Shown here piece after piece: positions 1 to 64,000 of a stretch of 64,000 bases of DNA (its first letter is position 1; each line of letters begins with the position of its first letter). The position numbers and the translations under genes were made by a program. The DNA is from Avibacterium sp. 20-132 (GTDB lineage: Bacteria > Pseudomonadota > Gammaproteobacteria > Enterobacterales > Pasteurellaceae), in the NCBI RefSeq assembly GCF_023611925.1, contig NZ_CP091456.1:124001-188000 (forward strand), written 5' to 3'. Under the pieces are notes generated by a model. The model was given only the letters and a program-made list of their open reading frames with translations, had not been told where the DNA came from and made no database searches.

Positions 1-2253
1 CTCACTAATGGCAGCTGATAATTTATCATCTAATTCATCAGTAGATAAGTTTGTAATCCAACCTACTTGTGAAGAGAATGATAATCCTCCTTGTGATGGC
101 ATTGAAATAGGATTCGCTCCACCACCAATAAAAATTTCTCCATTTCTTGTATTAATAATTAGTTTTCCAGAAACCTTATAAAGTGTTCCCTCTATAACTA
201 CATAGTGTGGAGTACCTCTATCAATAACCTCTCTTTTAGCTTTATTCTCTAACTCATCAGCCAAAGATTTTCCTTTTGCCATCTCCGCCATATCATTTAA
301 TTGCTCAGGCGTATAATGGAAAAAATTATTCTCCACCGCCCGTTTCCCAATTTCACCACCTAATGCCGCGGCATTAAGGGTGCTAACCGTGTTAGTCGCT
401 GAGCCGTTTTGTTGGGCTATTAAGCCTGACGCAAGGCTGCCAGCCAAGGCACTTAAGGCGGTAACGGTTTGGCGTTCTTCTGCGCTAAGTTGGTTCGGGT
501 TATCTTTGCCAAGAGCTTTGGTGATGGCTGGCGCGGCAAGTTCACTGGCGGAAGCGGCAACTGCGCCTGTAGCGATATTGCCCTTAGCTGCCGCCGCTTC
601 TACCGCACCCAGCACCGCGTGGGCAAGGGTGTTAGTCAGCACGTTCACCTCGCCATTGCTGTCTGTAGTGAGTTCCTTAATTTTTTCATTTAAAGTCGGC
701 GAGGCAAGGGTCGTGGCAATCTGTGCGCCGCTTTGTCCTGCCAATATCCCCCCTGCAATAGTAGTGAGGTTATCAAGGTTGCGTTTGTATTCGCCTTTCT
801 CACTCCACTTTTCTTGTCTTTCTAACGTATTAGCAAGTGCGGTGGTTTTTTCTGCAATTTTTTGTTTATCTTGCGTTGCCTGTGGTTTGCTTTGCGCTTG
901 CGCTAACTCTTGTTGCAAGCGGTCAGCTTCCAGCTGTGCGGCTTTCGCTTGATTGGCGGCATAAGTGGAGGATGCCGATTGCAACTGGCTTACTGCTTCT
1001 CTCACGACTTTTTGCTCTTTTAGCTGGGCTTGAGTATCCCTTGGTTTTTCCACGTGTGGATTGGCATTATCAAGTGCGGTGCTAAAATGCAAGGTTTTTG
1101 CCAACGCGGTGGCTGTGCTGTGGATAGGCTGGCTATCTTTATTTAAGGTAATCTTGCCCTCGGTAATGGTTGCCTTGGTGAGGCTGCTGTCACGATGGCT
1201 TTCATACATCGGTATACTTGGATTAAAACCACTTGAATTTTTCTCATCCACCCATCTGAGGTTATCGGCAGTTTGGTTGTTTGCGGGTGTCTCAACCACT
1301 TTACCTGTGCCTTTTTCCTCAAAATGCCCCTCTTGATGACTAAAGCCATAGCTTAATCCGCCACTCATTGCTTGGCTTGAGGAATGGTTTTGAAGATGCT
1401 CGACGGTCAGTTGATTGGTGGCAAGCTCACTGTTATTGGCATTTTGGCTTGCAATCGCACCGCCTTTGAGGTGAACTTGATTTGCCTCAACGTGATAGCC
1501 TCCCTCTTCCGCAAACAATCCCGATTGTTCCGTTACTTGACGATAATGTTCGCTACTACTGTCCGCATTAAAGCCGATATTGGCCCCCCACGCATTGCCA
1601 AAGCTGATACTCACACTTAAACCTGCTTGATTGCTTTTACTTTTAAGATGTTGTTCATCTTGCATACTTTCAATCTGTAACTTACCACCCACATTGGCAT
1701 CAATACGGTTGGCTTTCGCCGTTGCCCCTTTGAGTGTCAGGTCATTTTGGTTATTAAAGGTTATCTGCGCACTGTCTAAATGGCTGTTGTGGTAAGTGGT
1801 ACGTTCCGCATCCATTTTTTGGCTGCCTCCACCCACGGTGGCATATACCCCAACGCCCGTTTGTGGTCCTGCTTGGGCAAACATCCCCACTTCAACACCC
1901 ACATTTTGACCGCGCATTTTTTCTTTGCTGTGGCTTTTACCTGCTTGTAATTGCGTGTCATACGCCGTCAACGTAATATGGCTATCTGCAAGGCGTTTGC
2001 CTTGTTCATCGTGGCTAGTTAAATCACTGTGCTCAAGATGAATATTACCGCGCTTTTGCTCCCCATTGGCAAGCGTTTCCCCTGTGCCTGTAGCCGTCAA
2101 GTCAATCTGTTTGGCGTTAAACACATTACCTTGGCTAATTTGCGCTTGGCGTTCTTGTGATTGACGGCTATGTGCCACGCCCGTGCCTGACTCCACGCGA
2201 ATTAAATACGCCAAACCATCTTGCTGGGTAACCGTTTTCGCAATCTTTATCAT
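1..2253 (-). pseudogene. 5'-truncated FhaB/CdiA-like fragment with alternative C-terminus (partial, runs off window)
   Basis: An open frame runs from an in-frame ATG at 2253 to the window edge with no stop; an in-frame TGA lies a short way upstream of the ATG. From 2244 to about 324 it is nearly identical, without net indels, to the pretoxin-encoding part of the large exoprotein gene at 4445-6365. It therefore lacks the ESPR, signal peptide and TPS domain and cannot be exported by itself. It keeps the VENN motif (codons 325-336), then switches to a wholly different tail that begins FFHYTPEQLNDMAEMAKG and continues past position 1. No convincing ribosome binding site precedes the ATG. In CDI loci such displaced fragments act as silent donors of a new toxin C-terminus by recombination with the full-length gene; that role is inferred here. 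The tail is incomplete, so its activity cannot be judged. Confidence 0.85.
324..2244 (-). repeat. 1.92-kb direct repeat, copy B
   Basis: This segment matches 4445-6365 at a constant offset of 4121 bases over its whole length, with scattered substitutions and no net insertion or deletion. The repeat starts inside the exoprotein's FHA-2-like region and ends at the VENN junction, where the two copies part. The edges are abrupt: at 2244/2245 the copy switches to unrelated A+T-rich sequence. Exact identity was not computed. Confidence 0.9.
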
Positions 2254-2338
2254 TTCTGTGTTTATCTTGAACAATAGAGAAGCTCATAAAATTAAATGCA
2301 ATATTAAATATACACAATAGCAAATATAATGAGCAAAA

Positions 2339-2572
2339 CTAAAGTTTTAAATATTTCTTTGAGCTAGGAAAGTAAGACCAAATAAATATCATTAAACATA
2401 TAAAAAAATAAAAAAAAATGCTAAATAAAATATACCTATCCTGAAAAAAAAACTCTGTTTGATCTATTTGATTAGTCTTACTGTACAACCTTATCCATAC
2501 AGACACCTGAAAACCACAGATTAAATTAAATCCATAAAGAAGAGAACTTATTATTCTTTTTACAAAAGACAT
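2339..2572 (-). CDS. Small two-helix membrane protein, candidate immunity protein (third pair)
   Basis: This 77-residue ORF overlaps the stop of the preceding 217-residue ORF by one base (TAATG), so translation is probably coupled. Two hydrophobic segments can be seen, roughly residues 8-28 and 45-66, with a short polar stretch between and a lysine-rich end. I do not recognise the family, and it is not obviously similar to the two other small membrane ORFs at 3215-3415 and 3640-3855 except in layout. Its position directly after a toxin-like module makes a membrane-located immunity protein the best reading. It is A+T-rich like its neighbours, which suggests acquisition by transfer. Confidence 0.5.
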   Translation of the reverse strand: MSFVKRIISSLLYGFNLICGFQVSVWIRLYSKTNQIDQTEFFFQDRYILFSIFFYFFICLMIFIWSYFPSSKKYLKL

Positions 2573-3225
2573 TACTTCACCTCTTCTTTTTTATTATATT
2601 GATTAATTAACTCTCCAGAAAATATACTTAAAGTCGTTCCTAGAGTTGAACTCTTGATATTATATGGAAGTAATTCATTAGTCAGATTTTCCCCTGTAGT
2701 ACTCTTTAGATAATTATATTGATCACTAAAATATGAATTACTATTAGATAATCTTGAATCAACTACTGTTGACATTGAGCCTAATACAAATGAAGTCCCC
2801 ATTGGGGTATAAATTAAATAAGGTGTGGTTAGACCTGATTTAATAGCTTCTTTATAATTAATTGTACCTGTATTGATATACTGAGCCCCCATATTCGCAC
2901 TCATACCTATCATCGTTCCAGTTACATACTGTTTTGGTGTGATTTTTGAAATACTATCAATACTATTACCAATATTTCTAGTAACCGCATTAGCATAAGG
3001 ATTGTAAGAATGATAAATACCTTCTGAGAGCATTTTATCTATAAAACCAACAGTAGGTTTTTCAAGACGAATTGCAGTTGAAACTATTTTATTCCCTCCT
3101 ACCTTGGTTACCAATTCAACTGTATTTACAACTTTTGGTATGTTAGAAATATATCCTAAAGAAGCCAACTCCAATCCCTCTTTCGTTGATTCTGCTACTC
3201 TCCCATTAAATGATTCACTTTTCAT
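2572..3225 (-). CDS. Orphan FhaB/CdiA C-terminal module (candidate toxin)
   Basis: This 217-residue ORF has no signal peptide and no VENN motif. Its ATG lies inside the last codons of the upstream small ORF (11-base overlap). Its second half resembles the C-terminus of the large exoprotein: both have a glycine/alanine-rich stretch of the form AN-x2-AQ-x-I followed by an acidic/aromatic spot, and both end in a GE-x-I block and a Lys/Glu-rich tail (here KKEEVK, there NKEEK). I infer a displaced C-terminal toxin module of the same family, with the 77-residue membrane protein downstream as its partner. I cannot name an enzymatic fold; the hydrophobic, small-residue-rich composition fits a membrane-acting protein better than a nuclease. 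An inert remnant is the main alternative. Confidence 0.5.
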   Translation of the reverse strand: MKSESFNGRVAESTKEGLELASLGYISNIPKVVNTVELVTKVGGNKIVSTAIRLEKPTVGFIDKMLSEGIYHSYNPYANAVTRNIGNSIDSISKITPKQYVTGTMIGMSANMGAQYINTGTINYKEAIKSGLTTPYLIYTPMGTSFVLGSMSTVVDSRLSNSNSYFSDQYNYLKSTTGENLTNELLPYNIKSSTLGTTLSIFSGELINQYNKKEEVK

Positions 3226-3415
3226 ACCAATTTTTTAAAATCCAATCTGCAATTATTACAACTATTGATACTTTTAAAGCATAAATGTTACTTTCAAAGA
3301 AAGCTTCCCCTATATAATTATAATTAATAGAAGATCTATGTTGAACTAAAAAAGCTAACAACGAAAGATTAGCTAAAGAAAAACAAAGTAAAATAAGAAT
3401 TAATATTCTTTTCAT
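3215..3415 (-). CDS. Small two-helix membrane protein, candidate immunity protein (second pair)
   Basis: This 66-residue ORF starts one base beyond the stop of the preceding short ORF and overlaps the next gene by 11 bases. It has two hydrophobic segments, about residues 4-22 and 45-60. The second half is visibly related to the 71-residue ORF at 3640-3855: both have an aromatic pair, E-[ST], then ALK or SLK, an isoleucine/valine run and a Trp near the end. This similarity suggests two immunity proteins of one family guarding against related C-terminal modules. Function is inferred from context only. Confidence 0.5.
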   Translation of the reverse strand: MKRILILILLCFSLANLSLLAFLVQHRSSINYNYIGEAFFESNIYALKVSIVVIIADWILKNWYEK

Positions 3416-3416
3416 A

Positions 3417-3659
3417 CTATTTACTCTCCTTATGTTCTTTCTTATCTTCGGAGATCAATTTATAGGACATAGGTATTTTTTGTATAATTTCTCCAGTAAG
3501 TGCACTAACTACAGGATTAGAAATCTTAGACCCTACATATGTAGCGCCACTGGGCAATGCTGCATAACTTAACCCATCTCCTCCATTCGCAATCCCTGTC
3601 GCCATACCAACACCAGACAAAGTAAAATTAAATATAATGTTATTTATCTTTCTTATCAT
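3417..3659 (-). CDS. Displaced fragment of an exoprotein C-terminal module
   Basis: This 80-residue ORF repeats the last part of the large exoprotein. After about 15 unrelated residues it carries GVGMATGIANGGDGLS, then a YVGSKI block and a GEIIQKIP block, each nearly identical to the exoprotein tail, and it ends in a Lys/Glu-rich stretch. The start codon lies inside the 3' end of the upstream small ORF (20-base overlap). The N-terminal two thirds of the module are missing, so I read it as the remnant of an older C-terminus left by recombination, still paired with its own small membrane ORF. Whether it is translated is unknown. Confidence 0.6.
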   Translation of the reverse strand: MIRKINNIIFNFTLSGVGMATGIANGGDGLSYAALPSGATYVGSKISNPVVSALTGEIIQKIPMSYKLISEDKKEHKESK

Positions 3660-3855
3660 TCAATTCATAAATATCCCATAACCAAGAAAAGATAATTGCA
3701 ATAACTGAAAATTTCAAAGATAGAATGAGTGTTTCATAATATGCATCTATAACAAAATCTAAATTATCAAATGAATAGTACCTAAAAATATTAACTGTGC
3801 AGCCTATGAATCCAAAACATAAAATAGCTATTATTGTATAAACTGCTTTCTTCAT
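3640..3855 (-). CDS. Small two-helix membrane protein, candidate immunity protein of the full-length exoprotein
   Basis: This 71-residue ORF starts four bases inside the end of the large exoprotein gene (ATGA overlap), the usual place for a cdiI-type immunity gene. Two hydrophobic segments are visible, about residues 4-24 and 43-60, joined by a polar loop rich in Asp and Tyr; a charged tail follows. It is related to the 66-residue ORF two genes downstream. A membrane immunity protein would suit a toxin acting on the inner membrane. No known family is recognised; the assignment rests on position, size, overlap and the repeated pairing in this locus. Confidence 0.6.
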   Translation of the reverse strand: MKKAVYTIIAILCFGFIGCTVNIFRYYSFDNLDFVIDAYYETLILSLKFSVIAIIFSWLWDIYELNDKKDK

Positions 3856-6800
3856 TTTTCCTCCTTATTTTCAATCTTTATAATATTTGGGAGCTTTTGT
3901 ATTGTTTCACCAACCATGATAGATAAAAGAGGATTAGGTATTTTTGATCCCACATATGTTGCTCCACCAGATAAAGCGGCATCACTTAAACCATCACCGC
4001 CATTCGCAATCCCTGTCGCCATACCAACACCAGCGTTAAATCGCATTGCTTCCGAAGTTGTTTTAAACAATGGGGAAGCACTTCCAGAAGCAACAGCCCC
4101 AGCAAATTCATAAAAGTTAAACTCTTGTCCACTGATTTTTTGTGCAGCCAAATTAGCACCTCCACTAATTGCGGCTCGAGATAAAAACGTATATGCCTTT
4201 GTCCCAGCAACTATTTCAGGTGCAAGAAGCATTGGCGCAACTTGTAATACCAATTCCCGACTAATATAAATCGCTTTTCCTGTTTTGCTTAAAACATAGT
4301 AAGTCCCTTCTGCTGTACGATAAATCGCTGGATGTTCTTTTTTAATATATTCTTGAACACCTTGCTCTGTACTTTCTTTGGCTACATTTCCTTCAGCAGC
4401 AGCTTGCAAATCAGCTGGTGGAGTCATTAAAACCTCACCAAAGAAATTATTCTCCACCGCCCGTTTCCCAATTTCACCACCTAATGCAGCGGCATTAAGG
4501 GTGCTAACCGTGTTAGTCGCTGAGCCGTTTTGTTGGGCGGTTAAGCCTGAAGCCAGGCTGCCAGCCAAGGCGCTTAAGGCGGTAACGGTTTGGCGTTCTT
4601 CGGTGCTGAGCTGGTTCGGGTTATCTTTGCCAAAGGCTTTGGTGATGGCTGGCGCGGCAAGTTCACTGGCGGAAGCGGCAACTGCACCAGCGGTGATATT
4701 GCCCTTAGCAGCCGCTGCTTCTACCGCACCCAGCACCGCGTGGGCAAGGGTGTTGGTCAGCACGTTCACCTCGCCATTGCTGTCTGTAGTGAGTTCCTTA
4801 ATTTTTTCATTTAAAGTCGGCGAGGCAAGGGTCGTGGCAATCTGTGCGCCGCTTTGTCCTGCCAATATCCCACCTGCAATAGTGGTGAGGTTATCAAGGT
4901 TGCGTTTGTATTCGCCTTTCTCACTCCACTTTTCTTGTCTTTCTAACGTATTAGCAAGTGCGGTGGTTTTTTCTGCAATTTTTTGTTTATCTTGCGTTGC
5001 CTGCGGTTTGCTTTGCGCTTGCGCTAACTCTTGTTGCAAGCGGTCAGCTTCCAGCTGTGCGGCTTTCGCTTGATTGGCGGCATAAGTGGAGGATGCCGAT
5101 TGCAACTGGCTTACCGCTTCTCTCACAACTTTTTGCTCTTTTAGCTGGGCTTGGGTATCCCTTGGTTTTTCCACGTGTGGATTGGCATTATCAAGTGCGG
5201 TGCTAAAATGCAAGGTTTTTGCCAACGCGGTGGCTGTGCTGTGGATAGGCTGGCTATCTTTATTTAAGGTAATCTTGCCCTCGGTAATGGTTGCCTTGGT
5301 GAGGCTGCTGTCACGATGGCTTTCATACATCGGCATACTTGGGTTAAAACCACTTGAATTTTTCTCGTCCACCCATCTGAGGTTATCGGCAGTTTGGTTG
5401 TTTGCGGGTGTCTCAACCACTTTGCCTGTGCCTTTTTCTTCATAATGCCCCTCTTGATGACTAAAGCCATAGCTTAATCCGCCACTCATTGCTTGGCTTG
5501 AGGAATGGTTTTGAAGATGCTCGACGGTCAGTTGATTAGTCGCAAGCTCACTGTTATTGGCATTTTGGCTTGCAATCGCACCGCCTTTGAGGTGAACTTG
5601 ATTTGCCTCAACGTGATAGCCTCCCTCTTCCGCAAATAATCCCGATTGTTCTGTTACTTGACGATAATGTTCGCTGCCACTGTCCGCATTAAAGCCGATA
5701 TTGCCACCCCACGCATTGCCAAAGCTGATACTCACACTTAAACCAGCTTGATTACTTTTACTTTTAAGGTGTTGTTCATCTTGCATACTTTCAATCTGTA
5801 ACTTACCACCCACATTGGCATCAATACGGTTGGCTTTCGCCGTTGCCCCTTTGAGTGTCAGGTCATTTTGGTTATTAAAGGTTATCTGCGCACTGTCTAA
5901 ATGGCTGTTGTGATACATTGTGCGTTCCGCATCCCTTTTTTGGCTGCCTCCACCCACAGTGGCATATACCCCAACGCCCGTTTGTGGTCCTGCTTGGGCA
6001 AACATCCCCACTTCAACACCCACATTTTGACCGCGCATTTTTTCTTTGCTATGGCTTTTACCTGCTTGTAATTGCGTGTCATACGCCGTCAACGTAATAT
6101 GGCTATCTGCAAGGCGTTTGCCTTGTTCATCGCGGCTAGTTAAATCACTGTGCTCAAGATGAATATTACCGCGCTTTTGCTCCCCATTGGCAAGCGTTTC
6201 CCCTGTGCCTGTAGCCGTCAAGTCAATCTGTTTGGCGTTAAACACATTACCTTGACTAATTTGCGCTTGGCGTTCTTGTGATTGACGGCTATGTGCCACG
6301 CCCGTGCCTGATTCTACGCGAATTAAATAGGCTAAACCGTCTTGCTGGCTAACCGTTTTCGCAATAGTGTCTGCCACCTGATAACCTTGCGCGGCAAGGG
6401 TAACAGCATTGGCGGCATTTACACGGTCTGACGCATTTTTATTTTTCACCGTGCGCTCCACGGTTTGGATTAAATCAATAATCGGCGATTTAACACGGGT
6501 AAATTGTCCGATTTTTAAATCACTTTGACTTTGAGATTGATTGTCGGTATTTAACGCGGCATCCGCATAAATGTTTTGGGCAGTGATTCGTAGCTTATCT
6601 TTAGCTAGCACCGCACTGCTGGTTTGGTGATAATCCTTACCTGCGTCAATCTCAACATTGCCTTGCAAACTCAGGATACGGCTGCCTGTGTGCGTGGTAT
6701 TGTCGCCTGCTTGATTATGCCGTTCACGGTGATAACCAAAAAATCGCTCTGTATCCGAGGTGGCGACTTCACCAACTGAATGGCTCATTGCTTTTTGGCT

Positions 6801-9800
6801 TTGGTTATAAAGGGTTTTCGCCGTATCTAATACCACATTGCCTTTGGCTGTAAGGTGGGTATTGCCCTCATTAATCAGCGTTAAGCCTTTGCCTGTAATA
6901 TCGCCACCTTGCGCAATAACACGGGTCTCTGCCCCTGTGGTTATTAACGTCCCTCGCTCTTCTCGGCGGGTTTGATTGCCATCTTCATGGCTAACGCCCA
7001 TCCCAGCAATATATTTATTTAAGCCATTTAACTCAAAGCCTTTCGCACGCTTTTCTGCATTTTGCGAATAAATGTCTGTTGCCACATCAAAATTCACTGA
7101 ACCACTGGCAATAAATTCCGCTCCTTTTTCTGCATTAATTTGACTGCCTTGCGTGGTGATATCCCCTGCGCTCGCAATAACCTGCAACTTGCCTTCTGTA
7201 TTAATGGACGCGCTTTTCGCTAATTTTTGATACGTATTTTTATATGCCTCATTTTGTTGATGTTTGAGATAAGGGCTTACACCACGCCCCACCATTTCAG
7301 CGGTGTCTGTAATGGATTCGGCGCGAGAAATCTCATCACCAACAAAGGTATCTGCCATACCAGAATCTTTACGGCTTTGGTATTTATTACGCCCCACGGT
7401 TAATGGGTCATAAACCATATTAATCCCCACACCTGACATTTTACGAACGTATTCTGATTCACCATAATGCTGCTCATCTGCCGCATTAAGCGCCACTTGT
7501 TTGGATTGTAGGTGAGTGTCTTTACCGCTTTGAATTTCTACCGCCGTGGCAGTCAAATGTTCCCCTGCATTAAGTATCACATCACCTTGTTGAGTTTTAA
7601 TACTTGCCCCTTTTACTGTTTCATCATAGCTCGTATTCTGCTGACGCACTTTTTCTTTGTGGTAGCCCACCGCCGCAATGCCTCCCTCAAGGCTGCTTGT
7701 AATGCCTGATTTTTTGTGTTTTTCCCATTGGGTATGGGCATAAGTATCTGTAACGGCATTTGCATTCAGTTCATTACCAGCACGGGCAATGACAGATTGA
7801 TCAGCATTTATTTGTGTACCTTCAAATGCTATATCGTGATTGGCACTTAGCTCAATTTGTCCAGCTGTTAAATGCGTAACTTTGTGTGTATTTGCGAGAC
7901 GATGGGAATAATTCTCAGAAGCTCTTGACGACAAAACACCTCGCCGCTGAACTTTATGATATTCCTCAACTTCTCGTGCTGTGCCTACACTGCTTAGCAC
8001 AATGTTATTTTCTGCCAATGCCATAAGCTTTGCCTCGCTTTCTAGCTTAGCACCTTCTGCGGTAATATCTCGCCCACTTAACAATACATTTCCTTTGCCT
8101 TTTATCGTGCTTACCACAGCATCTTGCACTTTTTCATTACGGTAATGATTGCCTTTGCCCATTTTTTCTTCAAAACCAACAGAAAGTGCGGTCAAATTTA
8201 GTCCATTTTTTGCCTTAACAATCGTATTACCTTGTCCCTCATTAATAATATCTGCCCCTTGACTCAAGATATTATTGGCATTTAAGTGCAATACCCCTTC
8301 TTTGTCTTTGACATAAAGTAAGGCTTTGCGAGCGAGGGTAGTTTCATTGCGTTTGAAATGAGATAGCCCCACTTCTGTGGTATGGGCAGTGCTTTGGTGG
8401 GTAAAATCCCCGCCTACATCAATGAATAGCCCTTGTTCGGCTTCGACTTTCCCACCAATATTCTCAACATTACCGGTGGTTTTAATGCCAACTTTTCCTC
8501 CTAGGATATTTCCTTCGTTGCGTAATGTGTCTGTGTTTAACAAGGCGATTTTTCGCCCTGCAATCGTACCAAGGTTGTTTAAATGTGAAGTGCGTAAATC
8601 AACCACATTCGCAGAGATTAATGCCCCCTCACCATTTAAATCACCTTTTTTCGCCACCACGTAAACGCGTGGTGCAATCACATCAACCTTTTTACCGCTT
8701 GGTAAGGTGACGGTTTGCGGTTCAAACCAAACAATATCCGAGGTGAGTGCAGCCACTTGATCGGCACTCAAGGCAATACCCGGGGTTAAATTAAATTGCT
8801 TAGCAAAAGAAATCCCTTTATCCATCAAGGCTTTATATTGATTTTCAAGATCTTGCTGATTATCCAAGAACATTCGTCCTGTAAGTTGGTTAATTTGATC
8901 TCGAACCATACGCTGTTCATAATAACCATCACCTAAGCGTTTCAAGATATTTTGCGGTTCACTGCGTAGAGCATTGAACATATAATCTGAGCTAAGCCAT
9001 TTTTTGCGATTGGTAAATTGCGGATCGGTTTCAATTAATACCTTTTGTCCCTCTGGATTGATCCGATAAAGGCTTGAGGTTGGCAAACTGGTGTTAGCTT
9101 GAATGTGCCTAATTTCATTCTCATTTTGTTGCAGCAAGCTATGATCAGCGGCATTACCCACTTGTTGATGAGAAGTAAGTGCGACATTATTTAATGTGAC
9201 ATTGGCATTTTCTGCTTCTGGGATGAATGTGGTATGAGATTCCACGCTAGCTTGATTTAATGCCAGTGGGGTTTCTGTACGTCTCATATGGTCATAACGT
9301 CCCGTCCATTCTCGCTGATGATAGCGTCTAAATCCACCACGCCAACGAGAGTATGTCCATTCTTGATTGCCAATATCATCAATTTGGGTAATCCCAATTT
9401 CTTCAATATTGTTAATTGGGTTGGTGGTATCATTAGTGGTTTTAATGACTCCCGCTGCGATGATTTGACTACGATTATTTTCAACCTCACCGGAAAAACC
9501 AATATCGCCCCCACTGAGAATTTTTCCTGGGTGAGTTTCTTTCACTTTAGTTTGGCGTTCAATGCGTCGTGTTACATAAACATCCCAGAAATCTGCAAAC
9601 TCTCGTCCAAGTAAACTTGCGTTATGTTTTTGGATTGCTGTATCAAGTTGTTCAAATTTTTCCGCATTCGCATTAACCCAATCAAGATAAGGTTTCATCT
9701 CGGCAGAATAAGCAATAAGCTTGGCTTCATATTCCGCCATCGCTTTACGGTATTCCACCATTTTTTCTTCATATTCTTTGAGTTCCTGCTCATACCTATT

Positions 9801-12800
9801 GCGATTAAAAAAATGTCTGCGTGGTTTAGTCGGCTCAACAGGCTCTTTTAACGTTGGATCAAGCCCTGATAAATCAGGCAATTCAGGGGCCGGCGTTTCT
9901 GGTGGGGTGATATTTAACGCAGCCCAAACAGGATCTTGATTGGTATAAATTGCTTGCGGAACAGGAGCGCACCCTGTACGTGTCTGCTCATTCGCACAGG
10001 CTTCTTCATTAGGAGCTGGGAGTATATAACCGGCAATACCACCATCTTTCGGACGTGATGGAATCGCTTGATTTTTATAAACCACTCTCCCTGCTCGGCT
10101 AAAAGAACGCCAACGGAGTTGATCGAAATTAATCCGTTCCCCAATTTGAGGATCATCAACAATTAAGTAATGTTCATTAACCGCTTGGTTGCTGACTTCT
10201 TCAAGGTTGGTGCGTAAGCGAGCATTCTCATTTTTCAATTGTTTTACACCAAACTGAATACCATTTCCTTCAATTAATCCGCCGCGGTTGATTAAGGTTT
10301 CGCTTAATCCTTGAGCATAATGATTGGCGTCAAGGTTTTTTCCGAAAATAATTTGTCCTTCTGATGTCAATGTGCCACCAATGCCATTAAACGCCCAATC
10401 TTGCGTAAAGGTATTTTTTGTATTTTCAATCACTGGCGCAGCAATGTCTAAACGTTGAGTAGCAGCAATCACCGCAGATTTTATCGAGCCATCCGCTTGT
10501 AATTCATCACTATTTATGATTTTGTTTGCTTGCAGTGCGGTGTGACCACCATAGATACGCCCTGTACCAATATTACTCAGGGTTTGCCCTGCTTTAATAA
10601 TATTTTCTTCGCTGCCTTTAATTAGACCACGATTGGTTAAATTTTCCGAGACAGTCAGTGCGGTAGATTTTCCTTGAATTTCTGCGTGATTTTGATTATC
10701 AATATTTGCCGCTTGAATGGCGGTATTTCCCTCAGAATAAAGCCCTGCTTGATTGATGAGATTACCCAATGTTGAAAGGATGAGGCTTGAACGCCCGATA
10801 ATATCGTTTTCAGCGTGAAAATCTTGTTTTAGTCGGAGAGAGGTATGGTCTGCCTCAATATCCCCATCACCAGATAAGCCATTTGCCTCAATAATTAAAT
10901 TTGTCGAAGCCGAGATCACACCTTCCGCATTTTCGATTCCTGCATTTGTCCCGTTAATGGTTAAATTGCCCAGTGAGAGTATTTCGCCCTGTTGATTGTA
11001 TAATTGCTGAGCGACATTTAAGGTCGTATTTTCAACACTATAAATATCTCCTTGTTGATTATTAAGATTTTGAGCATTCAGTTCAATCTTTTTCGCAATC
11101 ATACCTTGTTGCGGTGTGGCGTTGTCCACTGGTTTGGTATTGGTGTTATTGAAAGATGGTGCGGTAAGGGTTAAGGTATTTTTCGCCTGAATTAACGACC
11201 CTGTTTCCGCTATTTTTTGATTTTGAATTGATGTTGTTAGGGTTAATGCCGCGTTATTCTCCGCACTCAAAATACCTGCTCGATTATCTAATTGTTGTGC
11301 GTTGATTTGTAATGAGCCTGCACTGAATAACCGCCCATATTGATTATTCAATGCTGCTGATGGTTGCTCAAGGATAAAATCCCCACCAATTAACATTAAT
11401 CCCGATTGATTGTTTAAGCCTTTATTAAGCGCTAAATTCACTGCACGATCGCTTAAGCTCGCCCAATGTCCTTGCTGATTATTAATTTGTATAGCTCGCG
11501 TATCAATCCAATTCGCTTTAACATCAGCTTGCTGGGTAGAAAGCAGATCAGGCGTTCGCCATTGCAGATCGCCTGCGGCGGTGAGGGTTGCTGAATCGGC
11601 CTTAATGCCTTGCTGTTTAGCATTGATGCGAAGCGTATACCCTGCGGTTTGGCTGTGACTAATATCTACTTCACTGGCATCAATTTGCATCTTGCCCGCA
11701 GCGAGATTTTGCCCTTGCAGTGTGGTTTTTTCGCGACTGGTAATGTGAATCGAGCTGCCTTGTTCAGAAGGCGTTTCAAGGGTTCGGACTTCTTTACCAT
11801 TTTGATCTGAAATCATTACTCCCGCAGCAATGACCGCCCCTTTACTTGCATTGACACGCTCAGCGTTATAGCGAATATGCCCTTTGCTCAGGGTTTCTCC
11901 TCGCTGTGTTATCGCCTTTTTCGCAGTGGCTTGAATATTACCTTGACGAGCAACCACAGTACCCATTTGTTGGATATTGGATTGGCTGTTAAAGCGAATT
12001 TCCCCTTGAAGGTTTTCAATTTTTCCTTGGTTTTCAAAATCATTGGCAGTAGTTAGGCTGATCGTTTGGTTTGCATTGAGCCTTCCCATATTAACAATCC
12101 GCCCTTGACTATCAATTTGCACTTCCCCTACAGAAGCCCCAATATGCCCTGCATTTCGCACACCAAGCCCTGTACCGTTATCCACTAATTGAATACGTTC
12201 CGCATACATTCCGCCAAGCTGCCCCACATCGACACGATATTCTTGCCCTTCATTTAAAGTGCGGTCATTTTTTTCATTATTTTTATTGCCGACATAAACG
12301 ACGGCATCATTCGTACGGTTTACCTTATTCTTGCCAGTGGTAACTTTAAGTTGTTTTGCCCAAACGCCCCCATCAAGCTGCACTTTTTCAGCGATAATGT
12401 CGGTATAATCCGCTTGGCGATTATCTAACCCTTTGCCTGTTACGCTAACTTTTCCGCCTTTGACTTGGTATCCTTTTAATTCGCCATTGGCAATATCAGG
12501 CTTACCCGTTGTCAAGGTTGAACGCCCCGCATTAATCACGCCACAGCCATCACAATGAATCCCTGAAGGGTTGGCGATCACCACATCGGCTTTTTTACCT
12601 GCAACTTCAATATAACCTTTGAGATGACTAGGATTGTTGGAATTTACTTCATTAAGAATAACTTTAGCTTCCCCCGTGACTAAATTAGGGTTGCCTTGTA
12701 CCCAGCCTGCAAGTTGGGTTTGCGTTGCTTTGCGCGCATTATTCAGTACAGCCCCTTTCTCGGCGACATCAAATTGAGAATAAGTATTACGCGAAACGCC

Positions 12801-13142
12801 TGCTTGGCTTGGCGTTTGAATATTAACTTGCGGTAAACCATTGGCTGTTTTCAAAATGGTTGCTTGTTGATTAGCCGGTGCTGATTTATCTGCACGAATT
12901 ACCATTTCATTAGCAAACGCCGGGGTTGAAAAATAGACATACCCCAACGCCACCATCATACTAAATTGCACAGGTTTCATCACCCAACTAAACTGAGAAC
13001 AAAGTGCGGTGAGATTTTGCGATGTTTTTTCAGCTCCCATATTTTCGCTTGTCGCTTTTCCCTGTGTTCTAGCTAACTCTGATACGACAATAAGCTGATT
13101 AAGCGTTTTGCTAAAAATAACGCGATAAGATTGTTTATTCAT
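3852..13142 (-). CDS. fhaB: Filamentous haemagglutinin / CdiA-like two-partner secretion exoprotein
   Basis: This 3096-residue protein starts with an extended signal peptide region (SYRVIFSKTLN near residue 6) and a hydrophobic core ending in AFA at residue 77. The TPS domain follows, with NPNL at 151-154, NPSGI at 191-195 and the CDGCG pair of cysteines at 197-200. A long beta-helical repeat region comes next, interrupted at about residues 1080-1190 by a Pro/Glu/Tyr-rich, partly coiled-coil block. A second repeat region and an Ala-rich pretoxin domain lead to VENN at 2896-2899 and a variable tail of about 197 residues. The TpsB partner lies 92 bp upstream, so both are probably one operon. 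The protein is expected on the cell surface, serving adhesion, contact-dependent inhibition, or both. The tail is rich in Gly, Ala and hydrophobic residues and ends in NKEEK; I cannot assign it to a known toxin class. The downstream overlap with a small membrane ORF supports a CDI role. Confidence 0.9.
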   Translation of the reverse strand: MNKQSYRVIFSKTLNQLIVVSELARTQGKATSENMGAEKTSQNLTALCSQFSWVMKPVQFSMMVALGYVYFSTPAFANEMVIRADKSAPANQQATILKTANGLPQVNIQTPSQAGVSRNTYSQFDVAEKGAVLNNARKATQTQLAGWVQGNPNLVTGEAKVILNEVNSNNPSHLKGYIEVAGKKADVVIANPSGIHCDGCGVINAGRSTLTTGKPDIANGELKGYQVKGGKVSVTGKGLDNRQADYTDIIAEKVQLDGGVWAKQLKVTTGKNKVNRTNDAVVYVGNKNNEKNDRTLNEGQEYRVDVGQLGGMYAERIQLVDNGTGLGVRNAGHIGASVGEVQIDSQGRIVNMGRLNANQTISLTTANDFENQGKIENLQGEIRFNSQSNIQQMGTVVARQGNIQATAKKAITQRGETLSKGHIRYNAERVNASKGAVIAAGVMISDQNGKEVRTLETPSEQGSSIHITSREKTTLQGQNLAAGKMQIDASEVDISHSQTAGYTLRINAKQQGIKADSATLTAAGDLQWRTPDLLSTQQADVKANWIDTRAIQINNQQGHWASLSDRAVNLALNKGLNNQSGLMLIGGDFILEQPSAALNNQYGRLFSAGSLQINAQQLDNRAGILSAENNAALTLTTSIQNQKIAETGSLIQAKNTLTLTAPSFNNTNTKPVDNATPQQGMIAKKIELNAQNLNNQQGDIYSVENTTLNVAQQLYNQQGEILSLGNLTINGTNAGIENAEGVISASTNLIIEANGLSGDGDIEADHTSLRLKQDFHAENDIIGRSSLILSTLGNLINQAGLYSEGNTAIQAANIDNQNHAEIQGKSTALTVSENLTNRGLIKGSEENIIKAGQTLSNIGTGRIYGGHTALQANKIINSDELQADGSIKSAVIAATQRLDIAAPVIENTKNTFTQDWAFNGIGGTLTSEGQIIFGKNLDANHYAQGLSETLINRGGLIEGNGIQFGVKQLKNENARLRTNLEEVSNQAVNEHYLIVDDPQIGERINFDQLRWRSFSRAGRVVYKNQAIPSRPKDGGIAGYILPAPNEEACANEQTRTGCAPVPQAIYTNQDPVWAALNITPPETPAPELPDLSGLDPTLKEPVEPTKPRRHFFNRNRYEQELKEYEEKMVEYRKAMAEYEAKLIAYSAEMKPYLDWVNANAEKFEQLDTAIQKHNASLLGREFADFWDVYVTRRIERQTKVKETHPGKILSGGDIGFSGEVENNRSQIIAAGVIKTTNDTTNPINNIEEIGITQIDDIGNQEWTYSRWRGGFRRYHQREWTGRYDHMRRTETPLALNQASVESHTTFIPEAENANVTLNNVALTSHQQVGNAADHSLLQQNENEIRHIQANTSLPTSSLYRINPEGQKVLIETDPQFTNRKKWLSSDYMFNALRSEPQNILKRLGDGYYEQRMVRDQINQLTGRMFLDNQQDLENQYKALMDKGISFAKQFNLTPGIALSADQVAALTSDIVWFEPQTVTLPSGKKVDVIAPRVYVVAKKGDLNGEGALISANVVDLRTSHLNNLGTIAGRKIALLNTDTLRNEGNILGGKVGIKTTGNVENIGGKVEAEQGLFIDVGGDFTHQSTAHTTEVGLSHFKRNETTLARKALLYVKDKEGVLHLNANNILSQGADIINEGQGNTIVKAKNGLNLTALSVGFEEKMGKGNHYRNEKVQDAVVSTIKGKGNVLLSGRDITAEGAKLESEAKLMALAENNIVLSSVGTAREVEEYHKVQRRGVLSSRASENYSHRLANTHKVTHLTAGQIELSANHDIAFEGTQINADQSVIARAGNELNANAVTDTYAHTQWEKHKKSGITSSLEGGIAAVGYHKEKVRQQNTSYDETVKGASIKTQQGDVILNAGEHLTATAVEIQSGKDTHLQSKQVALNAADEQHYGESEYVRKMSGVGINMVYDPLTVGRNKYQSRKDSGMADTFVGDEISRAESITDTAEMVGRGVSPYLKHQQNEAYKNTYQKLAKSASINTEGKLQVIASAGDITTQGSQINAEKGAEFIASGSVNFDVATDIYSQNAEKRAKGFELNGLNKYIAGMGVSHEDGNQTRREERGTLITTGAETRVIAQGGDITGKGLTLINEGNTHLTAKGNVVLDTAKTLYNQSQKAMSHSVGEVATSDTERFFGYHRERHNQAGDNTTHTGSRILSLQGNVEIDAGKDYHQTSSAVLAKDKLRITAQNIYADAALNTDNQSQSQSDLKIGQFTRVKSPIIDLIQTVERTVKNKNASDRVNAANAVTLAAQGYQVADTIAKTVSQQDGLAYLIRVESGTGVAHSRQSQERQAQISQGNVFNAKQIDLTATGTGETLANGEQKRGNIHLEHSDLTSRDEQGKRLADSHITLTAYDTQLQAGKSHSKEKMRGQNVGVEVGMFAQAGPQTGVGVYATVGGGSQKRDAERTMYHNSHLDSAQITFNNQNDLTLKGATAKANRIDANVGGKLQIESMQDEQHLKSKSNQAGLSVSISFGNAWGGNIGFNADSGSEHYRQVTEQSGLFAEEGGYHVEANQVHLKGGAIASQNANNSELATNQLTVEHLQNHSSSQAMSGGLSYGFSHQEGHYEEKGTGKVVETPANNQTADNLRWVDEKNSSGFNPSMPMYESHRDSSLTKATITEGKITLNKDSQPIHSTATALAKTLHFSTALDNANPHVEKPRDTQAQLKEQKVVREAVSQLQSASSTYAANQAKAAQLEADRLQQELAQAQSKPQATQDKQKIAEKTTALANTLERQEKWSEKGEYKRNLDNLTTIAGGILAGQSGAQIATTLASPTLNEKIKELTTDSNGEVNVLTNTLAHAVLGAVEAAAAKGNITAGAVAASASELAAPAITKAFGKDNPNQLSTEERQTVTALSALAGSLASGLTAQQNGSATNTVSTLNAAALGGEIGKRAVENNFFGEVLMTPPADLQAAAEGNVAKESTEQGVQEYIKKEHPAIYRTAEGTYYVLSKTGKAIYISRELVLQVAPMLLAPEIVAGTKAYTFLSRAAISGGANLAAQKISGQEFNFYEFAGAVASGSASPLFKTTSEAMRFNAGVGMATGIANGGDGLSDAALSGGATYVGSKIPNPLLSIMVGETIQKLPNIIKIENKEEK
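4445..6365 (-). repeat. 1.92-kb direct repeat, copy A (inside the full-length exoprotein gene)
   Basis: This copy encodes about residues 2260-2900 of the exoprotein and matches 324-2244 at a constant offset of 4121. Recombination between the copies would delete about 4.1 kb and fuse the full-length gene to the alternative C-terminus of the truncated copy, because both copies stand in the same orientation and reading frame. Confidence 0.9.
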
Positions 13143-13234
13143 TCTTGTTTCCTTTGATTCCTTATTGCAAGTATGGATGATTTCGCCTTATTTTCATCCA
13201 TATTCCTCTTAGTTTACTCGCAGTACTTACTTAT

Positions 13235-14998
13235 TTAAAAACGGTAATTTAAAGTAAAACCTGTTGTTAAGTGGCTGGTTCTGAACCCTTCAGGTTTTCT
13301 AATGGGGATGCCAATAAAATAATCATAGTTTAATCCCCATAAACGACCTCGTAAACCCAGTACACCGCCAGTGAGGCTATCTCCCAGTTGCAGTTCTTCT
13401 TGGGAGGATCTAACAATACCTCGATCAATACCGAGATATAATTCTTGTCCTTTATTGGCAATGTTCCAAGCAAGTTCATTACGCCATACCCAACCACGCT
13501 CGCCAGAAAGAGATAACTCACCATCAAATCCTCGTACAGTATAACGCCCACCAATGCTTAATTTATCCTGTTGAACCAGTGGTGTTTGATTCCATTGAGC
13601 ATTCCAATGGGTATTGAAGCGAAAAGGTTGAGAACCTAAGGTAAAGGGGTAATTTAGGTCAATAGAGGCGGTGATGATCTGCATTCTGGAGGTGCCTTCA
13701 TCAAATTTTTCCTCAGGCGCTGGCAAGGCACGATTAGCGCCTGTACCGCGTTTATAATTAGCCGAAAGTTGTAATGTTGCATTACCGATATAATGTGTGT
13801 GATTAATGCCCATTTCCCAACCTGCGGTACGGCGGCGTTGTACCTGTATTTCTGTATCGTTAATATAGTTGGAGGATTGTCTTGTCCATAACGAAACATT
13901 GAGATAAGTTTTAGAATCGCTATTGCGCCATAGCAAACGACTTAAATTAGCGTGTATTTGACGGCTTTCCCCCGAATATTCATAAGATTCAAAAGCCCCA
14001 GCAATAGTTTGATGATATTGGTATCTTGAGCCAGAAAGGCTGAGCAAATAATTTTTCCACGGAATCGAGTAATAAAGACTGTAATTTTTACTACCATAAT
14101 CTCCTTCCACATCATCACTATGGCGCTTAAAACTTTTTGTTGCACTGAAATAAAACATATCATTCAGTGTGGTCACATTATCCCAAGAAAAGGTGGCGGA
14201 ACCCTGTAAACGCCCTGTGGCTTTTGTCCCTGAATCGTCTACCCCTAAGGTAAAATGAAAAGGGAATTTTTGTTTATAGGCAATGATAATATCCGATTCA
14301 CCGATATTTTCTGTCGCTTGTAATTCAATATTCGCATCAGCACTTGGCACACGTTTGAAGTTTTCTAATCCCTGTTCAATATCTCGCACATTCAAAATAT
14401 CCCCTTGTTTTATTGGCATCGCAAACCAAAGCGTACCTCTCGTAGCAAAGGGAATTGCACTTTGATCTTGTAGCTGGATATGTCCTACTTTACCCGGTAT
14501 GAGGGTAAGAATTAACATCTCAGAACGCAAATCTTGTGGCTCAACAACTACTCGAGTAGTAATATAGCCAAAATCAATTAAGCGATTTTGAATACGGCGT
14601 AAAAGTGTATTAATCCCTTGTGAGCCAATGCAAGCAGGTAGGGAAAAATCCCCCTCTGTATAAATCGCATTTAATGCCCAAGAAAATTGACTTGGTTGAA
14701 TAAATTCAGGGTTTTCTTCGTTAGCGTTAATATCAGTTAGCACAATTTGCTTGATAGGAAAACATTGCGCTTCACTCTGTGGAAAACCTTGTTTTTCAAT
14801 TCTGTCGCTTTGTAAACGAATATGAGGCGGCTGAATTTGTTGAGACTGAATTGCGGAATTAAGGTTATTTTGTTGCTGTTGTTGCGTTGCATTAATTTGT
14901 TTTTCCTCAGGTGTTTCCACACGTTCCGTGACAGCCCTGCAAAGTAGAGGAAAAAAACAATAAGTCGCTAAAAAAGTAAAATAAAAGAATCTAAACAT
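13235..14998 (-). CDS. fhaC: Two-partner secretion outer-membrane transporter (FhaC/ShlB/HecB family)
   Basis: This 587-residue protein has a hydrophobic signal peptide (about residues 1-22), then a Gln/Asn-rich linker. Two POTRA-like domains span roughly residues 70-230; the first carries the cysteine pair (CFPI and ACIG) common in this family. A 16-stranded barrel fills the rest. The conserved VRGF motif of the barrel loop is at 488-491, and the chain ends in a C-terminal aromatic residue (YRF), as expected for BAM substrates. It recognises the TPS domain of the adjacent exoprotein and passes it across the outer membrane. It lies upstream of the exoprotein gene and is probably cotranscribed with it. 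Confidence 0.93.
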   Translation of the reverse strand: MFRFFYFTFLATYCFFPLLCRAVTERVETPEEKQINATQQQQQNNLNSAIQSQQIQPPHIRLQSDRIEKQGFPQSEAQCFPIKQIVLTDINANEENPEFIQPSQFSWALNAIYTEGDFSLPACIGSQGINTLLRRIQNRLIDFGYITTRVVVEPQDLRSEMLILTLIPGKVGHIQLQDQSAIPFATRGTLWFAMPIKQGDILNVRDIEQGLENFKRVPSADANIELQATENIGESDIIIAYKQKFPFHFTLGVDDSGTKATGRLQGSATFSWDNVTTLNDMFYFSATKSFKRHSDDVEGDYGSKNYSLYYSIPWKNYLLSLSGSRYQYHQTIAGAFESYEYSGESRQIHANLSRLLWRNSDSKTYLNVSLWTRQSSNYINDTEIQVQRRRTAGWEMGINHTHYIGNATLQLSANYKRGTGANRALPAPEEKFDEGTSRMQIITASIDLNYPFTLGSQPFRFNTHWNAQWNQTPLVQQDKLSIGGRYTVRGFDGELSLSGERGWVWRNELAWNIANKGQELYLGIDRGIVRSSQEELQLGDSLTGGVLGLRGRLWGLNYDYFIGIPIRKPEGFRTSHLTTGFTLNYRF

Positions 14999-15365
14999 CA
15001 GTTTTTATATAGAAAAGCTAAATGGAATAATTGTAAGCCTAGCCAATAGCAAACGTTTTTGCAAGGTAAAATACGAAATTAACTACGTCTGTTACTTTAG
15101 TAGTAGCAATATATGAAATAAGCCCTCAATAATAAAGAAAAGCCTCATTTCACAACAATGTTATACACATAGTACAACTTCTTTTTTGCTAATTTCTCCG
15201 CACTTCTTTTAAGGCGTAGCAAAAATGTGATCTATCTCACAAAAATCTTCAAAACAGCGCAAAACTAAGAAATTTTCCCAATTCATCTAAGCGCTCATCT
15301 CAAGGCAGAAAAGCAAAATCTTATTAAAATTTAACCGCACTTTTTTACTTTATATTGAGGAAATT
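14999..15365. other. Divergent intergenic region between fhaC and uhpT
   Basis: This 367-base gene-free stretch holds the promoters of both divergent units. It contains a near-perfect CRP site on the uhpT side, an uptake signal just before uhpT, and A+T-rich sequence toward fhaC. I see no convincing small gene or RNA. Confidence 0.7.
15226..15241 (+). promoter_or_regulatory. CRP binding site upstream of uhpT
   Basis: TGTGATCTATCTCACA matches the CRP consensus TGTGA-N6-TCACA in both half-sites. It lies about 125 bases before the uhpT start, consistent with catabolite activation of hexose-phosphate uptake as known for enteric uhpT. Confidence 0.8.
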
Positions 15366-16736
15366 ATGTTCAAATTTTTACAACAGGTACGAAAACCTGT
15401 ACTCGATCTTCCCGTGGAAGAACGCCGCAAAATGTGGTTTAAACCCTTTATGCAATCTTATTTGGTTGTCTTTATTGGCTATATGGCAATGTATTTGATT
15501 CGTAAGAATTTTAACGTTGCACAAAATGATATGATCGAAACCTACGGACTAACTAAAACTGAACTCGGTATGATTGGGTTAGGTTTTTCTGTGGCATACG
15601 GGATTGGGAAAACCCTTGTTTCTTATTATGCGGACGGCAAAAATACAAAACAGTTTGTTCCTTTTATGCTCATTCTTTCTGCGCTTTGTATGATCGGCTT
15701 TAGTGCGAGTATGGGCGGGGGTAGTGTCGCATTATTTTTAATGGTTGCATTTTATGCACTCAGTGGCTTCTTCCAAAGTACAGGTGGCTCTTCAAGTTAT
15801 TCCACCATTACCAAATGGACTCCGCGTAAAAAACGTGGCTCTTTCCTTGGTTTTTGGAATTTATCGCATAACGTAGGGGGCGCTGCTGCCGCTGGGGTGG
15901 CATTATTTGGGGCGAATGTGCTATTTGACGGACACGTTATCGGAATGTTTATTTTCCCTTCTATGATTGCGTTGATCGTCGGCTTTGTAGGGTTACGCTA
16001 TGGTTCAGATTCCCCTGAAGCTTATGGACTAGGTACAGCAGAAGAATTATTTGGCGAAGAAATCAGTGAAGAAGATCGTGATGCCGAAGCGCAACAGCTC
16101 ACTAAATGGCAAATTTTCGTGCGTTATATCTTAAAAAATAAGGTGATTTGGTTACTTTGCTTTGCCAATATTTTCCTTTACATCGTACGCATTGGTATCG
16201 ATCAATGGTCGCCTGTTTATGCCTACCAAGAATTAGGGTTCTCAAAAGATGCCGCCATTTCTGGTTTTGCCCTATTTGAAGTGGGGGCATTAGTCGGCAC
16301 ATTTTTATGGGGATATTTATCTGATTTAGCTAATGGAAGACGTGGATTAACTGCTTGTATTGCATTGATTTTAATTGTCTTTACCCTTGAGTTTTATCAA
16401 TTTGCAACCAACGAGTATATGTACTTAATCTCATTATTCGTACTTGGTTTCTTGGTATTTGGACCACAATTATTGATCGGCGTTGCAGCGGTCGGCTTTG
16501 TGCCGAAAAAAGCGATTGCGGTTGCGGATGGAGTTAAAGGTACCTTTGCTTATCTGATTGGCGATAGCTTTGCAAAACTCGGTTTGGGTATGATCGCAGA
16601 TGGTACCCCTATCTTTGGTTTAACCGGCTGGGCTGGAACCTTTGCCGCGTTAAATACCTCTGCAATTGTATGTATGGTATTGCTTGCTTTTGTAGCAATT
16701 GCAGAAGAGAAGAAAATTCGTCGCTTGAAAAAATAG
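15366..16736 (+). CDS. uhpT: Hexose-6-phosphate:phosphate antiporter UhpT
   Basis: This 456-residue major facilitator protein has 12 predicted membrane segments and is very close to enteric UhpT over its whole length, including the N-terminal block [20 protein letters not shown], the YFADGK-like loop (here [11 protein letters not shown]) and [14 protein letters not shown] in the second half. It exchanges external glucose 6-phosphate or related sugar phosphates for internal phosphate across the inner membrane. A good ribosome binding site (GAGG) precedes the ATG. The gene has its own terminator and stands upstream of uhpABC; in E. coli it is the last gene of the cluster. Expression is expected to need phosphorylated UhpA and CRP. 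Confidence 0.95.
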
Positions 16737-16776
16737 CATAATTTTTCACCGCACTTTCTCTTTTCACAACAATATT

Positions 16777-16812
16777 AATTATGCAGTGTAATTTTCACTG
16801 CATAATTTTTTT
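16777..16812 (+). terminator. Rho-independent terminator after uhpT
   Basis: A perfect 12-bp stem (AATTATGCAGTG with its complement at 16796-16807) encloses a 7-base loop and is followed by a T run. It sits between uhpT and uhpA and argues against a uhpA start upstream of 16865. Confidence 0.88.
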
Positions 16813-16864
16813 ATTGGAGTACAATGCTCCCACTTTGCTTAATACCTTATGGCTAGGATACAAA

Positions 16865-17467
16865 ATGATTAATATCGTGTTAGTTGATGATCATCTCGTG
16901 GTGCGTTCAGGCTTCTCGCAATTGCTTTCTTTAGAACCAGATATGCGTATCGTCGGTGAATTTGGTTCAGCAAAAGAAACCCGTCAAAATTTACCACGCC
17001 TCAAACCTGATGTGTGCATTATGGATATTTCTATGCCTGATGAAAGCGGATTAGAATTATTAGCTGATATTCCACAAGGCATTCACTGCATTATGCTCAG
17101 CGTCAATGATTCAGAATTTATTGTTAAAAAAGCCCTTGAATTAGGTGCAAAAGGCTATTTAAGCAAGCGTTGTAGCCCAGACGAATTAATCCAAGCGGTA
17201 CGCACCGTTTATGCTGGAGGGGTATATTTAATGCCAGAATTAACCTTGAAACTGGTCTCTACGCCAACTCAGCATCCTCTGGCACACTTGACCAAACGGG
17301 AACAACAAGTCTGTGAATTACTTGCCGAGGGGCGTAATGTAAAAGACATTGCGATCCATTTATCCCTGAGTATAAAAACAGTTCACGTTCATCGTGCCAA
17401 TGCGATGAGTAAATTAAATGTTAAAAATAATGTTGAATTAGCCAATTTATTCCGTAGTAAAGGATAA
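16865..17467 (+). CDS. uhpA: Response regulator UhpA
   Basis: This 200-residue NarL/FixJ-type regulator has a receiver domain with acidic residues D8 and D9, the phosphoacceptor D54 (in IMDISMPD) and K101, and a C-terminal LuxR-type helix-turn-helix from about residue 140 ([15 protein letters not shown]). I chose the ATG at 16865: it follows AGGATACAAA, matches the family's N-terminus ([10 protein letters not shown]), and a longer frame would run through the uhpT terminator. UhpA receives phosphate from UhpB and activates uhpT. The next gene, uhpB, begins one base after its stop codon. Confidence 0.93.
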
Positions 17468-17468
17468 A

Positions 17469-18980
17469 ATGAATACCCTTTTCTCTTTTATATATAGCTG
17501 GTTTTTTGTTGCCCCAGCCTATTTTTGCTTATGGATTATTTCTAATTATTTATTAGATGATCCACTGCTCTCTTTTTTATTTTTTCCTTTTGCGTTACGC
17601 ATTGGTATTCTCATTCACACACAACTAAAATATTGGATTGCTATTTATCTTGCTGAATATAGCATTTTACTCTTACTCTCTATTGCTTTTCCTGCCAATA
17701 ATTATGTTTCTATTGTCTTACTAGGGTTATTGAATATACCTATCTTGTTTATATTTAAGAAATACTATTTTGGAAGTCAATTACGCTGTTTATTATTACA
17801 AGGTTTATTAATTACATTACTCAGCCTAATCAACGCACTCTACTTTATGAGTACAGCACATTTTTATTTCACCTTTCTTGTCAGTTTCTCAAGTGCGGTG
17901 CTAATTATTCCAATTTGTTATTTAATTTATTATTTTCTTTTTGAAATAAAATGGTTACCTTTAACCTCAAGCCTTATCCGAAAACCCATCAGTTTAAGAT
18001 CGAAACCTATTATTATTTATTTGTTATTATTCCTCTTAAATATTTATATCCAGACTGATTTACCTGAATCTTTTAATCGTTTTTCACTCTTTTTCTTAGC
18101 CATCCCCATTATTTTGCTGGCTTTTCGTTATGGCTGGCAAGGCGCTTTGCTAGGGATCTTATTAAATAGTTTGGCACTGATTAGTACAACTCACCATTTT
18201 TCTAACGTAGAATTAACGGATTTATTGCTCACCCTTTCTGCCCAAACTATTACAGGCATTTTCCTTGGCTTAGGCATTCAACATCAACGAGATTTAAATC
18301 AGCATTTAAGCCAAGAATTGCTGAGAAACCAATATTTAACCCAGCAATTAATTCATCGTGAAGAAGAAATTAGGAAGGAAATCTCACGAGAATTACACGA
18401 TGAAATTGGACAAAATATCACGGCTATTAGAACACAAGCCAGTATTTTAAAACGGATAGGAAAAACACCAGAATACGAAAAACTCTCACAGATTATTGAG
18501 CAATTATCCTTAAATATTTACGATAGTATTAAAGGGCTTATTAATAAAATCCGTCCACGTATTTTAGATGACCTCAACTTACAAGAAGCCTTACAAAATC
18601 TTTTTATTGAATTAGATTTTGCAAGCCAAAATACACATATTTATTTGCATTGTCATAATCCGAAAAATCGCGTGCTTTCTCATTTACTTGAAATTACGTT
18701 ATATCGTTTATGCCAAGAAGCATTAAATAATATAAAAAAATATGCGGGTGCAACAAAAATCACTATTAATGTGAACATTGATGAAAAAATCACATTACAT
18801 ATTCAAGACAACGGCATTGGTTTTGATTTATCTAAAATCAACCACAGTGGATTAGGTATAAAAGGAATGAAAGAACGTGTTGCAATGTTAGGCGGAAAAT
18901 TTGAGATTCATTCTGTAAAATGGACAAAACACCAGCAAAGTGGCACAAGTATTTTTGTAGAATTACCTTGGATTAACTAA
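17469..18980 (+). CDS. uhpB: Membrane sensor histidine kinase UhpB
   Basis: This 503-residue protein has an N-terminal half of about eight membrane segments (MASE1-like). The kinase half carries the HisKA_3 phosphoacceptor H310 in RELHDEIGQ, an N-box (QEALNNIKKYA), a G1 box (DNGIGFD) and GLGIKGMKERV. It works with the sensor UhpC, detecting external glucose 6-phosphate and phosphorylating UhpA. It starts one base after uhpA and its stop overlaps the uhpC start (TAATG), so the three form a coupled operon. Confidence 0.92.
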   Translation: MNTLFSFIYSWFFVAPAYFCLWIISNYLLDDPLLSFLFFPFALRIGILIHTQLKYWIAIYLAEYSILLLLSIAFPANNYVSIVLLGLLNIPILFIFKKYYFGSQLRCLLLQGLLITLLSLINALYFMSTAHFYFTFLVSFSSAVLIIPICYLIYYFLFEIKWLPLTSSLIRKPISLRSKPIIIYLLLFLLNIYIQTDLPESFNRFSLFFLAIPIILLAFRYGWQGALLGILLNSLALISTTHHFSNVELTDLLLTLSAQTITGIFLGLGIQHQRDLNQHLSQELLRNQYLTQQLIHREEEIRKEISRELHDEIGQNITAIRTQASILKRIGKTPEYEKLSQIIEQLSLNIYDSIKGLINKIRPRILDDLNLQEALQNLFIELDFASQNTHIYLHCHNPKNRVLSHLLEITLYRLCQEALNNIKKYAGATKITINVNIDEKITLHIQDNGIGFDLSKINHSGLGIKGMKERVAMLGGKFEIHSVKWTKHQQSGTSIFVELPWIN

Positions 18981-20254
18981 TGAATAAAGAAACACCGCAA
19001 CAAATCAACCAACGTTACCAATATTGGCGCATTCATTTAATGTTTGTGATGTATATTGGCTATGCCGGTTTTTATTTTACTCGAAAAAGTTTTAACTATG
19101 CTGTTCCTGCATTGATTTCTGATTTAGGCATTGATAAAAATGATATTGGAATGATGACCACCGCCTTTTATATTACTTATGGCATTTCTAAATTTTTATC
19201 TGGTATGTTTTCTGATCGCACTAATCCACGCTATTTTATGGCAATTGGTCTCTTTTTTAGTGGGGTTATAAATATCTTTTTTGGATTATCAAGTTCACTC
19301 TTCGTTTTTATGAGCTTATGGATTCTCAATGCGTGGTTTCAAGGCTGGGGGTGGCCTGCTTGTTCTAAATTGCTCACCACTTGGTATTCTCGTACAGAAC
19401 GGGGCGCTTGGTGGTCGGTATGGAACACTGCACACAATGTGGGTGGCGCATTAATCCCTTTAATTATTGGCTATGTTACTTTGCATTATAGTTGGCGTTA
19501 TGGATTCATTATTGCTGGGATCATCACGCTTTTTATTGCCCTATTCCTTGCCCTGCGGTTACGAGGTAGCCCTGAATCTCTTGGATTACCGAGCATTGGG
19601 CAATGGCGAAAGGATCAATTAGAATTAATTCAAGAGCAAGAAGGAAAAGATCTTTGCTGGCAACAAATATTATATCGCTACGTTTTGTTAAATAAATATA
19701 TTTGGCTTTTGGCACTCAGTTATACCCTCGTCTATATTGTCAGAACAGCCATTAACGACTGGGGAAATATTTATTTAACTGAAAAATATCATTATGATTT
19801 GGTGTCTGCCAACAGTGTTATTTCGCTATTTGAAATTGGCGGTATTTTGGGTTCGTTAGTTGCTGGTTGGGGATCTGATAAATTATTTTCTAGCAATCGT
19901 GGTCCTATGGCACTGTTATTTGCGATTGGTATTTTCTTTTCTATTTTAGCATTGTGGTTAATGGTGCAAGAAAAGTTTATTTTGCAAAGTGCGGTGTTTT
20001 TTTCTATCGGATTTTTTGTATTTGGTCCACAAATGCTGATTGGAATGGCTGCGGCGGAATGTTCCCATAAGAAACTGGCTGGCACCGCTACGGGGTTTAT
20101 CGGTTTATTTGCTTATTTAGGGGCGGCATTATCAGGCTATCCTTTAGCCATTATTATGCAACATTTTCATTGGAACGGTTTTTTTGTGGTGATTTCCTGC
20201 TGCGCCTTTCTTATTGCCTTATTACTCTTGCCATTTTTAAAAGCACAGAATTAA
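18980..20254 (+). CDS. uhpC: Hexose-phosphate sensor UhpC
   Basis: This 424-residue major facilitator protein has 12 predicted membrane segments and belongs to the same organophosphate antiporter family as UhpT, but clearly matches the UhpC branch (YIGYAGFYFTRKSFNYA near the start; NAWFQGWGWP; WWSVWNTAHNVGGA). UhpC binds external glucose 6-phosphate and relays the signal to UhpB with little transport activity of its own. It overlaps uhpB by one base. A separate phosphate-sugar transporter is a theoretical alternative, but the operon position favours the sensor. Confidence 0.92.
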   Translation: MNKETPQQINQRYQYWRIHLMFVMYIGYAGFYFTRKSFNYAVPALISDLGIDKNDIGMMTTAFYITYGISKFLSGMFSDRTNPRYFMAIGLFFSGVINIFFGLSSSLFVFMSLWILNAWFQGWGWPACSKLLTTWYSRTERGAWWSVWNTAHNVGGALIPLIIGYVTLHYSWRYGFIIAGIITLFIALFLALRLRGSPESLGLPSIGQWRKDQLELIQEQEGKDLCWQQILYRYVLLNKYIWLLALSYTLVYIVRTAINDWGNIYLTEKYHYDLVSANSVISLFEIGGILGSLVAGWGSDKLFSSNRGPMALLFAIGIFFSILALWLMVQEKFILQSAVFFSIGFFVFGPQMLIGMAAAECSHKKLAGTATGFIGLFAYLGAALSGYPLAIIMQHFHWNGFFVVISCCAFLIALLLLPFLKAQN

Positions 20255-20256
20255 AA

Positions 20257-20286
20257 AAGCCTTCGCATATAAAAATACTAAGGCTT
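20257..20286. terminator. Hairpin between convergent uhpC and mtnN
   Basis: AAGCCTT at 20257-20263 pairs with AAGGCTT at 20280-20286 around a 16-base loop, with A-rich sequence on one side and T-rich on the other. It could serve both convergent genes. The stem is short, so strength is uncertain. Confidence 0.5.
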
Positions 20287-20306
20287 ATTACTGTTACGTC
20301 TTTCTG

Positions 20307-21014
20307 TTATGGCTTCAATGATGACAACTCATCAATCATCGCCACAACCATTGCGGAAGATTGCTTGGCGGCGAGAGGAAGGAATTCTTCAAAGGACATA
20401 CTCGCTTCCCCATCGCCACCATCAGAAATTGCACGAACCACCACAAAAGGGACGTTGAAAGCGTGGCATACTTGGGCAATGGCGGCAGCTTCCATTTCTA
20501 CCGCTGTTACATCAGCAAAATGTTGTTTAATTTGTGCGAGAGGCTCTCCGCCGTGGATAAAACTATCACCTGAACAAATTAAGCCTTTATGCACTTTTTG
20601 CCCTTGCGCAAGTGCCACTTTTTCCGCAAGTGCGGTGAGATTTTCATCAGAATTAAAACGTGCTGGGCAATTGGGTAGCTGACCTTTGACATAGCCGAAT
20701 GCGGTAACGTCCACATCGTGGTGAGCTGTTTGGGTAGAAATCACCACATCGCCTACCTTTAATCCCGTTGCAACCCCACCTGCCGAGCCTGTGTTGATAA
20801 TCACATCGGGATTAGCAAGTTGCAACAGCGCAGTGGTTCCCATTGCAGCTGCCACTTTTCCTATACCTGATTGCAATAAGGCAATGTTTTTGCCATTAAT
20901 TGTACCTTGATAAATGGTTGCGCCACCAATTTGCGTTGTCATTTGGTTTTCCATTAGGGCAGATAAATACGCCACTTCTTGTGCCATTGCACCGACAATT
21001 CCAATTTTCATCAT
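20307..21014 (-). CDS. mtnN: 5'-methylthioadenosine/S-adenosylhomocysteine nucleosidase
   Basis: This 235-residue protein begins [12 protein letters not shown] and has the family signatures [19 protein letters not shown], the catalytic region [12 protein letters not shown] and the active-site aspartate in RAISDGGDG. It cleaves adenine from methylthioadenosine and S-adenosylhomocysteine in the cytoplasm, feeding methionine salvage and the activated methyl cycle, and supplies S-ribosylhomocysteine to LuxS where present. Two ATG codons in a row open the gene; the first overlaps the stop of the upstream gene (ATGA). It ends the recJ-led minus-strand operon. Confidence 0.95.
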
Positions 21015-21682
21015 TGTTTCTCTTGTAATAATTTGTTAATTAAAAAATCTAACACGGCAAAGCTATAATCATCGTTATAAAGGGTGCTTGCGGTCAGCAC
21101 ATAACGGCCATTAATGATGGCATAAGGATAAGTAAATACCCCATATTCTTCCGTCAGTTGAATGGCATCTTTTACTTGTAAACGGACATTAACCGAATGA
21201 TACAATTTAGTAAATTCTTCTGTATCAATATGTTGTTGTGCAAGCCATTTTAAGAAAGTAGGAAAATGAGCTAATTCGGTATAACGTTTTTTTTCAGAAC
21301 TTTCAAACAACAATAAATCAGAAACATTCTCTGCATTCATTTGCTGTAAGGTGTAAAAAATATTTGCCGTTAAGTTCGCTTTTGTTGTAGCAACGGGAAT
21401 CTCCGTGAGTACAATATGATCACGATTGATTTGGCTATATAAATTAAGAATATCCTGCGCCACAGAACAAACACGGCAATCATAATCAAAGAAAAATTGA
21501 ATTAAAATCTTATGATCAGCACGAGCAGGAATCATTAATGGTTCCTGATAAGAAAAATAATCACGCCCTTCTTCAAATTGGCTGATATGTAACTTAGGCT
21601 GTTCAAGGGGTTCAGCCCAACTTATTTGGCTCACACCAAGCATCATAAAGAAAAAAAGTAGCCGCCACATTTTATACACCAT
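21011..21682 (-). CDS. DsbA-like periplasmic thiol:disulfide oxidoreductase
   Basis: This protein of about 223 residues has a signal peptide with a hydrophobic core and a likely cleavage after WAE or SWA. A thioredoxin-like fold is suggested by [13 protein letters not shown] (active-site CRVC near residue 65) and the cis-proline region TYPYAI near residue 190. The CRVC dipeptide differs from the CPHC of classical DsbA, so it may act on a restricted set of substrates or as an isomerase or reductase. The ATG at 21682 overlaps the recJ stop (TGATG), and another ATG follows at 21670. Its place between recJ and mtnN gives no pathway hint. Confidence 0.75.
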
Positions 21683-23403
21683 CAATCTGCCAATGGCTCA
21701 ATATAATCCACCAAGAGCTGAATATTACGCTGCCCACGGTATTCATTAACATCTAATTTATAGGCAAGTTTCACTTTTTTTAATGAAAGATCAGGGTAAT
21801 AACGGGTATCCACGTTAAATGCAATGGCATCGAATAAAGCCCCACCATTGATTGGCTCAACCATCATTTTTAAATGCTTTTCGCCCACTAAACGCTGTTG
21901 TAAGAGGTTAAATTCACCATCAAAGACAGGCTCAGGGAAAGCTTGCCCCCAAGGCCCTGATTGCTTGAGTAGCTCTGCCGTATCTAAATTCATAAATTGT
22001 GGCTCAAGTTCGCCGTCCGTCCACACGACACCTTGCAGATCTTTCTCATCTAAACATTCCGTTACAACTTCATTAAATAGTCGTTGGAAATCACTAAATT
22101 TTTCTTCTTGAATGCTCAGCCCTGCTGCCATTGCGTGTCCGCCAAATTTGATAATCATATCTGGATGGCGAGAATGTAAGCGTTCCAATAAATCGCGAAT
22201 ATGCAATCCTTCAATAGAACGCGCTGAGCCTTTAAGAATGCCTTCCTGATCTTGGGCAAAAGCAATCACGGGGCGATGAAACTGATCTTTTAGTCTTGAC
22301 GCTAAAATGCCCAGCACACCTTGATGCCAATCTGCTTGATAAAGTACGATACCTGTTGGCAATGGCGGAGTAAGTGCGGTCAATTTTCGGCAAATTTCTA
22401 GCGCCTCTAATTTCATTCCTTGTTCAATTTCTTTACGTGTTTGGTTAAGTCCGTCTAACTCTAATGCCAATGCCCGTGCAGAAGGCATATCTTGTGCTAA
22501 AAGTAATTCGACCCCGACTGACATATTATCTAACCGACCCGCTGCATTTAAACGAGGCGCGATAGCAAAGCCTAAATCTGATGCACTAAATCGGCTCATA
22601 TCACGATTAGCCACTTCTGCTAAGGCTTGGATACCGTAGCGACAACGTCCTGCACGAATACGTTGCAAGCCTTGATAAGCGAGAATACGATTATTTTGAT
22701 CTAATGGCACCACATCGGCAATGGTGCCAAGTGCCACCAAATCAAGCAACTCAGTAAAATTGGGTTGGCTTTTGTTATCAAATCTGCCTTGTTCACGTAA
22801 CTTAGCACGCAACGCCAACATCACATAAAAAGCAACCCCAACGCCTGCTAAAGATTTAGACGGGAAATCGCATTGTGATAGATTGGGATTTACAATGGCA
22901 TCAGCTTCCGGCAAGGTTTCGCTAGGTAAATGGTGATCGGTTACCACCACTTGTACACCCTGTGCTTTTAAAAAGGCAACGCCTTCAAAGGAAGAAATGC
23001 CATTATCTACGGTGATAAGCACCTCTACCTGTTTTTCCAAGGCTAATTTCGCTACCTCAACACTTAAGCCATAACCTTGTTCAAAACGGTTCGGCACAAG
23101 ATAATCTACTTGCTGAAAGCCAAGCTGATGTAACGCCACAACGGTTAATGCTGTACTGGTTGCACCATCCGCATCAAAATCCCCAACGATGACCACCTTT
23201 TTTTGCGCTTCACGTGCCTGTGCCAACACATCTACCGCGTGTTGCATACCAAATAACCTATGGGGAGAAAGCATTGAATTTAAAGTGCGGTCTAATTGTT
23301 GCGAATTTTTTATTTGACGCGCACGATAAAGGCGATCAAGCAAAGGATGATCGCTAATAGGCTGTTCTGAGCTAATAGGACGGCGTTGGATTGTTTTGTT
23401 CAT
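21682..23403 (-). CDS. recJ: Single-stranded-DNA-specific exonuclease RecJ
   Basis: This 573-residue protein has the DHH phosphoesterase motifs: GDFDADGATSTAL near residue 78, the VDNGIS motif, and D156-H157-H158 in VVTDHHLP. A DHHA1 motif (FGGHAMAAGLSI) lies near residue 420, and a C-terminal OB-like domain follows. RecJ degrades single-stranded DNA 5' to 3' in RecF-pathway recombination, mismatch repair and base excision repair. It lies between dsbC and the DsbA-like gene, the dsbC-recJ pairing being common in gammaproteobacteria. Confidence 0.95.
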   Translation of the reverse strand: MNKTIQRRPISSEQPISDHPLLDRLYRARQIKNSQQLDRTLNSMLSPHRLFGMQHAVDVLAQAREAQKKVVIVGDFDADGATSTALTVVALHQLGFQQVDYLVPNRFEQGYGLSVEVAKLALEKQVEVLITVDNGISSFEGVAFLKAQGVQVVVTDHHLPSETLPEADAIVNPNLSQCDFPSKSLAGVGVAFYVMLALRAKLREQGRFDNKSQPNFTELLDLVALGTIADVVPLDQNNRILAYQGLQRIRAGRCRYGIQALAEVANRDMSRFSASDLGFAIAPRLNAAGRLDNMSVGVELLLAQDMPSARALALELDGLNQTRKEIEQGMKLEALEICRKLTALTPPLPTGIVLYQADWHQGVLGILASRLKDQFHRPVIAFAQDQEGILKGSARSIEGLHIRDLLERLHSRHPDMIIKFGGHAMAAGLSIQEEKFSDFQRLFNEVVTECLDEKDLQGVVWTDGELEPQFMNLDTAELLKQSGPWGQAFPEPVFDGEFNLLQQRLVGEKHLKMMVEPINGGALFDAIAFNVDTRYYPDLSLKKVKLAYKLDVNEYRGQRNIQLLVDYIEPLAD

Positions 23404-23433
23404 ATCAAATTAATGGATTTCACTCTTGCTATT

Positions 23434-23456
23434 TTGGGGGAATACATAGCCCCCAA
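23434..23456. other. Hairpin between dsbC and recJ
   Basis: TTGGGGG and CCCCCAA form a perfect 7-bp stem with a 9-base loop. There is no long T run on the minus-strand downstream side, so this may be an attenuator or processing site, not a full terminator. Confidence 0.35.
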
Positions 23457-23474
23457 CAAAAAATTTTACCGCGC

Positions 23475-24161
23475 TTACTCTTCTTGCAACGCGTTTAATA
23501 ATTCTTTTGGTGGTAAATAGCCCCCAATCAGCTCGCCTGTCGGCGTAACAATGCTAGGCGTACCGCGCACACCAAATTGTACACCAAGCTCATAGTGTTT
23601 TTTTACTCTATCCACATTCTTCAAGGTTTTCGGCAAATTGCCTTTTTCTGCTTCATTTAAGGCATACACAGGATCTTTCGCCTGCCAAATGGCTTCCATT
23701 TGTTTTGCCGTGTTATTATTCAATCCACCACGAGGAAACGCGAGGTAACGCACGGTAATGCCTAAATCATTATATTGCTGAATTTGCTGATGCAATAAAT
23801 GACAATAATGGCAAGTGATATCCATAAATACAGTTACCGCATATTTTTCATTTTTTGCTGGATAAACAATCATTTCATCTTTATAACTGTTTAATTTATC
23901 AAGTAAAAATTTTCCTGTTAAATCTACTGGACCTTTATCAGTGAGTTGGTATAGTTGCCCTTGTAGCACATATTTGCCATCTTCAGAGGTATAAAAAATG
24001 CCTTCATTACTGATGACTGTTTTAATTCCTGAAAGCGGAGAAGATTTGATCTCCATTTGCGAAATCCCCAATTTTTTTAATTGGCTTTCAATTTGAGCAT
24101 CGTTAGCCAGCGCATAAGCAGACAAAGTCGCTAACGAAAGTGCGGTAATTATTTTCTTCAT
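23475..24161 (-). CDS. dsbC: Thiol:disulfide interchange protein DsbC
   Basis: This protein of about 228 residues starts at the ATG at 24161 (upstream AGGAAAC); a frame seven codons longer lacks a better ribosome site. A signal peptide ends near ALA. The N-terminal dimerisation region (about 20-80) precedes a thioredoxin fold with FMDITCHYCHLLHQQ (active-site CHYC; E. coli has CGYC) and the cis-proline in RGTPSIVTPTG. It isomerises wrong disulfides in the periplasm. It is transcribed toward recJ and divergently from prfB. Confidence 0.93.
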   Translation of the reverse strand: MKKIITALSLATLSAYALANDAQIESQLKKLGISQMEIKSSPLSGIKTVISNEGIFYTSEDGKYVLQGQLYQLTDKGPVDLTGKFLLDKLNSYKDEMIVYPAKNEKYAVTVFMDITCHYCHLLHQQIQQYNDLGITVRYLAFPRGGLNNNTAKQMEAIWQAKDPVYALNEAEKGNLPKTLKNVDRVKKHYELGVQFGVRGTPSIVTPTGELIGGYLPPKELLNALQEE

Positions 24162-24322
24162 TTTTTGTTTCCTGATATTCATTCCTTGCGAACGGCAGAT
24201 TTTATCACAAGCCCCATTAACAAGCTAATAGGAAAAGGCTTTCAACATAATTGACCTACCAAATTGGGCTAAAATAGCATATAATTCGGCTCTTATATGC
24301 AAAATTAGATAGAACTGAATTT

Positions 24323-25421
24323 ATGTTTGAAATTAACCCAATCAAAAATAAAATTGCCGATCTTGCTGAACGTACGGCAACCCTTAGGGGGTATCTTTGA
24401 CGTTGATAGCAAAATCGAACGTTTAGAAGAAGTCAATGCGGAGCTAGAACAGCCCGATGTATGGAATGAGCCAGAAAAAGCCCAAGCGCTAGGCAAAGAA
24501 CGTGCGAGCTTAGAGGCGGTGGTTGATACCATTAAACATTTAACACAAGGCTTGGAAGATGTAGAGGGCTTGTTAGAACTTGCCATTGAAGCTGAAGATG
24601 AAGACACCTTCAACGAAGCCGTTGCAGAATTAGATGAATTAGAACAAAAATTAGCCGCACTTGAGTTTCGCCGTATGTTTAGCGGTGCAAATGATGCGGC
24701 AGATTGCTATGTGGATCTGCAAGCAGGCTCAGGCGGTACAGAAGCGCAAGACTGGACAGAAATGCTATTGCGAATGTACTTGCGTTGGGCGGAAAGCAAA
24801 GGCTTTAAAACGGAATTAATGGAAGTTTCAGACGGCGATGTCGCAGGTATAAAATCGGCCACTATTCGCATTTCTGGCGAATACGCATTTGGTTGGCTAC
24901 GCACCGAAACAGGGATCCACCGCTTAGTGCGTAAAAGCCCTTTTGACTCCAACAATCGCCGTCACACCTCTTTCAGCGCCGCTTTTGTGTACCCTGAAAT
25001 TAATGACGATATTGATATTGAAATCAATCCTGCGGATTTACGCATTGATGTGTACCGAGCCTCAGGTGCGGGCGGACAGCACGTTAATAAAACCGAAAGT
25101 GCGGTGCGAATTACCCATATTCCAAGTGGGATTGTGGTGCAATGTCAAAATGATCGTTCACAACATAAGAATAAAGATCAAGCAATGAAACAGCTTAAAG
25201 CCAAATTGTACGAACTTGAATTGCAAAAACAAAATGCCGAAAAACAGGCTATGGAGGATAATAAATCCGACATTGGTTGGGGCAGCCAAATTCGTTCTTA
25301 TGTGCTTGATGATGCACGAATTAAAGATTTACGTACAGGGGTTGAAAACCGCAACACGCAAGCCGTGTTAGATGGTGATTTAGATAAATTTATTGAGGCA
25401 AGCTTAAAAGCTGGTTTGTAA
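24323..25421 (+). CDS. prfB: Peptide chain release factor 2, with programmed +1 frameshift
   Basis: The gene reads as join(24323..24397, 24399..25421), giving 365 residues, the usual RF2 length. The start [18 protein letters not shown] matches the family, and codon 26 is an in-frame TGA. After the shift the frame has the stop-recognition SPF tripeptide ([10 protein letters not shown]) and the GGQ motif ([12 protein letters not shown]). RF2 ends translation at UGA and UAA and controls its own level through the frameshift. Reading only the second frame would lose the first 25 codons. Confidence 0.97.
24386..24401 (+). promoter_or_regulatory. RF2 programmed frameshift signal
   Basis: AGGGGGTATCTTTGAC contains the internal Shine-Dalgarno-like AGGGGG, the slippery CTT, the in-frame TGA and the following C. 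To my knowledge it is the same as the E. coli signal. Low RF2 favours +1 slippage on CTT and so full-length RF2. Confidence 0.96.
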
Positions 25422-25590
25422 TCGTTAGATAAAAAATCAAGATCTTTTCTGACATCACCAATGCTCAGGTTTTTCTTATAAAAAAGAAAGAAACATCTGA
25501 TTATTCACAAACCATAGATTGACTAAACGATTTTAACCTTGCCTCATAAAGGGTTGTGTAGATAACAATAAAATTTAAAGGTAAAACAAA

Positions 25591-27099
25591 ATGACAGAAC
25601 AAACTCAAGAATTAGATTTAAATGGTGAAATGCGAGTTCGCCGTGAAAAATTGGCCGCATTGCGTAAAAAAGGCAATGCGTTTCCCAATACCTTCCGCCG
25701 TGATACGCTCGCACAGGATTTGCATCAACAATATGATGAAGTAGAAGGCGAAGCACTAAAAGCTCAAAATGTGGAAGTGAAAGTGGCAGGGCGCATTATG
25801 ACACGCCGCATTATGGGTAAAGCGACCTTTGTTACCTTGCAAGATATGAGCGGACGCATTCAACTTTATATCGCTCGTGATAATTTGCCAGAAGGCGTCT
25901 ATGCTGATGATGTCGGTAACTGGGATTTAGGCGATATTGTTGGGGTTAAAGGCACATTATTTAAAACCAAAACCAATGAACTGACCGTTCGCGCCTCAGA
26001 AGTACAACTTTTAACCAAAGCACTACGCCCATTACCCGATAAATTCCACGGTTTAGCCGATCAAGAAATGCGTTATCGCCAACGCTACTTAGATCTCATT
26101 TCTAATGAAGAATCACGCCGCACTTTTATTATTCGCTCAAAAGTGATTGCTGGAATGCGTGAGTATTTCATCAGTAAAGGCTTTATTGAAGTAGAAACGC
26201 CTATGCTACAAGTGATCCCCGGTGGTGCAGCTGCCCGTCCATTTGTTACCCATCACAATGCATTAGATATTGATATGTATCTACGTATTGCCCCAGAGCT
26301 TTATTTAAAACGCCTTGTTGTAGGTGGGTTTGAACGTGTATTTGAATTAAATCGTAACTTCCGTAATGAAGGGGTTTCTGTACGTCATAATCCAGAATTT
26401 ACGATGATCGAATATTATCAAGCCTATGCGGATTACCACGATTTAATGGATAACACCGAAGAATTATTACGCAAACTCGCCCTAGACATTCTCGGCACCA
26501 CAATTGTTCCTTATGGCGACTATGAATTTGATTTCGGTAAGCCATTCGAGCGTATCACTATGCACGAAGCAATTTTAAAATACGGTGCGGATAAAGGCAT
26601 TGAGAAAGAAGATCTTTATGATTTCGATCGCGCTAAGGTATTGGCAACCAAACTTGGCATTGAAGTACAAAAATCTTGGGGCTTAGGTTCTATCGTAAAC
26701 GCAATTTTTGAAGAAGTGGCAGAACATCACTTAATTCAACCGACTTTCTTAATGGCTCATCCAGCGGAAATTTCACCATTAGCACGCCGTAATGATGAAA
26801 ACCCAGAGGTTACCGATCGTTTTGAATTATTTATTGGTGGACGTGAAATTGGTAACGGTTTCTCAGAATTAAATGATGCCGAAGATCAAGCTGAACGCTT
26901 TGATGCACAGGTTGCCGCAAAAGAAGCTGGTGATGACGAAGCGATGTTTAAAGATGACGATTTTGTTACCGCACTTGAACACGGCTTGCCACCAACGGCT
27001 GGAGAGGGTCTTGGCATTGACCGTTTAGCAATGCTCTTCGCCAATGCACCATCAATCCGTGATGTAATTCTCTTCCCCGCAATGAAACATAAAGGGTAA
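25591..27099 (+). CDS. lysS: Lysyl-tRNA synthetase, class II
   Basis: This 502-residue protein has an N-terminal OB-fold anticodon-binding domain (about 60-150) and a class II catalytic core with motif 2 ([16 protein letters not shown]) and motif 3 ([12 protein letters not shown]). It charges tRNA-Lys in the cytoplasm. It follows prfB with a 169-base gap that may hold its own promoter; prfB-lysS is a widely conserved pair. A hairpin terminator follows. Confidence 0.96.
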
Positions 27100-27115
27100 A
27101 GATAAATTAATAAAG

Positions 27116-27146
27116 GAAAGATAGCTTAAGGCTGTCTTTTCTTTTT
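27116..27146 (+). terminator. Rho-independent terminator after lysS
   Basis: AAAGATAGC and GCTGTCTTT form a 9-bp stem with one G-U pair around TTAAG, followed by a T-rich tract. Confidence 0.8.
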
Positions 27147-27164
27147 CATAGTGAATAATAAATA

Positions 27165-27920
27165 ATGAACAATTTAACATTAGAACAATTAATCAATCAA
27201 AAACTAGATTCTACTAGTATCACCGACTATGCACCGAATGGTTTACAAATACAAGGTAAAGATGAAGTTAAAAAGATCATCACTGGCGTAACAGCAAGCC
27301 AAGCGTTAATTGATTATGCGATTAAACAAAATGCCGATGCCATTTTGGTTCATCACGGCTATTTTTGGAAAAGCGAAAATCCTTGTATTCGAGGAATGAA
27401 AGGTAAGCGAATCAAGGCATTATTGCAAAATGATATTAATCTTTATGCCTATCATTTACCCCTTGATGTTCACCCTGAACTTGGCAATAACGCGCAACTT
27501 GCCGCCTTGCTTGGTATTGAGGATCTCCAACCATTGGAACAAGGAAGATTCAGTATTCCCGTTTACGGGACGTTAAAAACACCAATCAGTGGTGAAGAAT
27601 TGGCACAACGCATTGAACAGCAATTACAACGCAAACCACTTTTTTGTTTGGAAAATGCACCGCACTTCATTCACACGGTGGGCATTTGTACGGGGGGCGG
27701 TCAAGGCTATATTGATCTTGCTGCTCAACAAGGCATTGATGCGTTTATTACGGGTGAAGTTTCGGAGCAAACAATCCATTCAGCGCGAGAACAAGGGATT
27801 AATTTCTTCGCAGCTGGGCATCATTGCACTGAGCGTTATGGTGTCAAAGCCTTAGGAGAATGGCTGGCGAAAAACTACGATGTTGATGTGGCGTTCAAAG
27901 ATATTTACAATCCAGCGTAG
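27165..27920 (+). CDS. Nif3-like dinuclear metal centre protein (YbgI/DUF34 family)
   Basis: This 251-residue protein has the family's paired metal-binding motifs: ILVHHGYFW near residue 63, AYHLPLDVHPELGNN near 100, and FFAAGHHCTERYGVKAL near 215. Its length matches E. coli YbgI. Homologues form hexameric toroids with a two-metal site; the biochemical role is unsettled, although databases often label it GTP cyclohydrolase 1 type 2. No operon partner is evident; lysS lies upstream behind a terminator and fabI downstream has its own promoter region. Confidence 0.88.
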   Translation: MNNLTLEQLINQKLDSTSITDYAPNGLQIQGKDEVKKIITGVTASQALIDYAIKQNADAILVHHGYFWKSENPCIRGMKGKRIKALLQNDINLYAYHLPLDVHPELGNNAQLAALLGIEDLQPLEQGRFSIPVYGTLKTPISGEELAQRIEQQLQRKPLFCLENAPHFIHTVGICTGGGQGYIDLAAQQGIDAFITGEVSEQTIHSAREQGINFFAAGHHCTERYGVKALGEWLAKNYDVDVAFKDIYNPA

Positions 27921-28106
27921 TTAATATCAAGGGAACTGTATTCAGTAAGGCAACATTAACGCTAAATCAACGCCAGTAAAAAAGCAAAGTGCGGTGTAAA
28001 TTTTGCTAAAATTCAGGTCAGCTTTGTATAAGCGCAACTTTTCCCTTATACTAAGCACAATTTTTCACAATACCTAATTCATTAGGTTCATAAAAAGGAA
28101 TAAAAA

Positions 28107-28895
28107 ATGGGTTTCTTAACAGGTAAACGTATTTTAATTACAGGTTTGGCGAGCAATCGTTCTATCGCTTATGGTATTGCTTCAGCAATGAAACGTGAAG
28201 GTGCAGAGCTTGCATTCACTTATTTGAATGACAAATTAAAACCTCGCGTGGAAGAATTTGCCAAAGAATTTGGTTCAGACATTATTCTTCCTCTTGATGT
28301 TGCCAGCGATGAAAATATCACCAACTGTTTTACTGAATTAAGTAAACACTGGGAAAAATTTGATGGTTTTGTCCACGCAATCGCATTTGCTCCAGGCGAT
28401 CAATTAGATGGTGATTATGTTAATGCGGCGACACGTGAAGGCTTTCGCATTGCACACGATATCAGCGCATACAGTTTTGTCGCAATGGCACAAGCAGCAC
28501 GCCCTATGCTTAACCCAAATTCAGGCTTAGTTACCCTCACCTACTTAGGCGCTGAACGCGCTATTCCAAACTACAATGTGATGTGCTTAGCAAAAGCCTC
28601 TCTTGAAGCAAGTACCCGCGTTATGGCAGCCGATCTAGGTAAAGACGGCATCCGTGTCAATGCGATTTCCGCCGGCCCAATTCGCACATTAGCGGCATCC
28701 GGCATTAAAAACTTCAAGAAAATGTTGGCAACCTTTGAAAACACTGCGCCATTACGTCGTACAGTAACCATCGAAGATGTAGGTAATTCCGCCGCTTTCT
28801 TATGCTCTGATTTAGCTTCTGGAGTAACTGGCGAAGTATTGCACGTTGATGCAGGCTTTAGCATTACTGCAATGAGCGAATTAGGTGCAGAATAA
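28107..28895 (+). CDS. fabI: Enoyl-[acyl-carrier-protein] reductase (NADH)
   Basis: This 262-residue SDR-fold protein matches FabI throughout: [17 protein letters not shown] at the NAD site, [16 protein letters not shown], and the catalytic Y-x6-K in [10 protein letters not shown] (Y156, K163). It carries out the last reduction of each fatty acid elongation cycle and is the target of triclosan and diazaborines. Residue 93 is Ala (HAIAFAP), where E. coli has Gly93. The upstream gap holds an uptake signal and an A+T-rich promoter region; a clear terminator follows. Confidence 0.96.
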
Positions 28896-28914
28896 ATTTA
28901 ACCTCGAACAAAAT

Positions 28915-28941
28915 AAGGCAGACCTATAACGTCTGCCTTTT
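28915..28941 (+). terminator. Rho-independent terminator between fabI and rnb
   Basis: AAGGCAGAC and GTCTGCCTT form a perfect 9-bp stem around CTATAAC, running into TTTTG. Confidence 0.9.
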
Positions 28942-28964
28942 GTCGTTTATTAAGAAGAAATGAT

Positions 28965-30944
28965 ATGTTTCAAAATAATCCCCTATTATCTCAATTAAAA
29001 CAACAAATTCGTGATAGCAAACCTGTCGTTGAAGGTATGGTACGCGGTTCAGACAAAGCATTTGGCTTTTTAGAAACGGACAAAAAAAGCTACTTCATTC
29101 CTCCTGCGGCAATGAAAAAAGTGATGCACGGCGATAAAATCAAAGCACGCATTGAAACGGTCGGCGATAAAGAACAAGCCGAACCAGAAGAACTGATCGA
29201 GCCAATGCTCACTCGTTTTATCGCTAAAGTGCGGTTCAATAAAGACAAAAAATTGCAAGTCTTGGTGGATCATCCACAAATCAATCAACCTATTGGTGCC
29301 AATAAAGTTAAAACGGTTACCGAAGACTTACAAGAAGGCGATTGGGTGGTGGCTGAATTGAAAACCCACCCATTACGCGATGACCGTTTTTTATTTGCTC
29401 AAATCACCCAATTTATTTGCTCACAACGTGATGAATTTGCCCCTTGGTGGGTAACCTTAGCGCGCCATCAACAGTCTCGCTACCCTGTTCAGGGACAAGA
29501 TCATTATGAAATGCTTGATAAACAACTACGTGAGGATTTGACCGCACTTCATTTTGTTACGATTGATAGCGAAAGCACCCAAGATATGGATGATGCGCTT
29601 TATATTGAACAGCTTGATGAAAACGGGCAACAAGTCGGCTGGAAATTAGTGGTTGCCATTGCCGATCCTACTGCTTATATTGATGAAAATTCAATCATTG
29701 AACAAGAAGCCAAGCAACGCTGTTTCACCAATTACCTTCCGGGTTTTAACATTCCAATGTTGCCGAGAGAGCTTTCAGATGAACTCTGTTCACTGATGGA
29801 AAATGAAGTGCGTCCTGCATTAGTTTGTCATATTGAAATTGATTTACAAGGCAATCTCCGTAGCAAACCTCTTTTCCAATCCGCTCAGATCCAGTCAAAA
29901 GCGAAATTAGCCTATAATAATGTGTCGGATTACTTAGAACAGCAAGACAATGCTTGGCAACCAAATGACGAAGCCACCAAAAATCAAATCGATCTGCTTC
30001 ATCAATTTACCTTAGCACGAATCCAATGGCGTAAAACCAATGCTTTGCTATTTAAAGAAAAGCCTGATTACAGCTTTAAATTGGCTGAAAATGGAAAAGT
30101 TGAGGCAATCGTTGCCGAATATCGCCGTATTGCCAATCAAATTGTCGAAGAAGCAATGATCCTCGCTAATATCTGTGCGGCGCATTATCTTAATGAAACA
30201 GCACAATGTGGTATTTTTAATACCCATTCAGGCTTTGATAGCAAAAACCTAACTTCCGCACAACAGTTTCTCCTTTCTCAGTTAGCAAATGAAGAGAGTG
30301 AAGCCGAACTAAAAACACGTTATTCCACTGAAAACCTCGCAACACTTGAGGGCTATTGTCGTATGCGACACGATATTGAACCGATTGAGGGAGATTATCT
30401 AGAGCTACGCTTACGCCGCTACCTCACCTTTGCGGAATTTAAAGCAGAATTAGCACCGCACTTTGGTTTAGGGCTAGAAGGTTATGCGACTTGGACATCT
30501 CCAATTCGTAAATACTGTGATATGGTGAATCATCGCCTCATCAAAGCAAGCTTAACAACGCAGCAATATCAAAAACCGAGCGACGCAGTACTACAACGCT
30601 TACAAGAGGCACGCCGGCAAAATCGTTTGATCGAGCGTGATATTGCGGATTGGCTATACTGCCGTTATTTAGCCGACAAAGTAGAAAGCAAACCGCAATT
30701 TGACGCTGAAATTCAAGATGTAATGCGTAGCGGATTGCGTGTGTTATTGTTAGAAAATGGCGCGTCAATGTTTATCCCCGCTTCCACCATTCACAATAAT
30801 AAGGAAGAAATACAAGTCAACCCTGACGAAATCGCCCTTTATATCAAAGGTGAAAAAGCTTATAAAATCGGCGACAAAATACAAGTGATACTCACCGAAG
30901 TGAAAGAAGAAACTCGGAGTATTATTGGGCAGGTCGTGAATTAA
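28965..30944 (+). CDS. rnb: Exoribonuclease II
   Basis: This 659-residue protein has N-terminal cold-shock domains (about 20-170), an RNB catalytic domain with DSESTQDMDDALYIEQ (catalytic aspartates near residues 200-210) and a C-terminal S1 domain. Its length is close to E. coli RNase II (644), and it lacks the long C-terminal extension of RNase R. It degrades single-stranded RNA 3' to 5'. It stands convergent to the porin gene. Confidence 0.94.
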   Translation: MFQNNPLLSQLKQQIRDSKPVVEGMVRGSDKAFGFLETDKKSYFIPPAAMKKVMHGDKIKARIETVGDKEQAEPEELIEPMLTRFIAKVRFNKDKKLQVLVDHPQINQPIGANKVKTVTEDLQEGDWVVAELKTHPLRDDRFLFAQITQFICSQRDEFAPWWVTLARHQQSRYPVQGQDHYEMLDKQLREDLTALHFVTIDSESTQDMDDALYIEQLDENGQQVGWKLVVAIADPTAYIDENSIIEQEAKQRCFTNYLPGFNIPMLPRELSDELCSLMENEVRPALVCHIEIDLQGNLRSKPLFQSAQIQSKAKLAYNNVSDYLEQQDNAWQPNDEATKNQIDLLHQFTLARIQWRKTNALLFKEKPDYSFKLAENGKVEAIVAEYRRIANQIVEEAMILANICAAHYLNETAQCGIFNTHSGFDSKNLTSAQQFLLSQLANEESEAELKTRYSTENLATLEGYCRMRHDIEPIEGDYLELRLRRYLTFAEFKAELAPHFGLGLEGYATWTSPIRKYCDMVNHRLIKASLTTQQYQKPSDAVLQRLQEARRQNRLIERDIADWLYCRYLADKVESKPQFDAEIQDVMRSGLRVLLLENGASMFIPASTIHNNKEEIQVNPDEIALYIKGEKAYKIGDKIQVILTEVKEETRSIIGQVVN

Positions 30945-30964
30945 GCTTTTGCCGAAAACAAATA

Positions 30965-31005
30965 GGCCACCTAAATTTAGACAATACACTAATTTAAGGG
31001 TGGCC
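30965..31005. repeat. Imperfect inverted repeat between rnb and the porin gene
   Basis: GGCCACC-TAAATT at 30965-30977 is the inverted partner of AATTTA-AGGGTGGCC at 30991-31005, with a two-base bulge and a 13-base loop. It could be a bidirectional terminator for the convergent genes, though no T run follows closely on either strand. A relic of a small mobile element is an alternative. Confidence 0.5.
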
Positions 31006-31043
31006 CATTATTTATCGTACGGATTTAAATCAAACTATTAATA

Positions 31044-32135
31044 TTAGAATAAGAAACGCGCACCCAATGCTACACGATGGTTTGCTTTTCCTTTTGTGTT
31101 CAACACTTTACCATCTTGTGTAACTTTACCTTTACCACCCTCAAGATACACAACAAGGTTTTTATTAAAGCGATGATCTACACCTAACATCCAACCGCGC
31201 ATTTTTAACGCTTTCGCTGCTGGGTCTGCTTTTTTACCTGTTGCAAAATAGTATTCTCCATAAACAGCATTTTGTGGCGTTGCCATTACTTTTAAGCCCA
31301 CTAAGAAACGGTTATTTTTATGCAACGTTGCTTTATAACCTGCGACTTTTTGGAAACCAATATTACCACTTTCAACACCTGTTTTAGACACTTTACCAAA
31401 TGCCCAGTCAAAGCCTAGTGTAACAAGTTTGTTATAGGTAAGATCAAAACCAACACCACCACGTTTAAGTTTGAATTCTTTGGCTTTGGTATTGTCCTCA
31501 GATTGAGTTACCGCAGAATAACCCGAACCAAAACGAACATCAAAATCACCAAAGCTATTATCATAGAATACACCTACACCATAGCCTTGACCTTCATCCC
31601 AGCCAGTTGTACCGCTTGAAGTTTGGTTCGCTTTATTCGCTTGTCCAAAGTAATAATCTGCGGCAAAACGGAAACCAGCAAATTTGTTAGACATAAATGT
31701 TGCAGCTTTTTTATGCCCATCGAAGAAAATATTACCGCCACCATCATAAGTATAATTTGCTTTAGGGATGTTATCACCTAAGTTTAATTGACGACCAAAG
31801 GTTAAAGTACCCACATCATTTTGTTTCACACCAACAAATAAACGATGTGTTCTTAAATTATTTCCAATGGCATCCGCTGCCCCACTACCGCTAGAAAAAC
31901 GAAGCTCTGCGCCACCAAATACTTGAAAACCCGCCCCGACATCTTGATATGCTCTTACACGCACACGTGAACCAATATCACGTAAATCATTGCGTCGCTC
32001 TGAATCATTACGCAATTCAAAGTGCATACGACCATCTAAATCAATTTTTGTTCCTTCTTTTTCATAGATTACAGTGGCATTTGCGGTGGCTGAAACCATT
32101 GCTGTTACAGCTAATGCGATAAGTGTCTTTTTCAT
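31044..32135 (-). CDS. Major outer-membrane porin (OmpP2/OmpH family)
   Basis: This 363-residue protein has a signal peptide cleaved after ANA (residue 20) and a Gram-negative porin barrel that starts TVIYEKEGTKIDLDGRMHFE and ends in a C-terminal phenylalanine (GARFLF), the usual BAM signal. The internal YDGGGNIFFDGHKKAA segment and repeated aromatic strands match Pasteurellaceae trimeric porins. It admits small hydrophilic solutes and is usually the most abundant surface protein, with variable loops under host selection. It is a monocistronic gene with a long A+T-rich upstream region. Confidence 0.92.
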   Translation of the reverse strand: MKKTLIALAVTAMVSATANATVIYEKEGTKIDLDGRMHFELRNDSERRNDLRDIGSRVRVRAYQDVGAGFQVFGGAELRFSSGSGAADAIGNNLRTHRLFVGVKQNDVGTLTFGRQLNLGDNIPKANYTYDGGGNIFFDGHKKAATFMSNKFAGFRFAADYYFGQANKANQTSSGTTGWDEGQGYGVGVFYDNSFGDFDVRFGSGYSAVTQSEDNTKAKEFKLKRGGVGFDLTYNKLVTLGFDWAFGKVSKTGVESGNIGFQKVAGYKATLHKNNRFLVGLKVMATPQNAVYGEYYFATGKKADPAAKALKMRGWMLGVDHRFNKNLVVYLEGGKGKVTQDGKVLNTKGKANHRVALGARFLF

Positions 32136-32625
32136 AATGAACTTCCTTTGTTTAAGGTCTTTTATACCCGACAGAATAAAACCCCAATTTCTATCAATCC
32201 GATATTAATTAACCAAAAATAATTTCGGTTGGAAATAATATAGGTAGGTTATTTTTTTCTGTCAAAAACAGGGAACTTTTAAACAAATGAAAAATATGAA
32301 ATAAAAACATATAGTTAAAACAAATAAGAAAAATATACCAAATGAAAAAATGTGATCTCCGCCTCACTTTTATTAACCGAAATCCGTTTTCTTCTCTGCA
32401 TATAGAAACCTAACATATTGATAAACAACCAATTAAAACTACTCCAATTATCTTTATAAAACAACATTTCATAAAAAATAAAATAAACAGGTATTTTATT
32501 TAATAATGTGCAACAGATCACAATTTATCATCTAATTCAGAAACACAATGCACTATGTTTTGCGACATTCTTCGCCACTCCCCCAAGTACTGAGTTGCTT
32601 TCTTTTTACTTTGAAAAACGTCAAT
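32136..32625. other. Long A+T-rich leader/intergenic region upstream of the porin gene
   Basis: About 490 bases without a supported gene. It must hold the porin promoter and 5' leader. A 68-codon open frame on the minus strand has no recognisable product and looks accidental. No clear operator or RNA gene is seen. Confidence 0.6.
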
Positions 32626-32672
32626 AAAAATGACCGCACTTTGATCTTCAAACCAAAGTGTGGTCATTTTTT
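32626..32672 (-). terminator. Terminator of epmA built from paired uptake signals
   Basis: AAATGACCGCACTTTG pairs with CAAAGTGTGGTCATTT around a short loop, with runs of A and T outside. One arm carries an exact uptake signal complement (ACCGCACTT), the other a one-base variant. Confidence 0.85.
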
Positions 32673-32686
32673 ATGATTTTTCTTAA

Positions 32687-33658
32687 TTAAGCATTTTCTA
32701 TACTAAATGCAACCACTTCACTGATATTTTTTGCACCAAGTGCAATCATAATTAAACGATCTACACCTAGGGCTACGCCAGCACAATTTGGCACACCAGC
32801 TTGAAGTGCAGCGAGAAAACGCTCATCAAGTTGGCGGATTGGTAAACCTAATTGTTCACGTTGGCGGTTATCTTGTTCAAAGCGATGGCGTTGTTCGTTT
32901 GCATCAGTAAGTTCATTAAAGCCGTTAGCCAATTCAATGCCTTTATAGTAGAACTCAAAACGCTCTGCCACACGGTGATCTTCTGAGCTAATTTGTGCTA
33001 ATGCTGCTTGTGTTGCGGGGAAATGATAAATGGCAACGGGGCGTTCTTGTCCAATATTTGGTTCAACCACAGCGCTGAATAAAAATTGTAGTAAGGTATC
33101 TCTCTCTTCATTTTCTGCTTGTTCCAGATGATATTCTTTCGCTTTGGCAATTAATTCTTCACGAGAGGCAGAAAGCGGATCTAGCCCGACATATTCTTGA
33201 AAGGCAAATTGATATGTCATACTTTCTGCGGGAGCGCAATCTAAAATTTGCTGTAATAAATCATCCACTTCATTGATAAGACGGTACATATCAAAATGCG
33301 GACGATACCATTCCAACATCGTGAACTCTGGGTTATGTTTTGTGCCAGCTTCTTCATTGCGGAACACTTTACAAAGCTGAAAAATCGCCCCACTTCCCGC
33401 AGCCAGTAGGCGTTTCATTGGGTATTCTGGGCTAGTTGAGAGCCATAAGGTTTTTGATTGATGTTTAAACGGTGAGGTGAATTCTGTGCTAAAGGTGGCA
33501 AGATGCACATCCGTTACGCCGAATTCACTTAAAATTGGTGTTTCGACTTCTAGCAATCCTCTGTCAGTAAAAAAGCGACGAATTTCAGCCATAATTTTGG
33601 CGCGAGCTAATAAATTTTGAATACTGGCTGTTGGTCGCCATTGTTCATTTTCAGTCAT
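32687..33658 (-). CDS. epmA: Elongation factor P--(R)-beta-lysine ligase
   Basis: This 323-residue protein resembles the catalytic core of class II lysyl-tRNA synthetase without the anticodon domain. Motif 2 appears as [21 protein letters not shown] and motif 3 as [15 protein letters not shown]. EpmA attaches beta-lysine to EF-P, helping ribosomes through polyproline stretches. The divergent placement next to the frd operon is the usual gammaproteobacterial arrangement. Confidence 0.94.
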
Positions 33659-33800
33659 AAAGTGCCTCAGTCAATTCCTTTGTAAGAAAAGTGCGGTTAT
33701 TTTACCTGAAATTTTTCAACAAGATGAGTTATTTTTACGCAATGTATTCATTCTAAAAGAGAAAAATTCTCATTAAGCTAGAGGATTCTCTCTAACTTTT

Positions 33801-33814
33801 TTGAGTTAGATCAC
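33801..33814 (+). promoter_or_regulatory. Putative FNR site upstream of frdA
   Basis: TTGAGTTAGATCAC matches the FNR consensus TTGAT-N4-ATCAA at four of five bases in each half. It lies about 113 bases before the frdA start. FNR activation of frd under anaerobiosis is well established in relatives; the sequence also has some likeness to a CRP site. Confidence 0.6.
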
Positions 33815-33916
33815 ACTTTGAAGCTTTGCTCGCATTTTTTGATAAAAAAGTCTGATTTATTTTATAAAAGCGTGGCAAAATAAACTTACCCTAATAAATT
33901 TCATCTACTTTATATT

Positions 33917-33924
33917 GGAGGAAA
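33917..33924 (+). promoter_or_regulatory. Ribosome binding site fixing a GTG start for frdA
   Basis: GGAGGAAA ends just before GTG at 33927 with ideal spacing. An upstream TTG at 33915 overlaps this site and cannot use it. Confidence 0.85.
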
Positions 33925-33926
33925 TC

Positions 33927-35726
33927 GTGCAAACTGTTAATGTCGATATTGCAATTGTTGGCGCTGGTGGCGGTGGTTTACGAGCAGCAATTGCAGCAGC
34001 ACAGGCAAATCCAAACCTTAAAATTGCCTTAGTTTCAAAAGTTTACCCTATGCGTAGCCATACTGTCGCTGCCGAAGGCGGCGCGGCTGCCGTGATCAAG
34101 GAAGAAGATTCTTATGAAAAACATTTCCACGATACCGTAGCAGGGGGCGATTGGTTATGTGAACAAGATGTGGTGGAATACTTTGTAGAACATTCCCCTG
34201 TTGAGATGACGCAGTTAGAACGCTGGGGCTGTCCTTGGAGTCGTAAACAAGATGGTGATGTGAATGTGCGCCGTTTCGGTGGAATGAAAATTGAACGTAC
34301 TTGGTTTGCTGCCGACAAAACAGGCTTCCACTTGTTACATACCCTCTTCCAAACTTCAATGCAATTCCCACAAATTCAACGCTTTGACGAACATTTTGTG
34401 TTAGATATTCTGGTTGATGATGGTCACGCGCGTGGTATGGTGGCAATGAATATGATGGAAGGCACATTGGTACAAATCAATGCAAATGCTGTGATTATCG
34501 CCACTGGTGGTGGTTGCCGTGCGTTCCGCTTTAATACAAATGGCGGTATTGTAACGGGTGATGGATTATCAATGGCATATCGTCACGGTGTGCCATTGCG
34601 TGATATGGAGTTTGTGCAATATCACCCAACAGGTTTACCAAATACGGGAATTCTGATGACTGAGGGATGCCGTGGTGAAGGGGGCATTTTAGTCAATAAA
34701 GATGGCTATCGCTATTTGCAAGATTATGGTTTAGGCCCTGAAACGCCAATTGGTAAACCTGAAAATAAATATATGGAATTAGGTCCGCGTGATAAAGTGT
34801 CGCAAGCATTCTGGCAAGAATGGCGTAAAGGCAATACCTTAAAAACGGAAAAAGGGGTAGATGTGGTTCACCTTGATTTACGCCATTTAGGTGAAAAATA
34901 TTTGCACGAACGTTTACCATTTATTTGTGAACTCGCTAATGCTTATGAAGGCGTTGATCCTGCTAAAGCACCTATTCCCGTGCGTCCTGTTGTGCATTAT
35001 ACAATGGGTGGGATTGAAGTGGATTTCAACAGTGAAACTCGCATTAAAGGGTTATTTGCTGTGGGTGAATGTGCTTCTTCAGGTTTGCATGGGGCGAACC
35101 GTTTAGGTTCAAATTCATTAGCGGAACTTGTTGTGCTAGGACGTGTTGCAGGGGAATATGCCGCTCAACGCGCAAGTGAAGCAAGCCCTGCAAACCAAAA
35201 TGCAGTCAATGCACAAGCACAAGATGTGGTACAACGTTTAGAAGATCTTTATAACCAAGAAGGTACAGAATCTTGGTCACAAATTCGTGATGAGATGGGC
35301 GATTCAATGGAAGAAGGTTGCGGTATTTATCGTACTCAAGAAAGTATGCAACAAACAGTTGATAAAATTGCCGAGCTAAAAGAACGTTATAAACGGATTC
35401 GTATTGCCGATCGCTCAAGTGTCTTCAACACCAATGTGCTTTATACTGTTGAACTTGGCTATATTTTAGATGTTGCACAATCTATCGCTAATTCGGCGAT
35501 TGAACGTAAAGAATCTCGTGGTGCTCACCAACGTTTAGACTATACAGAACGTGATGATGTGAATTATTTAAAACACACCTTAGCTTTCTATAATGCAGAA
35601 GGTGCGCCTCGCATTGAATATAGCCCAGTAAAAATCACAAAATCTCAACCTGCAAAACGTGTTTATGGTGCGGAAGCAGAAGCTCAAGAAGCAGCTGCAA
35701 AAGCTAAGGAGCAAGCAAATGGCTAA
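33927..35726 (+). CDS. frdA: Fumarate reductase flavoprotein subunit
   Basis: This 599-residue subunit starts at GTG ([17 protein letters not shown]), aligning with the family's MQT start. The FAD-binding Rossmann motif GAGGGG is at 12-17, the covalent-FAD histidine is H45 in [10 protein letters not shown], and active-site blocks HPTGLP and GCRGEGG follow. It reduces fumarate to succinate as the terminal step of anaerobic respiration, on the cytoplasmic face of the FrdCD anchor. Its stop overlaps the frdB start by eight bases. Confidence 0.96.
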
Positions 35727-36489
35727 TCAAGCGATTATGAATGTTGAAGTTCTGCGTTATAACCCAGAGCAAGATAAAGAACCTTATTTAAGAACCTATC
35801 AAGTGCCTTATGATAGCCAAACTTCATTGCTTGATGCGCTTGGCTATATTAAAGACAAACTTGAGCCTGAACTGTCTTATCGTTGGTCTTGCCGTATGGC
35901 AATTTGTGGTTCTTGCGGAATGATGGTCAATAATAAACCTAAACTTGCCTGTAAAACATTTTTGCGTGATTACAGTGGACATATGCGTATTGAACCGTTG
36001 GCTAATTTCCCAATTGAACGGGATCTTGTTGTTGATCTAAGCCACTTTATTGAAAGTCTAGAAAGTATTAAACCTTATATTATTGGTAATGAAGCGCCAC
36101 CACTAGATGGTAATCCGCATCCATCTGCTGAATTGGCAAAAAGTCGAACCAAACAAACACCCGCACAATTAGAGAAATATCGCCAGTTCTCAATGTGTAT
36201 TAATTGCGGGCTATGTTATGCAGCTTGCCCACAATTTGGCTTAAATCCTGAATTTGTAGGTCCAGCTGCGATTACACTTGCTCATCGTTATAACCTTGAT
36301 AACCGTGATCACGGCAAAGCAGAACGGATGAAAATTCTGAATGGGGATAATGGGGTATGGAGCTGCACATTCGTGGGTTACTGCTCAGAAGTTTGTCCAA
36401 AACACGTTAATCCAGCCTCCGCTGTTAACCAAGGCAAAATCGAAAGTGCAAAAGATTATGTTTTGGCAATGTTAAAACCACAAAACTAA
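35719..36489 (+). CDS. frdB: Fumarate reductase iron-sulfur subunit
   Basis: This 256-residue subunit starts at the ATG at 35719, preceded by AAGGAG inside frdA; a longer frame from 35659 lies wholly within frdA and lacks support. It has the [2Fe-2S] cysteines ([12 protein letters not shown] and a later C), the [4Fe-4S] motif [12 protein letters not shown] and the [3Fe-4S] motif [15 protein letters not shown]. It carries electrons from menaquinol at the membrane anchor to FrdA. Confidence 0.96.
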
Positions 36490-36500
36490 GGAGGAGTAAA

Positions 36501-36893
36501 ATGACAGCAACCGCAAGCAAACGCAAAAAATATGTGCGTGAAATCACGCCAACTTGGTGGAAAAAGTTAGATTTTTACAAATTTTATGTATTACGCGAAA
36601 GCACTGCAGTTCCTACTCTTTGGTTTTGTTTAGAACTATTCTATGGGTTAATCTCTTTAGGAAATGGAACTTTTGCAACCAACTTTATTCATTTTTTACA
36701 AAATCCCGTCGTTGTGATATTGAACATCATCACGCTTGGTGCCGTGTTATTAAATAGCTTTACATTTTTTAATATGGCTCCTCAGATGGTAAATATCATT
36801 GTAAAAAATGAGCGTATCAATGCGACATTACTTTCTCGCATTTTCTGGGCGATCACTGCATTGGTGAGTATTATTGTCTTAATCTTAGTATAG
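36501..36893 (+). CDS. frdC: Fumarate reductase membrane anchor subunit C
   Basis: This 130-residue protein has three hydrophobic segments and the family start [28 protein letters not shown] (shown in part), with a conserved glutamate before the first helix. It anchors FrdAB and forms part of the quinol site. It follows frdB by 11 bases with an AAGGAGG ribosome site. Confidence 0.94.
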
Positions 36894-36903
36894 GAATGAG
36901 CAT

Positions 36904-37248
36904 ATGAACAAACAAAATCCAAAACGTTCTAATGAACCTGCTGTATGGCTATTATTTGGTGCAGGTGGCGCAATCAGTGCGGTATTCTTTCCCGTTCTTG
37001 TACTGATTTTCGGCTTTTTACTCCCTTTTGGGTTAGTTTCGCCAGAAAATATTATTGCATTTGCTGGAACTTGGATCGGAAAATTAATTATTCTTGCCTT
37101 ATTAATTTTCCCAGCGTGGTGTGGTATTCATCGTGTCCATCTAGGTTTACACGATTTTAAAGTACATATTCCTGCAGCTGGATTTATTTTTTATGGACTT
37201 GCCGGATTATTTTCATTACTGACGCTTTTCGCTGTATGGCATATTTAA
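36904..37248 (+). CDS. frdD: Fumarate reductase membrane anchor subunit D
   Basis: This 114-residue protein has three membrane segments and the conserved [11 protein letters not shown] block near residue 80. With FrdC it binds quinone and anchors the enzyme. It ends the operon and is followed by a strong terminator. Confidence 0.94.
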
Positions 37249-37268
37249 ATTCATTGTGATAGAGAAAC

Positions 37269-37298
37269 AAAAGACCTTTTCGATTGAAAAGGTCTTTT
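37269..37298 (+). terminator. Rho-independent terminator of frdABCD
   Basis: AAAAGACCTTTTC and GAAAAGGTCTTTT form a perfect 13-bp stem around a four-base loop. It is symmetric and may also serve the convergent rlmKL. Confidence 0.92.
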
Positions 37299-37379
37299 AT
37301 TATTGCTTGATTTTTTGCTATGTAAGTTTGAAATAAAGCAAGGCAAGTCCATACAGTACTACGCCAATATTTAATGGCT

Positions 37380-39521
37380 TTATTTTGTCAATGTGACTAA
37401 CCAACAATTGTGAATGTGTTTATTGCGTTCAAAATCCAGTGGTAAAGTTTTGGCAGAAATTTCTACCGCACTTAATCCGAGTGCAGCCATACCGTCAAAA
37501 TCCATCTTGAATTTTTGCTTATTGTTAGAAAATACAATTGTGCCATTGGAACGTAAAATCCGTTTTAAATGAGTGAATAATTGAAGATGATCGCGTTGCA
37601 CGTCCCAGCTGTTTTCCATTCGTTTAGAATTGGAAAAAGTGGGTGGATCAACAAAGATCAGATCAAATTGACGATCGCATTTTTCTAACCATTGTAAACA
37701 ATCACTTTGAATTAATTTATGCTGTTTACCTTCAATATCATTAAGCATTAAATTTTGTTCTGCCCAGTTCAGATAAGTGTTAGACATATCTACGGTAGTG
37801 GTCGATTTCGCCCCCCCTAAGGCAGCGTGAACCGTCGCGGAGCCTGTGTAAGCAAACAAATTTAGAAAGTCTTTGCACTTTGCCATTTCACCCACCATTT
37901 TGCGTGTTAAGCGGTGATCTAAAAACAGTCCCGTATCTAAATAATCCGTTAAATTGACCCACAATTTTGCGCCGTATTCTTCAACATAGAAGTAATCCCC
38001 TTTGTTCGCCAATTTCTCATATTGATTTGTCCCTTTTTGTTTTTGGCGAACTTTTAACACGAGTTTATTGGTTTCCACGCCTGTTACAGCAAGGGTGGCG
38101 GTTACGGCATCAAGCAAACGCTGACGCGCTTTATTCTCATCAATATTTTTCGGTGCTGCGTATTCTTGCACCACAATATGCTCGACATAACGATCCACGG
38201 CAATATTATATTCTGGCAGATCCGCATCATATAAGCGATAAGCGTTAATGCCTTGCTGTTTTGCCCATTTTTCGATTTTCTTGATATTTTTTTGTAAGCG
38301 ATTGGCGAAGTCTTGTGCAACGCCTTGATGTTGAGGGAAAAATTCTTGCAGATTTTGTACCGCACTTTCTTGTTGGGCAGTTTCAGCAATTTGATAATTT
38401 TTCTGTACGCAATCTAGTGGGCCATTTTTTGCTTTAAACTGACGGTGAGAACGTAAGCGTAGGCAATCAAGTAATGCAGGTTCACCACTAAAAACGGAGG
38501 CATTCCAACCGCCAAATTGCTGTTTTAAACGTTGCCCAAACACGGAGTAAAGCGCAATTAATGCTGGTGTTGTCCCTAAACGCTCACCATAAGGTGGGTT
38601 GCAAATAAGCGTGCCTTTTTCTTCCGTTGGATTTTTTAGTGCGGCAATATCCCCTTGTTTCCATTGAATTAAATGAGCAACACCTGCATTTTGGGCATTT
38701 CGTTGTGCTTTTTGTAATACACGGTGATCTAAATCAAAACCATAGAAATGGGGCTGAGCTTGTTGTGAACCTTGTTGGGCAAGGGCAATGGCTTCCTCTT
38801 TCACTTTTTCCCAAGCTTGCGGATTATGCCCTTTCCAGAAATCAAAACCCCAATGTAAGCGGTGTAACTGCGGTGCAATTTTGGCTTCCATTTGGGCGGC
38901 TTCAATGAGCAATGTGCCTGAACCACACATTGGATCAATCAAAGGTGTGCCTTGTTGCCAACCTGAACGTAATACAATGGCTGCGGCTAAGGTTTCACGT
39001 AATGGTGCTGCCCCTGTATCTTCACGATAGCCACGCAAATGTAAGGCATTGCCACTGAGATCAAGAGAAAGAATAAAATCGTCACGATTTAAATAGGCGT
39101 GAATGCGAATATCAGGGTTGTCTTTATCCACACTTGGGCGCGCTCTGCCTTGTCGTTCAAAATAATCGACAATGCCATCTTTCACGCGCATTGCACCAAA
39201 TTGCGTATGACGAATTTCACGGTTAGTGCCATTAAAATCCACAACAAATTGGCAACGCTCATCAAAAATATCTAACCAATTTTGCCCAATTACCGTAGAG
39301 TAAAGATCTAAATCGCTATAAATTTTACTTTGTACCAAAGGCAGTAAAATACGTGAGCTGAGCCTTGACCATAAGAGCGTGCGGTAAAGGGTTTCCTCGT
39401 CAGATAAATAATGCACGCCTCCCTGTGCGATTTGACATTCTTGTGCGCCAAGTTCGAGGAGTTCGGTTTTTAATAATTCTTCAAAGCCACGCGCGGTGGT
39501 GGCAAATAATTTTTTCATCAT
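37380..39521 (-). CDS. rlmKL: 23S rRNA m2G2445/m7G2069 methyltransferase
   Basis: This 713-residue fusion enzyme has an N-terminal THUMP domain (about 1-155), an RlmL methyltransferase with the NPPYGERL motif near residue 310, and a C-terminal RlmK methyltransferase with [12 protein letters not shown] and [12 protein letters not shown] near 640. The two halves modify neighbouring guanines in 23S rRNA. The length is typical of the fused form. Two adjacent ATG codons open the gene. Confidence 0.94.
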
Positions 39522-39612
39522 AAATTCATTGATACTTTCAAAGCGTAATGGGCAGATTATAGCAAAGCCAGTAAGTGCGGTCGATTTTAATTCTGTTTTT
39601 TATCTAAAAGAA

Positions 39613-39635
39613 AGAGCGAACAAGGCGTTCGCTCT
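39613..39635 (-). terminator. Terminator after znuA
   Basis: AGAGCGAAC and GTTCGCTCT form a 9-bp stem around AAGGC; on the minus strand it runs into a T-rich tract. Confidence 0.75.
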
Positions 39636-39650
39636 GAGTAGGAAGGTAAT

Positions 39651-40697
39651 TTATTTTAAACAGCGATAATAACTATCAGCGGTATATTGTAAGAAATTCG
39701 CATAAGAATCTTTACCTAATGATACCGCATCACCCATTGGATCTAAACGCCCCACATTAACGCCCGTCGATTTATGTAATGTTTCAATCACTTTTGGCGT
39801 AAATTGTGGCTCTGCAAATAAGCAACCGACTTTATGTTCTTCAATTTCTTCTTTGATATGAGCCAATTTTTTCGCACCCGGAGCAACTAATGGATTAATC
39901 GTAAATGCCCCCACCTGATTTAAGCCGTAAGCCTTATTAAAATAGGTGTAAGCATCATGGAAAACATAAAATCCTTTTTTCTGTACGGGGGCAAGTTGTT
40001 GTTTAATTTTTTCATTTTTCGCCGTTAAAGTGCGGTCGAATTGTGCAAGATTTTGCTCAATAAGTGCTTTTTTATCAGGATATTGTTGAATTAATTTTGC
40101 CGCAAAATCTTTTGCCACAACTTGGCTAATTTGTGGCGAATACCAAATATGCCAGTTTGTTTCTAAATGGGCATTTTCATCGTTATCATGATGATGTTCA
40201 TGTTCATGTTCATGTTCATGTTCATGTTCATGCACATCGTTATGTTTGTGATGATCACTGTCGGCGGTATGTTCGTGATCGTGTTCATGCTCATGTTCGT
40301 GTTCTTCGCCATCATGATGGTGGTGATGGTGATGATGTTCACCTTTTTCTAGCATATCTGCTGTAATGTCAGGTAATGTTGCGATAGTAACCACTTTCTC
40401 TGGATCAATATATTTTTTCAAGGAAGAGGCTAGAAAGGCATCCGCATCTTCGCCAACCCATAAAACAAGATTAGCCGCTTTTAATTTCTGCACATCTGAT
40501 GGCTTCAAATTATAGTCGTGGGGAGAGGCCCCAGCAGGAACTAATACTTGCGTATCTGTTACCCCATCGGCAATGGAAGAGGCAATAAATCCTAATGGTT
40601 TAATGGAAGTAACCACACTTGCAGAAGCTAGTGTAGAGAAAGAAAGCAATGCTGCTGCAATGGCAGTCTGTTTAAAAAACGGGTTTAACTTTGTCAT
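39651..40697 (-). CDS. znuA: Zinc ABC transporter periplasmic binding protein ZnuA
   Basis: This protein of about 348 residues starts at the ATG at 40697, with AGGAG just upstream; a TTG frame six codons longer is unlikely. A signal peptide ends near ASA. Cluster A-1 folds are seen on both sides of a long His/Asp/Glu loop at about residues 118-171, made largely of HE and HD repeats. Zinc-ligand blocks include PHDYNLKPSD, NWHIWYSP and FHDAYTYF. It delivers zinc to ZnuBC, which is not encoded nearby. A palindromic operator-like element precedes the gene. Confidence 0.94.
   Translation of the reverse strand: MTKLNPFFKQTAIAAALLSFSTLASASVVTSIKPLGFIASSIADGVTDTQVLVPAGASPHDYNLKPSDVQKLKAANLVLWVGEDADAFLASSLKKYIDPEKVVTIATLPDITADMLEKGEHHHHHHHHDGEEHEHEHEHDHEHTADSDHHKHNDVHEHEHEHEHEHEHHHDNDENAHLETNWHIWYSPQISQVVAKDFAAKLIQQYPDKKALIEQNLAQFDRTLTAKNEKIKQQLAPVQKKGFYVFHDAYTYFNKAYGLNQVGAFTINPLVAPGAKKLAHIKEEIEEHKVGCLFAEPQFTPKVIETLHKSTGVNVGRLDPMGDAVSLGKDSYANFLQYTADSYYRCLK
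40195..40230 (-). repeat. In-frame hexanucleotide repeat in znuA
   Basis: Six tandem copies of TGTTCA (plus strand) encode alternating His and Glu in the metal-binding loop. Because the unit is six bases, copy-number changes would alter loop length without a frameshift. Confidence 0.9.
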
Positions 40698-40711
40698 ATA
40701 TACTCCTATTA

Positions 40712-40735
40712 TCAAGAATGATTATCATAATTTGA
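40712..40735 (-). promoter_or_regulatory. Putative Zur/Fur-family operator upstream of znuA
   Basis: The element has outer TCAA/TTGA arms and a palindromic core ATGATTATCAT, 15 bases before the znuA start. It resembles a Fur-family box. Zinc control through Zur is expected for znuA, but the match is not specific enough to tell Zur from Fur. Confidence 0.5.
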
Positions 40736-40798
40736 TGACTTAGCTTAGATCGTTTTATTAAAAATAGCTATCTTTTTTTTTATTAAAAAATAAGATAG

Positions 40799-41572
40799 CT
40801 ATTTTATAGATGCCAATAATTTTTCAATCACACGGGATACCGCAAAAAAGCCAAAGGTGGCAGTAATCATTGTTGCCGCACCAAAGCCATTGGCGCAGTT
40901 CATTGTGGCAGAAACCGCACAATTTCCATCTTGTTGTGGGAAAATCAATGGTTGCGTGGAAAACACGCAATCTACGCCAAATTTCCGTTTAGGATTTTGA
41001 CTAAAATGAAAATTTTTACGTAAAATTGACCGCACTTTTGCTGCGAGAGGATCTTGAATTGTTCGACTTAAATCGGCAATTTGAATCTGACTTGGATCGG
41101 TCTGTCCGCCCGCACCACCAACAGTGATAATTTTAATTTTCTGCCGTTTACAATAAGCAATAAGTGCTGCCTTGGTTTTGACACTATCAATGGCATCAAT
41201 CACATAATCGTAATCCGCGGTGATATAATCCGCTAAATTCTCGCTAGAAAGAAAGTCATCAATAATATGTACTTGGCAATCTGGGTTAATTAAAGCAACA
41301 CGTTCCGCCATCACTTCTGTTTTTAGCTTGCCGATATTGCCTGAAATAGCGTGAATTTGGCGATTAATATTGGTAACACAAATATCGTCCATATCAATCA
41401 TTGTGATCTCGCCAATGCCCGAGCGAGCAAGTGCCTCAACAGCCCAAGAACCGACCCCGCCAATGCCGATCACGCAAATATGTGCTTGGCGTAAACGTTG
41501 TAAGGCAGCTGGGCGATAAAGTCGCCCAATGCCACCGAAACGCTGTTCATAATTATCTATGCGTTCACTCAT
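40799..41572 (-). CDS. tcdA: tRNA threonylcarbamoyladenosine dehydratase
   Basis: This protein of about 257 residues belongs to the ThiF/E1-like family. The start MSERIDNYEQRFGGIGRLYG-like block (here RLYRP) matches TcdA, followed by the nucleotide-binding GIGGVGSWAVEALARSG and the Asp in MIDMDDICVTNINRQ. It cyclises t6A37 in tRNA to ct6A in an ATP-dependent reaction. The ATG at 41572 overlaps the mltA stop (TAATG). Confidence 0.92.
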   Translation of the reverse strand: MSERIDNYEQRFGGIGRLYRPAALQRLRQAHICVIGIGGVGSWAVEALARSGIGEITMIDMDDICVTNINRQIHAISGNIGKLKTEVMAERVALINPDCQVHIIDDFLSSENLADYITADYDYVIDAIDSVKTKAALIAYCKRQKIKIITVGGAGGQTDPSQIQIADLSRTIQDPLAAKVRSILRKNFHFSQNPKRKFGVDCVFSTQPLIFPQQDGNCAVSATMNCANGFGAATMITATFGFFAVSRVIEKLLASIK

Positions 41573-42681
41573 TATTGTAATAACCACACACGTCCGTAAT
41601 GTTTGGATAAGCCTGCGATATGCCCTGCGTCATCACCGATACCACGATATAAATCGAAATGTTGCCCTTTTACCGCTCCTCCGACATCTAACGCAATCAT
41701 CAAATGCAGTTTATGCTCTCCCGTCCATCTACCTTGTTTATCTATTTGTGGGACTTCGACTAAAACAATGGAACCAGAAGGAATAACAGAACGATCAGAG
41801 GCAATCGACGCCATTGGCACAAGTGGCACGCCCGCCGAGCCTTTTACTTTGCCAGTTGGATCATTTTTAAAATACACATAAGAAGGATTACGTTCTAGCA
41901 AGGCTTGTAAGCGAGAAGGATTGGCTTTCGCCCAGTCCTTAATAGCTTGAATAGACATTTTTTCTTTAGCGATTTCACCGTCTTCCACCAACAAACGGCC
42001 AACTGCCACATAATCTAAGCCATTTTGCCCAGCATAAGCGAAATAATTTAACTCACCGTGGCCAAAATCCACATAACCACTACCTTGAACACCAAGTAGG
42101 AAGTTGTCGATCATCGAATCGCTATAAGCTAATTCTAAGCCTTTCCCCTTTAGTGCGCCTGCATAAATTTGCGCACGGCTTACACGTTTTTGTGAAGGGC
42201 TTGGCATTGCATAAATTGGTTGAGTATATTTGCCTTGCGGTGTGCGACGCGCGTGGATTACTGGGGAATAATATCCTGTCATTAAGACATTTTGATAACC
42301 ATCTTGCCCCTTCATGATCATTGGGTGAATACCAAAATTTGCTAATTCATTCACATTAGCGCCAGATAACACCCAATTCGTTACTTTACCGTAACTCACC
42401 GCAAATTTATTGGTTAAGCGAGAAGAATATTGACGTACATTAGAAAGTTGAGTTAAAAAATCCCCTTGATTTATTACCGCACTTTGATTTTCTACTGCGG
42501 AAACAGGCATTAAGAATTGTTGCTGATAAGTGCGTCCATCATATTTCGCCCCAAAGATTTTCGGATCTGCCAAGTGATTACTTGAATTTGCCATTTTGTT
42601 GGAATGATTAGAACTTGAACAAGCCGAAAGCACCGCAATCGCTAAAAGTGCGGTGCATTTTTTGAAAATTTTTGCTGACAT
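41572..42681 (-). CDS. mltA: Membrane-bound lytic murein transglycosylase A
   Basis: This lipoprotein of about 369 residues has a signal peptide ending in the lipobox LSAC. The MltA domain includes MTGYYSPVIHARRTPQG, and a C-terminal 3D domain holds the catalytic aspartate in ALDVGGAVKG. It cleaves peptidoglycan glycan strands to 1,6-anhydro products at the outer membrane. A TTG six bases upstream of the chosen ATG fits the ribosome site (AAGGA) better and is a possible alternative start. Confidence 0.93.
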   Translation of the reverse strand: MSAKIFKKCTALLAIAVLSACSSSNHSNKMANSSNHLADPKIFGAKYDGRTYQQQFLMPVSAVENQSAVINQGDFLTQLSNVRQYSSRLTNKFAVSYGKVTNWVLSGANVNELANFGIHPMIMKGQDGYQNVLMTGYYSPVIHARRTPQGKYTQPIYAMPSPSQKRVSRAQIYAGALKGKGLELAYSDSMIDNFLLGVQGSGYVDFGHGELNYFAYAGQNGLDYVAVGRLLVEDGEIAKEKMSIQAIKDWAKANPSRLQALLERNPSYVYFKNDPTGKVKGSAGVPLVPMASIASDRSVIPSGSIVLVEVPQIDKQGRWTGEHKLHLMIALDVGGAVKGQHFDLYRGIGDDAGHIAGLSKHYGRVWLLQ

Positions 42682-42919
42682 TCGCAATGGATTCCTTAAT
42701 AAAATAATTCGCAATGAAACGGCGTAAAATAACAAAAAATCACTTAAAGTGATAGCGATTTTTATATTCTTTCTTCTTTTGATAAAAAACGTGCGGCAGA
42801 AATTTTGTACATTTTGCGTTGAAAGACAGCAAATTGCCGATTTTTATATCAGTTAACACATTTTTTTAGGATTAAGGCTTGCATTACAAATAAAATCGCG
42901 TATAGTACGCTCCCACAGA

Positions 42920-42996
<77 letters not shown>

Positions 42997-43003
42997 AATG
43001 CTT

Positions 43004-43031
43004 AACCGTCGATTTTATCGGCGGTTTTTTT
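43004..43031 (+). terminator. Terminator after tRNA-fMet
   Basis: AACCGTCGA and TCGGCGGTT form a 9-bp stem with one G-U pair around a short loop, followed by seven T. Confidence 0.88.
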
Positions 43032-43083
43032 ATTTCGCTTTTCCTTAATTTTTTTCAACCAGATGATTTAGAAATAATTTTCA

Positions 43084-43116
43084 TAAAAAAACACCGCACT
43101 TTTTGTTGCGGTGTTT
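43084..43116 (-). terminator. Terminator after the cold-shock gene (uptake-signal based)
   Basis: AAACACCGCA and TGCGGTGTTT form a 10-bp stem; on the minus strand it is followed by a long T run. One arm includes an exact ACCGCACTT uptake signal. Confidence 0.85.
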
Positions 43117-43129
43117 CTGTTAAAAAGCA

Positions 43130-43339
43130 TTACGCAATGATACTGACGTTTTCGGCTTTTTTTCCTCTTTTATCATCAACAATATCAAACGCGACGGCTT
43201 GACCTTCTTTTAAGGTGCGAAATCCATTTGATTGAATCGCTGAGAAATGCACGAACACTTCTTCGCCACCTTCTGATTGTAAAAAACCAAACCCTTTTGC
43301 TTCATTGAACCATTTTACGGTTCCGTTATTTCTAGACAT
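43130..43339 (-). CDS. Cold-shock domain protein (CspA/CspD family)
   Basis: This 69-residue protein is a single cold-shock domain with RNP-1 (KGFGFL) and RNP-2 (VFVHFS) motifs, the [10 protein letters not shown] start of the family and a typical length. It binds single-stranded nucleic acids as an RNA chaperone. I cannot separate CspA-like from CspD-like from this alone. It is monocistronic with its own terminator. Confidence 0.9.
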
Positions 43340-43521
43340 TTTAAATCCTAAGTTAAATCTAATCTTAGATAACGTAATAATATTATGATGATAAAATAAA
43401 AAACTTTAAATATAGCCACAGATTATTAATTGTTATCTCTACTGCTTAAAAAAGCAGTTGCCATACTAACAGCATCGCGATGAAATAGCACCTTTTATTT
43501 GCAATAAATCCAATTTATTTT

Positions 43522-44886
43522 TTAATTGGCTAATTTATTGAGTAATTTTTGATGAATGCCTCCAAAGCTACCATTTGACATTACTAAAATATGATCGCTT
43601 GGTTTTGCCTCTGCCACAATCATATCAACCAATTTGTTTAAATTACCAGTCCAGCTAGCTGGTTGGACGCATTGGTTTGCGATTTCTACCACATCCCAGG
43701 GAATGTTATCTGGCTGCAATAAAAAAATATGATCGGCACGAACCAGTGCTGGAGCGAGTTCATCTTTATGTACGCCCATTTTCATTGTATTAGAGCGCGG
43801 TTCTAATACTGCCAAAATTCGCACCCCACCGCCAACTTTATCGCGAAGTGCGGTTAGCGTAGCAAGAATTTCTGCGGGGTGATGGGCGAAATCGTCATAA
43901 ACACTAATGCCATTAACTTCCCCTTTGAGTTCTAAGCGGCGTTTTGCATTAATGAAACTCGCTAAAGCGTTACAAGCATTTTCAATGGATACGCCTGCGT
44001 GATAAGCAGCAGCAATCGCCATTAATGCATTATGCATATTATGCTGACCAACAATATTCCATTTCACTTCTGCGACTTTTTCACCAAAATGATACACCGA
44101 AAATTCGGTGCAATCATTGGTAATACGTTCCGCATACCATTCTTGGTTTTCTCCTAAAAATTGTTGTTCAGACCAACAGCCCATTTCCAGTGTTTCTTTT
44201 ACGCTTTGTTCGTTGGCGAAAGAGAGAATACGACCGCTTGCCGGAATGGTGCGAATCATATGATGAAATTGGCGCTGGATCGCTTTTAGATCATCAAAAA
44301 TATCAGCGTGGTCAAAGCCGATATTATTAATAATTAATGTTTTTGGTGCGTAATGAATAAATTTAGAACGTTTATCAAAAAATGCCGTATCATATTCATC
44401 GGCTTCAATCACAAAATAAGGGCTTTGTCCTAGACGCGCTGAAGTGCCAAAATTGCCCGCAATACCACCGATTAAAAAGCCCGGGTTTAACCCGTTTTTC
44501 TCTAAAATCCAAGTGAGCATACCGGTTGTTGTGGTTTTGCCGTGCGTACCTGAAACAGCAAGCACCCAGCGATCACGTAATAAATTATCATGTAACCATT
44601 GTGGGCCTGAGGTATAAGGCAAACCATTCTCAAGCACATATTCTACGCAAGGATTGCCCCGTTTCATTGCATTTCCAATTAAAACTAAATCTGGCGCTGG
44701 CTCAAGCTGAGCGGGATCGTAATTGGGAATAATGTCAATCTGATTTTCCTGCAAAAAGGTACTCATTGGTGGATACACATTAACATCTGACCCCGTTACT
44801 TTATATCCCATTTGTTTGGCAATAATTGCCACACCGCCCATAAAAGTACCGCAAATTCCAAGAATATGAATATGTTTTTGTGTCAT
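43522..44886 (-). CDS. mpl: UDP-N-acetylmuramate:L-alanyl-gamma-D-glutamyl-meso-diaminopimelate ligase
   Basis: This protein of about 454 residues starts MTQKHIHILGICGTFMGG at 44886; the frame extends 17 codons further upstream but without support. It has the Mur-ligase P-loop GTHGKTTTTGML, the FAHHPAEI block and the NGSFGGIH C-terminus typical of Mpl. It recycles the murein tripeptide by joining it to UDP-MurNAc in the cytoplasm. It is divergent from fbp. Confidence 0.95.
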   Translation of the reverse strand: MTQKHIHILGICGTFMGGVAIIAKQMGYKVTGSDVNVYPPMSTFLQENQIDIIPNYDPAQLEPAPDLVLIGNAMKRGNPCVEYVLENGLPYTSGPQWLHDNLLRDRWVLAVSGTHGKTTTTGMLTWILEKNGLNPGFLIGGIAGNFGTSARLGQSPYFVIEADEYDTAFFDKRSKFIHYAPKTLIINNIGFDHADIFDDLKAIQRQFHHMIRTIPASGRILSFANEQSVKETLEMGCWSEQQFLGENQEWYAERITNDCTEFSVYHFGEKVAEVKWNIVGQHNMHNALMAIAAAYHAGVSIENACNALASFINAKRRLELKGEVNGISVYDDFAHHPAEILATLTALRDKVGGGVRILAVLEPRSNTMKMGVHKDELAPALVRADHIFLLQPDNIPWDVVEIANQCVQPASWTGNLNKLVDMIVAEAKPSDHILVMSNGSFGGIHQKLLNKLAN

Positions 44887-44922
44887 TTTTTTATCTCTTA
44901 TATACAAAAAACGAAAATAAAA

Positions 44923-44938
44923 TGTGCCTGAGATCACA
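44923..44938. promoter_or_regulatory. Putative CRP site between mpl and fbp
   Basis: TGTGCCTGAGATCACA matches nine of ten consensus CRP half-site positions. It lies about 100 bases before fbp, where catabolite control of gluconeogenesis would be sensible; effect on mpl is unclear. Confidence 0.5.
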
Positions 44939-45036
44939 AACTCAATAAGAGATTATTTCTCTTGCTCAAAGGGTAGTTATAATAAATCAACTTTTTTAGA
45001 CTGTACAACTTATTCATTAAAAAATAGGAATAAATT

Positions 45037-46038
45037 ATGAAAACGTTAGGGCAATTTATTGTTGAGAAGCAAGCGGAATATCCTAATGCGAAAGGAGAGC
45101 TTTCAGGTATTCTTTCTTCAATTCGTTTGGTTGCGAAGGTTATTCATCGCGACATTAATAAAGCAGGATTAACCAATAATATTATTGGTAATTCAGGGGT
45201 TGAAAATGTGCAAGGTGAAGTGCAAATGAAATTAGATTTATTTGCCCATAACACAATGAAACAAGCTCTCATTGCACGAGAAGAAGTGGCAGGCTTTGCT
45301 TCTGAGGAAGAAGAAAATTTTGTTGCTTTTGATACGGAACGAGGGCGTAATGCCAAATATGTTATTTTAACCGATCCTTTAGATGGCTCATCGAATATTG
45401 ATGTGAATGTTGCCGTTGGGACGATTTTTTCTATCTATAAGCGCGTCTCTCCCATTGGCTCACCGGTTACCTTAGCAGATTTTTTACAGCCTGGACATCG
45501 CCAAGTGGCGGCAGGCTATATTGTTTATGGTTCATCAACAATGCTAGTTTATACCACTGGTAATGGCGTTAATGGCTTTACTTACGATCCTTCATTAGGG
45601 GTATTTTGCCTTTCACATGAGAATATTCAAATGCCACCAACAGGAAAAATTTATTCAATCAATGAAGGGCAATACCTTAAATTTCCATTAGGTGTGAAAA
45701 AGTATATTAAATACTGCCAAGAAGAAGATAAAGCCACTCAACGTCCTTATACTTCACGCTATATTGGTTCTTTAGTTTCTGATTTCCACCGTAATTTATT
45801 AAAAGGCGGTATTTATATTTATCCAAGTGCCACAAATTATCCAAATGGTAAACTTCGTTTACTTTATGAAGGCAATCCAATGGCATTTTTAGCGGAACAA
45901 GCAGGCGGTTTGGCAACGAATGGAGAAAGTCGGATTTTAGATATTCAGCCAACTGAATTACACCAACGTTCACCACTTTTTATTGGCTCAAAAGAGATGG
46001 TAGAAAAAGCACAAGATTTTATGAGTGAATTTAATTAG
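45037..46038 (+). CDS. fbp: Fructose-1,6-bisphosphatase, class I
   Basis: This 333-residue protein has the metal-binding motif [14 protein letters not shown] near residue 115 and the C-terminal signature [21 protein letters not shown] (given in part). It hydrolyses fructose 1,6-bisphosphate to fructose 6-phosphate in gluconeogenesis. A ribosome site (AGGAA) precedes the ATG and a terminator follows. Confidence 0.96.
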
Positions 46039-46054
46039 CTCTTTCATATCTAAT

Positions 46055-46090
46055 AAGGGCAAGACTTATCTAGAAAGTGATTGCCCTTTT
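46055..46090 (+). terminator. Terminator after fbp
   Basis: AAGGGCAA and TTGCCCTT form an 8-bp stem with a 18-base loop, followed by TTT. Confidence 0.7.
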
Positions 46091-46220
46091 ATAAGCGAAA
46101 AACAGCAAAAAATAATACCGCACTTAAGATTTTTATCTTTTATATTTATAAATAAATGATCTTTTTTCTATAACTTCCGCTAAAATATGTTGGCTAATGA
46201 ATCAACAATGGAGAATGACA

Positions 46221-47879
46221 ATGAAATTAGCCTCATTATTTAAATGTTCTGCTTTAACCTCCCTATTTACACTATCTTCTTTTGCTTATGCTTATCAGCC
46301 TAATCAAACTTACCATTTTACTGTATTGCATACGAACGACTTACATGGTCATTATTGGCAAAATAAGAATGGTGAATATGGTCTCGCAGCACAGAAAACG
46401 TTGATTGATCGTATTCGTGCAGAAGTAGAGAAAAAAGGTGGCTCAGTAATTTTATTGAATGCTGGAGATTTTAATACAGGCGTACCTGAATCCGATTTGC
46501 AAAATGCAAAACCCGATATTGAAGCATTAAATTTAATGGGCTATGAGGCATTAACGTTAGGTAATCACGAATTTGATAACCCGTTGCAATTACTTGAGAT
46601 GCAAGAAAAATGGGCAAAATTTCCATTTTTAGCTGCAAATGTCTTTTATCAAAAAACGGGAGAACCGCTTGTTCATCCTTACACGATGTTAGACAAACAA
46701 GGCTTAAAAGTAGCGGTTGTTGGTTTAACGACTGAAGATACTGCGAAATTAGGAAATCCAGAGTTTATTTCAGCCGTGAAATTTGAACGCCCTGCTGAAA
46801 GTGCTAAAAAAGTGTTAGCACAATTAGATAAAAATGAACAACCCGATCTTAAAATTGCACTGACTCATATGGGATTTTATCCTAATGCGAAATATGGTTC
46901 TAATGCACCGGGCGATGTTTCAATGGTGCGTGAATTACCTGCTGGCGCATTTGATATTGTTATTGGCGGACATACCCACGACACTCTTTGTATGAATGAA
47001 GATGGCTCATTTAATGATAAATTTAAACCGGGTGATAGCTGTAAACCTTTACTTGAGAAAAATACTTGGATTATGCAAGCAGGTGAGTGGGGTAAATATT
47101 TAGGGCGAGCGGATTTTACCTTTAAAGATGGCAAACTCACTTTAGAAAACTATCAATTAATACCAATTAACTTGAAAAAGAAAGTGAAAAAAGAAGACGG
47201 TACTAGTGAATATGTGTTGTATCAAGAAGAAATTCCAGCCGATCCTACCTTGCTGGCACATCTTAAAACTTATCAAGATCAAGGTGATAAATTGCTTGGT
47301 CAAGTGGTGGGAAAAGTAGATGATCGCCTAGTGGGAGATCGCGATATTGTACGCTTCCATCAAACAAATTTAGGGCAACTTATTGCTCGCTCGCAAGCGG
47401 AACGTGTAAAAGCGGATGTTGGTATTATGAATTCTGGTGGAATTCGTGCCTCTATTGATAGTGGTGATGTAACTTATAAAGATATTCTGACCGTACAGCC
47501 TTTTGGTAATATCATCAGTTATTTTGAAATGAAAGGCAAAGATTTGCTCAATTACCTTGATGTTGTGGCATTGAAAGAAGTCGATTCTGGTGCTTACCCT
47601 CAGTTTTACGGTATTACAATGACGGTAGATCGCCAAGCCAAAAAAGTCTCTGATGTAAAAATTCAAGGAAAACCAATCGATCTCAATAAAGTGTATCGTG
47701 TTTCTTTACCAAGTTATTGTGCTGCTGGAGGAGATGGCTATCCTGTCGTTACTGATAATCCAACCTATGTTAATACAGGATTTGTTGATGCAGATAGCTT
47801 AAAAGAATATTTCCAAGAACATTCACCAATTAAAGTCGCTGATTTTGAGGCAAATAAAGGAATTATTTATAAAGAATAG
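46221..47879 (+). CDS. ushA: Periplasmic 5'-nucleotidase / UDP-sugar hydrolase
   Basis: This protein of about 552 residues starts at 46221 behind GGAG; a frame eight codons longer is unlikely. A signal peptide ends near AYA. The N-terminal metallophosphatase domain has HTNDLHGH, GNHEFDNP and GGHTHD; the C-terminal nucleotidase domain has MNSGGIR and AAGGDGYP. Layout and length follow E. coli UshA. It dephosphorylates nucleotides in the periplasm, and in NAD-dependent Pasteurellaceae a relative (NadN) processes NAD; the closer match here is UshA. Confidence 0.9.
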   Translation: MKLASLFKCSALTSLFTLSSFAYAYQPNQTYHFTVLHTNDLHGHYWQNKNGEYGLAAQKTLIDRIRAEVEKKGGSVILLNAGDFNTGVPESDLQNAKPDIEALNLMGYEALTLGNHEFDNPLQLLEMQEKWAKFPFLAANVFYQKTGEPLVHPYTMLDKQGLKVAVVGLTTEDTAKLGNPEFISAVKFERPAESAKKVLAQLDKNEQPDLKIALTHMGFYPNAKYGSNAPGDVSMVRELPAGAFDIVIGGHTHDTLCMNEDGSFNDKFKPGDSCKPLLEKNTWIMQAGEWGKYLGRADFTFKDGKLTLENYQLIPINLKKKVKKEDGTSEYVLYQEEIPADPTLLAHLKTYQDQGDKLLGQVVGKVDDRLVGDRDIVRFHQTNLGQLIARSQAERVKADVGIMNSGGIRASIDSGDVTYKDILTVQPFGNIISYFEMKGKDLLNYLDVVALKEVDSGAYPQFYGITMTVDRQAKKVSDVKIQGKPIDLNKVYRVSLPSYCAAGGDGYPVVTDNPTYVNTGFVDADSLKEYFQEHSPIKVADFEANKGIIYKE

Positions 47880-47894
47880 TTTTTATCGAGGAAA

Positions 47895-47923
47895 AAAATA
47901 GCCAACGCATTGTTGGCTATTTT
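47895..47923. terminator. Bidirectional terminator between ushA and murA
   Basis: AAAATAGCCAAC and GTTGGCTATTTT form a perfect 12-bp stem around five bases; the A/T flanks allow use by both convergent genes. Confidence 0.9.
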
Positions 47924-47974
47924 ATTAATTTGATAATGGAAAGAAGTCATCCTTACAGGATATTAGCTTCTTTT

Positions 47975-49261
<1,287 letters not shown>

Positions 49262-49268
49262 CTAAAAA

Positions 49269-49526
49269 TTAATTAATGGGATTAAGTAAACGCTCACGCT
49301 TCCACTTTTCTTGGGTAAAGGTTTTGATAGTTAATGCGTGAATTTCCCCTGAGGAAAAATATTGCATTAGCGGCGCATAAATGGTTTGTTGCTGCTTTAA
49401 TCTTGATAATCCTGCAATTTCATCATCAATCACAATCACCCCAAAATGAGCATTCTCGCCTTGTACATAAATTTCTTCAAGCCCTAAAGCCTCTTTTAAA
49501 ATTTGTTCAATTTCTTGCGTTTCCAT
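49269..49526 (-). CDS. ibaG: BolA-family protein IbaG
   Basis: This 85-residue BolA-like protein has the family core (FGVIVIDDEIAGLSRLKQQQ, then YAPL and IHALTIKTFTQEKW). Homologues bind monothiol glutaredoxin and iron-sulfur clusters and affect acid stress and envelope lipids. It overlaps mlaB by one base and precedes murA, the conserved mla-ibaG-murA order. Confidence 0.9.
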   Translation of the reverse strand: METQEIEQILKEALGLEEIYVQGENAHFGVIVIDDEIAGLSRLKQQQTIYAPLMQYFSSGEIHALTIKTFTQEKWKRERLLNPIN

Positions 49527-49888
49527 TAATTTTTTCCATTCTGTTGTAAAAACGGGTCAATCCATTTTGATAACCCAAAAAGATCAGCCAACGTGAGAAA
49601 TTGCTCAGGTGCATTTTGAATGATTTGCATCTCTGCTTGCGTTTGGCAATGATGAAGAAAATCACATAATAATGCAAAACCTGCGCTGTCAATTCGCGTT
49701 AAATCGGCAAGTTCCCAAATAACTTGCTGGCGTGCGATTTTATCTGCTGATAAAAAAGAATAACGTTGTTCCCATAACGGCAACAACGTTTTTCTGGATA
49801 ACGCCCCAGTCAAGCGGAGCGTTATCTTATCATCATTTTGTTCAAATGCCCAAGTTAAACTTGAGGTTAAACCTGATGTGTTGTGCAT
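49526..49888 (-). CDS. mlaB: Mla system STAS-domain subunit MlaB
   Basis: This 120-residue protein has a STAS fold: LTGALSRKTLLPLWEQ at the start, and ELADLTRIDSAGFALLCDFL in the middle, where the serine after the aspartate marks the site seen in anti-sigma antagonists. MlaB stabilises the MlaF ATPase in the inner-membrane complex. It lies between mlaC and ibaG. Confidence 0.88.
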   Translation of the reverse strand: MHNTSGLTSSLTWAFEQNDDKITLRLTGALSRKTLLPLWEQRYSFLSADKIARQQVIWELADLTRIDSAGFALLCDFLHHCQTQAEMQIIQNAPEQFLTLADLFGLSKWIDPFLQQNGKN

Positions 49889-49891
49889 TGA

Positions 49892-50530
49892 TTATTTACC
49901 CAATGTAACAGGCACATTCGCCGCTTTTTGCACTTGTTGGGTTAGTGCTTCGATCCCATCTTTGCGTAAAGTCGCACTCCATTCTTGTTTTTTAGTATTA
50001 ACCATACTCACGCCTTCAGCTGCCATATCATAGACTTGCCATTGACCTGTTTTGCTATTTTTACGCCAAAAGAAGTTTAAATTAATCGGCTGCGCATTAC
50101 CATTTTGTACCACTTTCACCCGAATGCTCATTTGGTTATCAGAAACATTTTTCGGTTTTTCAATGTCAATTTTTTGGTTTTTATACAGCGTTAAAACTTG
50201 TGCATAAGATTGCTCAATAAATTGATCAAACGCAGCGAAAAATTTTGTACGCAGTTCTGGTGTGGTCGTTTTAAAATACTGACCTAACACCAATGAACCA
50301 GCATAATTCACGTGTACATAAGGCATTAAATCTTGACGCACAATAGTTCTTAAATAATTTGGATTTTGCTTAATCTGACTTTGACTGTTAGCAATATCGC
50401 TAAACAATTTGTCTGATGCTTTTTGCATTAAGTCGTATGGGGTATCATCCGCCATTGCGTGCAGTGCAAAAAGTGCGGTGAAAATAACTAATGTTTTTCT
50501 TAACCAGTTTGTCATTGTTTGTTTTAACAT
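49892..50530 (-). CDS. mlaC: Periplasmic phospholipid-binding protein MlaC
   Basis: This protein of about 212 residues starts at the ATG at 50530, which has a strong GGAGGA ribosome site; the frame extends further only into mlaD. A signal peptide ends near AMA. The Tol-Tol-Ttg2 family fold is shown by YVHVNYAGSLVLGQYFKTTTP and the MAAEGVSMVNTKKQEW block. It carries phospholipids between the MlaA outer-membrane complex and MlaFEDB. Confidence 0.93.
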   Translation of the reverse strand: MLKQTMTNWLRKTLVIFTALFALHAMADDTPYDLMQKASDKLFSDIANSQSQIKQNPNYLRTIVRQDLMPYVHVNYAGSLVLGQYFKTTTPELRTKFFAAFDQFIEQSYAQVLTLYKNQKIDIEKPKNVSDNQMSIRVKVVQNGNAQPINLNFFWRKNSKTGQWQVYDMAAEGVSMVNTKKQEWSATLRKDGIEALTQQVQKAANVPVTLGK

Positions 50531-50558
50531 CGATTCCTCCGTAAAACGAAAAAAGAAA

Positions 50559-51062
50559 TTATTGTTGCGTTTCAGGTTTGCTGTCATCAGATTTATTCTT
50601 ATCGCCATATAGGAATTGACCCACTAAATCTTCTAACACCATTGCCGATTTGGTATCCACAATTTTGCTCCCTTCTTTGAGCATTTTAGTGGTTTCCCCA
50701 TCGTCAAATCCAATACTTAACGCAATATACTGTTCGCCTAATAAACCTGAGGTTTTAATTGATAATGAACTATTATCAGGAATTTCATTATATTCTTGAT
50801 TAATTGCTATCTTTACCACAGGCAAATAAGTTTGTGGATCAAGCTCAATATCGGTCACTCGCCCAATTACCACGCCGCCCACTTTTAATGGCGCACGCAC
50901 TTTTAGTCCACCAATATTGTCAAAAGTTGCACTAACTTGATAAGATTTTGTTTGGCTAAATCCTTGCACATTCGCCACCTTTAAACCTAAAAAGACCAAG
51001 GCGCCAATGGCAAGCAATAAAAATAACCCTACCCCAAATTCATACTTTGCTGTTTGTCGCAT
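50559..51062 (-). CDS. mlaD: MCE-domain lipid transport protein MlaD
   Basis: This protein of about 167 residues starts MRQTAKYEFGVGLFLLLAIG at 51062, giving one N-terminal membrane segment (about 10-30), followed by a single MCE domain with KVGGVVIGRVTDIELD and SGLLGEQYIALSIG. MlaD forms a hexameric ring above the MlaFE transporter. Longer frames upstream run into the mlaE-mlaD gap and lack support. Confidence 0.94.
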   Translation of the reverse strand: MRQTAKYEFGVGLFLLLAIGALVFLGLKVANVQGFSQTKSYQVSATFDNIGGLKVRAPLKVGGVVIGRVTDIELDPQTYLPVVKIAINQEYNEIPDNSSLSIKTSGLLGEQYIALSIGFDDGETTKMLKEGSKIVDTKSAMVLEDLVGQFLYGDKNKSDDSKPETQQ

Positions 51063-51144
51063 AAAAACTACCTTAATTTTACACCGCACTTTAATATTGT
51101 ACGGATTTTCTGAATGAAACGAAATCGTTCGGTGAGTCAAATAA

Positions 51145-51930
51145 TTAACTTCCACCGAACATCATTGCAGTTAAAATAAAATCTAACCCTAGCACAACCA
51201 AAGACGCATTCACCACGGTTTTGGTAGTCGCTTTGCTAATACCCTCAGACGTTGGCAAACTGTCATAACCATTAAATAAAGCAATCCACACCACGGCAAT
51301 AGCGAAACAAATACTCTTAATTAAACCATTGAGAATATCCGTTTTCCAAGTTACGGCGTTTTGCATTACCGACCAAAAACTCCCCGCATCAACGCCTTTC
51401 CAATCCACACCAACCAATGAACCGCCCCAAATACCAATAGCGATAAAAATTATTGATAAAATTGGCATTGCAATCACCCCCGCCCAAAAACGTGGTGAAA
51501 TCACACGGCGAAGAGGATCAACTGCCATCATTTCGAGGCTTGAAAGTTGCTCCGTTGCTTTCATCAATCCTATTTCAGCCGTTAGCGCTGAGCCAGCTCG
51601 TCCCGCAAACAATAATGCAGTAACCACAGGCCCTAATTCACGCAATAAGGAAAGCGCGACCAATTGCCCAAGGCTCGTTTCAGCAGAAAAATCCACTAAC
51701 ACCACATAGCCTTGCAGTCCAAGCACCATACCAATAAACAAGCCCGAAAGCATAATAATAAGTAAAGACTGTACACCTAAAACATATAGTTGTTTAATAA
51801 GTAACGGAAAATGTTTTCTCAATTGCGGTGTACCAATCAGCGCGCCCCACAGCATAAACCCTGAACGCCCAGTCCCTTTACAGAAATTAATTGCACTACG
51901 ACCCAGTGCGCGAATCATCTCACTTATCAT
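51145..51930 (-). CDS. mlaE: Phospholipid ABC transporter permease MlaE
   Basis: This 261-residue protein has five to six hydrophobic segments and the MlaE signature [26 protein letters not shown] block followed by [18 protein letters not shown] (given in part). It is the inner-membrane permease of the Mla complex. Its start overlaps the end of mlaF by 11 bases. Confidence 0.95.
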
Positions 51931-52735
51931 TAAATAACTCCTGAATATAGTCTCCAGCAGGATAATGAAAACGTACTGGACCGTCCGCCTCTCCGCGGAT
52001 AAATTGCTGTACCTGTGGATCTTGACTTGCTAATAAGGCTTCAGGTTTTCCTTCTGCAATCACCCTTTTATCCGCAATAATATAAGCATAATCAGCAATG
52101 CTTAATACTTCTTGCACATCGTGAGATACGACAATCGAGGTGAGTTGTAACGCTTCATTTAATCGTTTAATTAAGCTGACAATTACCCCCATACTTATAG
52201 GATCTTGCCCAGTAAAAGGTTCATCATACATAATTAATTCAGGATCAAGGGCAATGGTTCTCGCTAACGCGGCACGTCTTGCCATACCGCCAGATAACTC
52301 AGAGGGCATTAACTCTGCCGCCCCTCGCAATCCAACTGCTTCAAGTTTCATTAATACCATTTCTCGAATTAATTGCTCTGGCAGAGTTGTATGTTCACGA
52401 ATCGGAAAAGCGACATTATCAAAAGTAGACATATCGGTAAATAATGCCCCAGATTGAAATAACATACCAATACGCTGACGTAATTTATACAGCTCTGCAC
52501 GGGACATTCGACAAATATCTTTGCCATCAACGAGAATTTCACCGCTATCAGGCGAAAGCTGTCCACCAATAAGGCGCAATAATGTCGTCTTGCCAATCCC
52601 TGATGGCCCCATTATGGCGGTAATTTTCCCTTGTTCAACGCGTAAATTTAGGCGTTCATAAATGATACGCTCACCGCGTTTAAAAGTGAGATTTTTTACT
52701 TCTACAAAAGAACGAGCCATAGCACGTTTATTCAC
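51920..52735 (-). CDS. mlaF: Phospholipid ABC transporter ATPase MlaF
   Basis: This protein of about 271 residues has Walker A (GPSGIGKTT), the signature LSGGMARR, Walker B ([14 protein letters not shown]) and the H-loop histidine in VVSHDVQEV. It powers the Mla system that keeps the outer leaflet of the outer membrane free of phospholipid. The first codon at 52735 is GTG; an ATG at 52720 (MARSFVEVK) is an equally possible start. It begins the mlaFEDCB-ibaG-murA operon, divergent from lptC. Confidence 0.94.
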
Positions 52736-53015
52736 CTGTATTATTCAAAATGTGGCAATGATATGCGATGCAAGCAGAATGTCAAAGGCTGTTTTCCTAT
52801 TTTCTTTATTCATTTTGCGGTGAATTAAGCTTAAAATACAATAAAAGTATGCAAACTTAGTCCTTTTTAGCTGAATTTCGCTGAAAATAAACTTTGTAAA
52901 AAATTGTAAAAATTTATACCGCACTTTGATTTACGCGGAATTATTCTTGCTTTTGGCAAAATTATGCTATCATTTCGCACTTACATTAATCTTGAAGAAA
53001 TGAGCCATTCAAACT

Positions 53016-53591
53016 ATGAATATTCGCTTGAATATTGTTTTGTCGGTGATTGCCCTTGCATTACTTGCTTGGTTTTATAACCTTCAACAGACGGATACAG
53101 AAAAACTTGCCGGCTTGATTAAATCGCAAGATAGTCCTGAGTATATCGGTGAGAAAATGCAAACTACGGTTTATTCTCCGACCGGAGAAAAGCAATATGT
53201 TGCACTCGCTGACAAAGTGGAACACTATACCTCTAATGGAAACACCGATTTTCAGAATCCTGTGGTTTATCTCTATAATGTACAAGATGAAACCTTAGGC
53301 TCACAAAGTTGGAAGATCAGTGCTAAAAATGCCAAATTAACCAAAGATAATCTTTTATATTTAGACGGTGATGTATTGGTACAAAGTCTATTGCGCGATT
53401 CCCGTTTACAGCGTGTTAGTACAGAACGCGCGACAATAAACCTAAAGACGCAAGATATTCACTCTGATACAATGGCAACCATTACTGGCTTAAATTTTAC
53501 TTCCAGTGGTTCGCAACTCACTGGGAATTTACAGCAACAAATTGCAACCTTAAAGGAACAGGTGAAAACTCACTATGAAATTAACAAGTAA
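53016..53591 (+). CDS. lptC: LPS export protein LptC
   Basis: This 191-residue protein has one N-terminal membrane helix (about 5-22) and a periplasmic beta-jellyroll (YSPTGEKQYVALADKVEHY; LYLDGDVLVQS). LptC links the LptBFG transporter to the LptA bridge for lipopolysaccharide or lipooligosaccharide export. It overlaps lptA by 17 bases. Confidence 0.92.
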   Translation: MNIRLNIVLSVIALALLAWFYNLQQTDTEKLAGLIKSQDSPEYIGEKMQTTVYSPTGEKQYVALADKVEHYTSNGNTDFQNPVVYLYNVQDETLGSQSWKISAKNAKLTKDNLLYLDGDVLVQSLLRDSRLQRVSTERATINLKTQDIHSDTMATITGLNFTSSGSQLTGNLQQQIATLKEQVKTHYEINK

Positions 53592-54087
53592 ATCGCTTTT
53601 ATTTTTTGCCACACTGATGACTTCAATGTCAGCTTTTGCTTTAAAAGATGATACAAATCAACCGATTAATATTGAATCAAACAACCAAGCACTTGATATG
53701 GAAAATAAAACCGTTACCTTTACAGATAACGTTGTGATCACCCAAGGGTCAATTTTAATTAAAGCCGATAAAGTTGTCATTACTCGTCCAGATGAAAATA
53801 GTAACAAAAAAGAAACCGTCGATGCTTATGGACGCCCAGTAACGTTCCATCAACAATTAGACGATGGTAAGCCAGTAGATGGCAAAGCCAATAAAGTCCA
53901 TTACGATCTTGGTACTGAATTTTTAACCCTCACAGGAAATGCAGAATTAAAACAACTAGACAGTAAAATTACGGGACAACGCATTACTTACGATGTAAAA
54001 AAACAACAACTAAAAGCCACCGGTTCCAGTAAGTCTCGCGTGAAAACCGTATTAATTCCGGCACAATTAAATAATAAAAACAAATAG
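53575..54087 (+). CDS. lptA: Periplasmic LPS bridge protein LptA
   Basis: This 170-residue protein has a signal peptide ending near AFA and an OstA-like beta-jellyroll ([25 protein letters not shown], given in part; [23 protein letters not shown]). It polymerises to carry lipopolysaccharide across the periplasm. Its reading frame begins inside the end of lptC, suggesting coupled translation. Confidence 0.93.
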
Positions 54088-54097
54088 GACAAGCCTT

Positions 54098-54823
54098 ATG
54101 CCAACGCTTTATGCAGAACATTTAGCCAAAAGCTACAAGAGCCGAAACGTGGTTTCTGATGTGAGTTTAAACGTGAAATCCAATGAAATTGTGGGATTAC
54201 TTGGGCCTAATGGTGCAGGCAAAACCACGACATTCTATATGGTTGTCGGCTTGGTGCAACAAGATGAAGGCAACATTCGTATTGATGATGAAGACATTAG
54301 CTTATTACCAATGCACGATCGCGCAAGAAAAGGCGTAGGCTATTTACCCCAAGAGGCCTCAATTTTCCGTCGCCTAAGTGTATATGATAACTTAATGGCT
54401 GTGCTTGAAATTCGTAAAGACTTAAATAAACAGCAACGGCAACAACGTGCGGAAGAATTGATTGAAGAATTTAACATTGGTCATATCCGCGATAATCTAG
54501 GTCAATCGCTTTCGGGCGGGGAACGTCGCCGTGTGGAAATTGCTCGTGCTTTAGCCGCCAATCCCAAGTTCATTTTACTTGATGAACCCTTTGCAGGGGT
54601 TGATCCCATTTCCGTCATTGATATTAAAAAAATTATTATGGATTTACGAGATCGCGGATTAGGTGTATTAATAACCGATCATAACGTGCGTGAGACCCTT
54701 GATGTGTGCGAGCGTGCTTACATTGTAAGCGCAGGAAAAATGATCGCCACTGGTACACCTGAAGAAGTGATGAATAACGAACAGGTGAAACGGGTTTATC
54801 TGGGTGAAGAATTTAAACTATAA
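54098..54823 (+). CDS. lptB: LPS export ABC transporter ATPase LptB
   Basis: This 241-residue protein has Walker A (GPNGAGKTT), the signature [15 protein letters not shown], Walker B ([13 protein letters not shown]) and a switch histidine in ITDHNVRE. It drives lipopolysaccharide extraction from the inner membrane with LptFG. It follows lptA by 10 bases, and ptsN starts only three bases after its stop. Confidence 0.96.
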
Positions 54824-54826
54824 CTT

Positions 54827-55357
54827 ATGACTAAATTTACACAATTACTGAGTCTTGAAAATATTCGCCAAGGACTGGTTTGTTCTAGCAAGAAACGTGT
54901 GTTTGAAACAATCAGCCGTATTGTGGCAGATCAAATTCAAGGCGATGAAGATCCCGAGCATAGCAGTTTTGATTGCTTATTTAACCGAGAAAAATTAGGC
55001 AACTCTGGTTTGGGAAATGGTGTTGCAATGCCAAAAGGGCGTTTACATACAGGCGATAAACCTATCGCCGTATTTTTGCAACTCGCCACTCCTATTGATT
55101 ATGAGGCGGCAGATCACCGTGATGTGGACTTAATTTTTGCCTTGCTTATTCCTTCCGAGGTGTGTGGCGAGTTTTCCCAATCTGTTCTACCTGAATTAGC
55201 CGAAAAATTGTTGGATAAATCGCTTTGTAAGCAATTAAGAGCGGCACAAAGTGCGGAAGAAATTTGGCAAATTTTTGAATATATCGATAACCATTCTGAT
55301 GACGAACAAGAAAATCAGAATAATGAACAAGCGATAGAAACAGAAACTGAACAGTAA
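54827..55357 (+). CDS. ptsN: PTS IIA-like nitrogen-regulatory protein PtsN, lacking the phosphoacceptor histidine
   Basis: This 176-residue protein matches the PTS EIIA type-2 fold along its whole length: [17 protein letters not shown], then [23 protein letters not shown] and [14 protein letters not shown]. In E. coli the matching segment is AIPHGK with His73 as the phosphorylated residue; here that position is Lys (K70). The codon reads AAA and is not near an ambiguous stretch. The protein also has a long acidic C-terminal tail. In E. coli rpoN and hpf lie between lptB and ptsN; both are absent here. A phosphorylation-independent regulatory role is a possible reading. Confidence 0.88.
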
Positions 55358-55380
55358 TCATCATTCAGGGGAGAAATCAG

Positions 55381-56238
55381 ATGGAAATCATCATTATTAG
55401 CGGACGCTCAGGTGCAGGTAAATCTGTTGCATTACGGGCTTTAGAAGATATTGGTTACTATTGCGTTGATAATCTCCCTGTTACACTTCTTCCTGAACTG
55501 GCTACTATTTTGGCAAAGCAACAATCTTCTGTTGCTATTAGTATTGATATTCGCAATCTTCCTTCCTCACAAACAGAGCTAGAACAAAGCCTTGAGCAAC
55601 TGCAACAGACCTATCAAGTAAAAATTATTTTCCTTGATAGTGAACGAAACGCCTTGATTAAGCGTTATAGTGATTCACGTCGTTTGCACCCACTTTCATC
55701 TGATTCACTTTCTCTTGAAGCCGCGATTGATGCAGAACAACACTATCTTACCCCACTCATTGATGCTGCCAATTTAATTATTGATACTACCCATCTTTCC
55801 ACCCACGAACTGGCAGAACGCCTGCGTGAATTTTTACTCGGATATAAACAAAAAGAATTAAAAATCATTGTAGAATCTTTCGGCTTTAAATACGGCATAC
55901 CACTTGATGCTGATTACGTTTTTGATGTGCGCTTTCTCCCTAATCCCCATTGGAATCCAGAGCTTCGACCAATGACAGGATTAGACCAGCTAGTAATAGA
56001 TTTTCTCAATAAACACAATGAGGTAAATCACTTTATCTATCTTACCCGAAACTATATTGAAACCTGGCTTCCAATGCTTGAACAAAATAACCGTAGCTAC
56101 CTCACCATTGCGATCGGCTGTACAGGTGGGAAACATCGTTCAGTCTATATAGCTCAACAACTTGGCGAATATTTTCAAGCAAAAGGGAAAAATGTTAGCA
56201 TCCAACATAAATCTCTTGAGCAACAGAGTAAAAATTAA
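55381..56238 (+). CDS. rapZ: RNase adapter protein RapZ
   Basis: This 285-residue protein has an N-terminal P-loop ([17 protein letters not shown]) and a C-terminal domain with [25 protein letters not shown] and [13 protein letters not shown]. In E. coli it senses glucosamine 6-phosphate and guides RNase E to GlmZ; whether that RNA pair exists here is not seen. It follows ptsN by 23 bases. The npr gene that follows in E. coli is missing and a terminator comes next. Confidence 0.94.
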
Positions 56239-56261
56239 AAAGCCTTGATACCCAAGGCTTT
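56239..56261. terminator. Bidirectional terminator between rapZ and uxuA
   Basis: AAAGCCTTG and CAAGGCTTT form a perfect 9-bp stem around ATACC, with A-rich and T-rich flanks suiting both convergent genes. Confidence 0.85.
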
Positions 56262-56271
56262 ATTCAATCTA

Positions 56272-57459
56272 TTATTGATGATTAAAAAACACTTTTTTTA
56301 ATGCCATTTCTAATCCTCTAAACTCTGCCAATCCTTTCAAACGCCCAATGGCTGAATAACCAGGGTTAGTTTTCTTTTTCAAATCATCAAGCATTTGATG
56401 CCCATGATCTGGTCTCATAGGAATAAGGCGAGTTTGTCCTTGCCCTAAACGACGATATTCCTCAGTCAATAAAGCCTTTACAACATTAAACATATCTACA
56501 TCACCTTCTAAGTGAGCAGCTTCATGAAAACTTAATGGATTATCTTCACGGCAAGTAGAACGTAAATGAGCAAAATAAATCCGATCGGCAAAACGAGTAG
56601 TCATTTCAACCAAATCATTATCAGAGCGAACACCATAAGATCCCGTACACATTGTAAATCCATTAGCTGGGAGTGGTTGAGTATCCACAAACCATTGCAT
56701 ATCCTCAATCGTTGAAACAATGCGTGGCAACCCTAAAATTGGACGTGGTGGATCATCAGGATGAATAGCTAATTTTATCCCTGCCTCCTGCGCAACAGGT
56801 ACAACTTCATTTAAAAAATAAGCTAAATGAGAACGGAATTTTTCTGGGCTAATATGTTGATAACGATCTAATTGCGCTTGAAATTCCTCTAAGGTATAAC
56901 CTTCCTCTGCACCAGGCAATCCAGCTATAATATTCTGAGTTAACTGGAGAATTTGTTCCTCAGACATATTTTCATAATATTTCTTAGCTTCTCCTTGTTC
57001 TTGTTCTGTGTAAGTTTGGTCAGCATTAGGACGCTTCAAAATATATAGTTCAAAAGCTGCAAATGCAATCTGATCAAAACGAAGTGCTTTAGAGCCATCA
57101 GGTAATTGATAAGCTAAATCGGTTCTTGTCCAATCTAAAACTGGCATAAAATTATAGCAAACCGTATCAATACCGCAGTGTGATAAATTACGCAATGTTT
57201 GCTTATAATTCTCAATCCATTGCTGATAATTTCCTGTCTGGGTTTTAATCTCCTCATGAACAGGCACACTCTCCACCACAGACCAAGTTAATCCAGCTTG
57301 CTCAATTTGCTGTTTACGCTTTTCTAGTTCCTCAATAGACCAAATTTGCCCATTCGGAATATGATGTAATGCCGTAACAATACCAGTAGCTCCAGCCTGT
57401 CTAATATCTGCTAATGACACTGGATCATTCGGTCCATACCAACGCCAAGTTTGTTCCAT
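56272..57459 (-). CDS. uxuA: Mannonate dehydratase
   Basis: This 395-residue protein matches UxuA from [16 protein letters not shown] through [19 protein letters not shown] and [12 protein letters not shown], which supplies metal and catalytic residues. It dehydrates D-mannonate to 2-keto-3-deoxygluconate in glucuronate catabolism. It is the last gene of the minus-strand uxu/TRAP operon, 22 bases after uxuR. Confidence 0.96.
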
Positions 57460-57481
57460 TTTCTTACTCCTTAGTAAAAAG

Positions 57482-58243
57482 TTATTTCACATCAATCCCA
57501 ACAACCACAGGACTGAGGTTAAACAAATATCCATCAAAATTAGGGTCATCGACATCTGATAATTCAAATAATTTTTGCTTCACATTTTCTAAATGCTGCC
57601 ACATTGCCTTCTTTGCTAGCATAGGATCTTTTTTCTGCATAGCTAATACAATATTTTCGTGATCTTTTATCCATAAATAACGGTAGTTTTGGTGTGGTAT
57701 ATGAGAATGTAAACCTTTCCACATTTTACTATTTACTCTAAGTTCCCAAAGAGATTTCTGCATCTGTACAATAACTTCATTCTGAGTAATTTCAGCAATT
57801 GTTCGATGAAAATCTTCATCGGCAATATAATCTTCATCACCATGTTCTAAGGTTTCCCTCTCTCTTAATAAAATTTCTTTTAAACGTGTGATATCTGCCC
57901 GTGTAGCCTGTATTGCGGCAAACTCAGCAATACTACTTTCCAACAATTGCCGAGCTTGTAATAACTCAAAAGGCCCTACATCAATTTGTTCTAAAAATTC
58001 ATCATTTTCAGCTATCCTCGGTAAGGCAATTAAATAAACGCCTGAGCCTTTTCTTACATCAACAAACCCTTCAATTTCCAACATAATTAAGGCTTCTCGA
58101 ATTACAGTACGGCTTACATTAAAAAACTCAGCTAATTCTCGTTCTGGAGGCAATTTATCTCCTATTTGATAAGTGCCACTTTTTAACTGTTTTTTCAGCT
58201 CATTACCGATTTTTTTATAGGAACGTAAATCATCTGTTATCAT
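57482..58243 (-). CDS. uxuR: GntR/FadR-family transcriptional regulator UxuR
   Basis: This 253-residue protein has an N-terminal winged helix ([24 protein letters not shown] near residues 28-50, given in part) and an all-alpha FCD effector domain with metal-type histidines ([22 protein letters not shown]). It probably represses the uxu genes and is released by a uronate such as fructuronate or glucuronate. It lies between the GH31 gene and uxuA, and a UxuR-like operator is found before dctQ. Confidence 0.88.
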
Positions 58244-58253
58244 ATGTGGTTTC

Positions 58254-60638
58254 CTAGTCTATTTCTGACAAAAGAATATAAGAATTATTTGCTACCAAGC
58301 GCCCATTCACATATAACGACCGTTGTTCATGTTGAGGAATGCGAAAATGTAGCTTTTTATATTGTGGTTTAAAAGAACCAGTACGTCGAATTGTCATCGT
58401 AATCTGCCTTTCATCGCAAAATAAGTGAATATCAAGTAAGAGAAAATGCCCATTAAGATAATCGAAAGTCTTTCCATCGTCATCAAAGATCTGGATATCA
58501 CATTCTCCTTTACGATTAAATGGCATAACTAATAATTCTCTATAATTATCCTGTTGCGTATTTAGTCTATTAGACGGATTACAAGGTATAACAGAACCTG
58601 CTTTAATAAAAATAGGAATATATTCTAATGGTGCAGGAGCACAAATATGTCTTGCCCCGTCATACCATTTATGTGTAATGAAATCATACCATCCTACTTT
58701 ATTATCAGGTAAATAAACCTCTCTTTCTCTTTGATTTGGTTCAACAACAGAAGCGATGAGTAAATCTGTACCTAGCAAATAATCATCATTTTCTTCAAAT
58801 GTATTCAAATCTTGTTCATGATCCAAAAAGGTAGGGCGTAATATCGGTTCATGATACTGATGTGCTTTCCATAATAAATGATATAAATAGGGGATTAATT
58901 TATAACGCAATTGAATAGCACTACGGATAATATGGGTTACCTCAGGATACATCCATGGCTCATTAACTGTATAATCATCATTCCAGGAGTGAATTGTAAA
59001 TCTGGGATGCATTACCCCATTTTGTACCCAACGGATAAAAAGCTCGGGATCTGGTTTAGGGCCAGAAAAACCACCAACATCATGCCCTAAATTATATAAT
59101 CCAGAAAGGCTCATACCTAATCCCATCTTGATATTGTATTTTAATGTATTCCAATTAGTACGATTATCACCACTCCAAGTTTGTACATAACGATTCATAC
59201 CTGTAGAGCCAGAGCGAGAAATAAGATATGGGCGTAACTCTGGTTGATAAGTTATTTGAGCTTCATAGGACGCTTTCATCATTAATAATGGCATCAAAGG
59301 ACGAAGTAATTTTATTGGTTTTTCACTACCGAAATAGCAACAACGAGCTTGATCATCCCAAATTTCAAATTCATTATTATCATTCCAAGTTGAATCAATT
59401 CCATATTCTAATAATTGTGCAGTAATCTTTTGTTTCCACCATAAAATAGTTTCAGGATTAGTAAAATCTAAATGAGATCCTTCACCATCCCAAAACATTG
59501 ATTTTTCAGGTATATCTAACAATGAATCTCTAATAAATAACCTTTTTTGAGCCACTTCATCGTACATTGGATGATCTTGTAATAAACAAGGTTTAATATT
59601 TGCAGCTAACTTCATCCCTGACTGATGAAAGTAATCTACCATATTTCTAGGATTGGGAAATTTATTATGATTCCAATTGAAGACATAACGTTTTTCCCCA
59701 ATTGATGTATAACCAGAAGATAACTGAAAAGAATCACAAGGAATATCATAAGTGCGGCATAAATTAACAAAGTTTTTTAGTTGTTCCTGCGCATTTGAAG
59801 CATCTGTATAATGCATTGTTGAGCCACTATACCCTAAGCTCCATTTAGGACTAAAAGCCATTCCTCCTGTTAATTCGGAATATTTTTTTATCACATCAAG
59901 AATTTGTGGACCGAGAATAAAATAATAATCTAAATCGCCATCATCAGCTCGATAAAGACGATAGGCAGAATGATAATTATCCAACTCATTTCCTAAATCA
60001 AACCAACAATGACAGAGATTATCATAATATAATCCATAACTCGCTTCTGAAGTGTAAGTAATATAGAATGGAATATGCTTATATAATGGATCTGTTTTTT
60101 CAGCATTGTAGCCCATTGCATCTAAATTACGCATTTCAAAACGACGCCCATAACGATTTAAATCGCCCGATTTCTCACCTAAGCCATAATAACGTTCTTG
60201 CTCTTTCCTTTGCATAAAATGAGTAATCGTAGGTTGAGAAATTCCCATTAAATAAGCACCGCTCTTTCTATCTTGTGCAATAGTCTGCCATCCTATATCT
60301 TCTGTAAGATATTGCCATTCTAACCAAAGAGGGTGATGAATTATCACTTTTAATTTACTTGTAAAAACTTCTACACCATTTGAAATTTCAATCAATGTAT
60401 ATTGAGGAAGAGAAAATCCCTCCGTACTCCATTTATCCCTTCCTTGCCAGTCAATATCAGATTGACTTGGTGTAATCGCCCAAGTATGAGGCAGACGAAA
60501 CTGATTATGACGAGAAAACGCAACCCTAAATAAATCATTTTCTAGAATAAACAAATGTAGCGATAAACCATATTCACACGCTATATCAATTCTATTATTA
60601 TCTTGTTTTTTGATCGTCCAATGTTTTAAATTTTTCAT
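58254..60638 (-). CDS. GH31 family glycoside hydrolase (alpha-glucosidase-like, cytoplasmic)
   Basis: This 794-residue protein has an N-terminal mutarotase-like beta domain (about 1-230), a GH31 barrel with the nucleophile motif WNDNNE (D420) and the acid/base motif TWSGDN (D491), and a C-terminal DUF5110-like domain (FDDDGKTFDYLNG). No signal peptide is present, so it acts on imported material. Its stop lies 10 bases before uxuR and its start 13 bases after dctM, so it belongs to the uronate operon. A disaccharide or glycoside that contains or accompanies a hexuronate is the likely substrate; alpha-glucosidase, alpha-xylosidase and other GH31 activities cannot be told apart by eye. Confidence 0.88.
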   Translation of the reverse strand: MKNLKHWTIKKQDNNRIDIACEYGLSLHLFILENDLFRVAFSRHNQFRLPHTWAITPSQSDIDWQGRDKWSTEGFSLPQYTLIEISNGVEVFTSKLKVIIHHPLWLEWQYLTEDIGWQTIAQDRKSGAYLMGISQPTITHFMQRKEQERYYGLGEKSGDLNRYGRRFEMRNLDAMGYNAEKTDPLYKHIPFYITYTSEASYGLYYDNLCHCWFDLGNELDNYHSAYRLYRADDGDLDYYFILGPQILDVIKKYSELTGGMAFSPKWSLGYSGSTMHYTDASNAQEQLKNFVNLCRTYDIPCDSFQLSSGYTSIGEKRYVFNWNHNKFPNPRNMVDYFHQSGMKLAANIKPCLLQDHPMYDEVAQKRLFIRDSLLDIPEKSMFWDGEGSHLDFTNPETILWWKQKITAQLLEYGIDSTWNDNNEFEIWDDQARCCYFGSEKPIKLLRPLMPLLMMKASYEAQITYQPELRPYLISRSGSTGMNRYVQTWSGDNRTNWNTLKYNIKMGLGMSLSGLYNLGHDVGGFSGPKPDPELFIRWVQNGVMHPRFTIHSWNDDYTVNEPWMYPEVTHIIRSAIQLRYKLIPYLYHLLWKAHQYHEPILRPTFLDHEQDLNTFEENDDYLLGTDLLIASVVEPNQREREVYLPDNKVGWYDFITHKWYDGARHICAPAPLEYIPIFIKAGSVIPCNPSNRLNTQQDNYRELLVMPFNRKGECDIQIFDDDGKTFDYLNGHFLLLDIHLFCDERQITMTIRRTGSFKPQYKKLHFRIPQHEQRSLYVNGRLVANNSYILLSEID

Positions 60639-60651
60639 ACTATCCCCTTAA

Positions 60652-61953
60652 TTAATACCCCAATAACATTCTTGGTAAAAATAAGCTAATATCAGGAATA
60701 TATGTAACAAGTAGCAGTGCTAAAATAAGAGCACAATAAAATGGTAACAGTGGTTTAATCACTTGATTTATTTTAATCCCACCTACAGAGCACCCTATAA
60801 ATAATGCACTCCCAACAGGAGGTGTGCAAATTCCAATAGAAAGGTTAAATGCCATCACAATACCAAAATGAACAGGATCCATTCCTAATTCTGTAACGAT
60901 TGGCAAAAATATTGGTGTAAAAATCAAAAGCGCTGGTGTCATATCCATGAAAATACCAACTACTAAAAGAATTAAATTAATAATCAAGAGAATTACAATT
61001 GGATTTTCTGAAATTGCAAGCAAGGCATCACTAATCGTATAAGGAATATCAGCATTGGCCATTGCCCAAGACATTCCCATTGATGTTCCAATTAATAATA
61101 AAACAATTGCCGTGGTAATAACTGAATCAAGAATAATTTTAGGAAGCTCTTTTAATTTAACTTCACGATAAACGATCATTGCTAGAACTAATGTATAAAC
61201 TACAGCAAAAGCAGAAGCTTCTGTTGCTGTAAATATTCCACCAATAATACCGCCCATAATAACAATGATCAGCCCCAAACTTGGCAATGCATCCAATGTT
61301 TTTTTCACTGCTTCATTCATTGTTGGTCGTGGAGATACAGGATAATGGCGTTTTTTAGCAATAAAACCAATAATGAGCATAATAGATAATCCCATTAAAA
61401 TTCCTGGAATATACCCTGCTAAAAATAATGCCCCTATAGATGTCCCCCCTGAAATTAAAGAATACACAATAAAAGTATTGCTAGGTGGAATTAATAATCC
61501 CGTTGGACAAGAAGCTATATTTACCGCTGCAGAGAATGCGGGATCATAACCTTCTTTCTTTTGTAAAGGCGACATAATTCCTCCCATTGCTGCTCCAGAC
61601 GCAACTGCTGATCCAGAAATAGAGCCAAACATCATATTCGCTAATACATTCACATGCGCTAAAGAACCAGGTAATCTGCCACCTATAACTTTAGCAAATT
61701 CAATTAAACGTAATGCGATTCCTCCTCTATTCATAATATTCCCTGCGAGAATAAAAAACGGAATTGCTAATAATGAAAAACTATCTAATCCTGATGCCAT
61801 TTTTTGAGAAATGACTGCAATCGCAGAATCAAACGGAAGTGATAGCATAATCGTAAAGAGTGAAGCAATACCAATAGAAAAAGAAATTGGAACACCAATA
61901 AAAAGAAGTGTAAAAAAGCTCACGCTAAGTACAATAACAGTTGACCATTCCAT
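60652..61953 (-). CDS. TRAP transporter large permease (DctM/UxuM-type)
   Basis: This 433-residue protein has about 12 hydrophobic segments and the DctM signature features: FFILAGNIMNRGGIALRL, then GSISGSAVASGAAMGGIM, and a later TPPVGSALFIG. It forms the transport channel of a sodium-dependent tripartite transporter. The likely substrate is a hexuronate, inferred from uxuA, uxuR and the dehydrogenase nearby. It follows dctQ by 15 bases. Confidence 0.92.
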   Translation of the reverse strand: MEWSTVIVLSVSFFTLLFIGVPISFSIGIASLFTIMLSLPFDSAIAVISQKMASGLDSFSLLAIPFFILAGNIMNRGGIALRLIEFAKVIGGRLPGSLAHVNVLANMMFGSISGSAVASGAAMGGIMSPLQKKEGYDPAFSAAVNIASCPTGLLIPPSNTFIVYSLISGGTSIGALFLAGYIPGILMGLSIMLIIGFIAKKRHYPVSPRPTMNEAVKKTLDALPSLGLIIVIMGGIIGGIFTATEASAFAVVYTLVLAMIVYREVKLKELPKIILDSVITTAIVLLLIGTSMGMSWAMANADIPYTISDALLAISENPIVILLIINLILLVVGIFMDMTPALLIFTPIFLPIVTELGMDPVHFGIVMAFNLSIGICTPPVGSALFIGCSVGGIKINQVIKPLLPFYCALILALLLVTYIPDISLFLPRMLLGY

Positions 61954-61968
61954 AATATATCCCCTACA

Positions 61969-62457
61969 TTACTTTAAACTTATATGTTTAAGGTTATTAA
62001 ATATATCTCTGATTAAATAGAGCAGCATAAATAAACCACTAATAGGAATAGCTAAATAAACTAACCCCATCTCAATGCCTAAAACAGGCGAAATCTGACC
62101 ATGTGCCATAGTATCTTGCACTAAATTAATCCCGCCATAAAACATAATAGATGAAACAAAAAAGAGGCTGATCAAATTAATTATTAACGCTAATTGATTA
62201 GTATTTTTTATTGAATTTTCAAATTTAGTTGCTAACAGATCAATAGCAAGATGCTTCTTCTGCCCTAAGGCATAAGCGGCACCAATTAGCCCAACCCAAA
62301 TGAATAAGAACCTAGCCATTTCATCTGTGTAGGTACTTGGCGTATTTAAAATATATCGAGAAAATACTTGCCAAACGACACAAGCAACAAGCACAGAACA
62401 AAGAACCACACACATTATTGATAGAATTCGATTAATTAGATTTATAAAATTTTCCAT
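61969..62457 (-). CDS. TRAP transporter small permease (DctQ-type)
   Basis: This 162-residue protein has four membrane segments and the DctQ motif VFSRYILNTPSTYTDEMARFLFIW-like block (given in part). It pairs with the large permease. A ribosome site (GAGGTGA) precedes the ATG, and the putative UxuR operator lies directly upstream. It heads the minus-strand operon dctQ-dctM-GH31-uxuR-uxuA. Confidence 0.92.
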   Translation of the reverse strand: MENFINLINRILSIMCVVLCSVLVACVVWQVFSRYILNTPSTYTDEMARFLFIWVGLIGAAYALGQKKHLAIDLLATKFENSIKNTNQLALIINLISLFFVSSIMFYGGINLVQDTMAHGQISPVLGIEMGLVYLAIPISGLFMLLYLIRDIFNNLKHISLK

Positions 62458-62480
62458 TTATTCACCTCACCATTCTTTTT

Positions 62481-62492
62481 TTGGTATTCCAA
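62481..62492. promoter_or_regulatory. Putative UxuR operator
   Basis: TTGGTATTCCAA, flanked by T-rich sequence, differs by one base from the palindrome TTGGTATACCAA that I recall as the core of enterobacterial UxuR/ExuR sites. It stands 23 bases upstream of the dctQ start in the divergent region, and a uxuR gene is in the operon. Confidence 0.6.
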
Positions 62493-62537
62493 TTTTTACT
62501 TTGATAGAAAAAAATCGCAATAAAAAATAGTTATTTT

Positions 62538-62553
62538 TGTGATCTGGTTCACC
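62538..62553. promoter_or_regulatory. Putative CRP site in the divergent TRAP promoter region
   Basis: TGTGATCTGGTTCACC matches nine of ten CRP half-site positions (TGTGA-N6-TCACA). It lies between dctQ and dctP and could activate both. Immediately after it, CCAATTTT-AA-AAAATTGG (62552-62569) forms an inverted repeat that may be a second operator. Confidence 0.6.
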
Positions 62554-62702
62554 AATTTTAAAAAATTGGATTGAACTATTAATAAAGATGGCTATATTTA
62601 AACCATCCATAAGTACAGCAAAATAGCTTGTGGTACATATGAAAGTGAAATGTCTTATCACCACTTTCATTGATGAATTGATCTAACCAATTGGAGTATT
62701 TT

Positions 62703-63686
62703 ATGAAAAAAACGATTCTTTCCACTGCGTTAATGACAATGTTATCAATGGGAATTGCATTATCTTCTCAAGCTAAAACAGTTTTAAAAGTTAGTCATAA
62801 TAATGATAAAACTCACCCGGTTCATATATCCATGCAACATATGGCTGATGAGGTAAAACAACTCACACAGGGAGAAATTATTATCAGGATCTACCCAAAT
62901 AGCCAACTAGGTTCACAAAGAGAGTCAATGGAATTGCTCCAGTCTGGCTCCCTTGATATGGCAAAATCAAATGCAAGTGAAATGGAGGCATTTGAAGCTT
63001 CTTATGGCGCATTTAACTTACCTTATTTATTTAAAGATCGAGAACATTACTATCGCACATTAGCTGATGAAAATGTCGGACAAAAAATTTTACAAAATTC
63101 AAAGGATAAAGGTTTTATCGGACTAACTTACTATGATGGTGGCGCGAGAAGCTTTTATGCAAATAAACCTATTAAATCTCCTGACGACCTAAAAGGAATG
63201 AAAATTCGGGTACAACCTAGTCCTACTGCAGTAGAAATGATCAAATTAATGGGAGCTTCACCAACACCTCTTGCTTATGGTGAACTATATACTGCATTAC
63301 AGCAAAAAGTTGTTGATGGTGCCGAAAATAATGAAACAGCATTAACCCTTGCTCGCCATGGAGAAGTAGCGAAATACTTTAGTGAAGATGAGCACACAAT
63401 GATTCCTGATGTATTATTAATCAGTACAAAATCTTGGAATAAATTAACGCCAGAGCAACAAAAAATATTAAAACAAGCTGCTGATAACTCAATGTTATTC
63501 CATAAAGATTTATGGACAAAAATGATTGCAGAGGAAAGAGCAAAAGCCCAAAAACAGCTCAATGTTGAATTTGTTAAAGTTGATAAAGCCCCTTTCGTAC
63601 AAGCGGTAAAATCAATGCATGATACAGCAAAACAAAATACGTTATTAAAACCTTATATTGAACGTATTGAAGTATTAGGTGAATAA
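62703..63686 (+). CDS. TRAP transporter substrate-binding protein (DctP/UxuP-type)
   Basis: This protein of about 327 residues starts at the ATG at 62703 behind GGAG; an upstream TTG at 62691 overlaps that site. A signal peptide ends near SQA. The DctP family features include the ligand arginine in GMKIRVQPSPTAVE and the VDGAENN block. It binds the substrate, probably a hexuronate carboxylate, in the periplasm for the QM permeases, which are encoded divergently on the other strand. Confidence 0.92.
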   Translation: MKKTILSTALMTMLSMGIALSSQAKTVLKVSHNNDKTHPVHISMQHMADEVKQLTQGEIIIRIYPNSQLGSQRESMELLQSGSLDMAKSNASEMEAFEASYGAFNLPYLFKDREHYYRTLADENVGQKILQNSKDKGFIGLTYYDGGARSFYANKPIKSPDDLKGMKIRVQPSPTAVEMIKLMGASPTPLAYGELYTALQQKVVDGAENNETALTLARHGEVAKYFSEDEHTMIPDVLLISTKSWNKLTPEQQKILKQAADNSMLFHKDLWTKMIAEERAKAQKQLNVEFVKVDKAPFVQAVKSMHDTAKQNTLLKPYIERIEVLGE

Positions 63687-63695
63687 TTCATAAAT

Positions 63696-63722
63696 AAGTG
63701 CGGTTTTTTTTACCGCACTTTT
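63696..63722 (+). terminator. Terminator after dctP made of two inverted uptake signals
   Basis: AAGTGCGGT at 63696-63704 and ACCGCACTT at 63712-63720 are exact complementary uptake signals separated by a T-rich loop; a T run follows. Some readthrough into the next gene is possible. Confidence 0.85.
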
Positions 63723-63749
63723 ACTAATTTACTAATAGAGGATCTTACT

Positions 63750-64000
63750 ATGGCGTTAACCATTGCGAAAAACCATAATTTAAAAGATAAACTCATCGTT
63801 ATTACAGGTGCAGGAGGGGTGCTATGTGCCTTTTTAGCCAAAGCCCTCGCAAAAACACAGGCAAAAATTGCATTATTAGATATCAATTTTGATGCGGCAA
63901 ACCAAGTAGCTCAAGAAATTGAACAATCAGGAGGTATCGCAAAAGCCTATAAAACTAATGTATTGGAATTAGAAAGTATCCAACAAACACGCAATGCCAT
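63750..64000 (+). CDS. Short-chain dehydrogenase, probable fructuronate/mannonate oxidoreductase (partial)
   Basis: The open frame starts at the ATG at 63750 (AGAGGATC upstream) and runs off the window after about 83 codons. It has the SDR nucleotide motif VITGAGGVLCAFLAKALAK near residue 18, with Cys in place of the third glycine, and the acidic residue after the second strand (LLDINFD). In related Pasteurellaceae clusters an SDR of this kind sits beside the TRAP genes and is thought to interconvert D-fructuronate and D-mannonate, replacing UxuB. The catalytic Tyr and Lys are outside the window. Confidence 0.8.
   Translation, partial: MALTIAKNHNLKDKLIVITGAGGVLCAFLAKALAKTQAKIALLDINFDAANQVAQEIEQSGGIAKAYKTNVLELESIQQTRNA

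What the first reader, a model, noticed from the sequence alone, without database searches (positions are those of the whole stretch)
1..13142. CDI-like exoprotein locus with a stack of alternative C-terminal/immunity modules
After the full-length exoprotein there follow, on the same strand and with overlaps of 1-20 bases or a 1-bp gap, membrane ORF (71 aa), C-terminal fragment (80 aa), membrane ORF (66 aa), orphan C-terminal module (217 aa), membrane ORF (77 aa) and then a truncated exoprotein copy with yet another C-terminus. Arrays of displaced toxin/immunity pairs are known for CDI and Rhs loci, but these modules do not look like a toxin class I can name, so both the pairing and the activity may be undescribed.
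Basis: partly seen in the sequence, partly recalled or inferred. Interest (0 to 1): 0.75.

Follow-up and report, generated by a model that had tools for sequence, protein, structure and literature searches.

The report
Stacked CDI ionophore toxin-immunity cassettes
This is a contact-dependent bacterial weapon locus whose toxin tip probably punctures rival cells' inner membranes, followed by a pile of older, partly cut toxin tips with their antidote genes; the unusual part is that a swap can happen inside the toxin domain, exchanging just the last helices together with much of the antidote gene.

Summary
The ORF stack is real and as described. It heads a cdiBAI array that runs about 12 kb beyond the window (six PT-VENN modules in all). 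The main tail resembles the alpha-helical CDI ionophores described in E. coli in 2024: short entry region, five predicted helices (modest confidence), and a 71-aa two-membrane-helix protein whose start overlaps cdiA's stop. Relatives in the same order occur in other Pasteurellaceae. The downstream pieces are displaced remnants cut at different depths: a toxin domain without entry domain (217 aa) and only the last helices (80 aa). Their immunity genes carry clear ribosome-binding sites; the toxin pieces only weak ones. Such orphan arrays are known. What appears new is the exchange unit: two copies of the 217-aa toxin in this genome differ at 2 of 913 positions outside, but 128 of 348 inside, one tract covering the toxin's last ~50 codons and most of the immunity gene. 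A pair in Actinobacillus shows the same. So the toxin's end is swapped together with its antidote inside the toxin domain, not at VENN. Activity is untested, and the 217-aa toxin's class rests on weak evidence.

The parts
13235..14998 (-). cdiB: ShlB/FhaC-type outer-membrane transporter, 587 aa
   Evidence: Pfam ShlB E 9.4e-104, POTRA_2, POTRA_3
3852..13142 (-). cdiA: full-length exoprotein, 3096 aa
   Evidence: Pfam ESPR, TPS, Fil_haemagg_2, PT-VENN
4440..4619 (-). PT-VENN pre-toxin domain of cdiA (residues 2842-2901)
4260..4439 (-). putative entry region of the CdiA-CT (tail residues 1-60: one long helix and three short strands in the model)
   Evidence: AF2 model; found with a different toxin domain in G130
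3855..4259 (-). putative ionophore domain of the CdiA-CT: five predicted helices (tail residues 61-195)
   Evidence: AF2 model mean pLDDT 65.9, pTM 0.42
3855..4031 (-). tail residues 137-195 (end of helix 3, helices 4-5): the stretch that differs between otherwise similar relatives
3640..3855 (-). putative cdiI of the main toxin, 71 aa, two hydrophobic helices, strong Shine-Dalgarno
   Evidence: 78% identical relative in Avibacterium paragallinarum
3417..3659 (-). displaced toxin end, 80 aa: only the last ~65 residues are related to the CdiA tail; weak or no Shine-Dalgarno
   Evidence: 83% DNA identity of 3513-3616 to 3930-4033
3215..3415 (-). orphan immunity gene of the 80-aa piece, 66 aa, two hydrophobic helices
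2572..3225 (-). displaced second-type toxin domain without its entry domain, 217 aa; weak or no Shine-Dalgarno
   Evidence: full-length version in the same genome (L012 8285-9820); P0002 86% identical, P0003-P0005 47%
2339..2572 (-). orphan immunity gene of the 217-aa toxin, 77 aa, two hydrophobic helices
2380..2728 (-). exchanged tract: differs from the second copy in L012 at 128 of 348 positions, against 2 of 913 outside
1..2274 (-). truncated cdiA copy with VENN and a different C-terminus; its end lies 165 bases beyond the window

Best explanation
The locus is a complete contact-dependent growth inhibition system (cdiB, cdiA, cdiI) with a stack of displaced toxin ends and antidote genes. 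The main CdiA tail most likely acts as an alpha-helical ionophore: after cleavage at VENN its entry region uses an inner-membrane protein of the target, the five-helix domain inserts and collapses the membrane potential, and the 71-aa membrane protein blocks it in kin cells by packing against its helices. The downstream pieces are earlier tips pushed aside by new ones. The 80-aa piece keeps only the last helices and the 217-aa piece lacks an entry domain, so neither is likely to be a deliverable toxin, but their antidote genes look translatable and probably protect against former-self and relatives' toxins. New tips arise by recombination at three depths: at or upstream of VENN, at the entry/toxin-domain junction, and inside the toxin domain, where the last helices travel with most of the immunity gene. 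Shown: anatomy, homology, the recombinant tracts. Inferred: depolarising activity, immunity function, expression of the orphans.
For: CdiA/CdiB domains. Six PT-VENN modules in one locus of this genome. Five helices in the tail domain. The three small window proteins each have two hydrophobic helices, and similar small proteins follow ionophore-type toxin ends in Chelonobacter oris, Actinobacillus sp. GY-402, Conservatibacter flavescens and Cricetibacter osteomyelitidis (names by matching contigs). Recombinant tract in this genome: 128/348 mismatches inside, 2/913 outside, 0 of 20 shuffles reach it; upstream toxin sequence has 0 synonymous differences at 113.5 sites, the toxin part of the tract about 77%. 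Tract in GY-402: 139/324 inside, 10/433 outside, starting within one residue of where the 80-aa piece's homology starts. Close relatives can share helices 1-3 but not the end: this tail vs A. avium 52/57 against 31/59; A. paragallinarum vs A. avium 54/57 against 34/59. Toxin-end and immunity identities covary over 11 hand-picked pairs, rho 0.653, 4 of 5000 permutations. Shine-Dalgarno energy <= -5 kcal/mol in 13 of 19 chosen immunity ORFs, 5 of 20 chosen toxin pieces.
Against: No activity, immunity or expression data. The AF2 model is of modest confidence (pTM 0.42); Foldseek against PDB gave 0 of 423 matches at E <= 0.001. No direct sequence comparison with E. coli CT-EC93 was made. The GxxxGxxxG run of the tail (residues 139-147) lies at the end of helix 3 of the model, not in helix 4 as reported for E. 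coli. The 217-aa toxin type links only weakly to the main tail type by profile (8.9%) and its model failed (pLDDT 33). Of the 15 protein pairs that are at least 80% alike in helices 1-3, 9 fall below 70% after residue 137 but 6 do not (two of these 6 are the same protein twice). Six of 19 immunity starts lack a strong Shine-Dalgarno and 5 of 20 toxin pieces have one. The absence of terminator-like sites at 2000-4300 is weak evidence, 1.1 being expected by chance.
Confidence: 0.75

Rival explanations
1. Classic CDI orphan array only: whole toxin/immunity modules were displaced at VENN and then decayed by deletion; the short pieces are decay products with no significance of their own. (Not exclusive of the main reading.)
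For: Four further modules in L012 are classic VENN-to-immunity orphans; the last immunity gene of the array is degenerate; orphan arrays are common, and Poole et al. mention cdiA-CT fragments without VENN in two species (PMC3150448, passages read). The Cricetibacter toxin end that looked like a 63-aa piece in fact continues upstream in the same frame, so the start at that residue was seen only in the window's 80-aa piece.
Against: Decay does not produce two copies that are near-identical on both sides of a divergent tract covering toxin end plus immunity gene.
Confidence: 0.3
2. The toxin ends diverged in place by strong diversifying selection, without exchange.
For: Halvorsen et al. report intra-group polymorphism concentrated in helices 1, 4 and 5, which are predicted to contact CdiI (PMC11630599).
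Against: Synonymous sites jump from 0 of 113.5 to about 77% different at one boundary and identity returns to 100% after the tract. Toxin-end identity in the mosaic A-type pairs (30/61 to 36/61) is about that between genera (mostly 0.4-0.6, maximum 0.74).
Confidence: 0.07
3. The tail is not an ionophore but another toxin, for instance an enzyme, and the small membrane proteins block entry or act as lipoproteins.
For: No Pfam or NCBIfam model covers the tail; UniRef calls the closest relative of the 71-aa protein a lipoprotein.
Against: Five-helix prediction, two-helix membrane immunity proteins without a lipobox-like cysteine shared by the relatives (by eye), entry parts recombined with different toxin domains as in the ionophore group.
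Confidence: 0.15
4. The small AT-rich ORFs are chance frames, not genes.
For: GC 0.29 around them; hydrophobic frames arise easily in AT-rich DNA.
Against: Relatives at the same position, dN 0.09 vs dS 0.43 between two of those relatives, Shine-Dalgarno sites.
Confidence: 0.03

Closest known systems
Type 10 alpha-helical CDI ionophores of E. coli (CT-EC93 and groups 1-6; Halvorsen et al. 2024, PMC11630599)
   Same: Tail of about 200 residues after VENN; variable entry region plus five-helix domain; small hydrophobic two-helix CdiI directly downstream; variation at the toxin end; entry domains modular.
   Different: Not compared directly with E. coli sequences here; GxxxGxxxG at the end of helix 3 rather than in helix 4 of the model; CdiI 66-77 aa against 72-100; exchange boundary inside the toxin domain with both flanks preserved, not reported in the sections I read.
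Orphan cdiA-CT/cdiI arrays (Poole et al. 2011, PMC3150448) and meningococcal tpsC/IORF cassettes (Arenas et al. 2013, PMC3848433)
   Same: cdiBAI followed by toxin pieces lacking translation starts and immunity genes able to be expressed; recombination proposed to swap tips; uptake sequences near the meningococcal cassettes.
   Different: In the passages I read the exchange units start at or upstream of VENN; VENN-less fragments are mentioned for two species but without cdiI. Here two displaced pieces with their immunity genes start inside the CT, and the exchanged tract lies inside the toxin domain.
Tandem immunity-gene recombination in type VII systems (esaG, tipC; Garrett et al. 2022, PMC9484751)
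   Same: Homology blocks used for exchange between tandem immunity paralogues.
   Different: Concerns immunity genes alone; for tsaI, the immunity genes of a membrane depolariser, they found little recombination.

Membership tests
CDI (CdiB/CdiA/CdiI two-partner system) | ShlB-type transporter next to a large exoprotein with ESPR, TPS and FHA repeats | tested here: met
CDI (CdiB/CdiA/CdiI two-partner system) | Pre-toxin VENN domain followed by a variable C-terminus and an adjacent small gene | tested here: met
   PT-VENN at residues 2842-2901; 71-aa ORF overlapping the stop
CDI (CdiB/CdiA/CdiI two-partner system) | Contact-dependent growth inhibition neutralised by the adjacent gene | not testable with these tools
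   needs competition assays
Orphan cdiA-CT/cdiI array | Truncated cdiA copies with VENN, followed by putative immunity genes | tested here: met
   six PT-VENN matches in one locus, ORFs; the last immunity gene is degenerate
Orphan cdiA-CT/cdiI array | Orphan toxin pieces lack translation signals while immunity genes have them | tested here: met
   Window: the three immunity genes score -12.2, -9.7, -7.1 kcal/mol, the two toxin pieces -4.0 and -3.1; 39 chosen ORFs: 13/19 vs 5/20 at <= -5
Type 10 alpha-helical CDI ionophore | Entry region plus C-terminal five-helix bundle | tested here: met
   five helices in the main tail's model, modest confidence, bundle packing not examined; not obtained for the 217-aa toxin
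Type 10 alpha-helical CDI ionophore | Glycine zipper GxxxGxxxG in helix 4 | tested here: inconclusive
   Main tail has GMATGIANG at residues 139-147, at the end of helix 3 in the model; a related D-type toxin has GAITGTVGG at the helix-4 place
Type 10 alpha-helical CDI ionophore | CdiI a small two-helix membrane hairpin | tested here: met
   hydropathy of the 71-, 66- and 77-aa proteins
Type 10 alpha-helical CDI ionophore | Sequence homology to CT-EC93 | not tested
   No E. coli ionophore sequence was fetched; profile links to D-type (92.8%) and to a toxin of another family of the order (86.5%, 38 columns)
Type 10 alpha-helical CDI ionophore | Depolarises target cells | not testable with these tools
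   needs dye assay
Ntox25 beta-barrel ionophore (type 14) | PF15530 domain / beta-barrel | tested here: not met
   no such Pfam hit for the main tail at E <= 1, helical model

The most novel reading that the evidence does not exclude
The last helices of the ionophore and the larger part of the antidote gene form one exchangeable immunity-type cassette, flanked by conserved sequence on both sides. By swapping only this cassette a lineage changes who is immune to it while keeping the entry domain, hence the target receptor, and the stacked orphan antidotes preserve protection against its former selves; the array is a layered record of past identities.
Probability: 0.45. Interest if true: 0.65.

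Novelty: new variant of a known kind. Interest (0 to 1): 0.5.

Why it matters
How a toxin and its antidote can change specificity together is an open question for polymorphic toxins, since a change in one alone is suicidal or useless. A tract that moves the end of the toxin and most of the immunity gene in one step, with the rest of the toxin untouched, would be a direct answer for ionophores and could be checked in strain collections. It would also extend the helical CDI ionophore group to Pasteurellaceae; the word Pasteurella does not occur in the main text of the 2024 paper.

Tried and rejected
Single-sequence scan of genome contigs with the tail found no relative; the alignment scan found five loci. 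tblastn of plasmids: no match. Profile search of PDB sequences: two matches at E 0.075 and 0.95, not credible. Foldseek of the tail model against PDB: 0 of 423 matches at E <= 0.001, uninformative. AF2 of the 217-aa ORF failed (pLDDT 33.2). PADLOC: 0 hits for 5 proteins. Pfam and NCBIfam gave no toxin model for the tails. Order-wide profile search: 8 of 394 genomes, four of them outside the family at E 0.001-0.01; of these four, L044 is a transport operon and thus a false match, L046 looks like a CDI toxin end, L045 and L047 were not examined. I first thought that several genera share a displaced piece starting exactly at GVGMATG; the Cricetibacter frame continues upstream, so I dropped that claim. 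Profile link of main-tail and 217-type domains: 8.9% probability, so I do not claim their homology. Two start offsets were wrong and were redone (medians, counts and P unchanged). One search stopped with an error after its identity table; the test was rerun with corrected rows. The ORFs (39) and gene pairs (11) are hand-picked, not a complete census; for instance L054 and L057 were left out.

Full report
Observation. The exoprotein carries ESPR, TPS, FHA-2 and PT-VENN domains and follows a ShlB-type transporter, so this is a complete cdiBA pair. The window lies at 124001-188000 of a 2,585,160-base single-contig genome. The genome holds six PT-VENN matches, all in this locus, from 114.4 to 128.6 kb. 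Reading the neighbouring stretch L012 shows the rest of the array: the truncated copy that runs off the window ends 165 bases beyond it and is followed by a 133-aa gene and a 102-aa gene, then VENN modules of 474, 778, 660 and 511 aa with putative immunity genes of 188, 224 and 274 aa and one degenerate gene, and a last cdiA fragment without a toxin, down to genome position 112098, about 12 kb beyond the window.

Host. No name is given for the genome. The nearest relatives of the main tail and its immunity protein are from Avibacterium paragallinarum (87% and 78%) and A. avium (tail 81%), so it is probably an Avibacterium-like member of Pasteurellaceae. The main tail (A type) has matches in 8 of 140 family genomes, own genome included, and in none of the 6 congeners; in 6 of the 8 the match covers the toxin domain, in 2 (G130, G031) only the entry part. 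The profile of the 217-aa toxin (B type, entry part included) matches 16 of 140; only 5 of these (G000, G060, G079, G130, G139) reach beyond profile position 200, the others, including the congener G025, match mainly the entry part.

What the main tail is. AlphaFold2 with 14 sequences gives one long helix and three short strands (residues 1-60), then five helices at 61-103, 109-124, 128-145, 150-165 and 170-194, mean pLDDT 65.9, pTM 0.42. The adjacent 71-aa protein has two hydrophobic helices and a strong Shine-Dalgarno site. Halvorsen et al. 2024 (PMC11630599; abstract, introduction, part 1 of 4 of the results, the discussion and some passages read) describe such an arrangement for E. coli ionophores: entry domain, five-helix ionophore domain, CdiI of 72-100 residues forming a two-helix hairpin, polymorphism in helices 1, 4 and 5, which are predicted to contact CdiI. 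They report a glycine zipper in helix 4 as the only shared sequence element; the tail here has GxxxGxxxG at residues 139-147, but at the end of helix 3 of the model, so I count that feature as inconclusive. I did not compare with an E. coli sequence. A related toxin type (D) found in the congener G025 and in Actinobacillus GY-402 aligns with the main tail over the toxin domain (hhalign 92.8%, 112 columns) and has GAITGTVGG at the place of helix 4. A toxin end of another family of the order aligns over 38 columns (86.5%); a small membrane ORF follows within about 160 bases.

Modularity. Three kinds of chimera are visible: P0018 of Gallibacterium has the B-type entry part with an A-type toxin domain; G130 (L034) has an A-type entry part with a B-type domain; the congener G025 (L057) has the B-type entry part with a D-type domain, with DNA identity dropping at the junction. 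The 217-aa ORF starts close to that junction: its homology to the full-length copy in L012 begins just behind the 66-aa gene. So it is a toxin domain that lost its entry domain. The 80-aa ORF is homologous to cdiA only from about tail residue 136-137 on (83% over 104 bases).

Recombination inside the toxin domain. The 217-aa ORF and its full-length copy in L012 are an informative pair: outside one tract they differ at 2 of 913 aligned positions, inside it at 128 of 348 (0 of 20 shuffles reach the score). The tract runs from window 2728 (ORF residue 166) to 2380 (residue 64-65 of the 77-aa immunity protein). Upstream of it there are no synonymous differences at 113.5 sites; within the toxin part of the tract about 77% of synonymous sites differ. 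Exchange of an older, diverged segment is the only explanation I find for this. An A-type pair in the genome taken to be Actinobacillus GY-402 (G045; the P0008 protein of GY-402 matches one copy) shows the same: 139/324 inside, 10/433 outside, from the residue equivalent to tail residue 137 to about the start of the second membrane helix of the immunity protein. A D-type pair in the same locus is about 95% identical upstream and diverges over the last 40-45 codons, without a conserved downstream flank. At protein level this tail and that of A. avium share 52/57 residues in helices 1-3 but 31/59 after residue 137; A. paragallinarum vs A. avium 54/57 and 34/59; by contrast this tail vs A. paragallinarum is 52/57 and 48/59, and their immunity proteins are 78% identical (that P0011 and P0007 lie on one contig is inferred from equal contig length). 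Of all 15 pairs at least 80% alike in helices 1-3, 9 fall below 70% afterwards and 6 do not. Across 11 hand-picked toxin-end/immunity pairs the identities covary (rho 0.653, 4 of 5000 permutations); shared ancestry contributes to that figure.

How it probably works. Shown: anatomy, homologues, recombinant tracts, Shine-Dalgarno sites. Inferred: CdiB exports CdiA; the tail is released at VENN in the target, inserts as an ionophore with help of an inner-membrane receptor, and the 71-aa protein neutralises it. The two displaced toxin pieces of the window have at most weak Shine-Dalgarno sites (-4.0 and -3.1 kcal/mol) and the three immunity genes clear ones (-7.1 to -12.2); over 39 chosen ORFs 13 of 19 immunity genes against 5 of 20 toxin pieces reach -5 (one-sided P 0.0014). 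No terminator-like site was found at 2000-4300, where 1.1 would be expected by chance. Poole et al. 2011 (PMC3150448, passages read) report for E. coli EC93 that such an orphan immunity gene is co-transcribed and made while the orphan toxin was not detected; I expect the same here.

Known and new. Orphan arrays, displaced tips, uptake sequences and immunity collecting are described (PMC3150448; PMC3848433, passages; PMC9086364, passages), also for Pasteurellaceae (PMC6211672 and PMC4943601, passages). Exchange within a CDI ionophore domain was not found in print: searches (open-licence PMC papers only, listings seen), and 'recombination' occurs once, in another context, in PMC11630599. Garrett et al. 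2022 (PMC9484751, abstract and one section) describe recombination within tandem immunity genes of type VII systems, the nearest parallel. I therefore rate it a new variant of a known kind.

Limits. No function is tested. The B-type assignment to ionophores rests on position, small two-helix immunity and chimeras; its profile link to the A type is weak (8.9%) and its model failed. The surveys used chosen loci and one genome per species.

Noticed in passing
L031 3119-3652 (minus), same contig as L038 (Conservatibacter flavescens): Ionophore C-terminus and its two-helix immunity protein read as one open frame without a stop between them: a natural toxin-immunity fusion or a lost stop codon, at a contig end.
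   Followed up: partly
window 1-2274 continuing in L012 18837-19745 and 18434-18835: The truncated cdiA copy's glycine-rich C-terminus matches no Pfam toxin family, nor does the 133-aa one-helix immunity candidate above cut-off; by eye, similar pairs recur beside ionophore arrays in L029, L030, L032 and L033.
   Followed up: no
L012 8060-8290: The immunity gene after the last full VENN module is degenerate although its toxin frame is open.
   Followed up: partly
window 835, 1072, 4956, 5193; L012 12362, 12599, 14998, 15235: Hin-type DNA uptake sequences (AAGTGCGGT; motif recalled) sit twice upstream of VENN in four of the six cdiA copies; overall 39 in the 64-kb window, so not a clear enrichment. 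Transformation could feed the array.
   Followed up: partly
L012 18138-18446: A gene for a DUF7683 protein lies between two CDI modules without a toxin partner of its own.
   Followed up: no
L012 10844-12826 and L029 5708-6835: By eye a toxin tip and its 274/282-aa immunity gene are shared between this array and one in Actinobacillus sp. GY-402, so modules seem to travel across genera.
   Followed up: no
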